The position numbers were made by a program, and so were the translations under genes. The notes under the pieces are model-generated. The model had not been told where the DNA came from and searched no databases. It saw nothing but the letters and a program-made list of their open reading frames with translations. This document shows positions 1-64,000 of a stretch of DNA of 64,000 nucleotides, piece after piece (positions within the stretch are counted from its first letter, which is position 1; each line of letters begins with the position of its first letter). Source of the DNA: Shinella zoogloeoides (lineage in GTDB: Bacteria; Pseudomonadota; Alphaproteobacteria; Rhizobiales; Rhizobiaceae); NCBI RefSeq assembly GCF_020883495.1, contig NZ_CP086612.1, positions 124,001 to 188,000 of the forward strand. The letters are read 5' to 3'.

Positions 1-996
1 ACGGACCTTTCCGCGCTGATGACCATCGCCATCGGCGGCGTCTTCTCCATCAAGGGCATGACCGGCATCCGCATCGTCGACATGAAGCTGCCGGCGGAAT
101 TCGCCGCCGCCCATCCCGGCCCGCAGTTCGGCGTTTCCGGCAGCTTCGCCCTGACGGGCGTGAAGGACCGCCCGATCATCGGCACCATCGTCAAGCCGGC
201 GCTGGGGCTTCGCCCGCACGAGACCGCGGCGATGGTCGGCGAGCTGATCGAGGCCGGCGTCGATTTCGTCAAGGACGACGAGAAGCTGATGAGCCCCGCC
301 TATTCGCCGCTGAAGGAGCGTGTCGCGGCGATCATGCCGCGCATCCTCGACCATGAGCAGAAGACCGGCAGGAAGGTCATGTATGCCTTCGGCATCAGCC
401 ATGCCGACCCGGACGAGATGATGCGCAACCACGACATGGTGCTGGCGGCCGGCGGCAATTGCGCGGTGGTCAACATCAATTCCGTCGGCTTCGGCGGCCT
501 TGCCTTCCTGCGCAAGCGTTCCGGCCTCGTGCTGCATGCCCATCGCAACGGCTGGGACGTGCTGACCCGCCATGCCGGCATTGGCTTCGAGTTCTCCGTC
601 TGGCAGCAGTTCTGGCGTCTTCTCGGCGTCGACCAGTTCCAGATCAACGGCATCCGCGTGAAATACTGGGAGCCCGACGAAAGCTTCGTGCGCTCCTACC
701 GGGCGGTGACCGCGCCGCTGTTTTCGCCGGCGGACGTCGCCCTTCCCGTCATCGGCTCGGGCCAGTGGGGCGGGCAGGCGCCGGATACGATCGCGGCGAC
801 CGGCGGCTCGACCGACCTGCTCTATCTGTGCGGCGGCGGCATCGTCAGCCATCCGGACGGGCCGGGCGCGGGCGTCAAGGCGGTCCGGCAGGCCTGGGAG
901 GCGGCCGTCGCGGGCGTGCCGCTTACGGCCTATGCCGAAGACCATCCGGAGCTGGCGCGATCCATCGAGAAATTCGCCGACGGAAAGGCCGCCTGA
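1..996 (+). CDS. oiaX: RuBisCO-like protein, probable 3-oxo-isoapionate-4-phosphate decarboxylase (5' truncated)
   Basis: The reading frame is open from base 1, so the start lies outside the window. About 331 residues remain of a family usually near 420, and the N-terminal domain is largely missing. The TIM-barrel core is clear. KPALGL matches the RuBisCO KPKLG segment, with the first Lys kept and the second replaced by Ala. DFVKDDE keeps the carbamylated Lys and the Asp/Glu metal ligands. An HxHR segment follows. Replacement of the second Lys argues against true CO2 fixation. In characterised apiose/apionate pathways an RLP called OiaX decarboxylates 3-oxo-isoapionate-4-phosphate made by a DUF1537 kinase, and just such a kinase begins 2 nt downstream. 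The family call is firm. The exact substrate is inferred from this pairing. Confidence 0.8.
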   Translation, partial: TDLSALMTIAIGGVFSIKGMTGIRIVDMKLPAEFAAAHPGPQFGVSGSFALTGVKDRPIIGTIVKPALGLRPHETAAMVGELIEAGVDFVKDDEKLMSPAYSPLKERVAAIMPRILDHEQKTGRKVMYAFGISHADPDEMMRNHDMVLAAGGNCAVVNINSVGFGGLAFLRKRSGLVLHAHRNGWDVLTRHAGIGFEFSVWQQFWRLLGVDQFQINGIRVKYWEPDESFVRSYRAVTAPLFSPADVALPVIGSGQWGGQAPDTIAATGGSTDLLYLCGGGIVSHPDGPGAGVKAVRQAWEAAVAGVPLTAYAEDHPELARSIEKFADGKAA

Positions 997-998
997 CC

Positions 999-2297
999 AT
1001 GACACGCCCCCTGATCGGCTACTACGGCGACGATTTCACCGGCTCGACGGACGTCATGGAGGCGCTCGCCTCGAACGGCGTTGCGACCGTGCTCTTTCTC
1101 AAGGTGCCGGAAGCGGCGCTGCTGTCGCGCTTTGCGGGCGCGCGCGCCTTCGGCCTTGCGGGCACCAGCCGCAGCGAGACGCCGGACTGGATGGACGTGC
1201 ATCTGCGCGCGGCCTTCGCATGGCTGAAGACGCTCGATGCCGAGCTGACCCACTACAAGGTCTGCTCGACCTTCGATTCCGCGCCCCATGTCGGCAGCAT
1301 CGGCCGCGCGATCGAGATCGGCCGCGCGGTCTTCGGTAACGCGCCCGTGCCGCTCGTGGTCGGCGCGCCGCAGATCCGCCGCTACACCGCCTTCGGCGAC
1401 CTCTTCGCCGCCTATCAGGGCCGCAATTACCGCATCGACCGCCACCCGGTCATGGCGCGCCATCCGGTGACCCCGATGGACGAGGCCAACCTGCTGCTGC
1501 ATCTTGCGCGGCAAACCGCGCTTTCCTCGGCCCTTGTCGATAATGTCGCCGTTCTGGGCGAGCCGCAGGTCCCGGCGGCCGATATCGTCCTTGTCGACGT
1601 GCTCGACGCGGCGACGCAGGCGGCGGCCGGCGCGCTGCTCTGGAACGGGATGCGCGCGGCAAGCCGCTTCGTCTGCGGGTCCTCGGGCGTCGAATATGCC
1701 CTGATCCCCACATGGCGGCGCGAAGGCCTCATCGGCGAAAAACCCGTCTTCGCAAATGCCGGCCCGGTGGAGCGCATCGCGGTCGTCTCCGGCAGCGTCT
1801 CGCCCACCACTGAGCGGCAGATCCGCCATGCGCTGGCCAACGGCTTTGCCGGTGTCACGCTCGATCCGGTCGCGCTTTCCGGCGAAGATGGCGCATCGGC
1901 CATCGCGCACGCCGTCGAGGCGGGGCTGAGGGCGCTGGAGGGCGGCCGGAGCGTGGTGCTCTACACGGCGCTCGGGCCCGCGGCCGACCGGGGCGGCGAA
2001 CTCGATTCCTCCACGGGCGCGCGCCATCGCCTCGGCCGGGCGCTCGGGCGCATCCAGTCGCAGCTCGTCGCGCGCGCCGGGCTTTCCCGCGTCGTGGTGG
2101 CCGGCGGCGACACGTCCAGCCATGCGCTCGGCGAAATGGGCATTGCCGCCCTCACGCTGAAGATGCCCCTGCCGCAGACGCCCGGCTCCCCGCTCTGCAT
2201 CGCCCATGGCGGCCCTGCCGATGGCCTGCAGATCGCGCTGAAGGGCGGCCAGGTCGGCGGCGACGATTATTTCTCCATGATCCGGGCCGGGGCGTAG
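999..2297 (+). CDS. oiaK: DUF1537 four-carbon acid sugar kinase, probable 3-oxo-isoapionate kinase
   Basis: 432 residues, typical for the family. The N terminus has the substrate-domain signature GYYGDDFTGS, and the C terminus has the nucleotide-domain motif VVAGGDTSSHA. The family ATP-phosphorylates sugar acids. The start is set by ATG 2 nt after the upstream stop and by the immediate appearance of the GDDFTGS motif; an upstream in-frame extension would overlap the RuBisCO-like gene. The spacing suggests translational coupling with that gene. Together they would phosphorylate and decarboxylate 3-oxo-isoapionate (apionate catabolism). Related DUF1537 enzymes act on threonate, erythronate or ketotetronates, so the substrate is inferred from context. 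The stop is only 6 nt from the convergent btuD gene, with no visible terminator between them. Confidence 0.85.
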   Translation: MTRPLIGYYGDDFTGSTDVMEALASNGVATVLFLKVPEAALLSRFAGARAFGLAGTSRSETPDWMDVHLRAAFAWLKTLDAELTHYKVCSTFDSAPHVGSIGRAIEIGRAVFGNAPVPLVVGAPQIRRYTAFGDLFAAYQGRNYRIDRHPVMARHPVTPMDEANLLLHLARQTALSSALVDNVAVLGEPQVPAADIVLVDVLDAATQAAAGALLWNGMRAASRFVCGSSGVEYALIPTWRREGLIGEKPVFANAGPVERIAVVSGSVSPTTERQIRHALANGFAGVTLDPVALSGEDGASAIAHAVEAGLRALEGGRSVVLYTALGPAADRGGELDSSTGARHRLGRALGRIQSQLVARAGLSRVVVAGGDTSSHALGEMGIAALTLKMPLPQTPGSPLCIAHGGPADGLQIALKGGQVGGDDYFSMIRAGA

Positions 2298-2303
2298 GCG
2301 GCG

Positions 2304-3095
2304 TCAGTCGCGCTCGCCTTTGCCGCGCGTGAGGTCGAGCGGCTGCACGATCAGGCCGCCGGCGGCCTCGCCGATGAAGGTCTCCACGCCGTAGACCTGC
2401 GAGAGCGTGGCGGCGGTCAGCACGGTCTGAGGCGGGCCTTCGGCGAAGGCGCGGCCATCGCGCAGCAGGAGCAGCCGGTCGCACCAGCGCGCGGCGAGCG
2501 TCAGGTCGTGCATCGAGGCGATGACGATCCGGCCTTCCGCCGCCAGCTCCCGGAACAGGCGCATCAGCGCGATCTGGTGCTGCGGGTCGAGGCCGGCCAG
2601 CGGCTCGTCGGCGAGCAGAACGGGCGTTTCCTGCGCCAGTGCCCGGGCAATGAGCACGCGCGCCCGCTCGCCGCCGGAAAGGCTGGTGACGGCGCGGTGG
2701 CGGAAGGCGGCAAGGTCCATGCGGGCGATGGCCGCATCCACCGCCGCCCGGTCTTGCGCCGAGGCGGCGGCGAAGCGCGCATGGTGCGGCAGGCGGCCGA
2801 GCGCGACCACGGCCTCCACGCTCATCGCCCAGGCGATCTCGCGCTCCTGCGGCAGATAGGCGATGTGGCGGGCGCGCTCGGCGGGGCGCAGCGTGGCAAG
2901 GTCCACGCCGTCGAGGCGCAGCGTCCCGCCCGCCGGGACGAGGCCGAGGCAGGCGCGCAGGAAGGTCGATTTGCCCGCGCCATTCGGGCCGATGAGGCCG
3001 GTGAAGCCGCCCTTTTCGAGCGTGAGTGACACGCCGTCCACGACGCGCCGTCCCGACAGCGTGGCCGACAGGGTCTCGATGGTGAGCACGCTCAT
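2304..3095 (-). CDS. btuD: Cobalamin ABC transporter ATP-binding protein
   Basis: 263 residues of the FecE/BtuD type. Walker A GPNGAGKS lies near residue 38, the signature LSGGERAR follows, and Walker B is LLADEPLAGLD. It would power inner-membrane import through the BtuC-like permease encoded just upstream. The start ATG at 3095 overlaps the permease stop by 4 nt (ATGA). A much longer upstream frame exists but only reads through the permease gene. It is the last gene of the btuBFCD operon and ends 6 nt from the convergent kinase gene. The cobalamin assignment rests on the B12 riboswitch at the head of the operon; the protein alone would only be called an iron-siderophore/B12-type ATPase. Confidence 0.88.
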   Translation of the reverse strand: MSVLTIETLSATLSGRRVVDGVSLTLEKGGFTGLIGPNGAGKSTFLRACLGLVPAGGTLRLDGVDLATLRPAERARHIAYLPQEREIAWAMSVEAVVALGRLPHHARFAAASAQDRAAVDAAIARMDLAAFRHRAVTSLSGGERARVLIARALAQETPVLLADEPLAGLDPQHQIALMRLFRELAAEGRIVIASMHDLTLAARWCDRLLLLRDGRAFAEGPPQTVLTAATLSQVYGVETFIGEAAGGLIVQPLDLTRGKGERD

Positions 3096-4093
3096 GCCTC
3101 CCGCCTCCTTTCCGACCAGACCAGCCAGAAGAAGAAGGGCGCGCCGACAATGGCCGTCAGCACGCCGAGCTTGATGTCGCGCTCCGGCGCGACGACGCGC
3201 ACGAGGATGTCGGCGGCCAGCAGCAGCGCCGCCCCGCCCAGCGCGCTTGCCGGCAGCAGCCGGGAGGGCTGCGCGCCGACGAGCGGGCGCAGCGCATGCG
3301 GCACGACGAGGCCGACGAAGCCGATGGCGCCCGCGACGGCCGTCGCAGCGCCCACCGAAAGCGCGGTGCCGAAGACCGCGAGGCGCTGCACGCGCTTGAG
3401 GTCGACACCCATGCTGGCGGCCGCGTCGGGGCCGAGGGCGAGCGCATCGAGCGCCCGGCCGAGGCGCAGCAGCAGGAACCAGCCGAGGGCCGTGAAGGGC
3501 AGCATCAGCCAGACATGCGGCATCGCGCGGTCGGTGAGCGAGCCGAGCATCCAGAACATGATCTCCGTCGCGGCGAAGGGATTGGGCGACAGGTTGAGCG
3601 CCAGCGAGGTCATCGCGCCGGCAAGGCTGGAAATGGCGATGCCGGCGAGGATGACGGTCAGCGGCCGCCCGTCCGTGCCCGCCATCGCCGTGAGCGCGAG
3701 GACGGCCAGCATCGCGCCGCAAAGCGCCATCAGCGGCAAAGCGAGCGCGAAGAGCGCCGAAAGCCCGCTATAGAGGGCAAGCACCGCGCCGAGCGAGGCC
3801 GAGGCGCTGACGCCGAGCAGCCCCGGCTCGGCCAGCGGGTTGCGCAGGTAGCCTTGCAGCGCCGCGCCGGAAAGGCCGAGCGTTCCGCCGACGAGGAGGC
3901 CGAGCAGGGCGCGGGGCAGGCGGATTTCCTGCATGACGAGAACGAGGAGACCGTCGCCGCCGCCGAAGAGCGCATTGAGGCTATCGGCAAGGGAAAGGTC
4001 GGCCGGGCCGACGGTGAGCGACAGGAGGAAGAGGACGAGGGTGCCCGCCGCAAGGATCGCGAGGGTGAGGCGGAAGGCGGCGCGGGGCGTCAT
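3092..4093 (-). CDS. btuC: Cobalamin ABC transporter permease (FecCD family)
   Basis: 333 residues with many hydrophobic membrane helices, as expected for the roughly ten-helix FecCD/BtuC fold. The family landmark GLSGAALQGYLRNPLAEP lies near residue 75, and the coupling-region motif GFVGLVVPH lies in the C-terminal third. It forms the membrane channel for the adjacent ATPase and binding protein. Its start overlaps the upstream binding-protein stop by 4 nt, and its stop overlaps the ATPase start by 4 nt, giving a tightly coupled operon. The substrate is inferred from the operon riboswitch. Confidence 0.88.
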   Translation of the reverse strand: MTPRAAFRLTLAILAAGTLVLFLLSLTVGPADLSLADSLNALFGGGDGLLVLVMQEIRLPRALLGLLVGGTLGLSGAALQGYLRNPLAEPGLLGVSASASLGAVLALYSGLSALFALALPLMALCGAMLAVLALTAMAGTDGRPLTVILAGIAISSLAGAMTSLALNLSPNPFAATEIMFWMLGSLTDRAMPHVWLMLPFTALGWFLLLRLGRALDALALGPDAAASMGVDLKRVQRLAVFGTALSVGAATAVAGAIGFVGLVVPHALRPLVGAQPSRLLPASALGGAALLLAADILVRVVAPERDIKLGVLTAIVGAPFFFWLVWSERRREA

Positions 4094-4953
4094 GGCGTTG
4101 CGCTCCGCGCCCGGTGGGCGGCATCCTGAAGGACGCGCGCGGCCTGCAGCGTGAACGGCCCGCCGCAGACGGTCAGCCGGTTTTCGAGCGGGGCCTCGGC
4201 GGCGACGGCCGCAAGGGCGCGGTGGGCGGGATGGGAAAAATTCGCCTCGGCAAGGGCCGGACCCTCCACCCCGGCTCGCCCGACCGCGATCAGCTCGGGA
4301 TGCGACAGGACGAGCAGTTCCAGCGGCAGGCGGGCGATCCCCGCCATGCCCGCCGTCTCGGCGATGTTCTCGAGGCCCGCCTGCCGCACCACCTCGGACG
4401 CCAGCGTCCCGGCGCCGGCCGTGTAGCCGTTGGCGAAGGAGAGGGCGGTGCGCAGGCGCGGCGTTCCGGCCGCTTCGAGCGCGGCGATCTCGGCGTCCAT
4501 GCCGGCGATCAGCGCCCGCGCCCGCCCGGGATTGCCGAGCAGGTCGCCCATGCGGGCAAGGTTCGCCCGCACGGCGTCGAAGGAGGTTTCCGGCTGGAAT
4601 TCCTCCACCCGGAAGCCGAGCCGGCGCAGGAGCGCGACGGTCGTGCGTGTCGAATAGGCGCCGGTCAGCACGAGGTCGGGCTTCATCAGGAAGATTTCTT
4701 CCGCCAGCCCGTGGTTGATCTCATAGGCGGCGGCCTGTTCCGCCATCGCCGACATGCCCGCGTCGCGCGCGAGATAGGAGACCGAATGAAGCTGGCCGGG
4801 CCTTGCCACGAGCATGGCGAGCTGGTCGGTGCACACGTTCAGCGAGACGACGCGGGTGGGGACCGTATCGGCGCGGGCGGCCGCGGCCGGCCAGAGAAGG
4901 CAGGCGAAGAGCGCCGCGCGCCACCAGATCGGCCAGCGCACCGGCCCGGCCAT
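4090..4953 (-). CDS. btuF: Periplasmic cobalamin-binding protein
   Basis: 287 residues beginning with a signal peptide (a positively charged start, a Trp/Leu/Ala-rich core, cleavage near ARA-D). The mature protein has the BtuF/FepB-type fold, with VVSLNVCTDQLAML at the first strand and the usual lobe-linker-lobe layout. It would collect cobalamin delivered by the outer-membrane receptor and pass it to BtuC. The ATG at 4953 shares its first base with the receptor stop codon, and the signal peptide starts exactly there, so longer upstream frames are receptor read-through. Specificity is taken from the riboswitch and the BtuB-like neighbour. Confidence 0.85.
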   Translation of the reverse strand: MAGPVRWPIWWRAALFACLLWPAAAARADTVPTRVVSLNVCTDQLAMLVARPGQLHSVSYLARDAGMSAMAEQAAAYEINHGLAEEIFLMKPDLVLTGAYSTRTTVALLRRLGFRVEEFQPETSFDAVRANLARMGDLLGNPGRARALIAGMDAEIAALEAAGTPRLRTALSFANGYTAGAGTLASEVVRQAGLENIAETAGMAGIARLPLELLVLSHPELIAVGRAGVEGPALAEANFSHPAHRALAAVAAEAPLENRLTVCGGPFTLQAARVLQDAAHRARSATP

Positions 4954-6860
4954 CAGAATGTCGCCTTCAGTCCCGCGAAGGCCGTCAGGCCCGGCGTGTT
5001 GAAGCCGAAGACCTCGCGGTAGTCCCGGTCGAACAGGTTGTCGATGCGGCCATAGGCCTCGACGGTCTCGTTGACCTTGAAGCTGCCGCCGACATTGACC
5101 AGCGTGTAGCCGCCGAGCGTCACGCGCGGCGGCAGGGTGCTGGCGAAGACGCGGTCCTCCGCCGCCCCGTTGAACAGCGCCTCGACAAAGACCCGCGCCC
5201 GGTCGTCGTAGAAGGCATAGGCCGCGTTCAGCGAGCCGGAATGGCGGGGCCGGCGGGTTTCGGCAAGGCGCGCGCCGCCGGCGACTTCCTGCTCGCTCGC
5301 ATCGGTGTAGGTATAGGAGGCCGTGGCCGTCAGGCCGTTGAAGAAGTCGACGGTGGCGGAAACCTCGACGCCCTGCCGCAGGCTTTCGCCGCCCATGTTG
5401 ATCGGCCGGTAGAGGCCGGGCGAGATCTGCGTGGAGGAGATCTCGTTCTCCAGGTTCTGGTTGAAATAGGTGACGTCGATCACCAGCCCGCCGTCGAAGA
5501 AGCGCTTCTCCACGCCGATATCCCAGCCGAAGCTCTCCTCGGGCTTGAGGTTCGGATTGCCGACGAAGCTGCCGGGGAAGAAGCCGTATTGCTCGGTGAA
5601 GGTGGGGTTGGTGACGCCGGTGCCGACGGAAGCGTGCAGGCGCGTCTCCATCTCGGGCACCTGCCATGCAGCGCTGGCGGTCCAGGTCGTGGCATCGGCG
5701 AAGGTGTCGTTCCAGTCCTGCCGCAGGCCGCCGTTGATGAAGAGCTGGTCGAAGAACTCGCCGCGATATTCGCCGATCGCCGCGTGGGTGTTGCGGCTGA
5801 AGGTCGTCGTATACTGCGACGGCGCGTAAGTCTCGCGCTGCCATTCGTAGCCGGCGGTCAGTTGATGCACCTGATTTTCCAGGTCCTCGTAGCGATAGGA
5901 GGCCTGATAGGCGGCGTTGTAGCGGTTGCCCTCGCTCGAACTGTCGCCGAACAGGGCGGAGTGGTTGAAGCTGCGCATGTCGCTGGCCGCAAGCCGGGCC
6001 TTCTGCGTCAGCGCGCCGTCGAGCGCGGTGTTGGCAATGCCGATGGAGCCGTATAGCTCGCGGTCGTCCTGATAGTCGTTGACGTCGTAGGTCTCGGCGG
6101 TCATGAAGTCCTGCTCGTCGAGATCGGTGCGCCGGTCGACGAGACGCAGCGTGCCGTCGACGGTCGTCTCGGGAGAGATGTCCGCCGAGAACCGGCCGTT
6201 GAACGTGCTGTTGCGCGCGCCGTCGTCCTCCGCGCCGAGATCGGAAATGTCGAAGCCGCGGCTGCGCCGCATGGAGCCGGACAGCGCATAGTCGAAATTC
6301 TCGCCGCCGCCGCGCGTCGCGAGCGCGCCCATCAGCGTGCCGTCGCTGCCGACCTCGGTCTGCGCGGTCGATTTCCTCGAGCCGCGCTCGCCCTTGCGGG
6401 TGGTGATGCTGATGACGCCGGCCATGGCGTTGGCGCCCCAGAAGGTGCTCTGCGGCCCGCGCAGGATCTCGATGCGCTCGATGTCCTCGGCGACGAGGCC
6501 GCCGAAATCGAATTCGCCGCGGGTGTGGTTGCTCGCCTCCACGCCGTCGATCACGACGAGCACCTGATCGCTCTCCGCGCCGCGCATGCGCACCTGCGTC
6601 AGGCCGCCGACGGAGCCGGCGCGCGACACGGCAAGGCCGGGCACCAGCCGCAGCGCATCCGAAACGTAGCGGACCCTGTTCTTCTCCATCTGCTCGCCGG
6701 TGACGACCGTGACGGCGCGCCCGGATTTCTCAAGCTCCACGGAGGTCAGGCCGTCGGTGACGACGACCTGTTCCAGTTCGGTCGGGGCCTGGTCCTCGGC
6801 AAGGACGGGCTGGCAGAAGGCGATGGCGAGCAGGCCGGTTCCTGCAAGGCGGTTTCTCAT
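4953..6860 (-). CDS. btuB: TonB-dependent cobalamin receptor
   Basis: 635 residues, close to the usual BtuB length. The signal peptide ends near VLA-ED. A TonB-box-like segment (LEQVVVT) follows, then the plug domain with VPGLAVSRAGSVGG and the segment RMRGAESDQVLVVIDG, then a long beta-barrel ending in an aromatic residue (LKATF). The protein would carry cobalamin across the outer membrane using TonB energy. The start ATG at 6860 is preceded by GGGGGGAAAT, a good ribosome site, and lies about 90 nt downstream of a classic B12 riboswitch. It is the first gene of the btuBFCD operon. Confidence 0.88.
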   Translation of the reverse strand: MRNRLAGTGLLAIAFCQPVLAEDQAPTELEQVVVTDGLTSVELEKSGRAVTVVTGEQMEKNRVRYVSDALRLVPGLAVSRAGSVGGLTQVRMRGAESDQVLVVIDGVEASNHTRGEFDFGGLVAEDIERIEILRGPQSTFWGANAMAGVISITTRKGERGSRKSTAQTEVGSDGTLMGALATRGGGENFDYALSGSMRRSRGFDISDLGAEDDGARNSTFNGRFSADISPETTVDGTLRLVDRRTDLDEQDFMTAETYDVNDYQDDRELYGSIGIANTALDGALTQKARLAASDMRSFNHSALFGDSSSEGNRYNAAYQASYRYEDLENQVHQLTAGYEWQRETYAPSQYTTTFSRNTHAAIGEYRGEFFDQLFINGGLRQDWNDTFADATTWTASAAWQVPEMETRLHASVGTGVTNPTFTEQYGFFPGSFVGNPNLKPEESFGWDIGVEKRFFDGGLVIDVTYFNQNLENEISSTQISPGLYRPINMGGESLRQGVEVSATVDFFNGLTATASYTYTDASEQEVAGGARLAETRRPRHSGSLNAAYAFYDDRARVFVEALFNGAAEDRVFASTLPPRVTLGGYTLVNVGGSFKVNETVEAYGRIDNLFDRDYREVFGFNTPGLTAFAGLKATF

Positions 6861-6949
6861 ATTTCCCCCCGGCCGTTCAACGGCGCGGCAACATCCTCGA
6901 CATGTCACCGCGACGAAGGGCCGCGCCCGGATACGTCCCGTATCCCGGC

Positions 6950-7145
6950 AGGGTGACCGGCGCAGGCAGGTCTCCTGACTTCCGCGTCGTCGCTCTCCCC
7001 GCCTTCCCGCGCTTTCGCGCAGTGGCATCGTGGGGCAGGCTCGGCGGTTACAGTTGCGGGGGCAGTCCCGGCCTCGGTCCCTGACGGGTATCCTCACCGT
7101 GTTCCCTTTTCATCCGCCGGCTGGCGGAACCTGTTCCGTGGGCAC
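6950..7145 (-). promoter_or_regulatory. Adenosylcobalamin riboswitch
   Basis: Reading the minus strand from about 7145 downward gives the ordered elements of the B12 element: GGTTCCG, then AAAAGGGAACACGGTG, GACTGCCCCCGCAACTGTAA, GCCACTG near 7020, GGGAAGG, and the B12 box GAAGTCAGGAGACCTGCC near 6965-6982. This is a nearly full consensus riboswitch. It should repress btuBFCD when adenosylcobalamin is plentiful. The 90-nt stretch from the B12 box to the btuB ATG holds the expression platform. The rest of the 6861-7230 gene-free stretch (7146-7230) shows nothing further. Confidence 0.95.
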
Positions 7146-7230
7146 GGTTTACCGGCGGGTGGGAGGCGGGGTCAAGCGGCGCGCCCGTCTTCCCGTGGAC
7201 GGATCGCGACATCGGGCCGTGCCCGCCCGT

Positions 7231-8088
7231 TCAGGCCCGGGCCTGCTTCGGCGTGACGCCGAAGGATTTGCGGAAGGCCGTCGTGAAGCTGGAAATGTTC
7301 GTGTAGCCGGCAAGATGGGCCGCCTGGGAGACGGGGATGCCCTCCGTCGCGAGCGCCGCGCGCGCAGCCTGCAGGCGCTCCTGCCGGATGAAGACGAAGA
7401 CGGGCACGCCGAAATGCTCCTTGAAATGCCGCTGGATCGTCGAGGGGCTGGCGCCGGCCTCCCGCGCGATGCGGTCGATGGTCAGGTCCTTGTCGAGATT
7501 GGCGACGATGTAGTCGCGCACGCGCTCGCACTGCTTGAGGCTCATCAGCGTCGGCGCCTGCCATCCGCCGGCCTTGTCCGTCACCAGGGCGAGGCAGGAT
7601 TGCCACATGATGTCGAGCGCCTGCGCCTTGAGGTAGATCGATTTCAGTTCGCCGGTCAGCAGCGACGGCGGATGCATGATCTTCTCGGCGAGCTGGAGGA
7701 TGTGCTGGCCCGGCTCGAAGGAGAAATGCGACAGGTGCCGGGTGAAGAAGTCGCGCAGCGCCGGCATGCCCTCCTGCGTCTCCATCAGGCGGTTCAGCCA
7801 GGGCAGGGGCGCGGAGATCATGACCTTGTGAAGCGGCGCGGTGCTGTCGTGGATGAAGCGCAGCCGGCCGGGCTGGGCGACGTTCAGCATGAAGACGACC
7901 GGGGAGGGCGCCTTGGCGCTGCCCGCATCGATGCGGAAGCGCACGCCGTCGATGACGAAATGCTGCGACCCCTGGAACAGCACCATCAGCATGAATTTCG
8001 ACCAGACGCTCTGGTCGCGGTCGTTCAGCGTGCAATTGGGCGCGTTCTCCAGCGCGCCGACGAAAAGGTCCTGCGATGTGTAGTGCAT
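7231..8088 (-). CDS. AraC-family transcriptional regulator
   Basis: 285 residues. The C-terminal ~100 residues carry the double helix-turn-helix of AraC/XylS proteins, with LTIDRIAREAGASPSTIQRHFKEHFG and the second helix pair SQAAHLAGYTNISSFTTAFRKSFGVTP. The N-terminal ~170 residues are a ligand- or metal-responsive domain without a motif I can name. The gene is divergent from a TonB receptor and siderophore importer, an arrangement seen for PchR- and VctR-type activators that sense a ferric siderophore. Control of the neighbouring receptor is therefore likely but inferred. The product starts MHYTSQDLF at 8088. Confidence 0.85.
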   Translation of the reverse strand: MHYTSQDLFVGALENAPNCTLNDRDQSVWSKFMLMVLFQGSQHFVIDGVRFRIDAGSAKAPSPVVFMLNVAQPGRLRFIHDSTAPLHKVMISAPLPWLNRLMETQEGMPALRDFFTRHLSHFSFEPGQHILQLAEKIMHPPSLLTGELKSIYLKAQALDIMWQSCLALVTDKAGGWQAPTLMSLKQCERVRDYIVANLDKDLTIDRIAREAGASPSTIQRHFKEHFGVPVFVFIRQERLQAARAALATEGIPVSQAAHLAGYTNISSFTTAFRKSFGVTPKQARA

Positions 8089-8439
8089 CTGTCAGCCTCG
8101 CCGCCCGCGTCCTGCCGTTTGCACAAAAGATTTTGCCATTTGCGACAAACCCTTTCCTGTCGACAGCAGGGATTGGGCGACCTAATACATGAGAAAGTTA
8201 ATCATGTTTATGCCTTTCCTCTTTATGCCGTTCCCTGGGGGGTGACAAGCCCGCTGACATGGCGGCCGGGGAAAGGCGGGTTCGACAGGGGGCACGCCGA
8301 CATGAACGCCACGATACCGATCCGTCCGCAGCGCCGCTGAGCGCCGCCGCCCGCAGGGCGCTTTCCTGAAATCATCCCGTTCGATCGCCTGGCAGCGCGC
8401 CGGGCCGTATTTCCGCATCTCGCAGGTTGGAGTAGACCC
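8089..8439. other. 351-bp intergenic region between araC-type gene and TonB receptor
   Basis: This gap holds the divergent control region. An AT-rich stretch at about 8180-8225 contains a RirA-type palindrome. Downstream of it the receptor would have an unusually long leader of roughly 200 nt. Inside the leader there is a possible 12-codon frame (8302-8340, product MNATIPIRPQRR) preceded by a purine-rich AGGGGG. A six-base-pair stem AGCGCC/GGCGCT (8340-8362) follows directly. The receptor ribosome site is TTGGAG at about 8429. The small frame and stem are suggestive of an attenuation leader but could be chance. Confidence 0.4.
8187..8207. promoter_or_regulatory. RirA-type iron-responsive operator
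   Basis: ACATGA-N9-TCATGT is a perfect 6-bp inverted repeat that contains TGA (8190-8192), nine bases, then TCA (8202-8204). TGA-N9-TCA is the known iron-responsive box recognised by RirA in rhizobia. It lies between the divergent AraC gene and the TonB receptor in an AT-rich stretch, so iron-dependent repression of receptor and importer is expected. Confidence 0.6.
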
Positions 8440-10416
8440 ATGACATTCTCACGGATTTTGCCGCTCGCCGGTGTTTCGCTTCTGGCGATGACCGCCGCGC
8501 TTCAGGCCGAGGACGCCAAGAAACAGGATGAGGTGACGACGCTCGAAACGGTCACCATCATCAACCGGGGCCGCGAGAACGTGGTGGCGACCGGCGGCAC
8601 CGTCGTCTCGCGCGAAGAGCTGGACAGGCTGATGCCGACGAACGTTTCCGAGCTGTTCTCGCGCCAGTCCTCCATCGCGGTCTCCGGCGGCGGCGGTCCC
8701 TCCAAGCGCATCCATGTCTTCGGCATGGAACAGTCGAACCTCGCCGTCACCGTCGACGGCGTGCCGCAGACGGCGACGAGCTGGCACCATACCGGCTCCA
8801 GCGTGGTCGATCCGGTCTTCCTCAAGCGGGTCGAGGTGGAGGCCGGCGCGGCGGCGGCCGATTCCGGCTTCGCGGCGGCCGCGGGCGCGGTGCGCTACGA
8901 GACGGTGGGCGCGAAAGACCTTCTGGAAGAGGGCAAGGATTTTGGCGCGCGCTTCGGCACGACGGTCGGCAGCAACGGGCGCGGCGTCGCCGGCAATGCG
9001 GCGGCCTATGGCCGGATCGGCGATTTCGACTGGTTCGTCATGGCGCACGGCCAGAACGGCCGGGACTACAAGGACGGCGACGGCAAGGTCGTGAAGGGCA
9101 CGGAGCCGGCCGCCCGCAACATCCTCGCCAAGCTCGGCTACGAGTTCGAGGACAATCGCTTCGAATTGAACTACGAGCGCAGCCGCGACAAGGCAGACCG
9201 CCTGATCAAGATGAACATGGGCCTGACGGGCGATGAACTCCATCCGCTGGAGGTCTCGCGCGACGCCGTCAAGTTCAGCTACACCTCCGTCGCCCCCACG
9301 GACATGTGGGACCCGGAATTCATGCTGTACTACAGCGAGAACGACTACTGGCGCACCGACTACCAGGCCCGCACCAACGGCAACATGATCCTCAACGAGG
9401 ATCTCTATGGCGGCAAGATCCAGAACACCTTCACCATCGATCCGGGCAAGATCACCGCCGGCATCGACTTCGGCCAGCACGACTACCACACCGACAACTA
9501 CGGCAACAACGACCGCCGCTACCGTGACTTCGACACCACGCAGTTCGGCGTGTTCACGCAGGGGCGCTTCGAGTTCGACAGCGGGTTCAACGTCTCGACC
9601 GGCGCGCGCTACGACACGCACCGCTTCGAGGACTGGAACGGCAAGCGCTTCTCGGACAGCGGCGCGAGCGTAAACGCCACGGTAGCCTACAAGTTCACGG
9701 ACGGTTTCGAGGTCTTCGCCGGTGCCTCGCGCACCTGGCTCGGCTACGTCATCGGCGACTACGGTTATGTGCATGCCCGCAACAACGCCTTCTACACCGA
9801 CCCGGGCTTCGACACCGGCACGGCGAAGAACCTGAAGGTGGGCGCCAATGTCGGCGGCGCGGACTGGAACGCCGGCATCACGCTGTTCGACACGCGCATC
9901 GACGGGCTGCCGGACTACGGCACCGCCATGCTCGCCAACGATCCGGACGAATACCGCAGCCGGGGCGTGACGCTGAACGCGAACTACACCTGGAACGACA
10001 CGACCTTCGGCGCCACCTACACCCATGCGCGGGTGACCGTGGACGGCAAGTCGGTGCTGCCGAACAGCGGATATTTCATGCCCGTCGGCAGCATGGCGAC
10101 CGTCTATATCGACCAGGCGATCCCCGACTACAACATGAAGGTCGGCGCGACGCTCGCCTGGGCCGGCAAGATCTCGGACGAGGTGGCGCGCGCCGGCGGC
10201 TTCTACGACCAGCCGGCCTATGCCGTCGTCAACACCTATGCGGAATGGACCCCGCCCGCCTTCGAGAACGTCTCGCTGCGCCTCGGCATCGAGAACCTGT
10301 TCGACAAGCAGTACTTCGAGCGCTCCAGCTTCGCGGCAAGCTCCAACCGTGGCGGCATCGATCCGGTCTATGCGCCGGGCCGCACCTTCACGCTGCATGC
10401 CGGCGTCAAGTTCTGA
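8440..10416 (+). CDS. TonB-dependent ferric siderophore receptor
   Basis: 658 residues with a signal peptide (cleavage near LQA-ED), a TonB-box-like ETVTI segment, a plug domain ([15 protein letters not shown], then VTVDGVPQ) and a C-terminal 22-strand-type barrel. The barrel includes the typical [16 protein letters not shown] and ends in LHAGVKF with terminal Phe. It would take up a ferric siderophore. The plug sequence [13 protein letters not shown] followed by an Ala-rich segment resembles IrgA/VctA-like and heme-type receptors. The downstream binding protein is of the CeuE/VctP type, which favours a catechol siderophore. Start ATG at 8440 has GGAG upstream and gives a correct signal peptide. 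Confidence 0.85.
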
Positions 10417-10423
10417 CGGGTTT

Positions 10424-10457
10424 GCACCCGCCGCCGGCTGGGCTCGGCGGCGGGTGC
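10424..10457 (+). terminator. Strong stem-loop after the receptor gene
   Basis: GCACCCGCCGCCG (10424-10436) pairs perfectly with CGGCGGCGGGTGC (10445-10457) across an 8-nt loop, 8 nt after the receptor stop codon. The tail TTCCC has few T residues, so it may be a weak terminator or an mRNA-stabilising structure that sets receptor expression above that of the importer. Confidence 0.6.
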
Positions 10458-10532
10458 TTCCCTTGCCGGGAAAAGATGAGTAAATAAGTTATGTTTTGCG
10501 GCCAAGGCCGCTCATGCAGGAAAGGACAGGCC

Positions 10533-10829
10533 ATGCTGGAATCGGCCGCATATCTGGAGACCGCGAGCGGCTCGAAATATCTGGTGCAGCTCTGCAAGCA
10601 TTTCGCCCACAAGATCACGGTTTCCTACACGGATACCCACGCGGAATGTCAGTTCCCCGCCGGCTCCGGCGTCATGGATGCCGACGGGAAGGGCCTGCGT
10701 ATCGTGGTGCGCGCCGGCGACGATGCGGGCCTCGCCCACACCCAGGCGATCATCGAATCGCATCTCGTGCGCTTCGCCTTCCGCGAGAAGCTGGAGGCGC
10801 TCGACTGGCGGCAGGACAAGGCCGCCTGA
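10533..10829 (+). CDS. DUF2218 family protein
   Basis: 98 residues matching the small DUF2218 family, often found beside siderophore receptors and importers; no biochemical role is established. It has no signal peptide or membrane segment. Recognisable features are SGSKYLVQLCKHFAHK near the N terminus, a central DADGKGLRIVV strand segment, and an HLVRFAFRE segment near the C terminus. Start ATG at 10533 is preferred because AGGAAAGGACAGG precedes it; an earlier frame adds 14 unrelated residues. It sits between receptor and binding protein and is likely cotranscribed with the importer. A cytoplasmic role in handling the ferric siderophore is conceivable but unsupported. Confidence 0.8.
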   Translation: MLESAAYLETASGSKYLVQLCKHFAHKITVSYTDTHAECQFPAGSGVMDADGKGLRIVVRAGDDAGLAHTQAIIESHLVRFAFREKLEALDWRQDKAA

Positions 10830-10861
10830 CCCCGAAATCCCGCCAGCATGACAGGTGAAGC

Positions 10862-11764
10862 ATGAAGATCTCCCGTTTCCTCGCGGCCCTTGCCGCCCTT
10901 GCCCTCTCGACCTTTACGGCCAGCGCGATGGATGTCGCGACGGCGCGCGGGCCGGTGGCGGTGGCGACGATGCCGAAGACCGTCGCCGTCTACGACATCG
11001 CCGCGATCGACACGCTCGCCCGGCTCGGCGTCCAGCCGGCCGGCGTGCCGGAAAAGCTCTATCTGCCGGAACTCGATCCGGTGCAGAAGGGCGCGGCGGC
11101 GGTCGGCACCCTGTTCGAGCCGGATCTGGAGGCGCTGAGCGCGCTTGCGCCCGATCTGGTCATCGTCGGCAGCCGCTCGGCCGCCAAGGCGGATATGACG
11201 GCCAAGGTCGCCCCGACGCTCGACATGACCATCGACGGCGACGATCTCGTGGCCGAGGCCAAGCGGCGCCTTGCCACCTATGGCGACCTCTTCGGCCGGG
11301 CGGAGGAGGCGAAAGCCGCGGCGGCCGAGCTGGATGCGGGCCTTGCCGCCGCCAGGGCGGCGGTCGCCGGCAAGGGCAAGGCGCTGATCGTCATGACCAA
11401 CGGGCCGAAAGTGTCGATCTACGGCCCCGGCTCGCGCTTCGGCTGGGTGCATGCGGCGCTCGACCTGCCGGCGGCGGTGGGCGAGGTCGAGGCGGCGACC
11501 CATGGCGAGGCGGTCTCCTTCGAATTCATCCGCAAGGCCGACCCGGACTGGCTGCTGGTGCTCGACCGCGCCGCCGCCGTCGGCTCGAACGAGCAGGCCG
11601 CCCGGGTGACGCTCGACAACGAGCTGGTCGCCGGCACGACGGCGTGGAAGAAGGGGCAGGTCGTCTATCTCCCCGCGCCGGACTTCTACATATCGGCCGG
11701 CGGCGTGCAGTCGCTCGGGCGCGTGCTGGCGACGATCACGGAGGCTTTCGCCGCCGCGAAATGA
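10862..11764 (+). CDS. Periplasmic ferric siderophore-binding protein, CeuE/VctP-like
   Basis: 300 residues with a signal peptide ending near ASA-MD. The mature part belongs to the class III iron-siderophore binders (CeuE, VctP, YclQ). The YGPGSRFGW segment carries the Arg-containing motif of this group, and DFYISAGGVQS holds the Tyr that in CeuE helps coordinate iron of tetradentate catechols. It would deliver the ferric siderophore to the two permeases downstream. Its stop overlaps the first permease start by 4 nt. The siderophore identity is inferred from family resemblance. Confidence 0.85.
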   Translation: MKISRFLAALAALALSTFTASAMDVATARGPVAVATMPKTVAVYDIAAIDTLARLGVQPAGVPEKLYLPELDPVQKGAAAVGTLFEPDLEALSALAPDLVIVGSRSAAKADMTAKVAPTLDMTIDGDDLVAEAKRRLATYGDLFGRAEEAKAAAAELDAGLAAARAAVAGKGKALIVMTNGPKVSIYGPGSRFGWVHAALDLPAAVGEVEAATHGEAVSFEFIRKADPDWLLVLDRAAAVGSNEQAARVTLDNELVAGTTAWKKGQVVYLPAPDFYISAGGVQSLGRVLATITEAFAAAK

Positions 11765-12726
11765 TGCCCGCCGTTTCCAGACCCTTGCCGTGGACGGCTC
11801 TTACCGCGGGCCTTGCGCTCGCGGCCCTCTTCGTGGCGAGCCTTGCCGTCGGCGTCGGCCCGATGCCGCTCGGCGATCCCGAGGCCATGCATCTCCTCGC
11901 CGTCAGCCGCCTGCCGCGCACGCTGGCCGCCGTGCTGAGCGGGGCGGGGCTGGCGGTCGCCGGGCTGATCATGCAGACGCTATCGCGCAACCGCTTCGTC
12001 GAGCCGTCGACGGCCGGCACGGCGCAGAGCGCCGAACTCGGCATCCTTCTCGTCACGCTGCTCTTTCCCGCCGCCGCGCTCTGGCTGAAGACGCTCGTGG
12101 CGGGCGGCGCGGCGCTGGCCGGCACCGCGATCTTCCTTGCCACCGCCCATCGCCTGCCGCCCCAGCAGCCCTTTCTCGTGCCGCTGTTCGGCATCGTCTA
12201 TGGCGGGGTGATCGGCGCGGTCGCGACCTTCGCCGCCTGGCAGGCGGACCTCCTGCAATTCCTCTCCGTCTGGACCAATGGCGAACTCTCCGGCGTGCTG
12301 CGCGGGCGCTACGAGCTTCTGTGGATCGCCGCCCTGATGGTGGGCCTCGCCATGCTCGTCGCCGACCGGCTGACGATCATGGCGCTGGGGCGCGAGGCGA
12401 GTGTCGGCCTCGGCATCGATCATGCGCGCATGATGCAGATCGGCCTCGTCATCGTCTCCGTCGTCACGGCGCTGACGGTCGTCGTCGTCGGCATGATCCC
12501 CTTCGTCGGGCTGGCCGTGCCGAACATCGTGTCGCGGCTGAAGGGCGACAATGTGCGCGGCACGCTCGGCTGGGTCGCCGCCGGCGGGGCGGGGCTGGTG
12601 CTGGCCTGCGACATTGCCGGCCGGCTCATCCGCTATCCTTACGAGATTCCCGCCGGCACGGTCATGGGCGTGGTCGGCGGGGCGGTGTTCCTCTGGCTGC
12701 TCTTCCGGCGGGGTGGCCATGGCTGA
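11761..12726 (+). CDS. Siderophore ABC transporter permease 1 (FecCD family)
   Basis: 321 residues of mostly hydrophobic sequence. LPRTLAAVLSGAGLAVAGL followed by a Gln and the NRFVEPST segment is the N-terminal landmark of CeuB/VctD/YclN permeases, and GMIPFVGLAVPNI is the C-terminal coupling segment. It pairs with the next gene to form a heterodimeric channel. Two start codons are possible, 11761 and 11764; the first gives the ATGA overlap with the binding-protein stop. The stop lies 8 nt inside the next gene. Confidence 0.88.
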   Translation: MMPAVSRPLPWTALTAGLALAALFVASLAVGVGPMPLGDPEAMHLLAVSRLPRTLAAVLSGAGLAVAGLIMQTLSRNRFVEPSTAGTAQSAELGILLVTLLFPAAALWLKTLVAGGAALAGTAIFLATAHRLPPQQPFLVPLFGIVYGGVIGAVATFAAWQADLLQFLSVWTNGELSGVLRGRYELLWIAALMVGLAMLVADRLTIMALGREASVGLGIDHARMMQIGLVIVSVVTALTVVVVGMIPFVGLAVPNIVSRLKGDNVRGTLGWVAAGGAGLVLACDIAGRLIRYPYEIPAGTVMGVVGGAVFLWLLFRRGGHG

Positions 12727-13660
12727 TCGCCGTCTCCTCGGTCTCGGCCTTGCCGCGCTCGCGGTCTCTGCCGCCTTCCTCGCCATCGGCCTCAAGGGCA
12801 ACATCGCCTTCGTGCTGGAGCTGCGCCTGCTGAAGCTCGCCGCGCTCGTGCAGGTCGGCGTCGCCATCGCCGTCTCCACGGTGATCTTCCAGACGGTGAC
12901 GGGCAACCGCATCCTGACGCCCTCGATCATGGGTCTCGACGCGCTCTACCTCTTCGGCCAGATGCTGCTGGTCTTCCTGCTCGGCGGCGTCGGCTACGTG
13001 ACGCTCCAGCCGCAGGTGAAGTTCGCCCTGGAAGTGGCGCTGCTGATGGGGCTGGCCTGCGGGCTGCTGCTGCCGATGCTGCGCCGCCGGCTCGACATGG
13101 GACTGATGCTGCTTGCCGGCGTCGTCTTCGGCGTGCTGTTCCGCAGCCTGCAATCGCTGCTCGCCCGCCTCATCGATCCCAATGCCTTCGCCGTGGCGCA
13201 ATCGGCCAGCGTCGCCAATTTCAACGCCGTGCGCACCGATCTGCTCGTCCTCGCCGCCATCGTGACCGTCGTCGCCATCGTCCTTGCCTGGCGGGCGCGG
13301 CATGTGCTCGATATTGTCGCGCTCGGCGCGGATGCCGCAACGGGCCTCGGCGTGCATTGGGCGGGCACGGTGACGGGCCTGCTGCTGCTCGTCTCGGCGC
13401 TCGTGGCCGTCTCCACCGCGCTTGTCGGCCCGGTCGCCCTTTTCGGCCTGCTCGTGGCGGCGCTCGCCGAGCGCATCGTCGGCAGCCGCCGCCACGGCGT
13501 CCTGCTGCCGGCCGCCGCCTTCACCGGCATCGTCGTGCTCGTCGGCGGGCAGACGCTGTTCCAGCACGCGCTCGGCAATGCGGCGGCGCTCGGCGTCGTC
13601 ATCGATTTCGTCGGCGGGCTGGTCTTCCTCCTCCTCTTGCTCCTTGGGAGCCGCGCATGA
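12719..13660 (+). CDS. Siderophore ABC transporter permease 2 (FecCD family)
   Basis: 313 residues, hydrophobic throughout. The segment VIFQTVTGNRILTPSIMG is the conserved N-terminal region of the CeuC/VctG/YclO subfamily, and GPVALFGLLVAALAE is the coupling region. It would form the channel with the upstream permease. Translation starts 8 nt before the end of that gene, and its stop overlaps the ATPase start by 4 nt (ATGA), so the three genes are coupled. Confidence 0.88.
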   Translation: MADRRLLGLGLAALAVSAAFLAIGLKGNIAFVLELRLLKLAALVQVGVAIAVSTVIFQTVTGNRILTPSIMGLDALYLFGQMLLVFLLGGVGYVTLQPQVKFALEVALLMGLACGLLLPMLRRRLDMGLMLLAGVVFGVLFRSLQSLLARLIDPNAFAVAQSASVANFNAVRTDLLVLAAIVTVVAIVLAWRARHVLDIVALGADAATGLGVHWAGTVTGLLLLVSALVAVSTALVGPVALFGLLVAALAERIVGSRRHGVLLPAAAFTGIVVLVGGQTLFQHALGNAAALGVVIDFVGGLVFLLLLLLGSRA

Positions 13661-14415
13661 TCCGCATCGAGAACGTTTCCTTCAGGCACCGGGCGACGCC
13701 GGTCCTGCACGATGTCAGCCTGACGATCCCGAAGGGCGGCGTCGTGGCGCTGATCGGCCCGAACGGCGCGGGCAAGTCCACGCTGCTGTCGCTCGTCGCG
13801 CGGCTCCAGCCCTTGCAGGCGGGCGCGATCTCGGTTGACGGCCTGCCGGTCGACACCACGCCGGGCCGCGACCTTGCGCGCGTCCTTGCGATCCTGCGCC
13901 AGGACACGGCGGTGGCGAGCCGCCTCAGCGTGCGCGAACTCGTCGGCTTCGGCCGCTTCCCGCACGGGCGCGGCCGCATGACCGGCGAGGACCACGCCCT
14001 CGTCGCCGCCGCCATCGCCCGCTTCGATCTCGGCGATCTGTCCGACCGCCTCATCGAAACGCTTTCGGGCGGCCAGCGCCAGCGCGCCCTCGTCGCCATG
14101 GCCTTCGCGCAGGGCACGGATTACCTGCTGCTCGACGAGCCGCTGAACAATCTCGACATGTACTACGCCCGCGCCCTGATGCGCGCGCTGCGCACCGCCG
14201 CCGACGCGGACGGCAAGACGGTCGTCGTCGTGCTGCACGACATCAACCAGGCGAGCGCCCATGCCGACCGCATCGTGGCGATGAAGGGCGGGCGCATCGT
14301 CGCCGACGGCGCGCCGGCCGAAATCCTCGATGCCGATACGCTGGAGGCCGTCTTCGGCTTCCGCATGCGCGTCGAGACCATCGCGGGCACGCCCTTCGCG
14401 CTGCACCAGCTCTGA
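13657..14415 (+). CDS. Siderophore ABC transporter ATP-binding protein
   Basis: 252 residues. Walker A GPNGAGKS lies near residue 35, Q-loop region LRQDTAV follows, the signature is LSGGQRQR, and Walker B is YLLLDEPLNNLDM with the switch His in VVVLHDINQ. DEPLNNLD is characteristic of the CeuD/VctC/YclP group. It completes an importer with the receptor and binding protein upstream. After the stop there is a 143-nt gap to an unrelated regulator. Confidence 0.9.
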   Translation: MIRIENVSFRHRATPVLHDVSLTIPKGGVVALIGPNGAGKSTLLSLVARLQPLQAGAISVDGLPVDTTPGRDLARVLAILRQDTAVASRLSVRELVGFGRFPHGRGRMTGEDHALVAAAIARFDLGDLSDRLIETLSGGQRQRALVAMAFAQGTDYLLLDEPLNNLDMYYARALMRALRTAADADGKTVVVVLHDINQASAHADRIVAMKGGRIVADGAPAEILDADTLEAVFGFRMRVETIAGTPFALHQL

Positions 14416-14480
14416 CCAGTCGGTAAGCCGGCCATGCCGAACGGTTCCGGTGCATGCGCCGGGGCCGTTCGCATGCCCGC

Positions 14481-14524
14481 TTGACAGCCGTCGCGCGGCG
14501 CATAATGATAAGATGTCAGACCAA
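14481..14524 (+). promoter_or_regulatory. Promoter and possible GntR operator
   Basis: TTGACA (14481-14486), a 17-base spacer and AATGAT (14504-14509) make a good sigma-70-type promoter ahead of the GntR gene. The adjoining ATGTCAGACCA (14513-14523) matches the FadR-subfamily operator pattern TNGTNNNACNA with one mismatch on the opposite strand, which would suit autoregulation. The operator is tentative. Confidence 0.45.
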
Positions 14525-14558
14525 TTTGAGAAGCTGGCGCAAACAGGGGAACGGGCGC

Positions 14559-15284
14559 ATGTCGCCACAGACGACGAGCGAGAGGCCGGCGATCGAGCCG
14601 CTGCCGCCCATCGATCGGGCGCGGCAGGTCACGGAGGCCCTGGCTTCCTATATCGACCGGGCCAGCCTTCAGGCGGGCGACCGGCTGCCGGCCGAGCGGG
14701 AGCTGATGGCCGCGCTCAATGTCGGCCGCTCCACCATCCGCGAGGCGATCCGCCAGTTCCAGGCGCTCGGCGTCATCGAGAGCCGCAAGGGCAGCGGCAC
14801 CTATCTCCTCAAGCCCGTCACCACTGCGACCGTCCACATGCCGCTCTCCTTCGACGCGGCGCATCTGCGCGACGTGCTGCTGCAGACGCTGGAGGTTCGT
14901 CGCGGCCTCGAATGCGAGGCGAACATGGTGGCGGCGCGGCGGCGCACGGCGGACGATCTCGTCGTCATCGAGGCGAAGCTGAACGAGATGGAGCGGGTGC
15001 ATATCGCCAAGGGCACTTCCGGCCCGGAAGACCTCGCCTTCCACCTCGCCATCTACGACGCCACCCACAATCCGCTGTTCAAGCAGTTGCTCGAACAGAT
15101 GCGCGGCGCCTTCGAGCGCTTCTGGGAAGAGCCGTTCGACCGCTCGGACTTCGCCCGCCGGTCCTTCCCGTTCCACCGCACGCTCTTCAACGCGATCGCC
15201 GCCGGGGACCCGGAGACGGCGCGCATCGAAACCCTGAAAATCCTCGCCGTCGTCGAGGAAGACATCAAGGAAATGTCCAAATGA
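14559..15284 (+). CDS. GntR-family (FadR subfamily) transcriptional regulator
   Basis: 241 residues. An N-terminal winged helix-turn-helix covers about residues 22-85, with GDRLPAERELMAALNVGRSTIREAIRQ. It is followed by an all-helical FCD effector domain holding the metal-site pattern DLAFHLAIYDATHN and FHRTLFNAI. FadR-subfamily members usually sense carboxylated or sugar-acid metabolites. It overlaps the PLP enzyme gene by 4 nt and heads a transport operon, so it probably senses that operon's substrate. The start ATG at 14559 follows a GGGGAACGGG purine stretch; an upstream frame would place translation inside the promoter. Confidence 0.88.
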   Translation: MSPQTTSERPAIEPLPPIDRARQVTEALASYIDRASLQAGDRLPAERELMAALNVGRSTIREAIRQFQALGVIESRKGSGTYLLKPVTTATVHMPLSFDAAHLRDVLLQTLEVRRGLECEANMVAARRRTADDLVVIEAKLNEMERVHIAKGTSGPEDLAFHLAIYDATHNPLFKQLLEQMRGAFERFWEEPFDRSDFARRSFPFHRTLFNAIAAGDPETARIETLKILAVVEEDIKEMSK

Positions 15285-16453
15285 TCAACGGAGCCGATCC
15301 GTTCGACTTTGCTTCTCTCACCGTCGCCCATGACGAGGCGAACGCCTTCGACGCGGTCGTGCCGCCCATCGTGCAGACCTCGCTCTTCACCTTCGGCAGC
15401 TATGACGAGATGGTCGCGGCCTATCGCGGCGAGATCGTGCGGCCGATCTATACGCGCGGCCTCAACCCGACAGTGCGCGCCTTCGAGGAGATGCTGGCCA
15501 AGCTCGAAGGCGGCGAGGATGCGCTGGGCTTTGCCAGCGGCATGGCGGCGATCTCCTCCACCGTACTGTCCTTCGTGGAGCCGGGCGACCGCATCGTCGC
15601 CGTGCGCCATTGCTACCCGGACGCCTACCGCCTGTTCGGCACGCACCTGAAGCGCATGAAGGTGGACGTGACCTATGTCGACGGGCGCGACGAGGAGGCG
15701 GTCGCCAAGGCGCTGCCGGGAGCCAGGCTCCTCTATCTCGAAAGCCCGACGAGCTGGGTCATGGAGGCCCATGACGTCGGTGCGCTTGCGGCGCTGGCAA
15801 GGCGCCACGGCGTCGTCAGCGTCATCGACAACAGTTGGGCAAGCCCGATCTTCCAGCGGCCGCTGTCGCTCGGCGTCGATCTGGTCCTGCACTCCGCCTC
15901 GAAATATCTCGGCGGCCACAGCGATGTCGTGGCGGGCGTGGTGACCGGCTCGAAGGAGCTGATCGGCCGCATCCGGTCGGAGGCCTATCCCTATCTCGGC
16001 GGCAAGCTCTCACCCTTCGACGCCTGGCTGCTGGTGCGGGGCCTGCGCACCCTGCCGATCCGCATGAAGGCGCACGAGGCCGCCGCGCTGGAAATCGCAA
16101 AGCGCCTCCAGGCGCTCGATATCGTCGAGACCGTCTGCCATCCGGCGCTCGCCAACCGCCTGCCGCCGGGGCTGACCGGCACTTCGGGCCTCTTCTCCTT
16201 CGTCTTCCGCGAGGGCGTCGATGTGAAAACCTTCGCCGACCGCCTGCAGCTCTTCAAGCTCGGCGTCTCCTGGGGTGGGCATGAAAGCCTGATCGTCCCG
16301 GGCGAGGTGGTGCTGCAGCAGAAGGCCCAACCCAATTCCGCGCATGCCTTCGGCATCCACGCGCGGTCCGTGCGTCTCCATATCGGCCTGGAGGGAACCG
16401 AGGCCCTGTGGAGGGATCTGGAAGCGGCGATGGCCGCCGCGACCGAAAACTGA
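15281..16453 (+). CDS. PLP-dependent Cys/Met metabolism enzyme (cystathionine lyase/synthase type)
   Basis: 390 residues, the usual length for the family. Landmarks are YTRGLNPTVRAFEEMLAKLEG near residue 60, the PLP phosphate segment GFASGMAAISS, VIDNSWASP with the PLP-ring Asp, and SASKYLGGHSDV with the Schiff-base Lys. Members perform beta- or gamma-elimination or replacement on sulfur amino acids. The sequence does not decide between cystathionine beta-lyase, gamma-synthase or methionine gamma-lyase. Its placement is unusual: cotranscribed with a GntR regulator and, 37 nt downstream, a sugar-type ABC importer. That suggests cleavage of an imported sulfur- or amino-containing compound rather than housekeeping methionine synthesis (inference). 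Confidence 0.82.
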   Translation: MINGADPFDFASLTVAHDEANAFDAVVPPIVQTSLFTFGSYDEMVAAYRGEIVRPIYTRGLNPTVRAFEEMLAKLEGGEDALGFASGMAAISSTVLSFVEPGDRIVAVRHCYPDAYRLFGTHLKRMKVDVTYVDGRDEEAVAKALPGARLLYLESPTSWVMEAHDVGALAALARRHGVVSVIDNSWASPIFQRPLSLGVDLVLHSASKYLGGHSDVVAGVVTGSKELIGRIRSEAYPYLGGKLSPFDAWLLVRGLRTLPIRMKAHEAAALEIAKRLQALDIVETVCHPALANRLPPGLTGTSGLFSFVFREGVDVKTFADRLQLFKLGVSWGGHESLIVPGEVVLQQKAQPNSAHAFGIHARSVRLHIGLEGTEALWRDLEAAMAAATEN

Positions 16454-16490
16454 CGTCGAAATCCAATCACGACCAAAAGAGGGAACGACC

Positions 16491-17753
16491 ATGAAAAGAC
16501 TTCTGACTGCGGCGCTTCTCACCACGCTGATGGCGTCGAGCGCGCTTGCCGACACCACGCTGAAGCTCGTCGAGGTGATCACCAGCCCCGAGCGCACCGA
16601 AACGCTGAAATCCATCGTCGGCCGGTTCGAGGCCGCAAATCCCGGCACCAAGGTCGAGATCATCTCGCTGCCCTGGGGCGAGGCGTTCCAGAAGTTCGCC
16701 ACCATGGTCTCGGCCGGCGAGACGCCGGACGTCATGGAAATGCCCGACACCTGGCTCTCGCTCTATGCGAACAACGGCATGCTCGAAAGCCTGGAGCCGT
16801 ATCTGGAGAAATGGGAGCACACGCCCAGCCTGACGCCGCGCGCCCTGGAGCTTGGCCGCGACATCAAGGACACGGCCTATATGCTGCCCTACGGCTTCTA
16901 CCTGCGCGCCATGTTCTACAACAAGAAGCTGCTGGCCGAGGCCGGCGTGAGCGAGCCGCCGAAGACGCTGGACGAATTCGCGGAAGCCGCCAAGAAGGTC
17001 TCGGCGCTGCCGGGCAAATACGGCTACTGCCTGCGCGGCGGCCCGGGCGGCCTCAACGGCTGGGTGATGTTCGGCGCCTCCATGGCCGGCTCCAACAAGT
17101 TCTTCAACGAGGACGGCACCTCCACCTTCAATTCCGAGGGCTGGGTCAAGGGCCTCACCTTCGTGATCGACCTCTACAAGAACGGCTATGCGCCGAAGGA
17201 CAGCGTCAACTGGGGCTTCAACGAGATCGTCGCGGGCTTCTATAGCGGCACCTGCGCCTTCCTCGACCAGGACCCGGATGCGCTCATCGCCATCGCCGAG
17301 CGCATGAAGGCGGAAGACTACGGCATCATGACCATGCCGAAGGGGCCGGACGGAAAGACCTTCCCGACCATCGGCTTCGCCGGCTGGTCGATGTTCGCCA
17401 ACAGCGCCAACAAGGACCTGTCCTGGAAGCTGATCGAGACGCTCGAAGGGCCGGAAGGCAATATCGAGTGGAACAAGCGCACGGGCGCGCTGCCGGTCCA
17501 CACCACGGCGGAAAAGGATCCGTTCTATGCCAGCGAGCAGTTCAAGGGCTGGTTTGCCGAGCTGCAGGACAAGGACGCGGTGCCGACCGTGATGCCGACG
17601 CATCTGGAGGAATTCGCCTTCTTCAAGGACTCCCTCGTGGTCAAGACCTCGCAGGAGGCCCTGCTCGGCGACATCACGCCCCAGCAGCTTGCCGACCAGT
17701 GGGCGGAATACCTGACGAAGGGCCAGCAGAAGTTCCTCGCCAACAGCAAGTAA
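16491..17753 (+). CDS. ABC transporter substrate-binding protein (family 1, CUT1 type)
   Basis: 420 residues with a signal peptide (cleavage ALA-DT). The mature part is a family 1 solute-binding protein of maltose-binding fold: GTKVEIISLPWGEAFQKF, TPDVMEMPDTW near residue 80, and a long C-terminal lobe with GFAGWSMFANSANKD. A ribosome site GAGGGAACG lies just before the ATG. It would capture the substrate for the two downstream permeases. The ligand is unknown: most relatives bind sugars or polyols, but the linked Cys/Met-type enzyme points to something less ordinary. Confidence 0.85.
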   Translation: MKRLLTAALLTTLMASSALADTTLKLVEVITSPERTETLKSIVGRFEAANPGTKVEIISLPWGEAFQKFATMVSAGETPDVMEMPDTWLSLYANNGMLESLEPYLEKWEHTPSLTPRALELGRDIKDTAYMLPYGFYLRAMFYNKKLLAEAGVSEPPKTLDEFAEAAKKVSALPGKYGYCLRGGPGGLNGWVMFGASMAGSNKFFNEDGTSTFNSEGWVKGLTFVIDLYKNGYAPKDSVNWGFNEIVAGFYSGTCAFLDQDPDALIAIAERMKAEDYGIMTMPKGPDGKTFPTIGFAGWSMFANSANKDLSWKLIETLEGPEGNIEWNKRTGALPVHTTAEKDPFYASEQFKGWFAELQDKDAVPTVMPTHLEEFAFFKDSLVVKTSQEALLGDITPQQLADQWAEYLTKGQQKFLANSK

Positions 17754-17760
17754 GCCGGAA

Positions 17761-17794
17761 GGCCCGGGCGCAGCGACATGCTTGCGCCCGGGCC
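17761..17794 (+). other. Intra-operon stem-loop after the binding-protein gene
   Basis: GGCCCGGGCGCA (17761-17772) and TGCGCCCGGGCC (17783-17794) form a perfect 12-bp stem with a 10-nt loop, 7 nt after the binding-protein stop. There is no T run. Such structures commonly protect the 5' message from decay and keep the binding protein more abundant than the permeases. Confidence 0.6.
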
Positions 17795-17848
17795 GCCCGG
17801 ATTCGCCCGCGCACATGACGCCGCGCAACCCCGAACGGAAGCGAGACG

Positions 17849-18769
17849 ATGACCGTTGCCGCCCATTCGCCTGTCCGACCGCTGAGAAAGCGGCTCGCCG
17901 ACGCCTCTGAACCCTATCTCTACAGCGCTCCCGCGCTGATCCTGATCATCGCGGTCATGCTGGTGCCGCTGGTGGTGGGCATCTCCTATGCGTTCCGCGA
18001 TATCCAGCTTCTCAACCCGTTCTCCGGCGGCTTCATCGGGCTGGATCATTTCCGCACGCTCGGGCAGGACGAGGCCTTCTTCCGGGCGCTGCGCAACACG
18101 CTCTGGTGGACCGGGGCCTCGGTCTTCCTGCAGTTCATCTTCGGCCTCATCCTGGCGCTCCTGCTGGACAAGCCCTTTGCCGGGCGGGGTCTTGCGCAGG
18201 CGCTCTGCTTCCTGCCCTGGGCGGTGCCGAGCTTCCTGGCCGGCCTCAACTGGGCCTGGCTGTTCAACCCGGTGATCGGCCCGCTGCCGCACTGGATGTA
18301 TGCCGCCGGCATGCTCGACGGGCCGAACAACATCCTGTCCGATCCGCATCTGGCCATGTGGGGACCGATCGTCGCCAATGTCTGGTGGGGCATTCCCTTC
18401 TTCGCGATCACGCTGCTGGCCGCGCTCCAGTCGATCCCGCGCGATCTCTACGAGGCCGCGAGCATCGACGGAGCCGGGCCGGTGCAGCGCTTCGTCTCGA
18501 TCACGCTGCCGTTCCTGGCGCCGACCATCGCCATCACCATCCTGCTGCGCACGGTCTGGATCTCCAACTTCGCCGACCTCATCGTCGTCATGACCAATGG
18601 CGGGCCGGCGGACCGGACGCAGATCGTCGCCAGCTACATCTTCACGCAGGCCTTCAAGCGGCTCGATTTCGGCTACGCCTCGGCGATCGCCCTCGTGCTG
18701 CTCGTGCTCCTGCTCGTCTATTCCATGCTGATCGTGCTGCTGCGGCAGACGATGCTCAACAAGGGGTGA
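17849..18769 (+). CDS. CUT1 ABC transporter permease (MalF-like)
   Basis: 306 residues with about six membrane helices. The coupling loop EAASIDGAGPVQRFVSITLPFLAP is the EAA motif that contacts the ATPase. The N-terminal cytoplasmic segment (~30 residues) and first helix match UgpA/MalF-type subunits. It pairs with the next gene, 4 nt downstream. Upstream, 95 nt with a strong stem-loop separate it from the binding-protein gene. Confidence 0.88.
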   Translation: MTVAAHSPVRPLRKRLADASEPYLYSAPALILIIAVMLVPLVVGISYAFRDIQLLNPFSGGFIGLDHFRTLGQDEAFFRALRNTLWWTGASVFLQFIFGLILALLLDKPFAGRGLAQALCFLPWAVPSFLAGLNWAWLFNPVIGPLPHWMYAAGMLDGPNNILSDPHLAMWGPIVANVWWGIPFFAITLLAALQSIPRDLYEAASIDGAGPVQRFVSITLPFLAPTIAITILLRTVWISNFADLIVVMTNGGPADRTQIVASYIFTQAFKRLDFGYASAIALVLLVLLLVYSMLIVLLRQTMLNKG

Positions 18770-18773
18770 GGCC

Positions 18774-19604
18774 ATGAGAAGCAAAACCGTCCTCACCGTC
18801 CTGCATCGCCTGGCGATCCTCGCCTATGTCGTCTTCGCGCTCTTCCCGCTGTTCTGGCTTCTCAAGGTGTCGGTGACGCCGAACGACCTGCTGTATAGCG
18901 AGGGCGTGCGCATGTGGCCCTCGCGCACGACCTTCGAGCATTACGCCTTCGTCATCCAGCACAGCGCGTTTCCGACCTTCTTCAAGAACAGCCTCATCGT
19001 CGCCGGCTCCACGGCGGTGACGGTGACGATCCTCGCCTCGCTCGCCGGCTACGCGCTGTCGCGCTTCCGCTTCCGGGCGAAATACTGGATCGTCGCGCTG
19101 ATGCTGATCACCCAGATGTTCCCGCTGGTCATGCTGGTGGCGCCGATCTTCAAGATGCTCTCGCCGCTCGGGCTGACGAACAGCCTCACGGGCCTCGTCC
19201 TCGTCTACACGGCCTTCAACGTGCCCTTCGCCACCTTCCTGATGCAGTCCTTCTTCGACGGCATCCCGAAGGACCTGGAGGAAGCGGCGATGATCGACGG
19301 GGCGACGCAGTTCGTCGCCTTCCGCCAGATCATCCTGCCGCTGACGCTGCCGGGCATCGCCGCGACCCTCGGCTTCGTCTTCACCGCGGCCTGGAGCGAA
19401 CTGCTCTTCGCGCTGATGCTGATTTCCGGCAACGACACGGCGACCTTCCCGGTCGGGCTTCTGACCTTCGTGTCGAAATTCTCCGTCGATTTCGGGCAAA
19501 TGATGGCGGCGGGCGTGCTCGCGCTCATCCCGGCCTGCCTCTTCTTCCTCCTCATCCAGCGCTATCTCGTGCAGGGCCTGACGGCCGGCGCGGTCAAAGG
19601 CTGA
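18774..19604 (+). CDS. CUT1 ABC transporter permease (MalG-like)
   Basis: 276 residues with about six membrane helices. The EAA loop reads EEAAMIDGATQFVAFRQIILP, and the FPLFWLLKVSVTPND segment near the N terminus is typical of MalG/UgpE subunits. It forms the channel with the preceding MalF-like protein. Start ATG at 18774 lies 4 nt after the previous stop, behind AGGCC. Confidence 0.88.
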   Translation: MRSKTVLTVLHRLAILAYVVFALFPLFWLLKVSVTPNDLLYSEGVRMWPSRTTFEHYAFVIQHSAFPTFFKNSLIVAGSTAVTVTILASLAGYALSRFRFRAKYWIVALMLITQMFPLVMLVAPIFKMLSPLGLTNSLTGLVLVYTAFNVPFATFLMQSFFDGIPKDLEEAAMIDGATQFVAFRQIILPLTLPGIAATLGFVFTAAWSELLFALMLISGNDTATFPVGLLTFVSKFSVDFGQMMAAGVLALIPACLFFLLIQRYLVQGLTAGAVKG

Positions 19605-19615
19605 AAGGCTCTCCC

Positions 19616-20683
<1,068 letters not shown>

Positions 20684-20704
20684 GCCGGCCTGCCGCTCGT
20701 TCCG

Positions 20705-21313
20705 CTATGTCGGGGTCGCCGCGCTGCGGCGGCCCTCGATGCGCTGGTCGATGACGTCGTGCATGAGGGCGATGGCCTGAGGCCGGGTTATCGCCCCGGC
20801 GTCGAGGCCGAGCCGCAGCCAGAGACCGTCGATCAGCGCGCTGATAAGAAGGGCGGTCTGGCGGGCCTCTTCCACCGGCATCAGCTCCCGGAGCGCCGAC
20901 AGCAGGTTGGAATGCATGCGGGCGTGGATGACGGCCTGGATGCGGGCGAGCTGCGCCTCGCGCGGCACCTCGGCGCAGAGCGACAGCCAGGCATGGGCGA
21001 CCGAGGGCTGGAAGAAACGCGGGTCGAAATTGGTGTCGACAATGGCGATCAGCCGCTCATAGGGCGTGCGCGCCTGCTTGAGGTTTTCGGCGACGGCGTC
21101 GCGCAGGTTGGCATTCGCCTCGCGCATGGCCTGCTCGAAAAGCTCCTGCTTGCTGCGGAAATAGTGCAGCACGATGCCCTTGGACGCGCCCGCATGGGCG
21201 GCGACCTTTTCCAGCGTCGCCCCGGCCAAGCCCTCGCGCTGAAGCACCTCGAAGGCGGCCTGCCTGAGTTCCTTGCGCCGGATATCGACCAGCTTCTTGA
21301 GTTTTCCCGCCAT
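20705..21313 (-). CDS. betI: TetR-family repressor BetI
   Basis: 202 residues. The N-terminal helix-turn-helix contains LAGATLEKVAAHAGASKGIVLHYFRSKQELF, and the C-terminal part follows the BetI ligand domain with PSVAHAWLSLCAEVPREAQ and LIDGLWLRLGLD. BetI represses choline-to-betaine genes and is relieved by choline. Here it is divergent from an orphan choline-binding protein gene across a 111-bp region with inverted repeats, so it probably controls that gene. The betaine synthesis genes betABC are not in the window. Start ATG at 21313 agrees with the conserved KLKKLVDIRRKEL opening. Confidence 0.88.
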   Translation of the reverse strand: MAGKLKKLVDIRRKELRQAAFEVLQREGLAGATLEKVAAHAGASKGIVLHYFRSKQELFEQAMREANANLRDAVAENLKQARTPYERLIAIVDTNFDPRFFQPSVAHAWLSLCAEVPREAQLARIQAVIHARMHSNLLSALRELMPVEEARQTALLISALIDGLWLRLGLDAGAITRPQAIALMHDVIDQRIEGRRSAATPT

Positions 21314-21340
21314 GGTTCCCCCGTGTTGTGCAAGGTGGAT

Positions 21341-21386
21341 ATTGACAATTTTTCCGACAAGATCAATGATTGTCCCATCGGTCAAT
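21341..21386 (+). promoter_or_regulatory. choX promoter with BetI-operator-like inverted repeats
   Basis: A consensus -35 TTGACA (21342-21347), a 17-base spacer and AATGAT (21365-21370) form a promoter toward choX. Two nested inverted repeats overlap it: ATTGAC (21341-21346) with GTCAAT (21381-21386), and GACAA (21356-21360) with TTGTC (21370-21374). An AT-rich dyad covering the promoter suits BetI binding and control of both divergent genes, but the operator is inferred. Confidence 0.55.
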
Positions 21387-21424
21387 TTTTGATCTAGTTG
21401 GATAGAAACCGGAAGGGAACGCCT

Positions 21425-22354
21425 ATGAAGCGTGTTATCGCCTGCGCCACCGCATGCCTTCTGACGATCGGCGCCGCTCATGCGGCGGAGCCGGAAAGCT
21501 GCCGGAAGGTCCGGCTCGCCGAACCGGGCTGGAACGATCTCGCCTTCACCACGGGTCTTGCACAGGCGCTGCTGCACGCCCTCGGCTACGAGACGCAGAG
21601 CGACCTGCTCGGCATCGACGTCATCTATCTCAGCCTCAAGAACAAGGACCTCGACGTCTTCCTCGGCTATTGGGACCCGGCGATGAAGACCTATTTCGCG
21701 CCCTACCAGAAGGACGGTTCCGTCGAGACGGTGACGAAGAACCTGACGGGGGCCAAATACACTTTCGCGGTTCCCGCCTATGTCTGGGAAGCGGGCGTCA
21801 AGGACTTCGCCGACCTGAAGACCCATGCCGACAAGTTCGAGAAGAAGATGTACGGCATCGAGCCCGGCTCGAACCAGCTCATGCTGGACGCCATCGCCGA
21901 TGCGTCGCTGGGGCTGGAGGGCTGGGAAGTCGTCGAATCCAGCGAGCAGGGCATGCTGGCGGAACTGGCGCGGCATATCGACATGAAGAGCTTCTTCGTG
22001 TTCCAGGGCTGGGCGCCGCATCCCATGAACAACGCCTTCGACATCCGCTACCTGACGGGCGGCGACAAGTTCTACGGGCCGGATTTCGGGGCGGCGACGG
22101 TCTCCACGCAGGTCCGCAAGGGCTATGTGGCCGAGTGCCCGAATGTCGGCCAGCTCCTGAAGAACCTGACCTTCGACATCGACTTCGAAAACCGCGGCAT
22201 GGGCTACCTGATGAATGACGGCCTGTCGCCGGAGGATGCCGGCCGCAAGGCCATCGGCGGCGACCCCGCGCGGCTCGACGCCTGGCTTGCCGGCGTGACC
22301 ACCTTCGACGGCCAGCCGGCGCTGCCCGCCGTCCGGGCGGCCCTCGGGCTGTGA
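21425..22354 (+). CDS. choX: Periplasmic choline-binding protein
   Basis: 309 residues with a signal peptide (cleavage AHA-AE). The aromatic cage of choline/betaine binders can be followed: EPGWND, GYWDP, VPAYVWE and FVFQGWAPHP supply Trp/Tyr positions corresponding to those of Sinorhizobium ChoX. It would bind choline or acetylcholine with high affinity. Start ATG at 21425 has GGAAGGGAACG upstream; an upstream TTG is less likely. Unusually, no choW or choV follows. Instead the next gene encodes an alpha/beta hydrolase overlapping by 4 nt. It must use a permease encoded elsewhere. Confidence 0.88.
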   Translation: MKRVIACATACLLTIGAAHAAEPESCRKVRLAEPGWNDLAFTTGLAQALLHALGYETQSDLLGIDVIYLSLKNKDLDVFLGYWDPAMKTYFAPYQKDGSVETVTKNLTGAKYTFAVPAYVWEAGVKDFADLKTHADKFEKKMYGIEPGSNQLMLDAIADASLGLEGWEVVESSEQGMLAELARHIDMKSFFVFQGWAPHPMNNAFDIRYLTGGDKFYGPDFGAATVSTQVRKGYVAECPNVGQLLKNLTFDIDFENRGMGYLMNDGLSPEDAGRKAIGGDPARLDAWLAGVTTFDGQPALPAVRAALGL

Positions 22355-23169
22355 GCCGGCAGGGCATGCAGGCCGGCTGGAACGATCGCAAGCGTTTCCT
22401 GCCGGCGGGCGACGGACGGCTCGCCTATATCGACGGCGGCGACGGCGCGGCCGCGCCGCTGTTCCTGCTGCACGGCTATACCGACAGCAGCCGGAGCTGG
22501 TCGCTGATCGAGCCGCATCTTGCCGGCTGGCGGCTGGTGATGCCGGACCTGCCGGGACATGGCCTTTCGGCGCCCGCGCCGCGGCCCGCCGTGGAAGCCT
22601 TCGCCGACGATGTCGTACGGCTGGCGGATGCGCTCGGCATCGAGCGCTTCGCCGTCGCCGGCCATTCCATGGGCGCGGCCACGGCGCTTGCGCTCGCCGC
22701 GCGTCACGGCGGGCGGATCACGGCGCTCGCCAGCATTTGCGGCAGCCTGCAGCCGGGCCGGCTCGCGCTCGGCGCGGACATTCGGGCGCTGGCCGATCCG
22801 ATCGATCCGCAAGGCCCGTTCCTGCGTGAATGGCACCGATGCGCGCTGCCGGTGGATGCGGATTTCATCGGCTGGATGGCGCGGGAGGCGGCCGCCATGC
22901 CGGCCGCCGTCTGGTGCGCGCTCTGCGACATGCTGGAGGCCATCGACCTGCGCCGCGCCGCAGGCGAAATCGCCGCGCCGGTCCTGCTGCTGGCGGGCGA
23001 GAAGGACGTGCTGTTCGGCGCGTCGCACCGGGCGGCGCTGCGCGCGGCCCTGCCGCGGGCCGAGGCGGAAACCCTTGCCGGCCACAGCCACAACCCGCAT
23101 TGGGAAACGCCCGCCCGCGTGGCCGCGTCGCTGCTGTCTTTCTTCAGCCGGCACGCCTCGGAACGATAA
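22351..23169 (+). CDS. Alpha/beta-hydrolase fold protein
   Basis: 272 residues. FLLHGYTDSSRSW gives the oxyanion HG motif, VAGHSMGAA the nucleophile Ser, GEKDVLFG the likely Asp, and AGHSHNPHWE the catalytic His, so the triad is complete. There is no signal peptide. The GTG at 22351 overlaps the choX stop by 4 nt; an ATG at 22366 is an alternative start. Tight coupling to choX suggests action on an imported choline derivative, for example a choline ester, but this is inference from context only. It is convergent with the epimerase gene. Confidence 0.8.
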   Translation: MSRQGMQAGWNDRKRFLPAGDGRLAYIDGGDGAAAPLFLLHGYTDSSRSWSLIEPHLAGWRLVMPDLPGHGLSAPAPRPAVEAFADDVVRLADALGIERFAVAGHSMGAATALALAARHGGRITALASICGSLQPGRLALGADIRALADPIDPQGPFLREWHRCALPVDADFIGWMAREAAAMPAAVWCALCDMLEAIDLRRAAGEIAAPVLLLAGEKDVLFGASHRAALRAALPRAEAETLAGHSHNPHWETPARVAASLLSFFSRHASER

Positions 23170-23175
23170 CGCCCT

Positions 23176-23577
23176 CTAGGCCTGTTCGAACTCCACCAGC
23201 GCGCCGTGGAAATCCTTGGGGTGGGCGAAGAGCACGGGCTTGCCGTGCGCGCCGATCTTCGGCGTGCCGTCGCCGAGGATGCGTGCGCCCGTGGCCCGCA
23301 CGGTCTCGGCCGCCGCCGTTATGTCCGCCACCTCGAAGCAGAGATGGTGGATGCCGCCGGCCGGGTTCTTTTCGAGGAAGGCGGCGATGGGCGAGGCTTC
23401 GCCGAGCGGGTGGAGAAGCTCGATCTTGGTGTTCGGCAGTTCCACGAAGACGACGGTGACGCCGTGTTCCGGCAGGTCCTGCGGGGCGGAGACCTTTGCG
23501 CCCAGTTCGGCATAGCGATCTGCGGCCGCCGCAAGGTCGGGCACGGCGATGGCGACGTGGTTGAGTGCTCCGAGCAT
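23176..23577 (-). CDS. mce: Methylmalonyl-CoA epimerase
   Basis: 133 residues of the vicinal-oxygen-chelate fold. It opens LNHVAIAVPDL with the first metal His and continues with a second metal segment GIHHLCFEV and a Glu-containing end HGALVEFEQ. It interconverts (S)- and (R)-methylmalonyl-CoA between propionyl-CoA carboxylase and the mutase. It lies 8 nt downstream of the mutase gene in the same operon and completes the pathway propionyl-CoA to succinyl-CoA. Confidence 0.93.
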   Translation of the reverse strand: MLGALNHVAIAVPDLAAAADRYAELGAKVSAPQDLPEHGVTVVFVELPNTKIELLHPLGEASPIAAFLEKNPAGGIHHLCFEVADITAAAETVRATGARILGDGTPKIGAHGKPVLFAHPKDFHGALVEFEQA

Positions 23578-23585
23578 GGTCTCTC

Positions 23586-25711
23586 CTACTGGTTTCTGAT
23601 CCGGCCGTCGACGAGGTCGAGCACGGCATTGGCCGCGTCGAGCACATTGGTGCCGGGGCCGAAGACGGCGGAAACGCCGTTTTCCAGGAGGAAGTCGTAA
23701 TCCTGCCGCGGGATGACGCCGCCGACGACCACGATGACCTCATTTGCCCCGCGCTCGCGCAGCGCCTTGACGAGGGCCGGGGCCAGCGTCTTGTGCCCGG
23801 CGGCGAGCGAGGACATGCCGACGACCTCGACCTTGCGTGCGACGGCAAGGTCCGCCGCTTCCTCCGGCGTCTGGAAGAGCGGGCCAACGGTGACTTCGAA
23901 GCCGAGATCGCCGAAGCCGGAGGCGATGACCTTGGCGCCCCGGTCGTGGCCGTCCTGGCCGAGCTTGGCGACCATGATGCTCGGTTTTGCGGCGCGCGCG
24001 GCGATGCGGCCGGCCAGCGTCCTGTATTCCGGGTCGTCGCCATAGGCGGGGCCGTAGATATCGCCCACGACCTCCGGCACGGCGGTATGGTCGCCGAAGG
24101 CGTGGCGCATGGCGTCGGAAATCTCGCCCACCGTGGCGCGCGCCCGGGCCGCCGCGACGGCGGCTTCCAGCAGGTTGCCCTCGCCGGTCTTCGCGACGGT
24201 TTCCAGCGCGGCGAGCGCATCGGCCACCGCCCTGCCGTCACGCCGGCGGCGGATATCCTCCAGCCGCCTGATCTGCGCGGCGCGCACAGCGGAATTGTCG
24301 ATTTCCAGAATGTCGATCGGCTGCTCGTCTTCCAGCCGGTACTTGTTGACGCCGACGATCACCTCGTCGCCGCGGTCCACGGCGGCCTGCCGGCGCGTGG
24401 CGGCCTCCTCGATCAGCCGCTTGGGCAGGCCCTCGATGACGGCCTTCGTCATGCCGCCCATCGCCTCGACCTCTTCGATCAGCGCCCAGGCCTTTTCCGC
24501 CAGTTCATGGGTGAGGCTTTCGACATAGTAGGAGCCGGCGAGCGGATCGACCACCTTGGTCACGCCCGTCTCGTGCTGGAGTATGAGCTGGGTGTTGCGG
24601 GCGATGCGGGCGGAAAATTCCGTGGGAAGCGCGATGGCCTCGTCGAAGGAATTGGTGTGCAGCGACTGCGTGCCGCCGAGCGCCGCCGACATGGCCTCGA
24701 AGGCGGTGCGCACGATGTTGTTGTAGGGGTCCTGTTCCTGAAGCGAGACGCCCGAGGTCTGGCAATGGGTGCGCAGCATGCGGGAGGACGCCTTCTTCGG
24801 CTGGAACTCATCCATCACGCGATCCCACAGCAGGCGCGCGGCGCGCAGCTTGGCCGCCTCCATGAAGAAGTTCATGCCGATGGCGAAGAAGAAGGAGAGG
24901 CGGCCGGCGAAGTCGTCGACGCCGAGGCCCTTGTTGATCGCGGCGCGGACATATTCGCGCCCGTCGGCGATGGTGAAGGCAAGCTCCTGCACCAGCGTCG
25001 CCCCGGCCTCCTGCATATGGTAGCCGGAGATCGAGATGGAGTTGAACTTCGGCATCTCGCGCGCCGTGTAGTCGATGATGTCGGCGACGATCCGCATCGA
25101 GGGTTCGGGCGGGTAGATATAGGTGTTGCGGACCATGAACTCCTTGAGGATGTCGTTCTGGATGGTCCCGGACAGGTTTTCGCGCGGCACGCCCTGCTCC
25201 TCGCCGGCGACGATGAAGCTGGCGAGGATGGGGATCACCGCGCCGTTCATCGTCATGGAGACGGAAACCTTCTCCAGCGGGATGTTGGAGAAGAGAATCT
25301 TCATGTCCTCCACGCTGTCGATGGCCACCCCGGCCTTGCCGACATCGCCGACGACGCGCGGGTGGTCGCTGTCATAGCCGCGATGGGTGGCAAGGTCGAA
25401 GGCGACGGAAACGCCCTGCTGGCCGGCGGCGAGCGCCTTGCGGTAGAAGGCGTTCGACGCCTCGGCCGTGGAGAAGCCGGCATATTGGCGGATCGTCCAG
25501 GGGCGGCCGGCATACATGGTGGCGCGCGGGCCGCGCACGAAGGGCGCAAAGCCCGGCAGCGCGCCGAGATGGCCGATGCCGGCAAGGTCGTCCCCGGTAT
25601 AGACGGGCTTGACCGCGATGCCCTCGGGCGTCTGCCAGTTAAGCGTTTCCGGCGCGGCGCGCAGTTCCTTTTCCGCCAGCGCTTCCCAGTCTTTCAGCGT
25701 CTTGTCGGCCA

Positions 25712-25715
<4 letters not shown>
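23586..25715 (-). CDS. scpA: Methylmalonyl-CoA mutase (cobalamin-dependent)
   Basis: 709 residues, the standard length for the homodimer-type large subunit. The N-terminal TIM barrel includes [20 protein letters not shown], and the C-terminal B12 domain has the lower-ligand motif [11 protein letters not shown] (DxHxxG). It isomerises (R)-methylmalonyl-CoA to succinyl-CoA with adenosylcobalamin. ATG at 25715 overlaps the pccA stop by 4 nt; a second ATG follows at once at 25712. It is the penultimate gene of the propionate operon. The btuBFCD system elsewhere in the window would supply its cofactor. Confidence 0.95.
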
Positions 25716-27703
<1,988 letters not shown>

Positions 27704-27728
27704 CAGGTGTCTTCCCGTCCCGGTCTCT

Positions 27729-28019
27729 TCAATCTTTGTATTTCTTCTCGTAGGGCATCAGCAGGATGGCCGAGGCGGTCGCGGCTCCCCCGAACAGCGC
27801 GGCGAAAGGCACGACGAGCAGCAGCACCGGCACCACGGGGTTCGCCGCCATCGCGATGCGCGTGCCGATGCCGCCGAGGTCGAACAGGATGACGGCGGCG
27901 GCGGTCGCCGCGCCGATCGCGCTGCCAATAAGCGCGTTGAGCATCATGAAGCGCAGCATGCGCCAATGGTCCCTGCGCGCCTCCTCGGGCGTCAGCTCCG
28001 GCTTTTCCATTCGCCTCAT
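27729..28019 (-). CDS. Small two-helix membrane protein of unknown function
   Basis: 96 residues. A charged N terminus ([17 protein letters not shown]) precedes two hydrophobic segments, about residues 24-48 and 58-86, with a Gly/Ala-rich [11 protein letters not shown] stretch, and the tail is charged (YEKKYKD). I do not recognise a function. The start ATG at 28019 overlaps the pccB stop by 4 nt and the stop is 25 nt before pccA, so it is cotranscribed between the two carboxylase subunits. ATG at 28010 is an alternative. Similar small proteins are seen between pccB and pccA in other alphaproteobacteria to my knowledge, but their role is not defined. Confidence 0.8.
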
Positions 28020-29548
28020 AGCGGTATCGTGTCGTGCTTCTTCCAGCGCGTCTCGACCTCTTTGCCCCGCAGCGAGGCGAAGGCGCGGGCGATGCGGCGG
28101 CGCGAGGAATGCGGCATGATCACCTCGTCGATGAAACCGCGCTCGGCGGCGACGAAGGGATTGGCGAAGCGCTCCTCGTATTCCTTCGTGCGCGCGGCGA
28201 TCTTCTCCGGGTCGCCGAGTTCCGAGCGGTAGAGGATTTCCGCCGCGCCCTTTGCGCCCATCACGGCGATTTCGGCGGTGGGCCAGGCATAGTTGATATC
28301 CGCGCCGATATGTTTCGAGGCCATGACGTCATAGGCCCCGCCATAGGCCTTGCGCGTGATCAGCGTCACCATGGGCACGGTCGCCTCGCTATAGGCGAAG
28401 AGCAGCTTGGCGCCATGTTTGATGACGCCGCCATATTCCTGTGCCGTGCCCGGCAGGAAGCCCGGCACGTCGACCAGCGTGAGGATCGGGATGGAGAAGG
28501 CGTCGCAGAAGCGCACGAAGCGGGCGGCCTTGCGCGAACTGTCGATGTCGAGGCAGCCGGCCAGCACCATCGGCTGGTTGGCGACGACGCCCACCGTCTC
28601 GCCCTCGATGCGGATGAAGCCGGTGACGATGTTCTTCGCGAAAGCCTCCTGGATCTCGAAGAAATCGCCCTCGTCGGCAATCGCCGCGATCAGTTCCTTC
28701 ATGTCGTAGGGCTTGGTGGAACTGTCGGGGATCAGCGTGTCCAGCCGCTCCTCGAGGCGCGCCGGGTCGTCGTGGAAGGGGCGCAGCGGCGGCTTCTGGC
28801 GGTTGTTGAGCGGCAGGAAGTCGAAGAGCGCGCGCACCTGCTCCAGCGCCTCGATGTCGTTCTCGTAGGCCCCGTCGGCGACGGAGGATTTTTGCGTATG
28901 CGTGCGCGCGCCGCCCAGTTCCTCGGCGGTGACGATCTCGTTGGTGACGGTCTTCACCACGTCCGGGCCGGTGACGAACATGTAGGATGAATCGCGCACC
29001 ATGAAGATGAAATCGGTCATGGCCGGCGAATAGACCGCCCCGCCCGCACAGGGGCCCATGATGACGGAAATCTGCGGGATGACGCCGGAAGCCTCGGCAT
29101 TGCGGCGGAAGACTTCTGCGTAACCGGCGAGCGAATCGACCCCCTCCTGGATGCGCGCGCCGCCCGAATCGTTGAGGCCGATGACCGGTGCGCCGTTGCG
29201 CACGGCCATGTCCATGATCTTGCAGATCTTCTTGGCATGTGTCTCGGAGAGCGAGCCGCCGAGCACGGTGAAGTCCTGGGAGAAGACATAGACCTGCCGG
29301 CCGTTGATCGTGCCCCAGCCGGTCACCACGCCGTCGCCGGCCACCTTCTGTTCGGCCATGCCGAATTCCGTCGCCCGGTGGGTGACATAGGTGTCGTATT
29401 CCTCGAAGGAGCCTTCGTCGAGCAGCACGTCGAGGCGCTCGCGCGCGGTCAGCTTGCCCTTGGCGTGCTGGGCGTCGATGCGGCGCTGGCCGCCGCCGAG
29501 CCGTGCCGCCTGCCGGCGGGCTTCGAGTTGTTCGAGAATTGCGTGCAT
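28016..29548 (-). CDS. pccB: Propionyl-CoA carboxylase beta subunit (carboxyltransferase)
   Basis: 510 residues, the usual PccB length. N-terminal crotonase-like half with [22 protein letters not shown] and [13 protein letters not shown]; the C-terminal half has [22 protein letters not shown] and [18 protein letters not shown], the acyl-CoA and biotin pocket segments. It transfers CO2 from biotin to propionyl-CoA. ATG at 29548 starts the conserved MHAILEQLE; an upstream in-frame start would run into the divergent control region. First gene of the propionate operon, divergent from pccR. Confidence 0.95.
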
Positions 29549-29643
29549 GGTGTCCGTCCGTTGTGCGCGGGTATCGATCCTGCTTAAGGCCGATGCCGGC
29601 AAAAATGAACGCTTGATCGGGTGGACATGCAAGCGTTACACTT

Positions 29644-29672
29644 TTTGCAAATTAACTTTGCAAAGTTGCAAA
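29644..29672. promoter_or_regulatory. PccR-type operator: TTTGCAAA repeats
   Basis: TTTGCAAA occurs at 29644-29651 and 29657-29664, and a third copy with one mismatch (GTTGCAAA) at 29665-29672. Repeated TTTGCAAA is the motif reported for PccR, the short-chain-acyl-CoA regulator of propionyl-CoA carboxylase genes. The cluster ends one base before the pccR start codon (29674), so binding should also block pccR expression, while pccB begins about 96 nt away on the other side. Confidence 0.75.
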
Positions 29673-29673
29673 T

Positions 29674-31101
29674 ATGGCCACCGGAAAACTCTATATCGGC
29701 CGCCGGGTGCGGGACCTTCGCCAGGCGAACCGGGCGACACAGGCGCAGTTCGCCGAGCGCCTCGGCATTTCCGTCTCCTATCTCAACCAGATCGAGAACA
29801 ACCAGCGCCCCGTCTCGGCCGGCGTGCTGCTGGCGCTGGCGGAGAAATTCCGCATCGACCTTGCCGAGCTTTCCGGGGGCGAGGGCGACCGGCTGGTCTC
29901 GGCGCTGTCGGAAACGCTTTCGGATTCCCTCTTCGACGGCTATGCGCCGAGCCTTCAGGAATTGAAGCTCATCACCCAGAACGCGCCGGGCTTCGCCCAT
30001 GCGCTGATCACCGCGCACCGCGCCTACCGCCACAATTCCGAGCAGCTCGCCAGCATCAACGACACGCTGGGCCGCAGCCTCGCCGCCGTCGAGGCGACGC
30101 CCTACGAGGAGGTGCGCGACTTCTTCCATTTCGTCGACAACTATATCGGCGACCTCGACCTTGCCGCCGAGAAGCTGGCGGGGGAGATCGGCATCGGCGA
30201 GGCCGATCCCGGCCCCATCCTCGCCGCCTATCTGGAGCGGCAATACGGCGTCAGGATCCTGCGCGCGGCCGGGAGCGACGACCTCGTGCGCGCCTACGAT
30301 CCCGCCGCCCGCCTGCTGACGCTGAATTCCTACCTGCCGGCCGCGACCCGCCATTTCCAGATCGCGCTTCAGATCGCCCAGCTCCATGCCGGTTCCATCG
30401 TCGACGCCGTGGCGGCCGGCGCGGGCTTCCGCACCGCCGAGGCGGGCGAAATCTGCCGCATCGGCCTGCACAATTATTTCGCCGGCGCGCTGCTTTTGCC
30501 CTATGGCCGGTTCATGGCGGCGGCGCGCGAGGTGCGGCACGACCTCGACCTGCTCGCCGCCCGCTTCGGCGCGAGCCTCGAACAGGTCTGCCACCGGCTG
30601 TCGACCCTGCAACGGCCGGGCCAGAAGGGCGTTCCGATCTTCTTCGCCCGCATCGACCGGGCCGGCAACATCACCAAGCGCCACAGCGCCACGCGCCTGC
30701 AATTCGCCCGCTTCGGCGCGGCCTGTCCGCTGTGGAACGCCCATCAGGCCTTCGAGAATCCCGGCCGCATCTCCCGCCAGCTCGCCGAGACGCCGGACGG
30801 CGTGCGCTACCTCTGTCTTTCCATGCAGGTCTCGCGCGGCGGGCGGGGCTTCCGCCAGCCGCAGCAGCACTATGCGCTGGCGCTCGGCTGCGAGGTCTCC
30901 CATGCGGAAAGCTTCGTCTATGCCGACGACCTGGACCTTTCCAATGCCGGAGCCTACGACCCGATCGGCATTTCCTGCCGCATCTGCGAGCGCGCCCAAT
31001 GCGCCAGCCGCGCCGTGCCGCCGCTCAAGGGCCGCCTCGTCGTCGAGCACCACACGCGCCGCACCATTCCCTATTCGATCCGGCCGGTGGGGGAGGGCTG
31101 A
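29674..31101 (+). CDS. pccR: Short-chain fatty acyl-CoA regulator (ScfR family)
   Basis: 475 residues. An N-terminal Xre-type helix-turn-helix (about residues 10-65) contains ISVSYLNQIENNQRPVSAGVL; a central ImmA/IrrE-like region and a C-terminal Cys-containing region (ISCRICERAQCASR) follow, as in PccR and RamB proteins. PccR of Rhodobacter activates pccB in response to propionate. Position, divergent from pccB with TTTGCAAA repeats in between, supports the same job. The ATG lies at the very end of the operator cluster and has no obvious ribosome site, consistent with low, autoregulated expression. Confidence 0.9.
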   Translation: MATGKLYIGRRVRDLRQANRATQAQFAERLGISVSYLNQIENNQRPVSAGVLLALAEKFRIDLAELSGGEGDRLVSALSETLSDSLFDGYAPSLQELKLITQNAPGFAHALITAHRAYRHNSEQLASINDTLGRSLAAVEATPYEEVRDFFHFVDNYIGDLDLAAEKLAGEIGIGEADPGPILAAYLERQYGVRILRAAGSDDLVRAYDPAARLLTLNSYLPAATRHFQIALQIAQLHAGSIVDAVAAGAGFRTAEAGEICRIGLHNYFAGALLLPYGRFMAAAREVRHDLDLLAARFGASLEQVCHRLSTLQRPGQKGVPIFFARIDRAGNITKRHSATRLQFARFGAACPLWNAHQAFENPGRISRQLAETPDGVRYLCLSMQVSRGGRGFRQPQQHYALALGCEVSHAESFVYADDLDLSNAGAYDPIGISCRICERAQCASRAVPPLKGRLVVEHHTRRTIPYSIRPVGEG

Positions 31102-31130
31102 GCGGACGGCGGGGGCCTAATCGCCGCCGT

Positions 31131-31144
31131 TTGATCTGGCGCAA
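31131..31144. promoter_or_regulatory. FNR/NnrR-like site upstream of nosR
   Basis: TTGATCTGGCGCAA fits TTG-N8-CAA with a perfect left half TTGAT and a weaker right half CGCAA. CRP/FNR-family regulators (FixK, FnrN, NnrR) use such sites to induce nos genes under low oxygen or nitric oxide. It lies 58 nt before the nosR ATG. Confidence 0.5.
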
Positions 31145-31202
31145 CGACCGCCCGGCCTGAATGCTCCAATGCTCCCGTGACGAACCGCGGGAATGCCTTG
31201 GA

Positions 31203-33368
31203 ATGAAACTCATCCGTCTTGTCCTTCTGCTCTGCGCCGGCCTGCTCCTGGCGGTTCCCGCCCGTGCGGCCTCGGTGCTGCAGGCCTATCTGCCGGCTGT
31301 CACCGCCTCGGACCTCGTGCCGGGCGCGGAAGGCTTCGGCCCGATCCGCGACGATATCGCGGTCGCCCCCGTGCTGAAGGACGGCAAGACGGTGGCCTTC
31401 GTCTTCGTCACCTCGGATTTCGTGGGCACGACCGGCTATTCCGGCAAGCCGATCCACACGCTGGTTGCGGTCGGCACGGATGCGAAGATCCTCGGCGTCA
31501 AGCTGGTCAAGCATTCCGAGCCCATCGTGCTCATCGGCATTCCCGAGGCGAAGGTGAAGGCGCTGGTCGCCGGCTATGCGGGGCTCGACCTCGTGGCCGA
31601 GGCGAAATCCGGCGGCACGGCGCATGAGGTGGACATCATCTCCGGCGCGACCGTGACGGTGATGGTGATCGACGATTCGATCGTCCGCTCGGGGCTGAAG
31701 GTCGCGCGTGCGCTCGGCCTTGGCGGGCTGGCCCCGGAAGCGGAAAATGCCGGTCCCCGTTTCGAGATCGACGCCGAGGCCGTGCCGCCGGCGGACTGGA
31801 CCGAGGCCGAGGGCGACGGCACGCTGCGCCGGCTGTCGCTCGATGTGGGGCAGGTCAACGCCGCCTTTGCCGAGCATCCCGATCCGCGCGCCCGCGAGCG
31901 CGCCATAACCGAGCCGCCGCAGAGCACCTTCATCGACATGCAGGCGGCCCTCGTCTCCATTCCCGCCATCGGCAAGGCGCTGCTCGGCCCGGCCGAGGAG
32001 GCCAACCTGAAGGGCTGGCTGAAGGAGGGCGAGAACGCCATCGCCGTCGTCGGGCGGGGCCTCTATTCCTTCAAGGGCTCGGGCTATGTGCGCGGCGGCA
32101 TCTTCGACCGCATCGTGCTGATCCAGGACGACGTGTCCGTGCGCTTCCGCGACCGCGATCATCGCCGCCTCGGCGGCATCGCGCTGGCCGGCGCGCCGGA
32201 ATTCACCGAGATGGACCTCTTCCGCATTCCGGCGGGCGTCGGCTTCGATCCGGCAAAGCCGTTCCGCATCCAGCTTCTGGCGCAGCGCGAGGTCGGACCG
32301 ATCGAGAAGGTCTTCCACACCTTCGATCTCGGCTACCAGCTTCCGCAGAAGTACCTGCGCGCCGTCGCCGCGCCGGTCAAGGACGTCGCCGTCGCCGCGC
32401 CGCAGGAAGAGGGCACGGCGCAGGCCGATCTCTGGAAGCGCATCTGGCGCGATTCCAAGCTGAAGATCGTCGTGCTCGGCTCCATGCTGGTCGTGCTGAC
32501 GGGCGTGTTCTTCTTCCAGTCCTATGCGGTGAAGAACGCCAAGGGCTTCTATATCTTCCGCATCGCCTTCCTCACGGTCACGCTGGTCTTCCTCGGCTGG
32601 TACGCCAATGCGCAGCTTTCCGTCGTCAACCTGATGGCGCTGTTCGGCAGCCTCGTCAGCGGCTTTAGCTGGCAGGCCTTCCTGCTCGATCCCCTGACCT
32701 TCATCCTCTGGTTCGCCGTCGCCGCCGCGCTGCTCTTCTGGGGGCGGGGGGCCTATTGCGGCTGGCTGTGCCCCTTCGGCGCGCTGCAGGAACTGACCAA
32801 CCAGATCGCCCGCAAGCTGCGCATTCCGCAATGGACCCTGCCCTGGGGCCTGCACGAGCGGCTCTGGCCGGTGAAATACATGATCTTCCTCGGGCTGTTC
32901 GGCGTGTCGCTGATGAGCGTCGAGCAAGCCGAGCACCTGGCCGAGATCGAGCCGTTCAAGACCGCGATCATCCTGAAATTCATCCGCGCCTGGCCCTTCG
33001 TCGCCTATGCTGTCGCGCTTCTGGTCGCCGGCCTCTTCGTCGAGCGGTTCTATTGCCGCTATCTCTGCCCGCTCGGCGCGGCGCTCGCCATCCCTGCGCG
33101 CCTGCGCATGTTCGACTGGCTGAAGCGCTACCACGAATGCGGAAATCCCTGCCAGACCTGCGCGATCCAGTGCCCCGTGCAGGCCATCCACAAGACCGGC
33201 GAGATCAACCCGAACGAGTGCATCAACTGCCTGCACTGTCAGGTGCTCTACCAGTCCGAAAGCGTGTGCCCCGTCGTGATCAAGAAGATGAAGTCGCGCG
33301 CCAAGCTTGCGGCCAGCCCCGGCGGCGCGCCGATCCACCAGCAACCCACAGCAAAAGTCCAACCGTAA
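31203..33368 (+). CDS. nosR: NosR, flavin/iron-sulfur membrane protein for N2O respiration
   Basis: 721 residues. A signal-anchor is followed by a periplasmic FMN-binding domain; D144-I-I-S-G-A-T150 matches the motif in which Thr is flavinylated by an ApbE-like enzyme. About six membrane helices lie between residues 410 and 620 with cytoplasmic [12 protein letters not shown] and [11 protein letters not shown]. Two 4Fe-4S motifs close the protein ([13 protein letters not shown] and CINCLHC...CP). It passes electrons toward NosZ and is needed for nosZ expression. The start at 31203 gives a clean signal sequence; an upstream ATG at 31161 is possible but adds no recognisable sequence. Confidence 0.92.
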
Positions 33369-33379
33369 AGGAGCCGACC

Positions 33380-35311
33380 ATGGAAACGAAGGAAAACAAG
33401 GGACTGAGCCGCCGTGCGCTGTTCAGCGCCACCGCGGGCAGCGCGGTTCTCGCCGGCGCGATGGGGCCGGCCGCGCTCGGCCTCGGCGCTGCCGGCCTGG
33501 CGACAACGGCCCATGCCGCCTCCGCGGGAGCCGACGGCTCCGTCGCGCCCGGCAAGCTCGACGATTATTACGGCTTCTGGTCCTCCGGCCAGTCGGGCGA
33601 GATGCGCATCCTCGGCATTCCCTCGATGCGCGAGCTGATGCGCGTGCCGGTGTTCAACCGATGCTCGGCCACCGGCTGGGGCCAGACGAACGAATCCGTC
33701 CACATCCACCAGCGCACGATGACGGAGAAGACGAAGAAACAGCTCGCCGCCAACGGCAAGAAGATCCACGACAACGGCGACCTGCACCACGTCCACATGT
33801 CCTTCACCGAAGGCAAGTACGACGGCCGCTATCTCTTCATGAACGACAAGGCCAATACGCGCGTGGCGCGCGTGCGCTGCGACGTGATGAAGACCGACGC
33901 CATCCTGGAAATCCCGAACGCCAAGGGCATCCACGGCCTGCGCCCGCAGAAGTGGCCGCGCTCCAACTACGTCTTCTGCAACGGCGAGGACGAAGCGCCG
34001 CTCAACAATGACGGCTCGACCATGAAGGACGTGTCGACCTATGTGAACATCTTCACCGCCGTTGACGCCGACAAGTGGGAAGTCGCCTGGCAGGTGCAGG
34101 TCTCGGGCAACCTCGACAACTGCGACGCCGACTACGAGGGCAAATGGGCCTTCTCCACCAGCTACAACTCGGAAATGGGCATGTCGCTGGAAGAGATGAC
34201 CAAGTCCGAGATGGACCATGTCGTCGTCTTCAACCTCGCCGAGATCGAGAAGGCCATCGCGGCCGGCAAGTACGAGGAGGTCAACGGCGTCAAGGTGCTC
34301 GACGGGCGCAAGGAGGCGAAATCCCTCTTCACCCGCTACATCCCCATCGCCAACAACCCGCACGGCTGCAACATGGCGCCGGACAAGAAGCACCTGTGCA
34401 TCGGCGGCAAGCTCTCGCCGACCGTCACCGTGCTCGACGTCACGAAGTTCGACGCGCTGTTCTATGACAATGCCGAGCCGCGCAGCGCCGTGGTGGCGGA
34501 ACCGGAACTGGGCCTCGGCCCGCTCCACACCGCCTTCGACGGCCGCGGCAACGCCTATACCTCGCTCTTCCTCGACAGCCAGGTGGTGAAGTGGAACATC
34601 GAGGAGGCCGTGCGCGCCTATGCCGGGGAGAAGGTCAACCCGATCAAGGACAAGCTGGACGTGCAGTACCAGCCCGGCCACCTCAAGACCGTGATGGGCG
34701 AAACGCTGGACGCTTCCAACGACTGGATGGTGTGCCTGTGCAAATTCTCCAAGGACCGCTTCCTCAATGTCGGCCCGCTGAAGCCGGAGAACGACCAGCT
34801 CATCGACATTTCCGGCGACAAGATGAAGCTGGTGCATGACGGCCCGAACTTCGCCGAGCCGCACGACGCCATCGCGGTTTCGCCCTCGATCCTGCCGAAC
34901 ATCCGCTCCGTCTGGGATCGTCAGGACCGGATGTGGGCCGAGACGCGCAAGCAGGCCGAAGCCGACGGCGTCAATATCGACGAATGGACCGACGCGGTGA
35001 TCCGCGACGGCAACAAGGTGCGCGTCTACATGACCTCGGTCGCGCCGAGCTTCAGCGTGTCGGACTTCACCGTCAAGGAAGGCGACGAGGTTACGGTCAT
35101 CGTCACCAATCTCGACGAGATCGACGACCTGACGCACGGCTTCACCATGGGCAACCATGGCGTGGCGATGGAGATCAGCCCGCAGCAGACCAGCTCCGTC
35201 ACCTTCGTCGCCGCCAACAAGGGCGTTTACTGGTACTATTGCCAGTGGTTCTGCCATGCCCTGCACATGGAGATGCGCGGTCGCATGTTCGTGGAACCGG
35301 CGGACGCCTGA
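33380..35311 (+). CDS. nosZ: Nitrous oxide reductase, clade I
   Basis: 643 residues. A twin-arginine signal (LSRRALF, residues 9-15) marks Tat export of the folded copper enzyme and thus clade I. The beta-propeller carries the CuZ His cluster DLHHVHM (H136, H137, H139). The C-terminal cupredoxin domain has the CuA set C621, W623, C625, H629, M632 with an upstream His in THGFTM. It reduces N2O to N2 in the periplasm. The start ATG follows AAAGGAGCC, an excellent ribosome site, 11 nt after nosR. Confidence 0.97.
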
Positions 35312-35314
35312 GCC

Positions 35315-36643
35315 ATGCGCCTGCCCGTTCTCCTGATCGGCCTCTTTCTCGCCTCGCCGCTTTGCGCGGCGGAGCGGGCGGTCGCGCCGGGCGCGGGCAG
35401 CCTCGCCGCAGCCATCGCCGGGGCGTCCCCCGGCGATGTGCTGATGCTGACCGACGGGGCCTATAGCGGCCCCGTCGCCATAGACCGGCCCCTCACCATC
35501 ACCGGCCCGCGCGGGGCGGTGGTGGACGGGCAGGGGCAGGGCAGCGTCGTGACGATTTCCGCGCCCGACGTGACCTTGACGGGTTTCACCGTCACCGGTT
35601 CCGGCCGCGTCAACCAGGACCTCGATTCCGGTGTGAAGATCCTGCAAGGGGCCGACCGCGCGCGCGTGGAAAAGCTGCTCGTTACCGGCAACATGCACGG
35701 CGTCGACGTGCATGGCGGGCGGGACGCGGCGGTCGTCGCCAACGAGATCGTCGGCACCGACAGCCCGCGCATGAACGAGCGCGGCAACGGCATCTATGTC
35801 TGGAACAGCCCCGGCACGCTCTTGGAAAACAACGTCATCCGTTTCGGCCGCGACGGCATCTTCTCCAATGCCAGCGCCGACAGCATCTATCGCGGCAACA
35901 TCATGCGCGACCTGCGCTTTGCCGTGCATTTCATGTATACCCGCAACACCGAGGTTTCCGGCAACATCTCCATCGGCAACCATCTCGGCTTCGCCATCAT
36001 GTTCTCCAACAAGGCGAAGATCCTGAACAATCTCAGCCTCGGCGACCGCGAGCACGGGCTGATGCTGAACTATGCCAACAATGCCGACGTCACCGGCAAT
36101 CTGGTGCGTGGCGGCGCGCGCAAGTGCCTCTTCATCTACAACGCCCACAAGAACCTCATCTGGAACAACCGTTTCGAGGGCTGCGGCATCGGCATTCATT
36201 TCACGGCGGGGTCGGAGAAGAACGTGCTGACCGGCAACGCCTTCATCGCCAATCGCGAGCAGGTGAAATATGTCGGCACCCGCAATATGGAATGGAGCCA
36301 TGAGGGCAGGGGCAATTTCTGGTCCGATCACCCGGCCTTCGACCTCAACGGCGACGGCATCGCCGACAGCTTCTACCGTCCCAACGACCTGATGGACCAG
36401 ATTCTCTGGTCGCAGCCGGCGGCAAGCCTCCTCATCGGCTCGCCCGCCGTGCAGCTCGTGCGCTGGAGCCAGCGGGACTTTCCCGCCACGCTGCCCGGCG
36501 GCGTGCGCGACAGCGCGCCGCTGATGCGGCCCCTCACCATACCCGTCCCGCCCGACGTCCTCGCCTATGAGGCCGAGGTCGCCGGCCGCTGGGCCGAAGG
36601 AAATTACGATGACACCGACACTGACAATCTCTCGGCTCACTAA
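35315..36643 (+). CDS. nosD: NosD, periplasmic CuZ-site assembly protein
   Basis: 442 residues with a signal peptide ending near LCA-AE. The body is a right-handed parallel beta-helix of CASH/PbH1 repeats, visible as recurring V-x-G-N and short N-containing turns (VTGNMHGVDV, VSGNISIGNHLGF, VTGNLVRGG). It works with the NosFY transporter to supply sulfur for the CuZ centre of NosZ and receives copper from NosL. It begins 3 nt after nosZ and its end overlaps nosF by 35 nt. Confidence 0.93.
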   Translation: MRLPVLLIGLFLASPLCAAERAVAPGAGSLAAAIAGASPGDVLMLTDGAYSGPVAIDRPLTITGPRGAVVDGQGQGSVVTISAPDVTLTGFTVTGSGRVNQDLDSGVKILQGADRARVEKLLVTGNMHGVDVHGGRDAAVVANEIVGTDSPRMNERGNGIYVWNSPGTLLENNVIRFGRDGIFSNASADSIYRGNIMRDLRFAVHFMYTRNTEVSGNISIGNHLGFAIMFSNKAKILNNLSLGDREHGLMLNYANNADVTGNLVRGGARKCLFIYNAHKNLIWNNRFEGCGIGIHFTAGSEKNVLTGNAFIANREQVKYVGTRNMEWSHEGRGNFWSDHPAFDLNGDGIADSFYRPNDLMDQILWSQPAASLLIGSPAVQLVRWSQRDFPATLPGGVRDSAPLMRPLTIPVPPDVLAYEAEVAGRWAEGNYDDTDTDNLSAH

Positions 36644-37508
36644 ACGCTTCGGCGAGGTGGAAGCCCTGAAGGACGTTTCGCTGGTGCTGGAGGCGGGGCG
36701 GCGTGCGGCGCTGCTCGGCCATAACGGCGCGGGCAAGTCGACGATGATGAAAATCATCCTCGGCCTCATTTCCCATGACGGCGGCGCGGTCTCGGTCTGC
36801 GGCGCTGCGCCCGGCTCGCCGGCCGCGCGGGGGCAGGTCGCCTATCTGCCGGAAAACGTCGCCTTCCACCCGGCGCTGACGGGCGAGGAGCAGGTGCGCC
36901 ACTATCTGTCGCTGCGCGGCGAAAGCCCGAAACAGGCTATGACGCTGCTGGCCCGCGTCGGGCTGGAAAAGGCCGCGCGCCGCAGGATCGGCACCTATTC
37001 CAAGGGCATGCGCCAGCGCGTGGGCCTTGCCCAGACGCTGATCGGCCGCCCGCGCCTTCTGGTGCTGGACGAGCCGACCTCCGGCCTCGACCCGGTGTCG
37101 CGCCGCGATTTCTACGACCTGCTCGACGGCCTTTCCGCCGAGGGAACCGCGATCCTGCTCTCCTCCCACGTCCTGACCGAAGTGGAAGCCCGCACCGACA
37201 GCATCCTCATCCTTTCCGGCGGTGCGCTGGTGGCGGAGGGCACGCTGGCGGAGCTGCGCGCCCGCGCAGCGCTGCCCGTCGCGCTTCTCGCCCGCCCGGC
37301 GGAGGGCCATGCGCCCGCGCTGGCGGCCGCCTTTCCGGAAGCCTCCACCGGGCCGGACGGCCTGCTTCGCCTCTCCTGCGCGCAGGCGGAAAAGCTGCCG
37401 CTTCTCGCCCGCCTCACGGCGCTCGGCGGCGCGCTCGCCGATCTCGAGGTGATCCCGCCGAGCCTCGAGGACATCTACAGCCATTTCAGCCGGAGGGACG
37501 GACAATGA
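36609..37508 (+). CDS. nosF: NosF, ATP-binding subunit of the Nos maturation ABC transporter
   Basis: 299 residues. Walker A GHNGAGKS near residue 38, signature YSKGMRQR and Walker B LLVLDEPTSGLDP. A ~90-residue C-terminal extension after the ATPase core is normal for NosF. It drives NosDFY in CuZ assembly. The ATG at 36609 lies 35 nt inside nosD and the stop overlaps nosY by 4 nt. Confidence 0.93.
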   Translation: MTPTLTISRLTKRFGEVEALKDVSLVLEAGRRAALLGHNGAGKSTMMKIILGLISHDGGAVSVCGAAPGSPAARGQVAYLPENVAFHPALTGEEQVRHYLSLRGESPKQAMTLLARVGLEKAARRRIGTYSKGMRQRVGLAQTLIGRPRLLVLDEPTSGLDPVSRRDFYDLLDGLSAEGTAILLSSHVLTEVEARTDSILILSGGALVAEGTLAELRARAALPVALLARPAEGHAPALAAAFPEASTGPDGLLRLSCAQAEKLPLLARLTALGGALADLEVIPPSLEDIYSHFSRRDGQ

Positions 37509-38326
37509 GCCGCATCCTCGCCACGGCGGCCAGCGAATTCCGCATCGCCTTCCGCAACCGCTGGGTCTCGATCGCGACCGGCATGATGGTGCTGTTCGCG
37601 CTGGTGCTCGCCGCCGCGGGCGCAGCGCCCACCGGCGATGTCGGTGTCGACCGGCTCTCCGTCACGGTCGCCTCGCTCACCTCGCTTGCCGTCTATCTGG
37701 TGCCGCTGCTGGCGCTGCTGATGAGCTTCGACGCGGTGGCGGGCGAGGTGGAGCGCGGCACGCTGCCGCTGCTTCTGACCTATCCCGTCTCGCGCCTCGA
37801 AATCCTGCTCGGCAAGCTGGCCGCGCATCTGGCGATCCTCGCGCTCGCCGTCACGCTCGGCTATGGCGCGGCCGCGCTGGTGGCCGTGCTGTCCGATCCG
37901 GCGGCAATCGCCGGCCTTGGCGCGCTGTGGCGGCTGATCTGGTCCTCGGTGCTGCTGGGCGCGACCTTCCTCGGTGCGGGTTATGCGCTCTCCGCGCTGG
38001 CGCGCCGTCCCTCGGGGGCGGCGGGCTTCGCCATCGCCCTCTGGCTCGTCGCGGTGGTGCTCTACGACCTTGCGCTCCTCGCGCTGATCGTCACCGACGG
38101 GGGCGGAGCCTTCACGACGCAGGCGTTGCCCGTGGCGCTGCTGGCCAACCCGGCCGACGCCTTCCGCGTCTTCAACCTTTCCGCCGCCGAGGCCGTGGCG
38201 GTGGCCGGCGGCATCGGCGGGGCGGCAAGCGCCATCCCGCTCTGGCAATCGGCGGCCTCACTCTTCCTCTGGCCGCTCCTCGCCATCATGCTCGCCGTCA
38301 GCGCCTTCCGGAAGGTGACGCCATGA
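37505..38326 (+). CDS. nosY: NosY, membrane subunit of the Nos maturation ABC transporter
   Basis: 273 residues with about six hydrophobic segments of the ABC-2 type. An N-terminal amphipathic stretch (ASEFRIAFRNRWV) is followed by helices, the segment AVAGEVERGTLPLLLTYPVSR, and a last helix near the C terminus. It forms the transmembrane part of NosDFY. Overlaps of 4 nt link it to nosF upstream and nosL downstream. Confidence 0.92.
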   Translation: MSRILATAASEFRIAFRNRWVSIATGMMVLFALVLAAAGAAPTGDVGVDRLSVTVASLTSLAVYLVPLLALLMSFDAVAGEVERGTLPLLLTYPVSRLEILLGKLAAHLAILALAVTLGYGAAALVAVLSDPAAIAGLGALWRLIWSSVLLGATFLGAGYALSALARRPSGAAGFAIALWLVAVVLYDLALLALIVTDGGGAFTTQALPVALLANPADAFRVFNLSAAEAVAVAGGIGGAASAIPLWQSAASLFLWPLLAIMLAVSAFRKVTP

Positions 38327-38907
38327 GACACCGTGTTCTCCCCCTGCTGCTCGCGGCGGCCCTCACGCTGCTTTCCGCCTGCAAGGAAGAGGTGGCGCAG
38401 AATACCGCGCCGCAGGACATGACGCCGGAAACCCTCGGCCATTACTGCCAGATGAACCTGCTGGAGCATCCCGGCCCCAAGGCGCAGGTCTTCCTCGAGG
38501 GCAGTTCCGCGCCGTTGTTCTTCAGCCAGGTGCGCGACGCCATCGCCTATATGCGCGCGCCCGAGCAGGTCGCGCCGATCCTCGCCGTCTATGTCAACGA
38601 CATGGGCCGGGCGGGGGCGACATGGGAAAAGCCCGGCGACGGCAACTGGATTCCCGCCGCCGCTGCCTTCTATGTCGTCGGCTCGGCGCGCGAGGGCGGC
38701 ATGGGCGCGCCGGAGACGGTGCCCTTCTCCACCCGGGAAAGCGCTGAGGCCTTCGCCCTCACGGAGGGCGGCCGGGTGCTGGCGCTTGCCGATATTGCCG
38801 ATGACATGGTTCTCGCGCCGGTGGAGACCGGCGGGGACCCGGGGAGCGAGGACGACGCCGATTTCGACGGTCGCCTGCGCGCCCTTCCCAACAAAGCCGG
38901 AGGTTGA
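38323..38907 (+). CDS. nosL: NosL, copper chaperone lipoprotein
   Basis: 194 residues. The signal ends in the lipobox LLSAC with lipidated Cys20. HYCQMNL a little further on supplies the Cys and Met that bind Cu(I) in NosL. It delivers copper to NosD/NosZ at the periplasmic face of the membrane. The acidic C-terminal tail (GSEDDADFDG) lies beyond the usual domain. It overlaps nosY by 4 nt. Confidence 0.92.
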   Translation: MRHRVLPLLLAAALTLLSACKEEVAQNTAPQDMTPETLGHYCQMNLLEHPGPKAQVFLEGSSAPLFFSQVRDAIAYMRAPEQVAPILAVYVNDMGRAGATWEKPGDGNWIPAAAAFYVVGSAREGGMGAPETVPFSTRESAEAFALTEGGRVLALADIADDMVLAPVETGGDPGSEDDADFDGRLRALPNKAGG

Positions 38908-38910
38908 ACC

Positions 38911-39822
38911 ATGGCCCTGACCCGCCGCCGCCTGATCACGATTTCCGCCGCAATGGCGCTGCTGCCCGCCGTCGCCCGCGCGGGGCGGGGAACCACCCGC
39001 CAATGGACCGGGCAGGCGCTCGGCGCGCGCGCCTCCATCCGGCTCGACCACCCGGACGGCGAGGCCATCGCCGCCCGCGCCATGGCCGAGATCGACCGGC
39101 TGGAGAACATCCTCAGCCTCTACCGGCCGGAAAGCGCCCTGTCGCGGCTGAACCGCGACGGCCATCTCGACGCCCCGCCCTTCGAATTGCTGGAATGCCT
39201 GTCGCTCGCCGGCGCGGTGCATCGCGCAAGCGGCGGACGGTTTGATCCGACCGTGCAGCCGCTCTGGGCGCTCTGGGCCGAGGCCGCCGCGAACGGCGGG
39301 CGGCCCGATGCCGGAGCCGTCGAGGCGACGCGCCGCCGGACCGGCTGGGACAAGGTGCGCCTCGACGCGGCGGCCATCGCCCTTTCGCCCGGCACGGCGC
39401 TGACGCTGAACGGCATCGGCCAGGGCTATGTCGCCGACCGCGTCGCCGCGCTGCTGGAAGCCGAAGGGCTGACCGACATTCTCGTCGACACCGGCGAGCT
39501 GCGCGCCCTTGGCGGCGCGCCGGACGGCGGGGACTGGCCGGTTCGGCTGGAAACCGGCGAACGCCTGCGGCTGCGCCAGCGCGCGCTCGCCACCTCCGCC
39601 CCCCTCGGCACGACCTTCGATCAGGCCGGGCGGGACGGCCATATCCTCGACCCCGCGACCGGGCGGCCGACGCCCGCGCAATGGCGCGCCGTCTCGATCT
39701 CCGCCCCCTCGGCGGCCATCGCCGACGCGCTGGCGACCGCCGCCTGCCTCGTCTCCGACCGGGCGGGGATAGACGCCATGGCCGCATCCTTCGACGGCGC
39801 GCGTGTCGAGGCGTGCGTCTGA
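38911..39822 (+). CDS. nosX: NosX, ApbE-type FAD:protein FMN transferase
   Basis: 303 residues. An N-terminal Tat-like TRRRLI motif and signal lead to an ApbE domain: ALGARASIRL, LSLYRPESALSRLN, FDPTVQPLWALW, LNGIGQGYVADRV and DTGELRALG, the last including the metal-binding area. It attaches FMN to the NosR threonine in the periplasm. Placement at the end of nosRZDFYLX is the alphaproteobacterial order. It begins 3 nt after nosL. Confidence 0.92.
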   Translation: MALTRRRLITISAAMALLPAVARAGRGTTRQWTGQALGARASIRLDHPDGEAIAARAMAEIDRLENILSLYRPESALSRLNRDGHLDAPPFELLECLSLAGAVHRASGGRFDPTVQPLWALWAEAAANGGRPDAGAVEATRRRTGWDKVRLDAAAIALSPGTALTLNGIGQGYVADRVAALLEAEGLTDILVDTGELRALGGAPDGGDWPVRLETGERLRLRQRALATSAPLGTTFDQAGRDGHILDPATGRPTPAQWRAVSISAPSAAIADALATAACLVSDRAGIDAMAASFDGARVEACV

Positions 39823-39859
39823 GGCGTCTTCGGCCTCTGCGTCCAGCGCATTCTCCACA

Positions 39860-39960
39860 GAGTTTGCGCTGGAACAAACTCCGGACAAAGAAACCGGCCC
39901 CGCGGCCTCCTCCCTGACCGGGAGCGTTGACATGCTCCCCGCGCGATACTCTACATGTAG
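39860..39960 (+). promoter_or_regulatory. nrdD control region with FNR-like site, promoter and NrdR-like palindrome
   Basis: The 326-nt gap between nosX and nrdD holds several signals. GAGTTTG (39860-39866) and CAAACTC (39875-39881) are perfect 7-bp arms around 8 bases and contain TTG-N8-CAA (39864-39877), an FNR-family-like site. GGGAGC (39920-39925) and GCTCCC (39934-39939) form a second inverted repeat that could end the nos message. TTGACA (39927-39932) could be a -35 element. CTACATGTAG (39951-39960) fits the core of the NrdR box. From 39961 to 40148 only a short GGCCGCG/CGCGGCC hairpin (40081-40096) is seen. Confidence 0.4.
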
Positions 39961-40148
39961 TCGTCACGACGATTTGAATCGCAAGATGATGTGGTTTCAA
40001 AGGTCGGGCGCTTCGGCTGGGCCAGCGCCGGGAAACCTCTCGTGACACCGTGAACGTCCCTGGGCGAAGACCCGGCGGTCGGCCGCGCACGCGGCCGGTT
40101 CCGCATGCGCGTGCCTTCGCCCTGCTTGAACCCAAAGAAGGTGTGCCG

Positions 40149-42194
40149 ATGCCCGTGCTGTCCGTTTCTCCTCCCGATACGTCCTCGCAAGCCGCCCTGC
40201 CGGAAACGGTCGTCAAGCGCGGCGGCGCGGCGGCCGCCTTCGATGCCGGCAAGATCCGCTCCGCGCTCGCGCGGGCGGGGCAGGCGACCGGCGAATTCGG
40301 CGGCGAGGAAGCCGGCCGGCTTACGGGCGAGGCGGTCAAGGTCATCGCCCATCGCTTCTGCGGGAAGGCGCCGCATATCGAGGAGATACAGGATATCGTC
40401 GAGCAGGTGCTGATCGCGGCCGACCGCGCCGTCACCGCGCGCGCCTATATCGTCTATCGCGAGAAGCGCGGGCAGGCGCGGGCCGACCGCAAGACGGTGG
40501 TCGACGTCGCCGCCTCCATCAACGAATATCTCGACCGGAGCGACTGGCGCGTCAACGCCAACGCCAATCAGGGCTATTCGCTCGGCGGGCTGATCCTCAA
40601 CCTGTCCGGCAAGGTCGTCGCCAATTACTGGCTGTCGCATGTCTATCCGCCGGAAGTCGGCGAGGCGCACCGCGCGGGGGATATCCATATCCACGACCTC
40701 GACATGCTGGCGGGTTACTGCGCCGGCTGGTCGCTGCGCATGCTGCTGGCGGAGGGGCTGAACGGCGTGCCCGGCAAGGTGGAGGCCGGGCCGCCGAAGC
40801 ACCTGTCGAGCGCCGTCGGCCAGATCGTCAATTTCCTCGGCACATTGCAGAACGAATGGGCCGGCGCGCAGGCCTTCAGCTCCTTCGACACCTATATGGC
40901 GCCGTTCATCCGCAAGGATCGGCTTACCTATGGCGAGGTGCTGCAATCCATGCAGGAGCTGATCTACAACCTCAACATCCCCTCGCGCTGGGGCACGCAA
41001 ACGCCCTTCACCAACCTCACCTTCGACTGGACCTGCCCGGAGGATCTTCGCGAAGAGGTTCCGGTCATCGCCGACGAGGCGATGGACTTCACCTATGGCG
41101 ATCTCCAGCCCGAAATGGACATGATCAACCGCGCCTATATGGAGGTCATGACGAAGGGCGACGCCATGGGGCGCGTCTTCACCTTCCCGATCCCGACCTA
41201 CAACATCGCCCCGGACTTTCCGTGGGACAGCGAGAATGCCGAGCGCCTCTTCGAGATGACGGCGAAATACGGCCTGCCCTATTTCCAGAACTTCATCAAT
41301 TCCGAGCTGAAGCCGAACATGATCCGCTCGATGTGCTGCCGGTTGCAGCTCGACCTCACGGAACTGCTCAAGCGCGGCAACGGCCTGTTCGGCAGCGCCG
41401 AGCAGACCGGCTCGATCGGCGTCGTCACCGTCAATTGCGCCCGGCTCGGTTATCTCCATCGCGGCGACGAGGCCGGCCTTTTCCGCCGCCTCGACGCGCT
41501 GCTGGAGATCGGCCGCGACAGCCTGGAGATCAAGCGCAAGGTGGTGCAGCGCTACATGGACGACGGGCTGTTTCCCTATAGCAAGCGCTATCTCGGCACG
41601 CTCGGCAATCATTTCGCCACGCTCGGCGTCAACGGCGTCAACGAGATGATCCGCAACTTCACCGCCGATTGCGAGAACATCACGACGCCCTGGGGCCATG
41701 CCTTCGCGGTGCGCCTGCTCGATCATGTGCGCCTGCGCATCCGGGAGTTCCAGGAGGCGACCGGCAACCTCTTCAATCTGGAGGCGACGCCGGCGGAAGG
41801 CACGACCTATCGCTTCGCCAAGGAGGATCGCAAGCGCTATCCCGCCATATTGCAGGCCGGCACCGACGAGAACCCCTATTACACCAATTCCAGCCAGCTT
41901 CCGGTCGGCTTCACCGACGATCCGTTCGAGGCGCTGGAGCGGCAGGACGACTTGCAGCGCAAATATACCGGCGGCACGGTGCTGCATCTCTATATGGGCT
42001 CGCGCCTGTCCTCGGGCGCGGCCTGCAAGAAGCTCGTGCAGCGCGCGCTGACCCGGTTCCACCTGCCCTATATCACCGTCACGCCGACATTCTCGATCTG
42101 CCCGACACACGGCTATCTCGAAGGCGAACACGCCTTCTGCCCGAAATGCGATGCCGAACGGCTCGCAGCCAAGCGGCGCGCCGCCGCGAACTGA
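40149..42194 (+). CDS. nrdD: Anaerobic ribonucleoside-triphosphate reductase, class III, lacking the glycyl-radical segment
   Basis: 681 residues. An ATP-cone (about 20-110) opens with VVKRGGAAAAFDAGKIRSAL; the catalytic ten-stranded barrel includes DIHIHDLDMLAGYCAGWSL, NIPSRWGTQTPFTNL and SMCCRLQLDL. Near the C terminus CPTHGYLEGEHAFCPKC supplies three Cys of the zinc site. The protein then stops after DAERLAAKRRAAAN without the RVxGY glycyl-radical loop that ends ordinary NrdD. That loop is encoded by the next small gene, 17 nt downstream. It reduces ribonucleotides without oxygen using a radical installed by NrdG. ATG at 40149 is preferred; an upstream GTG frame has no family similarity. 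Confidence 0.92.
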   Translation: MPVLSVSPPDTSSQAALPETVVKRGGAAAAFDAGKIRSALARAGQATGEFGGEEAGRLTGEAVKVIAHRFCGKAPHIEEIQDIVEQVLIAADRAVTARAYIVYREKRGQARADRKTVVDVAASINEYLDRSDWRVNANANQGYSLGGLILNLSGKVVANYWLSHVYPPEVGEAHRAGDIHIHDLDMLAGYCAGWSLRMLLAEGLNGVPGKVEAGPPKHLSSAVGQIVNFLGTLQNEWAGAQAFSSFDTYMAPFIRKDRLTYGEVLQSMQELIYNLNIPSRWGTQTPFTNLTFDWTCPEDLREEVPVIADEAMDFTYGDLQPEMDMINRAYMEVMTKGDAMGRVFTFPIPTYNIAPDFPWDSENAERLFEMTAKYGLPYFQNFINSELKPNMIRSMCCRLQLDLTELLKRGNGLFGSAEQTGSIGVVTVNCARLGYLHRGDEAGLFRRLDALLEIGRDSLEIKRKVVQRYMDDGLFPYSKRYLGTLGNHFATLGVNGVNEMIRNFTADCENITTPWGHAFAVRLLDHVRLRIREFQEATGNLFNLEATPAEGTTYRFAKEDRKRYPAILQAGTDENPYYTNSSQLPVGFTDDPFEALERQDDLQRKYTGGTVLHLYMGSRLSSGAACKKLVQRALTRFHLPYITVTPTFSICPTHGYLEGEHAFCPKCDAERLAAKRRAAAN

Positions 42195-42211
42195 ACCGAG
42201 AGGAAACGACC

Positions 42212-42391
42212 ATGTCAGACCGCATCGAAACCGAGATCGAAATCGCGCTCAGCGACGACGAGCGCCAGCCCTGCGAGGTCTGGACCCGCGTGATGGGCTA
42301 TCATCGCCCGGTCTCCTCCTTCAACCTCGGCAAGAAGGGCGAGCACAGGGAGCGCCGGTTCTTCCGTGAAGCGCGTGCCGCGCTCCGCTGA
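42212..42391 (+). CDS. Separate glycyl-radical segment of class III ribonucleotide reductase
   Basis: 59 residues, MSDRIETEIEIALS... then CEVWTRVMGYHRPVSSFN and GKKGEHRERRFF. The CEVxxRVxGYxRPV...GKK pattern is the C-terminal radical loop of NrdD; Gly29 is the expected radical glycine and Cys21 may supply the missing zinc ligand. The gene has its own ATG and ribosome site AGAGGAAACGACC and lies in a different frame from nrdD. The acidic N-terminal 20 residues are not part of a normal NrdD. The NrdG gene begins 26 nt before its end. It would dock on NrdD in trans, comparable to YfiD/GrcA replacing the damaged end of pyruvate formate-lyase. Its frame is open upstream, so a frameshifted fusion cannot be excluded. 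Confidence 0.85.
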   Translation: MSDRIETEIEIALSDDERQPCEVWTRVMGYHRPVSSFNLGKKGEHRERRFFREARAALR

Positions 42392-43001
42392 GCTGAGGGT
42401 CGGCGGGCTTTCCCGGCTGTCCACCTGCGACTGGCCGGGCGAGCTCGTGGCGACCGTCTTCTGCCAGGGCTGCCCCTGGGCCTGCGGCTATTGCCACAAC
42501 CCGCATCTCATTCCGCCGAATGCCGGGACGGAGATCGAGTGGCCGGAGGTCCTGTCGTTCCTGGAGAGCCGCCGCGGCCTGCTCGACGGCGTGGTGTTTT
42601 CCGGCGGCGAGCCGACCTTGCAGGCGGCTTTGCCGGAGGCGATGCGCGCCGCGCGCGCGCTCGGCTTGCGCATCGGCCTGCACACGGCCGGTCCCTATCC
42701 GGGCCGGCTTGCCGAGGTGCTGCCGCTGATCGACTGGATCGGCTTCGACGTCAAGGCGGCCTTCGCCGAATACGAGGCGATCACCGCCGTCGCCGGCAGC
42801 GGTGGCAAGGCGCGCGAAAGCCTGCGGCTGGTGCTGGCAAGCGGCGTTTCGGCCGATATCCGCACCACCGTGCATGACGCGCTGCTCGACCGCGCCGCGC
42901 TCGCCCGCCTTGCGGACGACCTCGACGCGCTGGGCGTGAGCGGGCACCGGCTGCAGGCCTTTCGCGCGGCCGGCTGCACCAATGCGGCATTGCTGGGGTA
43001 G
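42366..43001 (+). CDS. nrdG: Anaerobic ribonucleotide reductase activating protein (radical SAM)
   Basis: 211 residues. CQGCPWACGYCHNP holds the radical-SAM CxxxCxxC cluster motif, and VVFSGGEPTLQ the SAM-binding GGE motif. It generates the glycyl radical on the NrdD system using SAM and a 4Fe-4S cluster. GTG at 42366 is the start, inside the 59-residue glycyl-radical gene; the conserved GGLSRLSTCDWPG begins soon after, so the start cannot be far downstream. Translational coupling to the radical segment it activates is notable. Confidence 0.92.
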   Translation: MKRVPRSAELRVGGLSRLSTCDWPGELVATVFCQGCPWACGYCHNPHLIPPNAGTEIEWPEVLSFLESRRGLLDGVVFSGGEPTLQAALPEAMRAARALGLRIGLHTAGPYPGRLAEVLPLIDWIGFDVKAAFAEYEAITAVAGSGGKARESLRLVLASGVSADIRTTVHDALLDRAALARLADDLDALGVSGHRLQAFRAAGCTNAALLG

Positions 43002-43031
43002 GGGAATAGTTGGCCCTGCTGCGGGCCACAG

Positions 43032-43063
43032 AAAAAACCCTCCCCCGGAAAGCCGGGGGAGGG
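43032..43063 (-). terminator. Rho-independent terminator of katG
   Basis: CCCTCCCCCGG (43038-43048) and CCGGGGGAGGG (43053-43063) form an 11-bp stem with a 4-nt loop. On the minus strand it is followed by six T residues (43037-43032), 16 nt after the katG stop. It can also serve nrdG on the plus strand less efficiently. Confidence 0.9.
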
Positions 43064-43079
43064 TCGTATCTACCCGCCG

Positions 43080-46344
<3,265 letters not shown>

Positions 46345-46395
46345 GCCGCCGGACGGAACCACCAGTATCATCGCTATGAAGCGGAACGGCCGCCC

Positions 46396-46540
46396 CATCT
46401 CCCTTCTCCCCGTCGGGGAGAAGGTGCCGGCAGGCGGATGAGGGGGATGCCGGAGGCAGAAAAAGCAAGGATTGCGGGTGCGTCAGCCCCCTCATCCGAC
46501 CCTTCGGGCCACCTTCTCCCCGCTGGGGAGAAGGGAAGGA
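46396..46540. repeat. RIME-like rhizobial intergenic repeat element
   Basis: Two palindromic units, CTTCTCCCCGTCGGGGAGAAGG (about 46403-46423) and a close copy with GCTGGGG (about 46513-46535), flank a centre bounded by GGATGAGGGG and CCCCCTCATCC, so the whole ~145 bp is a large inverted repeat. This matches the Rhizobium intergenic mosaic elements scattered in rhizobial genomes. Only one copy is present in the window. It fills the gap between the oxyR and phosphatase genes, which converge, and may also terminate transcription. Confidence 0.75.
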
Positions 46541-46553
46541 GGCAGCGCTGGAT

Positions 46554-47138
46554 TCAATCGAGAACGGCCATGTCCAGCTCGGCCTGCCGGCCGAGGGCGC
46601 TCATCCATTCGGTATATTGCGGGCGGCTCCTGATCTGGCGGCCGTAATGGCGGCCGAGCGCGGCGGTCAGTTCGCCCTTGCGGCCGAGTTGCTCATCGGC
46701 AAAGCCGATCATCTGCGAATTCGGCCAGGCCTGCGGGCGGATGGCGACGAGGCGGGTGAAGAGGGCTTCGGCCGCTTCGCCGGGGTTGGCCTGCGCCATC
46801 AGCGTCAGCATGGCGGCCGTCGAGCGGGAAATGCCCATGTGGCAATGGACCAGCAGATGGCCCGGCCCGAAAGCCTCCTGCCGCGCGCGCAAATCCGTGC
46901 CGAAATTCAGGATCGCCTCGACATGATCCGGCCGGGGCATCACCCGGTTCGGCGCGTCAGTGATGATGTCGTGGAAGCGCAGCGTCGTACGGTGGTGCGC
47001 GCCATAAGCGGCGAAGGCTTCCAGCTCGGGAAGCTCGGGATCGAGCAGGGACAGGACATGGGTGACCTTCCGCTCGCGCTGCGCCGGCAGCTCCTCGATC
47101 CCGCAAATCGTCAGTTCCGGCGTAAAAATCACATCCAT
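46554..47138 (-). CDS. Protein-tyrosine-phosphatase-like protein
   Basis: 194 residues. VHCHMGISRSTAAM is the P-loop HCxxGxxRS of the cysteine phosphatase superfamily, and the DIITDAPNRVMPRP segment before it would hold a general acid. The opening DVIFTPELTICGIEELPAQ resembles rhizobial tyrosine-phosphatase-like proteins of this size. It lacks signal and membrane segments. ATG at 47138 is chosen because family similarity begins there; an upstream in-frame start adds five residues. Substrate unknown. A 16-bp perfect palindrome (47184-47199) lies 46 bp upstream. Confidence 0.75.
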   Translation of the reverse strand: MDVIFTPELTICGIEELPAQRERKVTHVLSLLDPELPELEAFAAYGAHHRTTLRFHDIITDAPNRVMPRPDHVEAILNFGTDLRARQEAFGPGHLLVHCHMGISRSTAAMLTLMAQANPGEAAEALFTRLVAIRPQAWPNSQMIGFADEQLGRKGELTAALGRHYGRQIRSRPQYTEWMSALGRQAELDMAVLD

Positions 47139-47183
47139 GGTCAGTCCTTCCAAATCGGTCCGGTCTCGGCGGGGAGTGGGGTA

Positions 47184-47199
47184 CGCTTGCGCGCAAGCG
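47184..47199. promoter_or_regulatory. 16-bp perfect palindrome upstream of phosphatase gene
   Basis: CGCTTGCGCGCAAGCG is a perfect palindrome in the 312-bp gap between the divergent phosphatase and amiC-like genes. It sits 46 bp from the phosphatase start and could be an operator. No family can be assigned. Confidence 0.3.
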
Positions 47200-47296
47200 C
47201 GGCGAAAGCGTGTCGGGAATCATTTCGCCGCACGATAGGCCGAGGGCCGCGGATACGGAAGATGGCCCTGCCTTGGAATTCGGCGCGGCGCGGTTC

Positions 47297-47326
47297 TTGA
47301 CAAACCTGTGACGGGCGTATTTCAAT
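47297..47326 (+). promoter_or_regulatory. Promoter of the amide operon
   Basis: A consensus -35 TTGACA (47297-47302), an 18-base spacer and TTCAAT (47321-47326) point toward amiC. Transcription would begin near 47333 and produce a leader of about 118 nt containing the hairpins and terminator described next. Confidence 0.5.
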
Positions 47327-47336
47327 CGCCTTAATT

Positions 47337-47397
47337 GCGGACCTTGCCGGTCCGCCGTTTCTCACATGACCTCGTTTGTCGAAGGGCAATAGCGCCC
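47337..47397 (+). promoter_or_regulatory. Candidate ANTAR-responsive leader hairpins
   Basis: The first hairpin pairs GCGGAC (47337-47342) with GTCCGC (47350-47355). The second pairs GGGC (47384-47387) with GCCC (47394-47397) around the six-base loop AATAGC. Its 3' arm is the start of the terminator stem, so the two structures exclude each other. ANTAR antiterminators such as AmiR and NasR bind two short hairpins with six-base loops and by this prevent terminator formation. The first base of the loop fits that pattern; the expected G at loop position 4 is A here, and the first hairpin loop is not clearly six bases. Confidence 0.45.
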
Positions 47398-47442
47398 ACA
47401 GCGACCCGGCTTCCGGGACCGTCGCTGTGGGCTTTCTGTTTT
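47394..47442 (+). terminator. Leader terminator just upstream of amiC
   Basis: GCCCACAGCGAC (47394-47405) pairs perfectly with GTCGCTGTGGGC (47421-47432), with an inner CCGG/CCGG stem, and is followed by TTTCTGTTTT (47433-47442). It stands only 9 nt before the amiC start codon. A terminator in this place must be read through for the operon to be expressed, which suits control by the ANTAR protein encoded second in the operon. Confidence 0.85.
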
Positions 47443-47450
47443 GGTGGCTG

Positions 47451-48587
47451 ATGCAAGACAGCGTGAAGATCGGCATCCTTTACTCGACCACCGGCCCCTA
47501 TGGGGCGATGGGGCGGGATGCGCATGCGGGTGCCGAATTCGCCTTTCACGAATATCGCGCGCGCGGCGGCGCGCGCGTCGAGCCGGTCTTCTTCGATCCG
47601 CGCGCGGACCTTGCCGCCTATCTCGAAGGCGCGCGCGGCCTCATCCGCGACCATGGCTGCCGGCACATCGTCGGCACCATCACGTCCTCGGCGCGTAAGG
47701 AGGTCATCCCGCTCGTCGAGAAGCATGACGGCCTGCTCTGGTACATGTGCCCCTATGAGGGCTTCGAGGCGAACGAGAACGTCATCTATATCGGCGGCTG
47801 CCCCAACCAGCATCTGATCCCGCTGTTCGACTATCTCCTGCCGCGCCATGGCGTGCGGCCCTATCTCGTCGGCGCGAACTATGTCTGGGGCTGGGAGATG
47901 AACCGGCTGGCGCGCGAGCTGATCCACAATGCCGGCGGCACGGTGCTCGGCGAGCGCTATCTGCCGCTGGAGGAAACCGCCGTCGAGCGCATCGTCGCCG
48001 ATATCGAGGAGAAGCGGCCGAGCTTCGTGCTGAACAACCTCGTCGGCCCGTCGAGCTACGCCTTCCTCGCCGCTATGCGCGAACTCGGTGCGCGCGACCC
48101 CGCCTTCCTGCCGGAAAACTGCCCCGTCGCGAGCTGCGACCTGCAGGAATGCGAGCTGGGCGATATCGGCGCGGGCGCGGCCGTTGGCCAGCTTTGCGCC
48201 GCCTCCTATTTCGATACGCTGGATACGCCCGACAACCGGGCCTTCAAGGTGCGGCTTGACGCCTGGAGCGGGGGGACGCGCATCGTCTCCAGCCTCTTCG
48301 CCGCCGCCTATACCGCCGTCAGCCTGTGCATACAGGCCATCGAGGCGGCCGGTTCCGACGCGCCGGACAGCGTGCGCGCTGAGGTTCTCGCCCGTAACTG
48401 GCCTTCGCTCTTCGGCGACATGCGGGTGGATGCGGCGACCAACCATGCGGCGCTGCCCTTCCTGCTCGGCCGCATCAACGACCGGCGCGGCTTCGACGTC
48501 ATCGCAAGCGCCCCGGCGCTCGCCGCCGATCCCTACCTCACCGGCGCGCCGGCAAGGCCGGCCCCGCGCCTGAGGGTGGTGTCATGA
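47451..48587 (+). CDS. amiC: AmiC-like cytoplasmic amide sensor / substrate-binding protein
   Basis: 378 residues of the type 1 periplasmic-binding fold, starting VKIGILYSTTGPYGAMGRDAHAGAEF, with GTITSSARKEVIP, WYMCPYEGFE and VGANYVWGWEMNRLARE resembling AmiC of the Pseudomonas amidase operon. Like AmiC it has no signal peptide, so it is expected to stay in the cytoplasm and hold AmiR inactive until ligand binds. ATG at 47451 is just past the leader terminator; an earlier frame would start inside the terminator stem. It overlaps the AmiR-like gene by 4 nt. Confidence 0.82.
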   Translation: MQDSVKIGILYSTTGPYGAMGRDAHAGAEFAFHEYRARGGARVEPVFFDPRADLAAYLEGARGLIRDHGCRHIVGTITSSARKEVIPLVEKHDGLLWYMCPYEGFEANENVIYIGGCPNQHLIPLFDYLLPRHGVRPYLVGANYVWGWEMNRLARELIHNAGGTVLGERYLPLEETAVERIVADIEEKRPSFVLNNLVGPSSYAFLAAMRELGARDPAFLPENCPVASCDLQECELGDIGAGAAVGQLCAASYFDTLDTPDNRAFKVRLDAWSGGTRIVSSLFAAAYTAVSLCIQAIEAAGSDAPDSVRAEVLARNWPSLFGDMRVDAATNHAALPFLLGRINDRRGFDVIASAPALAADPYLTGAPARPAPRLRVVS

Positions 48588-49168
48588 CGACGCGGACCCC
48601 GAATTTCACCGGCTGGCGCGTCACCGTCCTCAGCGAGGAGGACGGCAATACGGATCGCCTGCGCCGCCAGCTCGGCCTGCTCGGCATGGCCGTGACGATC
48701 CAGTGGACGCCGCTTGCCGGCACGGACGTGCCCGATCTCGTGCTGATCGACGCCGACCGCGGCTGGGACGAGCTGCTGCCCTTCTCCGACGCCCTGCCAG
48801 CCTGCCCGGTGGTGGCGCTGCTCGGCTCGGAAGCGCCGGGCCGCATCTCCTTTGCGCTGCGCCACGGGGCAGGGGCGATCATACCCAAGCCCGTCGCCGC
48901 CTCGGCGGTCTATCCGGCGCTGGTGCTTGCCGTCTCCATTCATGCCGAGCGGGCGGAAGCGGCCCGCCGTATCGCCCATCTGGAAGAGCGGCTGAAGCTG
49001 CGCCCGCTGGTCTTCGCCGCCGTCGCCCGCCTCAAGGCCGAGCGGCATGTCGACGACGAGCGCGCCTATGCCATTCTCCGCGACTGCGCCATGCGCCGCC
49101 GCATGTCCATCGAACAGCTTGCCGCCGTCTTCCTCGGCGGCTCCGAAACCCTGCGCGAGGTCGGTTGA
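48584..49168 (+). CDS. amiR: ANTAR-domain transcription antiterminator, AmiR/NasT-like
   Basis: 194 residues. The N-terminal ~125 residues form a response-regulator-like domain (DLVLIDADRGWDE) in which the phospho-acceptor pattern looks degenerate, as in AmiR. A coiled linker (RAEAARRIAHLEERLKL) precedes the ANTAR helix bundle at the C terminus: AAVARLKAERHVDDERAYAILRDCAMRR and MSIEQLAAVFL. ANTAR proteins bind paired RNA hairpins and allow read-through of terminators. The matching terminator and hairpins lie upstream of amiC. The stop overlaps the next ATG (TGATG). Confidence 0.88.
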   Translation: MTTRTPNFTGWRVTVLSEEDGNTDRLRRQLGLLGMAVTIQWTPLAGTDVPDLVLIDADRGWDELLPFSDALPACPVVALLGSEAPGRISFALRHGAGAIIPKPVAASAVYPALVLAVSIHAERAEAARRIAHLEERLKLRPLVFAAVARLKAERHVDDERAYAILRDCAMRRRMSIEQLAAVFLGGSETLREVG

Positions 49169-50016
49169 TGCGGGTACTGAAGGAACTTTGCCGCCAGCCC
49201 GCCGCGGTTTTCGGTCTCGTCATCGTGCTTGCCGTGGTGGTCGCGGCCATCGCCGCGCCGTGGCTCGCGCCCTTTGCGCCCGATAACCAGATGTTCGACG
49301 GCCTGACGCTGGAAGGCGCGCCGATGCCGCCGGGCGAGCAGTTCCTGCTCGGCACGGATACGCTCGGCCGCGATCTTCTCTCCCGCCTGCTCTACGGCGC
49401 GCGCACCTCGCTGATCATCGGCCTCGTCGCCAACGGCATCGCCGTCACCATCGGCCTCTTCGTCGGCGTCACGGCCGGCTATATGCGCGGCTGGGTCGGC
49501 GGCGGCCTGATGCGTTTCACGGACCTGATGATGGCCTTTCCGGCGCTGCTGCTCGCCATCGTGCTTGCCGCCATCCTCAAGCCGAGCCTGTGGATCGTCG
49601 CCATGGTCATCGCGCTGGTCAACTGGGTGCAGGTGGCGCGCATCGTCTATACCGAGACGCGCGGGCTGGTGGAGCGCGACTTCATCATGGCGCAGCGCGC
49701 GCTCGGGGCGGGCAATGCCCGCATCGTCTTCCTGCATGTGCTGCCGCATCTCGTGCCGACGGCCATCGTCTGGGGCACGCTCGGCATCGCGACGACCGTG
49801 CTGCTGGAGGCGACGCTCTCCTTCCTCGGCATCGGCGTGCAGCCGCCGGAACCCTCCTGGGGCAACATCATCTTCGAGAGCCAGAGCTATTTCCAGGCCG
49901 CCCCCTGGCTCGTCTTCATCCCCGGCGCGGTGATCCTCCTGACGGCGCTCGCCTTCAACCTCGTGGGCGATGCGCTGCGCGACATCCTCGACCCGACCCA
50001 GCGGGGCCGCGGCTGA
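49168..50016 (+). CDS. Opp/Dpp-type ABC transporter permease (DppC-like)
   Basis: 282 residues with about six membrane helices. GTDTLGRDLLSRLLYGAR is the conserved DppC/OppC segment, and the EAA loop reads AQRALGAGNARIVFLHVLPHLVPT. Forms the channel with the next gene. Both junctions are TGATG overlaps, indicating coupling with amiR and the DppB-like gene. The order DppC before DppB is the reverse of the usual order. Confidence 0.88.
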   Translation: MRVLKELCRQPAAVFGLVIVLAVVVAAIAAPWLAPFAPDNQMFDGLTLEGAPMPPGEQFLLGTDTLGRDLLSRLLYGARTSLIIGLVANGIAVTIGLFVGVTAGYMRGWVGGGLMRFTDLMMAFPALLLAIVLAAILKPSLWIVAMVIALVNWVQVARIVYTETRGLVERDFIMAQRALGAGNARIVFLHVLPHLVPTAIVWGTLGIATTVLLEATLSFLGIGVQPPEPSWGNIIFESQSYFQAAPWLVFIPGAVILLTALAFNLVGDALRDILDPTQRGRG

Positions 50017-50936
50017 TGGCACGTCTTCTTGCAAAGCGCCTCGTCCAGTCGTGCCTGATCCTCATCGGCGTCGCGGCCATCACCTTCGTTCTGCTCTACG
50101 CGCTGCCGGCCGATCCGGCGCGCATGCTCGCCGGCCGCAGCGCGACCGCCCAGACGGTGGAGAACATCCGCCGCGAACTCGGCCTCGACCAGCCGCTTCT
50201 CACCCAGTTCCTGCATTATCTCGGCAATCTCCTGCAGGGCGATCTCGGCCGCTCCTATGCGCAGAAGACCGAAGTCATCACGCTGATCGCCGCCCGCCTG
50301 CCGGCGACGCTGACGCTGATGGCGGCGGGCATCACCGTGGAAGTGCTGCTGGGCCTCACCTTCGGCATCATCGCCGCGCTGAACCGCGGCGGGGCCATCG
50401 ACCGCTTCGTCATGGCCTCGGCCTTCGTCGGTGTCTCCGCGCCGCAATTCGTCGTCGCGCTGCTGCTGCTCTATGTCTTTGCCGCCACGCTCGGCTGGTT
50501 CCCCATGAGCGGCTACGGCACCCTGGCCCATGTGGTGCTGCCGGCCATGACGCTCGGCATCCTCGGCGCGGGCTGGTACGCCCGCATGGCGCGCTCGGCG
50601 ATGATCGACGTGCTCAACCAGGATTTCATCCGCACCGCGCGCGCCAAGGGGCTTTCCGGCCGCCGCGTCGTGCTGCGCCACGCACTGCCCAACGCCATCC
50701 TGCCGGTCGTCGCGATGATCGGCATCGATATCGGCCAGTTCATGGGCGGGGTCGTGGTGGTCGAGGCGGTCTATGGCTGGCCGGGCATCGGCCAGCTTGC
50801 CTGGCAGGCGATCCAGCAGGTCGACATTCCCATCATCATGGGCGTCACGCTCACCTCCGCCTTCGCCATCATCGTCGGCAATCTCATCGCCGATCTCATC
50901 GCGCCGATGATCGATCCGCGCATCCGTTCGCATTGA
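50016..50936 (+). CDS. Opp/Dpp-type ABC transporter permease (DppB-like)
   Basis: 306 residues with about six helices. The N terminus LLAKRLVQSCLILIGVAAITF and LGLDQPLLTQFLHYLGNLLQGDLGRSY are hallmarks of DppB/OppB subunits; the EAA loop is RTARAKGLSGRRVVLRHALPNAILP. It partners the upstream DppC-like permease. A 20-nt gap with AAAAGGGGAACC leads to the binding-protein gene. Confidence 0.88.
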   Translation: MARLLAKRLVQSCLILIGVAAITFVLLYALPADPARMLAGRSATAQTVENIRRELGLDQPLLTQFLHYLGNLLQGDLGRSYAQKTEVITLIAARLPATLTLMAAGITVEVLLGLTFGIIAALNRGGAIDRFVMASAFVGVSAPQFVVALLLLYVFAATLGWFPMSGYGTLAHVVLPAMTLGILGAGWYARMARSAMIDVLNQDFIRTARAKGLSGRRVVLRHALPNAILPVVAMIGIDIGQFMGGVVVVEAVYGWPGIGQLAWQAIQQVDIPIIMGVTLTSAFAIIVGNLIADLIAPMIDPRIRSH

Positions 50937-50956
50937 AACCAAAAGGGGAACCGAGA

Positions 50957-52573
50957 ATGTTCAATCGCTGGTTACTGTCCACGGCGGCCGCTGCCGTGCT
51001 CGCCTTCTCGCCGCTTGCCGCGCAGGCCGAAACGCCCGCCCAGGGCGGCGAGATCGTCGTCACCTACAAGGACGACATCACCACGCTCGACCCGCATATC
51101 GGCTACGACTGGGTCAACTGGTCGATGATCAAGAGCCTGTTCTCGCGCCTGATGGACTACGAGCCGGGCACCGCCAACCTCGTGCCGTCGCTGGCCGAAA
51201 GCTTCGAGGTCTCGCCGGACGGCCTCACCTATACGTTCAGGCTGCGCAAGGGCGTGAAGTTCACCAATGGCCGCGAGCTTGTCGCCTCCGACGTGAAATA
51301 TTCCATCGAGCGCGCCGTCAACCCGAAGACGCAGGGCCCCGGCGCCGGCTTCTTCGGCGCGATCAAGGGCTTCGACGAGCTTTCGGGCGGCAAGTCCGAG
51401 GTTCTCGCCGGCATCGAGACGCCGGACGATTCCACGGTCATCTTCCACCTCTCGCGTCCCGACGCGACCTTCCTGCACGTTCTGGCGATCAACTTCGCCT
51501 CCGTCGTGCCGAAGGAGGCCGTCGAGGCTGCGGGCGGCGATTTCGGCAAGAAGCCGCTCGGCTCCGGTCCGCTGGTGCTGAAGGACTGGACCATCGGCCA
51601 GAAGCTCGTCTTCGAGCGCAACCCCGATTATTTCGTCAAGGATGTGCCGCATGTCGACAAGGTGACGATCGAGGTCGGTCAGGAGCCGCTCGTCGCGCTG
51701 CTGCGCCTGCAGAAGGGCGAGGTCGACATTGCCGGCGACGGCATTCCGCCGGCGAAATTCCTCGAGATCAAGAACTCGCCCGAAGGCGCGGCGATGATTG
51801 TCGACGGCGACCAGCTCCATACCGGCTATATCGCGCTCAACACCAAGGTGAAGCCCTTCGACGACGTGAAGGTGCGCCAGGCCGTCAACATGGCCATCAA
51901 CAAGGAGCGCATCTCGCGCATCCTGAACGGCCGCGCGACGCCCGCCAACCAGATCCTGCCGCCGCTGATGCCGGGCCATGACAAGGCCTTTACCGGCTAT
52001 CCCTTCGACGTGGAGAAGGCCAAGGCGCTGCTTGCCGAAGCCGGCCATCCGGACGGTTTCGAGACGGTGCTCTACTCCACCAACACCGATCCGCAGCCGC
52101 GCATCGCCCAGGCGATCCAGCAGGATCTCGCCGCCATCGGCATCAAGGCCGAGGTGCGCGCGCTGGCGCAGGGCAACGTGATCGCCGCCGGCGGCACGGA
52201 AGGCGAGGCGCCGATGATCTGGTCCGGCGGCATGGCCTGGATCGCCGACTTCCCGGATCCGTCGAACTTCTACGGCCCGATCCTCGGCTGCTCGGGCGCG
52301 GTCGCGGGCGGCTGGAACTGGTCGTGGTACTGCAACGAGGCGATCGACAAGCGCGCGGGCGAGGCGGACGCCATGTCCGACCCGGCCAAGGCCGCCGAGC
52401 GTCAGGCCGCCTGGGGCAAGATCTTCACCGACATCATGGCGGATGCGCCCTGGGTGCCTGTTATCAACGAGCGCCGCGTCGTCGCCAAGTCGCCGCGCAT
52501 GGGCGGCCCGGACAACATCTATATCGATCCGACGCGCGTCATCAATTACGACGCGATCTATGTGAAGCCGTAA
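50957..52573 (+). CDS. Opp/Dpp-type periplasmic substrate-binding protein
   Basis: 538 residues with a signal peptide (cleavage AQA-ET). Family 5 features include TLDPHIGYDWVNWSMIKSLFSRLMDYEP, LAESFEVSPDGLTYTFRLRKGVKFTNG and the later FDDVKVRQAVNMAINKERI. Such proteins bind peptides, opines or other sizeable ligands. The operon's amidase and amide sensor suggest an amide-bearing compound. A stem-loop follows its stop. Confidence 0.88.
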   Translation: MFNRWLLSTAAAAVLAFSPLAAQAETPAQGGEIVVTYKDDITTLDPHIGYDWVNWSMIKSLFSRLMDYEPGTANLVPSLAESFEVSPDGLTYTFRLRKGVKFTNGRELVASDVKYSIERAVNPKTQGPGAGFFGAIKGFDELSGGKSEVLAGIETPDDSTVIFHLSRPDATFLHVLAINFASVVPKEAVEAAGGDFGKKPLGSGPLVLKDWTIGQKLVFERNPDYFVKDVPHVDKVTIEVGQEPLVALLRLQKGEVDIAGDGIPPAKFLEIKNSPEGAAMIVDGDQLHTGYIALNTKVKPFDDVKVRQAVNMAINKERISRILNGRATPANQILPPLMPGHDKAFTGYPFDVEKAKALLAEAGHPDGFETVLYSTNTDPQPRIAQAIQQDLAAIGIKAEVRALAQGNVIAAGGTEGEAPMIWSGGMAWIADFPDPSNFYGPILGCSGAVAGGWNWSWYCNEAIDKRAGEADAMSDPAKAAERQAAWGKIFTDIMADAPWVPVINERRVVAKSPRMGGPDNIYIDPTRVINYDAIYVKP

Positions 52574-52589
52574 GCCTTTTGGGCAAACT

Positions 52590-52610
52590 CTCCCCGCTTC
52601 GCGCGGGGAG
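52590..52610 (+). other. Intra-operon stem-loop after the binding-protein gene
   Basis: CTCCCCGC (52590-52597) and GCGGGGAG (52603-52610) form an 8-bp stem with a 5-nt loop, followed by GGCC rather than a T run. It probably stabilises the binding-protein message and reduces read-through into the amidase. Confidence 0.5.
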
Positions 52611-52645
52611 GGCCTTCAAGAACAACAACGACCGGGAGGCATTCC

Positions 52646-53589
52646 ATGTGCGTCGCTTGCACCCACACCATTCACCGCGCGCAGCATAATTTCGGCTGGA
52701 ACCGCGACTTTCCGCCGGCCCTGACCGCAAAGGCCGGCGAGACCATCCTGTTCGAATGCCTCGATTCCTCCGGCGGCCAGATCGGCCGGGACGCGACGCT
52801 CGAAACGCTCGCGGCGCTCGATTTCGGCAAGGTGAACCCGGTCTCCGGCCCGGTCTATGTCGAGGGCGCCGAGCCGGGCGACGCGCTGAAGGTGACGATC
52901 CGCAAGTTCCATCCCTCCGGCCATGGCTGGACGGCCAATATTCCCGGCTTCGGCCTGCTCGCCGACCAGTTCAAGGACCCGGCGCTGCATGTCTGGTCCT
53001 ATGACACGCAGTCGATGGCCCCGTCCGCCTTCGGCCCCGGCGGCCGCGTGCCGCTGAAGCCCTTCACCGGCACCATCGGCGTCGCGCCGGCCGAGCCGGG
53101 CCTGCATTCCGTCGTGCCGCCGCGCCGCGTCGGCGGCAACATGGATATCCGCGACCTGACGGCGGGCGTCACGCTCTACCTGCCGGTCGAGGTGGAGGGC
53201 GCGCTGTTCTCCGTCGGCGATACCCATGCCGCGCAGGGCGACGGCGAGGTCTGCGGCACGGCCATCGAGAGCCAGATGAATGTCGAGCTGACGCTGGACC
53301 TCGTGAAGGGCGCGAACCTTCAGACGCCGCGCTTCACCACCACCGAACCCGTGACGCGCCATCTCGACGGCGCGGGCTACGAGGTGACGACGGGCATCGG
53401 CCCGGACCTGATGACGGGCGCGCGCGAGGCGCTGATGCGCATGATCGACCTGCTCGTCGTCGAACACGGCTACAGCCCGGTCGACGCCTACATGCTCTGC
53501 TCGGTCTGCGGCGATCTGAGGATCAGCGAGATCGTCGACGTGCCCAACTGGGTCGTCTCCTTCTACTTCCCGAGGATCGTCTTCGCGTG

Positions 53590-53590
<1 letters not shown>
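52646..53590 (+). CDS. Acetamidase/formamidase family amidohydrolase
   Basis: 314 residues of the FmdA/AmdA family. It opens HTIHRAQHNFGWNRDFPPAL, has GPVYVEGAEPGDALKV, then GTIGVAPAEPG, NMDIRDLTAGVTLYLPVEVEGALFSVGDTHAAQGDGEVCGTAIE, whose Asp/His/Glu residues fit the family active site. It hydrolyses a short amide to acid and ammonia in the cytoplasm. Location in an AmiC/AmiR-controlled operon agrees with amide induction. Start ATG follows GGGAGGC. The stop overlaps the ATPase start. Confidence 0.9.
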
Positions 53591-55256
<1,666 letters not shown>

Positions 55257-55260
<4 letters not shown>

Positions 55261-55634
55261 ACCTCGAAGACATCCTCGAAGGATTCCGGGAAACTCTGGC
55301 GGGCGACCTTCTCGTCTATGACGAGCATGGCCTCGTAGGAGAGCGGGTCGAAATCCTTGTCCGCCGCCACGACCTCGCGGCCGAACAGCAGGTTGAGGCG
55401 CGCGGCGTCGAGATTGCCGCGCTCGAAAGGCTCGTCGCCGAAATGGTGCCAGAGGGCATGCAGGAACGCCGCGTCGATGCGGTGCTCGGCCGTGCCGGGC
55501 CGGGCGCGGCGGGGCAGCGCCTTGATGGGCGTCACCCCGCGCGGATTGGCGCGGCGAATGGTGAACTGGACCCCCGTGCCCGGCATGCCGGACGGAAAGC
55601 CCCGGTGTTTGGTCATGTCGGGCAGGTTCGCCAT
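55257..55634 (-). CDS. Hypothetical protein
   Basis: 125 residues that I do not recognise. The N-terminal third is basic and Pro/Gly-rich (TIRRANPRGVTPIKALPRRARPG). The remainder is more acidic and could be helical (AAFLHALWHHFGDEPFERG, then YEAMLVIDEKV and an acidic ESFEDVFEV end). No signal or membrane segment. It lies 13 nt after the stop-side start of the glutathione-transferase gene region (same strand, downstream), so the two are probably cotranscribed. Its end overlaps the convergent ATPase gene by 4 nt. Start ATG at 55634 follows CAGGAGAG. Confidence 0.6.
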
Positions 55635-55647
55635 CGTTCTCTCCTGT

Positions 55648-56559
55648 TTACTTCGCGGCCGCGCCGATCTTGTCCTCGGTCTTCGTGTCGAAGTCCGAGG
55701 CGTCGTGGCGCTCGCGAAGCTGCTCGGACGGATCGCCCGTCATCCGGTTGACCATGCGGCCGCGCTGGACCGCCGGGCGCGCGGCGATCTCTGCCGTCCA
55801 GCGCTGGACATGCTTGTAGGTCTCGACCTCGAGGAACGCGCCGGCGTCGCCATACTGCTTGTTCTGGGCGAGGCTGCCGTACCAGGGCCAGATCGCCATG
55901 TCGGCGATGGTGTAGTCCGCGCCGGCCATGTAGCGGTTTTCCGCCAGATGCCGGTCGAGCACGTCGAGCTGGCGCTTCACCTCCATCGCATAGCGGTCGA
56001 TGGCGTATTTGATGCGCATCGGCGCATAGGCGTAGAAATGGCCGAAGCCGCCGCCGAGGAACGGGGCCGATCCCATCTGCCAGAACAGCCAGTTGAAGGT
56101 TTCCGTGCGGGCGCGCAGATCGGCCGGCAGGAAGGCGCCGAACTTTTCGGCGAGATAGAGCAGGATGGAGGCGGATTCGAAGACGCGCACCGGCGCGCCG
56201 CCGCCCTTGGGCGCATGGTCCATCAGTGCGGGAATCTTGGAGTTCGGATTGACCTCGACGAAGCCGGAGCCGAACTGGTCGCCGTCCCCGATGCGGATGA
56301 GCCAGGCATCGTATTCCGCGCCCGTATGGCCGGCGGCCAGAAGCTCCTCCAGCATGATCGTCACCTTCTGGCCGTTCGGCGTGGCGAGCGAATAGAGCTG
56401 CAGCGGATGCTTGCCGACCGGGCGTTCCTTTTCATGGGTCGCGCCGGCGATGGGGCGGTTGATATTGGCGAACGCGCCGCCATTGCCCTGCTCCCAGGTC
56501 CAGACTTTCGGCAGTTCGTAACCGGCGGGGAAGTTGTCGGCGGGGGACTTCTCGGTCAT
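55648..56559 (-). CDS. yghU: Glutathione S-transferase, YghU-like
   Basis: 303 residues, close to the E. coli YghU length. The long N-terminal segment YELPKVWTWEQ and FANINRPIAGATHEKE is characteristic of the YghU/Ure2p-like group. The thioredoxin fold shows LYSLATPNGQKVTIMLEEL, with VNPNSKIPALMDH and ESASILLYLAEKFG (the Glu-Ser glutathione site), then the helical domain. YghU-type enzymes reduce disulfides and organic peroxides with two glutathiones. ATG at 56559 is chosen since family similarity begins there. Confidence 0.88.
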   Translation of the reverse strand: MTEKSPADNFPAGYELPKVWTWEQGNGGAFANINRPIAGATHEKERPVGKHPLQLYSLATPNGQKVTIMLEELLAAGHTGAEYDAWLIRIGDGDQFGSGFVEVNPNSKIPALMDHAPKGGGAPVRVFESASILLYLAEKFGAFLPADLRARTETFNWLFWQMGSAPFLGGGFGHFYAYAPMRIKYAIDRYAMEVKRQLDVLDRHLAENRYMAGADYTIADMAIWPWYGSLAQNKQYGDAGAFLEVETYKHVQRWTAEIAARPAVQRGRMVNRMTGDPSEQLRERHDASDFDTKTEDKIGAAAK

Positions 56560-56673
56560 GAAATCGATCCTTGTTCTTAAGGGCGGCGCATGGGGGCCGG
56601 CTGCTGCTTTGCCCGTTCTATATAGGTGATTTCCGGCCCTGCGCAGGGGGCACTGCACGCTTTTTGAAACGGA

Positions 56674-56704
56674 AAACGCCGCGGCAGGGAATGCCGCGGC
56701 GTTT
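56674..56704 (-). terminator. Terminator downstream of aapJ-like gene
   Basis: AAACGCCGCGGCA (56674-56686) pairs with TGCCGCGGCGTTT (56692-56704) around a 5-nt loop. On the minus strand the stem ends in TTT and continues TTCC, 20 nt after the stop of the binding-protein gene. Confidence 0.8.
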
Positions 56705-56724
56705 CGTTCCTTGGAGGCTGCCGC

Positions 56725-57738
56725 TCAGCGCAGCGGCGGGGCGTACATCAGGCCGCCGTCGCTCCACAGGCGGTTGAGGCCGCGGTCGATCTTCAGCGGG
56801 CTGTCCTTGCCGAGATGGCGTTCGAAGACCTCGCCGTAATTGCCGACGGCGGAAACCGCCTGATAGGCCCATTTGGGATCGAGGCCCATCGTCTTGCCGG
56901 CTTCGTTATCGATGCCGAGGAAGCGCTTCTGGGCGACGGTGCCGCTTTCGAGAAGCGAGGCGGCGTTTTCCTTGGTGATGCCCATCTCTTCCGCCTCGAT
57001 CAGCGCGAAGAGCGTCCAGCGCACGACCTTGAACCACTGGTCGTCGCCCTGGCGCACGGCCGGGCCGAGCGGCTCCTTGGAGATGACTTCCGGCAGCACG
57101 ACGAAGCGCTCCGGGTCGTTCAGCGTCAGGCGCTGGGCGTAGAGCGCCGAAGCGTCGGTGGAGTAGACGTCGCAGCGGCCGGTGTTGAAGGCCTGCACCG
57201 TCTGGTCGGGCTTCTCGAAGGCGATGACCTGGTACTCGATCTTGTTGGCGCTGAAATAGTCGGCCATGTTCTGCTCGGTCGTCGTGCCGGTCTCCGTGCA
57301 GACCGAGGCGCCCGAGATCTCCTTGACGCTCTTCACGCCAAGCTCCTTGTTGATCATGAAGGCCTGGCCGTCATAGTAGATCGTGCCGACGAAGCTCATG
57401 CCGAGGTCGGTATCGCGCGAGAGCGTCCACGTCGTCTGGCGCGAGAGCAGGTCCACTTCGCCCGATTGCAGCGCCGTGAAGCGGTCCTTGGTGGAGAGCG
57501 GCACATAGGCCACCTTGTCCGGGTTGCCGAGCGTCGCGGCGGCGACGGCGCGGCAGAAGTCGACGTCGAAGCCGCTCCAGGCGCCGTTCTTGTCCGGCGC
57601 GGAGAAGCCGAGCACGCCCTGGCTGACGCCGCAGCGCACTTCGCCGCGTTCCTTGATGATATCGAGCGTGCCGGCGGCCTGCGCGGCCGTGCCGCCCGCC
57701 AGTGCGGCAATGGCCATTGCCAGAATGCCTGTCTTCAT
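56725..57738 (-). CDS. aapJ: Amino-acid ABC transporter substrate-binding protein, AapJ-like
   Basis: 337 residues with a signal peptide ending AQA-AG. It follows the AapJ/BztA family: GEVRCGVSQGVLGFSAPDKNG, GFDVDFCRAVAAATLG, LLSRQTTWTLSRDT and GASVCTETGTTTEQN, with the C-terminal VFERHLGKDSPLKIDRGLN. Members bind general L-amino acids. No permease or ATPase genes (aapQMP) are next to it, so it is an orphan binder that must use a transporter encoded elsewhere. It is downstream of, and probably cotranscribed with, the kinase/M23/aminotransferase-fold gene. Confidence 0.85.
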   Translation of the reverse strand: MKTGILAMAIAALAGGTAAQAAGTLDIIKERGEVRCGVSQGVLGFSAPDKNGAWSGFDVDFCRAVAAATLGNPDKVAYVPLSTKDRFTALQSGEVDLLSRQTTWTLSRDTDLGMSFVGTIYYDGQAFMINKELGVKSVKEISGASVCTETGTTTEQNMADYFSANKIEYQVIAFEKPDQTVQAFNTGRCDVYSTDASALYAQRLTLNDPERFVVLPEVISKEPLGPAVRQGDDQWFKVVRWTLFALIEAEEMGITKENAASLLESGTVAQKRFLGIDNEAGKTMGLDPKWAYQAVSAVGNYGEVFERHLGKDSPLKIDRGLNRLWSDGGLMYAPPLR

Positions 57739-57779
57739 GGGGTTTCCTCCTCCGTTGGTTTTGGGCATGCGTCATCCCG

Positions 57780-57801
57780 GCCGGGGAAGGGCTTCCCCGG
57801 C
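57780..57801 (-). other. Stem-loop between the fusion gene and aapJ-like gene
   Basis: A 9-bp stem around CCGGGGAA/TTCCCCGG (57781-57788 and 57793-57800, extended by one pair) with a 4-nt loop. On the minus strand no T run follows, so it is more likely an intra-operon processing or attenuation structure than a full terminator. Confidence 0.45.
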
Positions 57802-57831
57802 TGAAAGGATCGATTTTCGATAGTGTCGGCC

Positions 57832-60800
57832 TTAGCCCAGCGTCTTCTCGACGTCGGCGAAGGTTTCCTCCAGCACGGCGATCAGGTGATCGGCGTCGCG
57901 TTTGGAGAAGATCATCGGCGGGCGCATCTTCAGCACGTTGTCATGCGGGCCTTCGGTGCCCATCAGCACGCCCCGGCGGCGCGCGCCGTTGGAGACGGCG
58001 CGGGCAAAATCGGTCGCGGGCGTCTTGCTCCTCCGGTCCGTCACCAGCTCGATGCCGAGGAAGAGGCCGAGGCCGCGCACGTCGCCGATCACCGAATAGC
58101 GCTTCTGCATGTCGCGGAAGGCGTCCATCAGGTAGTTGCCCATGGTGAGCGCATTGCCGCGCAGGTCCTGCCCCTCGATCACGTCGAGCACGGCAAGGCC
58201 GATGGCGCAGGAAACCGGGTTGCCGCCGAAGGTGTTGAAATATTCCATGCCGTTGTTGAAGCTGTCGGTGACCTCACGGGTCGTGACGACCGCGCCCATC
58301 GGATGGCCGTCGCCGATGGGCTTGCCCATGGTCACGATATCCGGCACCACGCCCTGCGTCTCGAAGGCCCACCAATGGCTGCCGACGCGGCCGAAGCCGA
58401 CCTGTACCTCGTCCGCGATGCAGACGCCGCCCGCCTCGCGCACCAGCCGGTAGACCTCCTTGAGGTAGCCTTCCGGCAGGAAGACCTGTCCGGCGACGCT
58501 CGGGATGGACTCGGCGATGAAGAAGCCCGGGCCTTCGCCCTTCGCCTGCATGGCGGCGATCAGCTCCGCGACGCTTTCGGCAAAACGCTTGCCGTGTTCT
58601 TCGAGCGGCCAGTCGGCGGGAGCGCGGTAGCTGTCCGGCACGGTCGCGACATGGACATGGGGCTTGGGACCCTTGCCGCCTTTGCGGCGGAACTTGTAGG
58701 GGCTGATGTCGATCAGCTCCTGCGTCGTGCCGTGATAGGACCAGTCGAGCGTGATGGCGTTCTCGCGGCCGGTATGGGCGCGCATCATGCGCAGCGCGAG
58801 GCTATTGGCCTCCGAGCCGGTATTGACGAAGCCGGCGACCGTCAGTTCCTTCGGCAGCGTCGCCGTCAGGCGCTCGGCATAGGCGACGATATTGTCGTGC
58901 AGGTAGCGGGTATTGGTGTTGAGCGTCGCGGCCTGTTTCGCCATCGCCTCCACCACGGCCGGATGGGCGTGGCCGATGTGGCAGACATTGTTGAAGCAGT
59001 CGAGATAGGCCCGGCCGCTGTCGTCGATCAGCCAGACGCCTTCGCCGCGCACGAACTTGATCGGCTTGTCGTAGGAGATGGAGAGGTTCGGCAGCAGCAG
59101 CTCGCGCCGCAGCTTGACGATCTCCTCATGCGAGCGCCCTTGCCGCGCGTAAAATTCCCGCGCGATGCCGCCGAAGGTGCTGGCATCGGGGAAGAGTTCC
59201 GCCCAGACGTCGAGATAGCGCGGCTCGCCGACGCCGAGGATTTCGGTCGCCGAAAGGTTCGTATCGGTGGAAAGCTGGAGATGGAGATGCGGCGCCCAGC
59301 CGCCGTTCTCCGACGGCGCGCCCATTTCGCCGACCAGCGCGCCGGCTTCCAGCCGGTCGCCGGCCTTCAGGCGGCCCATCGCCTCGTGGCCGAGATGGCC
59401 CCAGAGCGAGGTGAAGGCCGGGCAGCCGTCCGGTTCGTGACGCAGCGCGATCAGGCAGCCGTAGCCGAGCGGGTCCTTCTCGATCTCGACGCTGGCGACC
59501 GTGGCGGCCAGCGGCGTGAAGACCTTGGTGCCGGCGGCCATGAAGAGGTCGAGGCCGAGATGGCGGGTGCGGCGCGTCTCTTCGATGAAGCGCGAGACGA
59601 ACATCTCGCCGGCATAGACCGTGCGCTCCTCGCCCCAGGGGCCGACGCCGAGTTCGATGCCGTTTGCGTTCGCATGGGCTTGCCAGAGGGCCTGCGCCTC
59701 GTCCGGCCGCTCGGCGGCGGAGGCGACGGTCATCGGATGGGCCGGGTCGCCATAGGGAACGAGGGCGGCGGGGTAGCTTGCGGCCGGGCGTTCGAGCAGC
59801 GGGGCGAGCGCCTTGCGGTTGGCGGCGATCCAGTCCGTGACGGCGCGCGCGCCGGGCGCGGCCTCGAAGCCGCAGGCCTTGCGCAGGATGGCGGCGGCGA
59901 AGCGCGGGTTCATGCGGTCGAGCTTGCGCAGCAGCGTCCAGGCCGGGCGCTCGCTGATGGCGAGATACGGGTTGTCCTCGGCATGGGAGCGGCGCGAGGC
60001 GGAAATCGTCACCGAGGTGACGAGCCGGATGGCGATGAGATCGTAGAGGAGGTCGATTTCCTCGGCGAGCAGCGGATATTCCGCATGGAAGCCGCGCGCT
60101 ATGGCGGCGGCCGCGCCGATGGGGTCGGCATGGTCGAGGCCGGCATAGGCGGCGGCGATGGCGACTTCGGCGATCAGCGGCGAATAGAGCGCGTCGCCGA
60201 AATCGATGAGGCCGGAAATGCGGTCGTGGTTCGCCGCGTCGACCAGCACGTTCCAGTCATTGGCGTCGTTGTGCAGGACGGCGGAGCGCAGGGTGGCAAG
60301 ACGCGGCTCGATGGCGGCAAAGCGCGTGAGGAAGCGTTCCAGCAGGGCACGGTCCCCGGCGTCCGCGACGTGGTGCAGCCGTCCGGCGGAACGACCGGCC
60401 TTGCGGATATCCCAGTCGAGATCGCGCAGCGCGCCGGGATGCATGAAGCCCTTCAGCGCCGCGTCGAACTGGCCGAGCATGCGGCCGAGGGATTCGAGCG
60501 CGGCATCGCTGCGGCCCGTTTCGGCAAGCGGCTGGCCGTCGACCCAGCTTACGAGGCGGATGCGGTGGCTCGCGCCGTTTTCGCCCGTGGTGCGGGCAAG
60601 GCTTTCCCCGGCAAGCGTCGGACGGATATGCGGCACCGGCAGATCGCCGGCCTGCGCGCCGATATGGGCGAGAAGCGCCGTCTGGAAATCGCTCTCGACG
60701 TCCGGCTCGCCCGCATTGACGATCTTCAGGATGAAGGTGCCGGCCGCCGTCTCCACCTTGAAATTCTGGTCGCGCTCGCTGGCGAGCGGCGAAAGCTTGC

Positions 60801-60882
60801 CGGAAAGGCCGTAATGCTGGGAAAGCAGCGCGGCGGCGGCATCGAGGGAGAAGTCGGGGGTCGTCGTCAGCAGGTCGGTCAT
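57832..60882 (-). CDS. Three-domain fusion: aminoglycoside-phosphotransferase-like kinase, M23 peptidase-like domain, class III aminotransferase-fold enzyme
   Basis: 1016 residues. About 1-330 is an APH-type kinase with [14 protein letters not shown] (catalytic HxD-like HND) and [10 protein letters not shown] (metal DFGD). About 430-570 is a LytM/M23 domain keeping the zinc pattern HLGLD (HxxxD) and PHLHLQ (HxH). About 590-1016 is a class III aminotransferase fold with [26 protein letters not shown] and Lys854 in GKPIGDGHP for PLP. In animals a related kinase (hydroxylysine kinase) and PLP phospho-lyases (AGXT2L1, AGXT2L2) act in sequence on hydroxylysine or phosphoethanolamine, so phosphorylation then elimination within one protein is likely; the substrate is not known. 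Start ATG at 60882. Divergent from an Lrp regulator. Confidence 0.88.
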
Positions 60883-60933
60883 GGCAATCCTCTTGATGGG
60901 CGGAAGAGTTGCATGGACGCCGGTTCCGCGCAT

Positions 60934-60972
60934 CCGGCATTATGCCGGTTGTGCCGGCACTCTGTTTATAAT
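60934..60972 (+). promoter_or_regulatory. Palindrome and promoter between fusion gene and Lrp regulator
   Basis: CCGGCATTATGCCGG (60934-60948) is a 15-bp perfect palindrome with a second GCCGGC half site at 60953-60958. A consensus -10 TATAAT stands at 60967-60972 toward the Lrp-type gene, with no good -35, as expected of a regulator-dependent or repressed promoter. The palindrome is a natural candidate for the Lrp-type protein's site in control of both divergent genes. Confidence 0.5.
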
Positions 60973-61008
60973 AACCGTCATCTTGTCGGCGCCTATCAGG
61001 AGAGACTT

Positions 61009-61443
61009 GTGCAGGATACGGATGCAATCGACCGGACGATCCTCAGCATTCTCTCGCGGGAAGCGCGCATTCCCATGAAGTCGCTCGCCGGGCGGATCGG
61101 CCTGTCGCGCAGCGCCACCACCGAGCGCGTCAACCGGCTGGAAAAGGCCGGCATCATCCGTGGCTACCGCGCCGATATCGGCCAGCTCGACGACGGCCAG
61201 ATCCAGGCCTTCCTGCTGGTGACGCTGAAGCGCACGCCCTCCATCGGCGTGCTCGACCGGCTCGCCGGCTTTTCCGCCGTGCGCAAGGTCTCCTCGGTCA
61301 GCGGCCAGCTCGATCTGGTCGTGGAGGTGGAGGTCGGCTCGATCAATGCGCTCAACGAATTGCGCAACGAGGTCTCGACCATGGACAATGTGGAGGACCT
61401 GACGACCTCCATCGTGCTGCGGCGAGATATCGAGCGGAGCTGA
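61009..61443 (+). CDS. Lrp/AsnC-family transcriptional regulator
   Basis: 144 residues. N-terminal helix-turn-helix: DAIDRTILSILSREARIPMKSLAGRIGLSRSATTERVNRLEKAGII. The C-terminal half is the RAM effector domain (VSSVSGQLDLVVEVEV, NVEDLTTSIVL). Lrp-type proteins usually sense amino acids and control nearby transport or catabolic genes. GTG at 61009 is the start, with AGGAGAG at the right distance. Divergent from the kinase/phospho-lyase-like gene, so it probably responds to that enzyme's amino-acid substrate. Confidence 0.88.
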   Translation: MQDTDAIDRTILSILSREARIPMKSLAGRIGLSRSATTERVNRLEKAGIIRGYRADIGQLDDGQIQAFLLVTLKRTPSIGVLDRLAGFSAVRKVSSVSGQLDLVVEVEVGSINALNELRNEVSTMDNVEDLTTSIVLRRDIERS

Positions 61444-61518
61444 GTTTGAAGCGTTGCCATGCCGCCGGCCTTTGACCAATATCCGCCGCGAATCGCAATG
61501 GATCTGGAAGGCAGGCAC

Positions 61519-63075
61519 ATGATCGACGGCAAGCGGCTCGAGGCGGAGATGGATGGGCTTGCCGCGCGGTTCCCGGGGCCGGGCGGCGTGGCCGGGGTGG
61601 TGAGCGAGGGGCGCGTCATCGCCCGACGTGCCTGGGGCTTCGCCAATCTCGACACGGCCCTTGCCATGACCGCCGCAACGCGCCTGCCGATCTGCTCCAT
61701 CTCCAAGCAGTTCACCTGCGCGGCGATGCTGGCCGCCTGCGGCGCGCCCGAGGTGCTGGATGCGCGCCTTGCGGCGCATCTGCCGAATTTCGAGGGACCG
61801 CTGCCGAAGGTGCGCGACCTCTGCAACAACCAGTCGGGCCTGCGCGACTACTGGGCGCTGACGGTGCTGCACGGCGCGAAGGCCGAGCAGGAATTTACGC
61901 GCGAGGATGCGGCGCGGGTCTTCGCCCGCACCCGCACGGGGCACTTTGCGCCCGGCACCCGCTATTCCTACAGCAACGGCAATTTCCGCCTTCTCTCGAA
62001 CCTTGTGGAAGAGGCCTCGGGCGAGACGCTGGAAGCGCTCTATGCGCGCCATATCTGGCAGCCGGCCGGCATGGCGGGCGCGGTGCTGACGGCCGATACG
62101 CGCCACCCGGAAGACGGCGTGACCGGCTACGAGGGCAATGACGCGGCCGGCTACCTGCCGGCGGAAAACGGCATCTACTGGCGGGGCGACGCCGGCATTT
62201 CCGCCTCGCTCGACGACATGCTCGCCTATGAAAGCTGGATCGACGCGACGCGCGACGATCCGGAAAGCCTCTACCGGCGCATTGCCGAGCCGCAGGCCTT
62301 CCGCGACGGTGCGCCGGCGGCCTATGGTTTCGGCCTGCAGCATTCGCGCCTCGGCGATGTCGCCTTCACGGCCCATAGCGGCGCGCTGCGCGGCTTCCGT
62401 GCCTATCGCGCCGTCTCCACCGAGGCGCGGCTGTCGGTCGTCGTGCTGTTCAACCATCATGGCGACGCCTATGGCGCGGCCCAGCGCATCCTGCGCGCGG
62501 CGCTCGGCCTGCCGCATCCGGTCCCGCAGCCGCTTCGGCAGCGCTGGACGGGGCAATGGATCAGCGCCGAGACCGGCCTGCTGGCGCGGCTGGAGTCCGG
62601 CTACGACGCGGCGACCCTGCGCTTCGGCACCTCGCCCGAAGCCCTTTCGGAGACGGCGGAGGGCAGCCTTGCCTCCACAGCCACCACGATCGACCGCGAA
62701 GGCGACGATATCGTCATGCGCCGCCCCTCGGAGAACCATGCGGAGCGGCTGACGCCCGTTCCCCCGGCTCCCGCCGTTGCCGACCCGCAGATCGCCGGCC
62801 GCTACCGTTCGGCGGAACTGGCGGCGGATATCGTCGTCGAATGCCGGGACGGCGGCACCTATCTCACGGCCGAAGGTTTTCTCGGCACGGGGCGGCCGGA
62901 GATCGTCCAGCCCATCGGGCCGGACCTCTGGCTCGTCGTCACCCGCCGCTCCATGGACGCGCCGGCCCCCGGCGACTGGACCCTCAAGGCCGTCCGCGAC
63001 GAGGCGGGCGCGATTGCCGGCCTTACGCTCGGCTGCTGGCTGGCGCGCGGCATCGACTATGCACGCTGCGCCTGA
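61519..63075 (+). CDS. dap: D-aminopeptidase, serine beta-lactamase-like (family S12)
   Basis: 518 residues from ATG 61519, close to the 520 of the Ochrobactrum anthropi D-aminopeptidase. The SxxK motif is SISK, YSN serves as the second motif (RYSYSNGN), and HSG is the third (TAHSGALRG). The C-terminal ~190 residues form the two antiparallel barrels of DAP (IAGRYRSAELAADIVVE). It cleaves N-terminal D-amino acids from peptides and amides. Earlier in-frame ATGs at 61459 and 61498 exist; 61519 is chosen for the ribosome site GGAAGGCAGG and the known family start. No signal peptide. It lies 75 nt after the Lrp gene. Confidence 0.82.
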   Translation: MIDGKRLEAEMDGLAARFPGPGGVAGVVSEGRVIARRAWGFANLDTALAMTAATRLPICSISKQFTCAAMLAACGAPEVLDARLAAHLPNFEGPLPKVRDLCNNQSGLRDYWALTVLHGAKAEQEFTREDAARVFARTRTGHFAPGTRYSYSNGNFRLLSNLVEEASGETLEALYARHIWQPAGMAGAVLTADTRHPEDGVTGYEGNDAAGYLPAENGIYWRGDAGISASLDDMLAYESWIDATRDDPESLYRRIAEPQAFRDGAPAAYGFGLQHSRLGDVAFTAHSGALRGFRAYRAVSTEARLSVVVLFNHHGDAYGAAQRILRAALGLPHPVPQPLRQRWTGQWISAETGLLARLESGYDAATLRFGTSPEALSETAEGSLASTATTIDREGDDIVMRRPSENHAERLTPVPPAPAVADPQIAGRYRSAELAADIVVECRDGGTYLTAEGFLGTGRPEIVQPIGPDLWLVVTRRSMDAPAPGDWTLKAVRDEAGAIAGLTLGCWLARGIDYARCA

Positions 63076-63165
63076 TCCTGCCCGGCGCGGGCAAGTGCCG
63101 GGGCTTCCATCTGGAAGCGCCGCGCATTCCGGTCTAGGAACGTCCTGCAGGATTGGGGAGCGGAT

Positions 63166-64000
63166 ATGAAGACGGCGCGCGAATGGGGACTGATGCCCGA
63201 AGGCCGGCTGCGGCCGGGGCCGGGCAATGCCATTACCGATGTCGCCGGCGTTTCCGTCGGCCATCGCTCGCTGCGCGGCGAGGGGCTTTTCACCGGCGTG
63301 ACGGCGGTTATTCCTCATCCGGGCGATCTTTTCCGGCTGAAGCCGCGGGCGGCCGTGGAGGTTATCAACGGCTTCGGCAAGTCGGCGGGGCTGATGCAGG
63401 TGGCCGAACTCGGCACCGTCGAAACGCCGATCCTGCTGACCAACACCTTCGGCGTTGCCGCCTGCACCGAGGCGCTGGTCCGCCGCGCCATCGCCGCCAA
63501 TCCCGCCATCGGCCGCAAGACCTCGACGGTCAACGCGCTGGTCTTCGAATGCAACGACGGCAGCATCAACGATATCCAGGCGCTGGCGGTAACGCCCGCC
63601 GATGCGGACGCGGCGCTCGACGCGGCAAAGGGCGGGCCGGTGGAGCAGGGCGCTGTCGGTGCCGGCTCCGGCATGACCGCCTTCGGCTTCAAGGCCGGCA
63701 TCGGCACGGCCTCCCGGCTGATGCGCATCGACAAGCGCGATTTCACGCTCGGCGCTCTGGTGCTCGCCAATTTCGGCGGCACGGGTGATCTCGTCCTGCC
63801 GGATGGCCGTTGGCCCGATCCGCGTGCGCCCTCCAGCCCCGAGCGCGGCTCCGTCATCGTCGTTCTCGCAACGGACCTGCCGCTTTCCGACCGCCAGCTC
63901 CAGCGCGGCGCGCGGCGCGGCGGTGCTGGCCTTGCCCGGCTCGGCGCGTTCTGGGGCCACGGCAGCGGCGATATCGTGCTCTGTTTCACCACCGCCGATC
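63166..64000 (+). CDS. dmpA: DmpA/P1 family aminopeptidase (3' truncated)
   Basis: The frame stays open to the window end; 278 residues are present of about 370. The sequence follows DmpA/BapA enzymes: PGPGNAITDVAGVSVGH, VEVINGFGKSAGLMQV, PILLTNTFGVAAC and LVFECNDGSIND. ERGSVIVVLATDLPL contains the Gly228-Ser229 bond at which the family self-cleaves to free the catalytic N-terminal Ser. DmpA of Ochrobactrum releases N-terminal L-residues, and relatives cleave beta-peptides. It lies 90 nt after the D-aminopeptidase gene, whose best-known relative is from the same genus. Start ATG has GGGGAGCGG upstream. Confidence 0.88.
   Translation, partial: MKTAREWGLMPEGRLRPGPGNAITDVAGVSVGHRSLRGEGLFTGVTAVIPHPGDLFRLKPRAAVEVINGFGKSAGLMQVAELGTVETPILLTNTFGVAACTEALVRRAIAANPAIGRKTSTVNALVFECNDGSINDIQALAVTPADADAALDAAKGGPVEQGAVGAGSGMTAFGFKAGIGTASRLMRIDKRDFTLGALVLANFGGTGDLVLPDGRWPDPRAPSSPERGSVIVVLATDLPLSDRQLQRGARRGGAGLARLGAFWGHGSGDIVLCFTTAD

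Follow-up and report, generated by a model that had tools for sequence, protein, structure and literature searches.

Textbooks present class III ribonucleotide reductases (RNRs) as enzymes that store a radical in their own polypeptide, and a locus of Shinella zoogloeoides raises the question of whether such an enzyme can also be made of two chains, with the radical glycine carried on a small protein of its own. In the stretch of 64,000 nucleotides that we analyzed (the window; positions 124,001 to 188,000 of contig NZ_CP086612.1), a reading of the sequence alone had proposed that a class III RNR is split and that its radical glycine sits on a separate 59-residue protein. Both the open reading frames and the complementary matches of their products to the Pfam family PF13597 bear this out, and we confirm that the split is real.

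Three genes follow each other in one direction in the window: nrdD, the gene for the 59-residue protein, and nrdG. The first of them (40149-42194, forward strand; ATG at 40149, TGA at 42192-42194) encodes a large chain of 681 amino acids with an ATP-cone (PF03477), the barrel, an MCCR motif, and a zinc ribbon. PF13597 matches this chain over profile positions 2-531 of 562 (573.9 bits) and TIGR02487 over positions 2-556 of 581 (464.7 bits; cut-off 326.35). Near its end, the residues C651, H654, C664, and C667 (CPTH...CPKC; 42099-42149, forward strand) are the predicted ligands of a zinc site, and the protein stops only 14 residues past the last of these cysteines, in agreement with the earlier description of an NrdD that ends behind its zinc motif without the glycyl-radical loop. 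A zinc site of the form CxxxHx6CxxC is described for the NrdD of T. maritima in the available text of PMC4493059. The large chain carries SMCCR, i.e., MCCR rather than SCCR, and the GLFGSAE stretch in its finger-loop region contains a phenylalanine; in a phmmer alignment to 4coi, Ile359 of T. maritima aligns with a leucine of the large chain, and the phenylalanine stands next to it.

The gap between the two chains (42195-42211, forward strand) holds a ribosome-binding site, GAGAGGAAACGACC, behind which the small gene starts, 17 nt past the nrdD stop and in another frame (42212-42391, forward strand; ATG at 42212, stop at 42389-42391). An own ATG, an own ribosome site, and a different frame had thus been described correctly, while the interval of 42126-42391 originally given for the small gene begins inside the zinc motif and has to be corrected to 42212-42391. 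Its 59-residue product contains CEVWTRVMGYHRPVSSFNLGKKGE, including the predicted radical glycine, Gly29 in RVMGY (codon at 42296-42298, forward strand), i.e., a radical-glycine loop of RVxGY type that is found by sequence on a separate small chain. Among Pfam families, PF13597 is its sole match at E up to 1 (profile positions 530-562, 31.4 bits; Pfam cut-off 26.2), with the Gly_radical family absent, and TIGR02487 matches at positions 550-579 of 581 with a score that its short length keeps far below the model cut-off. The matches of large and small chain are complementary, so that the two parts jointly cover the PF13597 profile and likewise that of TIGR02487. The radical SAM activase gene nrdG (42366-43001, forward strand) was rightly expected to start within the small gene, since its GTG candidates at 42366 and 42375 both lie there and a third at 42447 would be late; we use 42366, with 42375 also possible. 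Its product matches TIGR02495 (NrdG2) with 188 bits (cut-off 131.15).

The split class III RNR arrangement is widely conserved among proteobacteria and also occurs in some other phyla, and at most loci seen the small gene, of ca. 60 codons, stands between nrdD and nrdG. When the small chain was used as query, 5932 proteins of about its length matched at E up to 0.01, some of which are probably gene ends at contig borders. As had been suspected, small nrdD-annotated proteins are already in the databases under generic names; a 63-residue Bradyrhizobium protein among the 120 matches listed, for example, is called anaerobic ribonucleoside-triphosphate reductase. The small chain also matches 27 plasmid records, and in the two for which we read the gene order from annotation and DNA, pNK6c of B. 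diazoefficiens and pHG1 of C. necator H16, nrdD, a small "anaerobic ribonucleoside triphosphate reductase" gene, and nrdG lie in the same order, i.e., strain H16 carries the split form on its plasmid. Among the best 80 of 575 relatives (named genome records), picked by likeness to the split large chain of the window and thus not a random sample, 76 are split, three are fused, and one is cut by a contig end. The split relatives span alpha-, beta-, and gammaproteobacteria, Geobacter, and metagenome-assembled genomes labelled Acidobacteria, Elusimicrobia, and Actinomycetes. An evenly drawn survey of Pseudomonadota found matches to NrdD in 57 of 398 genomes, comprising 13 split forms, each with both parts present, 43 full-length fused forms, and one weak partial match; an extra stand-alone loop was absent from all 43 genomes with fused NrdD in a search at E up to 0.001. 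In the order to which the window genome belongs, for which a search for stand-alone loop proteins had been suggested, NrdD is rare, with four of 150 genomes (its own included) having it and all four of them split.

Fused forms are common too: besides the 43 in the survey, 32 of 120 listed homologues of a fused relative have the loop, and 88 do not. The three Geobacter-type loci that we saw are split, all five Coriobacteriia-named proteins among the matches listed lack the loop, and nine proteins with Desulfovibrio-type names are fused. Geobacter and Coriobacteriia live without air, so that in this sample an aerobic way of life does not by itself account for the split. A few variants stand apart. 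In a genome of 0.9 Mb (G345, locus L122), the small chain is very divergent, having SMGFIRP where VMGYHRP is usual; two TAA stops separate it from nrdD, with which it shares a frame. Two fused NrdD proteins of another clade (L117 in G495 and L120 in G427) have ca. 53 extra residues between profile positions 531 and 533, the same point at which other enzymes are split. At locus L082, an incomplete start of a radical loop (ERTRCESW...) lies near 6072 ahead of the complete one in the same frame and looks like a partial duplication.

The relationship between split and fused enzymes was followed in trees of 108, 112, and 69 rows, all of them quick trees with one support value and thinned by hand. 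The C-terminus was cut for the 112-row tree (in 104 of its rows) and the 69-row tree, and the latter was also made without long or far rows. Some of the fused rows come from metagenomes, and the rows labelled P#### (18 split and 18 fused in the 112-row tree) are proteins without known neighbours, for which the label "split" says no more than that they lack the loop. The 112-row tree contains 10 changes of state between fused and split, at least five of which are forced by well supported branches, and the 69-row tree contains eight, at least six of them forced; a single clade of all split rows is rejected on the 69-row data (p-AU 6e-58). In these quick trees, the split and fused forms have replaced each other repeatedly, at least five times. 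From a first tree, we had taken three fused rows to be late re-fusions inside one split clade, a reading that was dropped once wider sampling showed repeated switching; the ancestral state is not evident from the trees. Repeated joining and parting of the same parts in the same order usually indicates joint function, which argues that both chains belong to a single working enzyme.

Taken together, we consider it very probable that the locus encodes an obligate two-chain class III RNR, of which both the complex and the radical are inferred. The small chain would be translated from its own gene and dock against the zinc ribbon of the large chain, and its loop would be pushed through the barrel to bring Gly29 close to the active site, a task that falls to the covalent C-terminus in the NrdD of T. 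maritima or T4. NrdG would then take a hydrogen atom from Gly29, the resulting radical would start reduction in the large chain as in NrdDh enzymes, and large and small chain would behave as one enzyme. Their joining is optional and has been made or broken repeatedly in evolution. Structure prediction for the small chain alone gave low confidence (mean pLDDT 63.5, pTM 0.29), which fits, without demonstrating, a loop that is shaped only inside the barrel. As a proxy for the two-chain complex, a fused relative was modelled with middling confidence (mean pLDDT 77.7, pTM 0.71); the model has pLDDT values of 73-83 by block over the loop and best matches NrdD structures, with T. maritima 4u3e aligning over model residues 111-706. 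Residues 121-149 and 392-418 of this model, the latter around the finger loop, are under 50 pLDDT, so the active-site geometry is not predicted by it.

The split NrdD locus is the only one for NrdD in the 4.85 Mb genome according to a PF13597 search, and a PF02867 search found only two nrdE-type genes, both of which we read as parts of class Ib nrdE-nrdF pairs, and no class II enzyme. On this basis, oxygen-independent synthesis of deoxynucleotides probably depends on the split NrdD alone. The two nrdE-nrdF pairs lie ca. 94 kb apart (G000:C2:200915-202471, L139, and G000:C2:295369-296925, L140); their NrdE proteins are identical over 718 residues though the genes differ at 33 bases, and their NrdF proteins show four differences in 329 residues. 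Around the locus, an Rfam search of 36000-46000 gave no credible riboswitch upstream of nrdD (two matches, to eukaryotic families, fall below the curated score), and no FNR-type box was found upstream of nrdD, the single match in the window being at 55522 with about two expected by chance. A KatG catalase-peroxidase gene (reverse strand) and the gene of an OxyR-like LysR regulator (forward strand), which scores below NCBI's OxyR cut-off, adjoin nrdG at 43080-46344. Upstream of nrdD, the region 37505-39822 has weak matches to an ABC permease and ApbE, and we presume it to be the end of a nos cluster with an ABC permease, a NosL-like lipoprotein, and an ApbE-like protein.

Physiological evidence comes from other carriers of the split form. 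A published anaerobic phenotype of C. necator H16 relates to its nrdD locus, and the same genome paper lists Rmet_5137 and Rmet_5139 of strain CH34 while leaving 5138 unnamed (both from the available text of PMC2864759); CH34 DNA matches the small chain, and 5138 may be the small gene. For Z. mobilis, the accessible part of PMC10746277 reports nrdA and nrdF as conditionally essential with air and not without it, and our searches of the strain AN0101 genome gave a single NrdD, which is split, and a single PF02867 gene that we take to be nrdA. The physiology of Cupriavidus and Zymomonas thus implies, but does not prove, that the split class III enzyme supports growth, the phenotypes being those of whole operons or of other strains of the same species rather than of the small gene.

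Could the two reading frames nonetheless yield a single chain, or the split be an artifact? We assembled 93 split loci, 92 of them with adjacent genes, a set that includes near relatives so that counts are not independent events. Left out of this set and of the trees were L001, L002, and L005-L010, which duplicate loci already present, L047, a near copy of L046, and L072, which reaches a contig end; L037, whose large chain ends in unknown bases, and L082, with its odd double small gene, were kept in the 93. A programmed frameshift or stop read-through producing one chain could be imagined for loci such as G139 and L012, where a single stop separates the two parts and the frame is the same, but the small gene lies in relative frame 2, 0, and 1 in 42, 25, and 25 of the 92 adjacent pairs, the spacing from nrdD runs from -17 (overlap) to 298 nt, and the in-frame cases have a stop codon. 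Within one genus, the small gene is out of frame in one genome (G030) and in frame behind a TAA in another (G139). In G444 (L121, C4:20500-36500), the small gene is paired with nrdG ca. 9 kb from nrdD, and between them lie several other genes, presumably for proteins resembling a CRP/FNR-type regulator, HemN, and a U32 peptidase. The small genes also have their own start signals: 90 of 93 begin with ATG, and 91 of 93 are preceded by four or more bases of AGGAGG versus ca. 21% in shuffled sequence, a contrast that is exaggerated because starts were chosen partly by Shine-Dalgarno score. Junction diversity and the separation in G444 thus speak against frameshifting and read-through, which we rejected as a general mechanism and deem extremely improbable, as well as against sequencing or assembly error. 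The latter, or a decaying pseudogene, had only the unusual architecture itself in its favor and has next to no chance of being right for the family, since dozens of independent genomes are split at different junctions, start and stop signals are in place, and the loop is under purifying selection; sequencing error and frameshifting, which had been named as what would overturn the split, therefore do not apply to the family. Pooled over 23 close pairs, pN/pS is 0.07 in the loop but 0.53 in the N-terminal extension, which shows strong purifying selection on the former and drift in the latter. All 93 small proteins have the same C, E, M, N, G, K, E, and R around the loop, although the search pattern did not require these residues; it did require R, G, R, and P of RxMGYxRP, which explains part of their constancy. 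The extension itself had been described as a 20-residue acidic stretch not seen in unsplit enzymes. Its acidity stands (net charge is negative in 79 of the 93 small proteins, with a mean of -2.2), but its novelty does not hold for the last eight or so residues (LxDDERQP): linkers of fused enzymes match this part (DEERTPCEVW, ENRRQACEVW, LPEKRQPCEVW), leaving only about the first dozen residues as extra.

If two separate proteins are made, they might still be inactive or otherwise employed, and the accessible literature indeed gave no assay of such an architecture. We regard this as very improbable given that the zinc, MCCR, and radical-loop motifs are conserved, that no other oxygen-independent RNR was found by PF02867 and PF13597 in the window's genome or that of Z. 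mobilis (with the PF02867 genes taken as class I), and that the anaerobic phenotypes cited above have been published (available text of PMC2864759 and PMC10746277). A different question is whether selection for repair has made the small protein an exchangeable carrier of the radical, i.e., a 59-residue subunit that is replaced after oxygen has cut it at the glycine, in the way of YfiD. The logic would be the same, the genes are separate, and in G444 the small one stays with nrdG where nrdD is elsewhere; many carriers of split NrdD are presumably facultative, such as denitrifiers and Zymomonas, which would count in favor. Yet the three Geobacter-type loci and the five of five listed Coriobacteriia names belong to anaerobic organisms, the nine Desulfovibrio-type names are fused, and our sample shows no clean link with oxygen. 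In the strict sense, the proposed analogy to YfiD/GrcA as a spare part is not supported, since no copy of the loop was found other than that on the small protein and no intact NrdD was found beside it, making it a subunit rather than a spare. YfiD, in turn, repairs a pyruvate formate-lyase that is complete until oxygen cuts it, and for other glycyl radical enzymes such spare parts are considered possible without having been validated (both in the available text of PMC8683613). We therefore judge selection for repair to be unlikely. Unlikely as well, and slightly more so, is a mobile radical carrier, in which NrdG would charge a free or NrdG-bound peptide that docks into the catalytic chain and leaves it again. 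Such a carrier would need its gene to be linked with nrdG. A motif scan of the 93 loci found nrdG no more than 500 nt behind the small gene in 75, with a possible start overlapping the small gene in 58 of these 75, and nrdG is paired with it in G444; of the other loci, two had contigs too short for the scan and 16 were missed, at least one of them (L121, where nrdG is present) through an over-strict pattern. If the mobile carrier were true, one activase and a small pool of peptides could serve or repair many NrdD molecules.

Under the preferred reading of an obligate two-chain enzyme, class III RNRs with a separate loop would provide a system for watching the installation, docking, and exchange of a glycyl radical, and the radical could be added in trans with labelled or altered peptides of ca. 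60 residues. They would let one ask directly whether the radical site moves or exchanges between enzyme molecules, and the natural set of split and fused forms lets one ask why fission and fusion recur. A practical consequence concerns annotation: the large NrdD products of C. necator H16 and Z. mobilis lack the radical glycine, so that no active enzyme should be obtained when the large product is expressed with only NrdG.

Among known systems, the class I NrdA of phage Aeh1 likewise has its catalytic chain in two genes, cut by a mobile element; both it and split NrdD are cut RNR chains, the former being of class I and from a phage. The nrdDG genes of C. necator H16 were reportedly described by Siedow et al. 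in 1999 (J Bacteriol 181:4919), in a paper that was beyond our reach and may mention the small gene; elsewhere in the accessible literature, we found no functional description of a split class III RNR. A split of class III goes unmentioned in the available text of PMC4390871, PMC9531940, PMC11226230, PMC9669993, PMC8365446, PMC3019208, PMC2795772, and PMC4493059. In the single-chain class III RNRs of T4, E. coli, T. maritima, and P. copri (PDB 1h78, 4u3e, 8p23), the loop is covalent, whereas here it is a separate protein; a covalent radical loop lies outside the definition of the class. With the NrdDh4 subclass (RNRdb2), the large chain shares the MCCR motif, while the NrdDh4 phenylalanine stands beside rather than on the Ile359-aligned residue of our large chain, at a position that the available text of PMC4493059 calls uncertain. 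Section 11 of that paper describes NrdDh4 by its catalytic part without mentioning a split there. The position of the radical cysteine in this subclass is under debate. The split class II enzyme NrdJa/NrdJb is also an RNR of two gene products that act together, but differs in being of another class and in having no radical loop (available text of PMC9669993). YfiD/GrcA, finally, resembles the small chain as a small stand-alone protein with a radical-glycine loop that, in our case, would be activated by the enzyme's own radical SAM activase, yet YfiD belongs to the Gly_radical family, related to the C-terminus of pyruvate formate-lyase; it is also larger (ca. 14 kDa) and adds to a complete enzyme (available text of PMC8683613).
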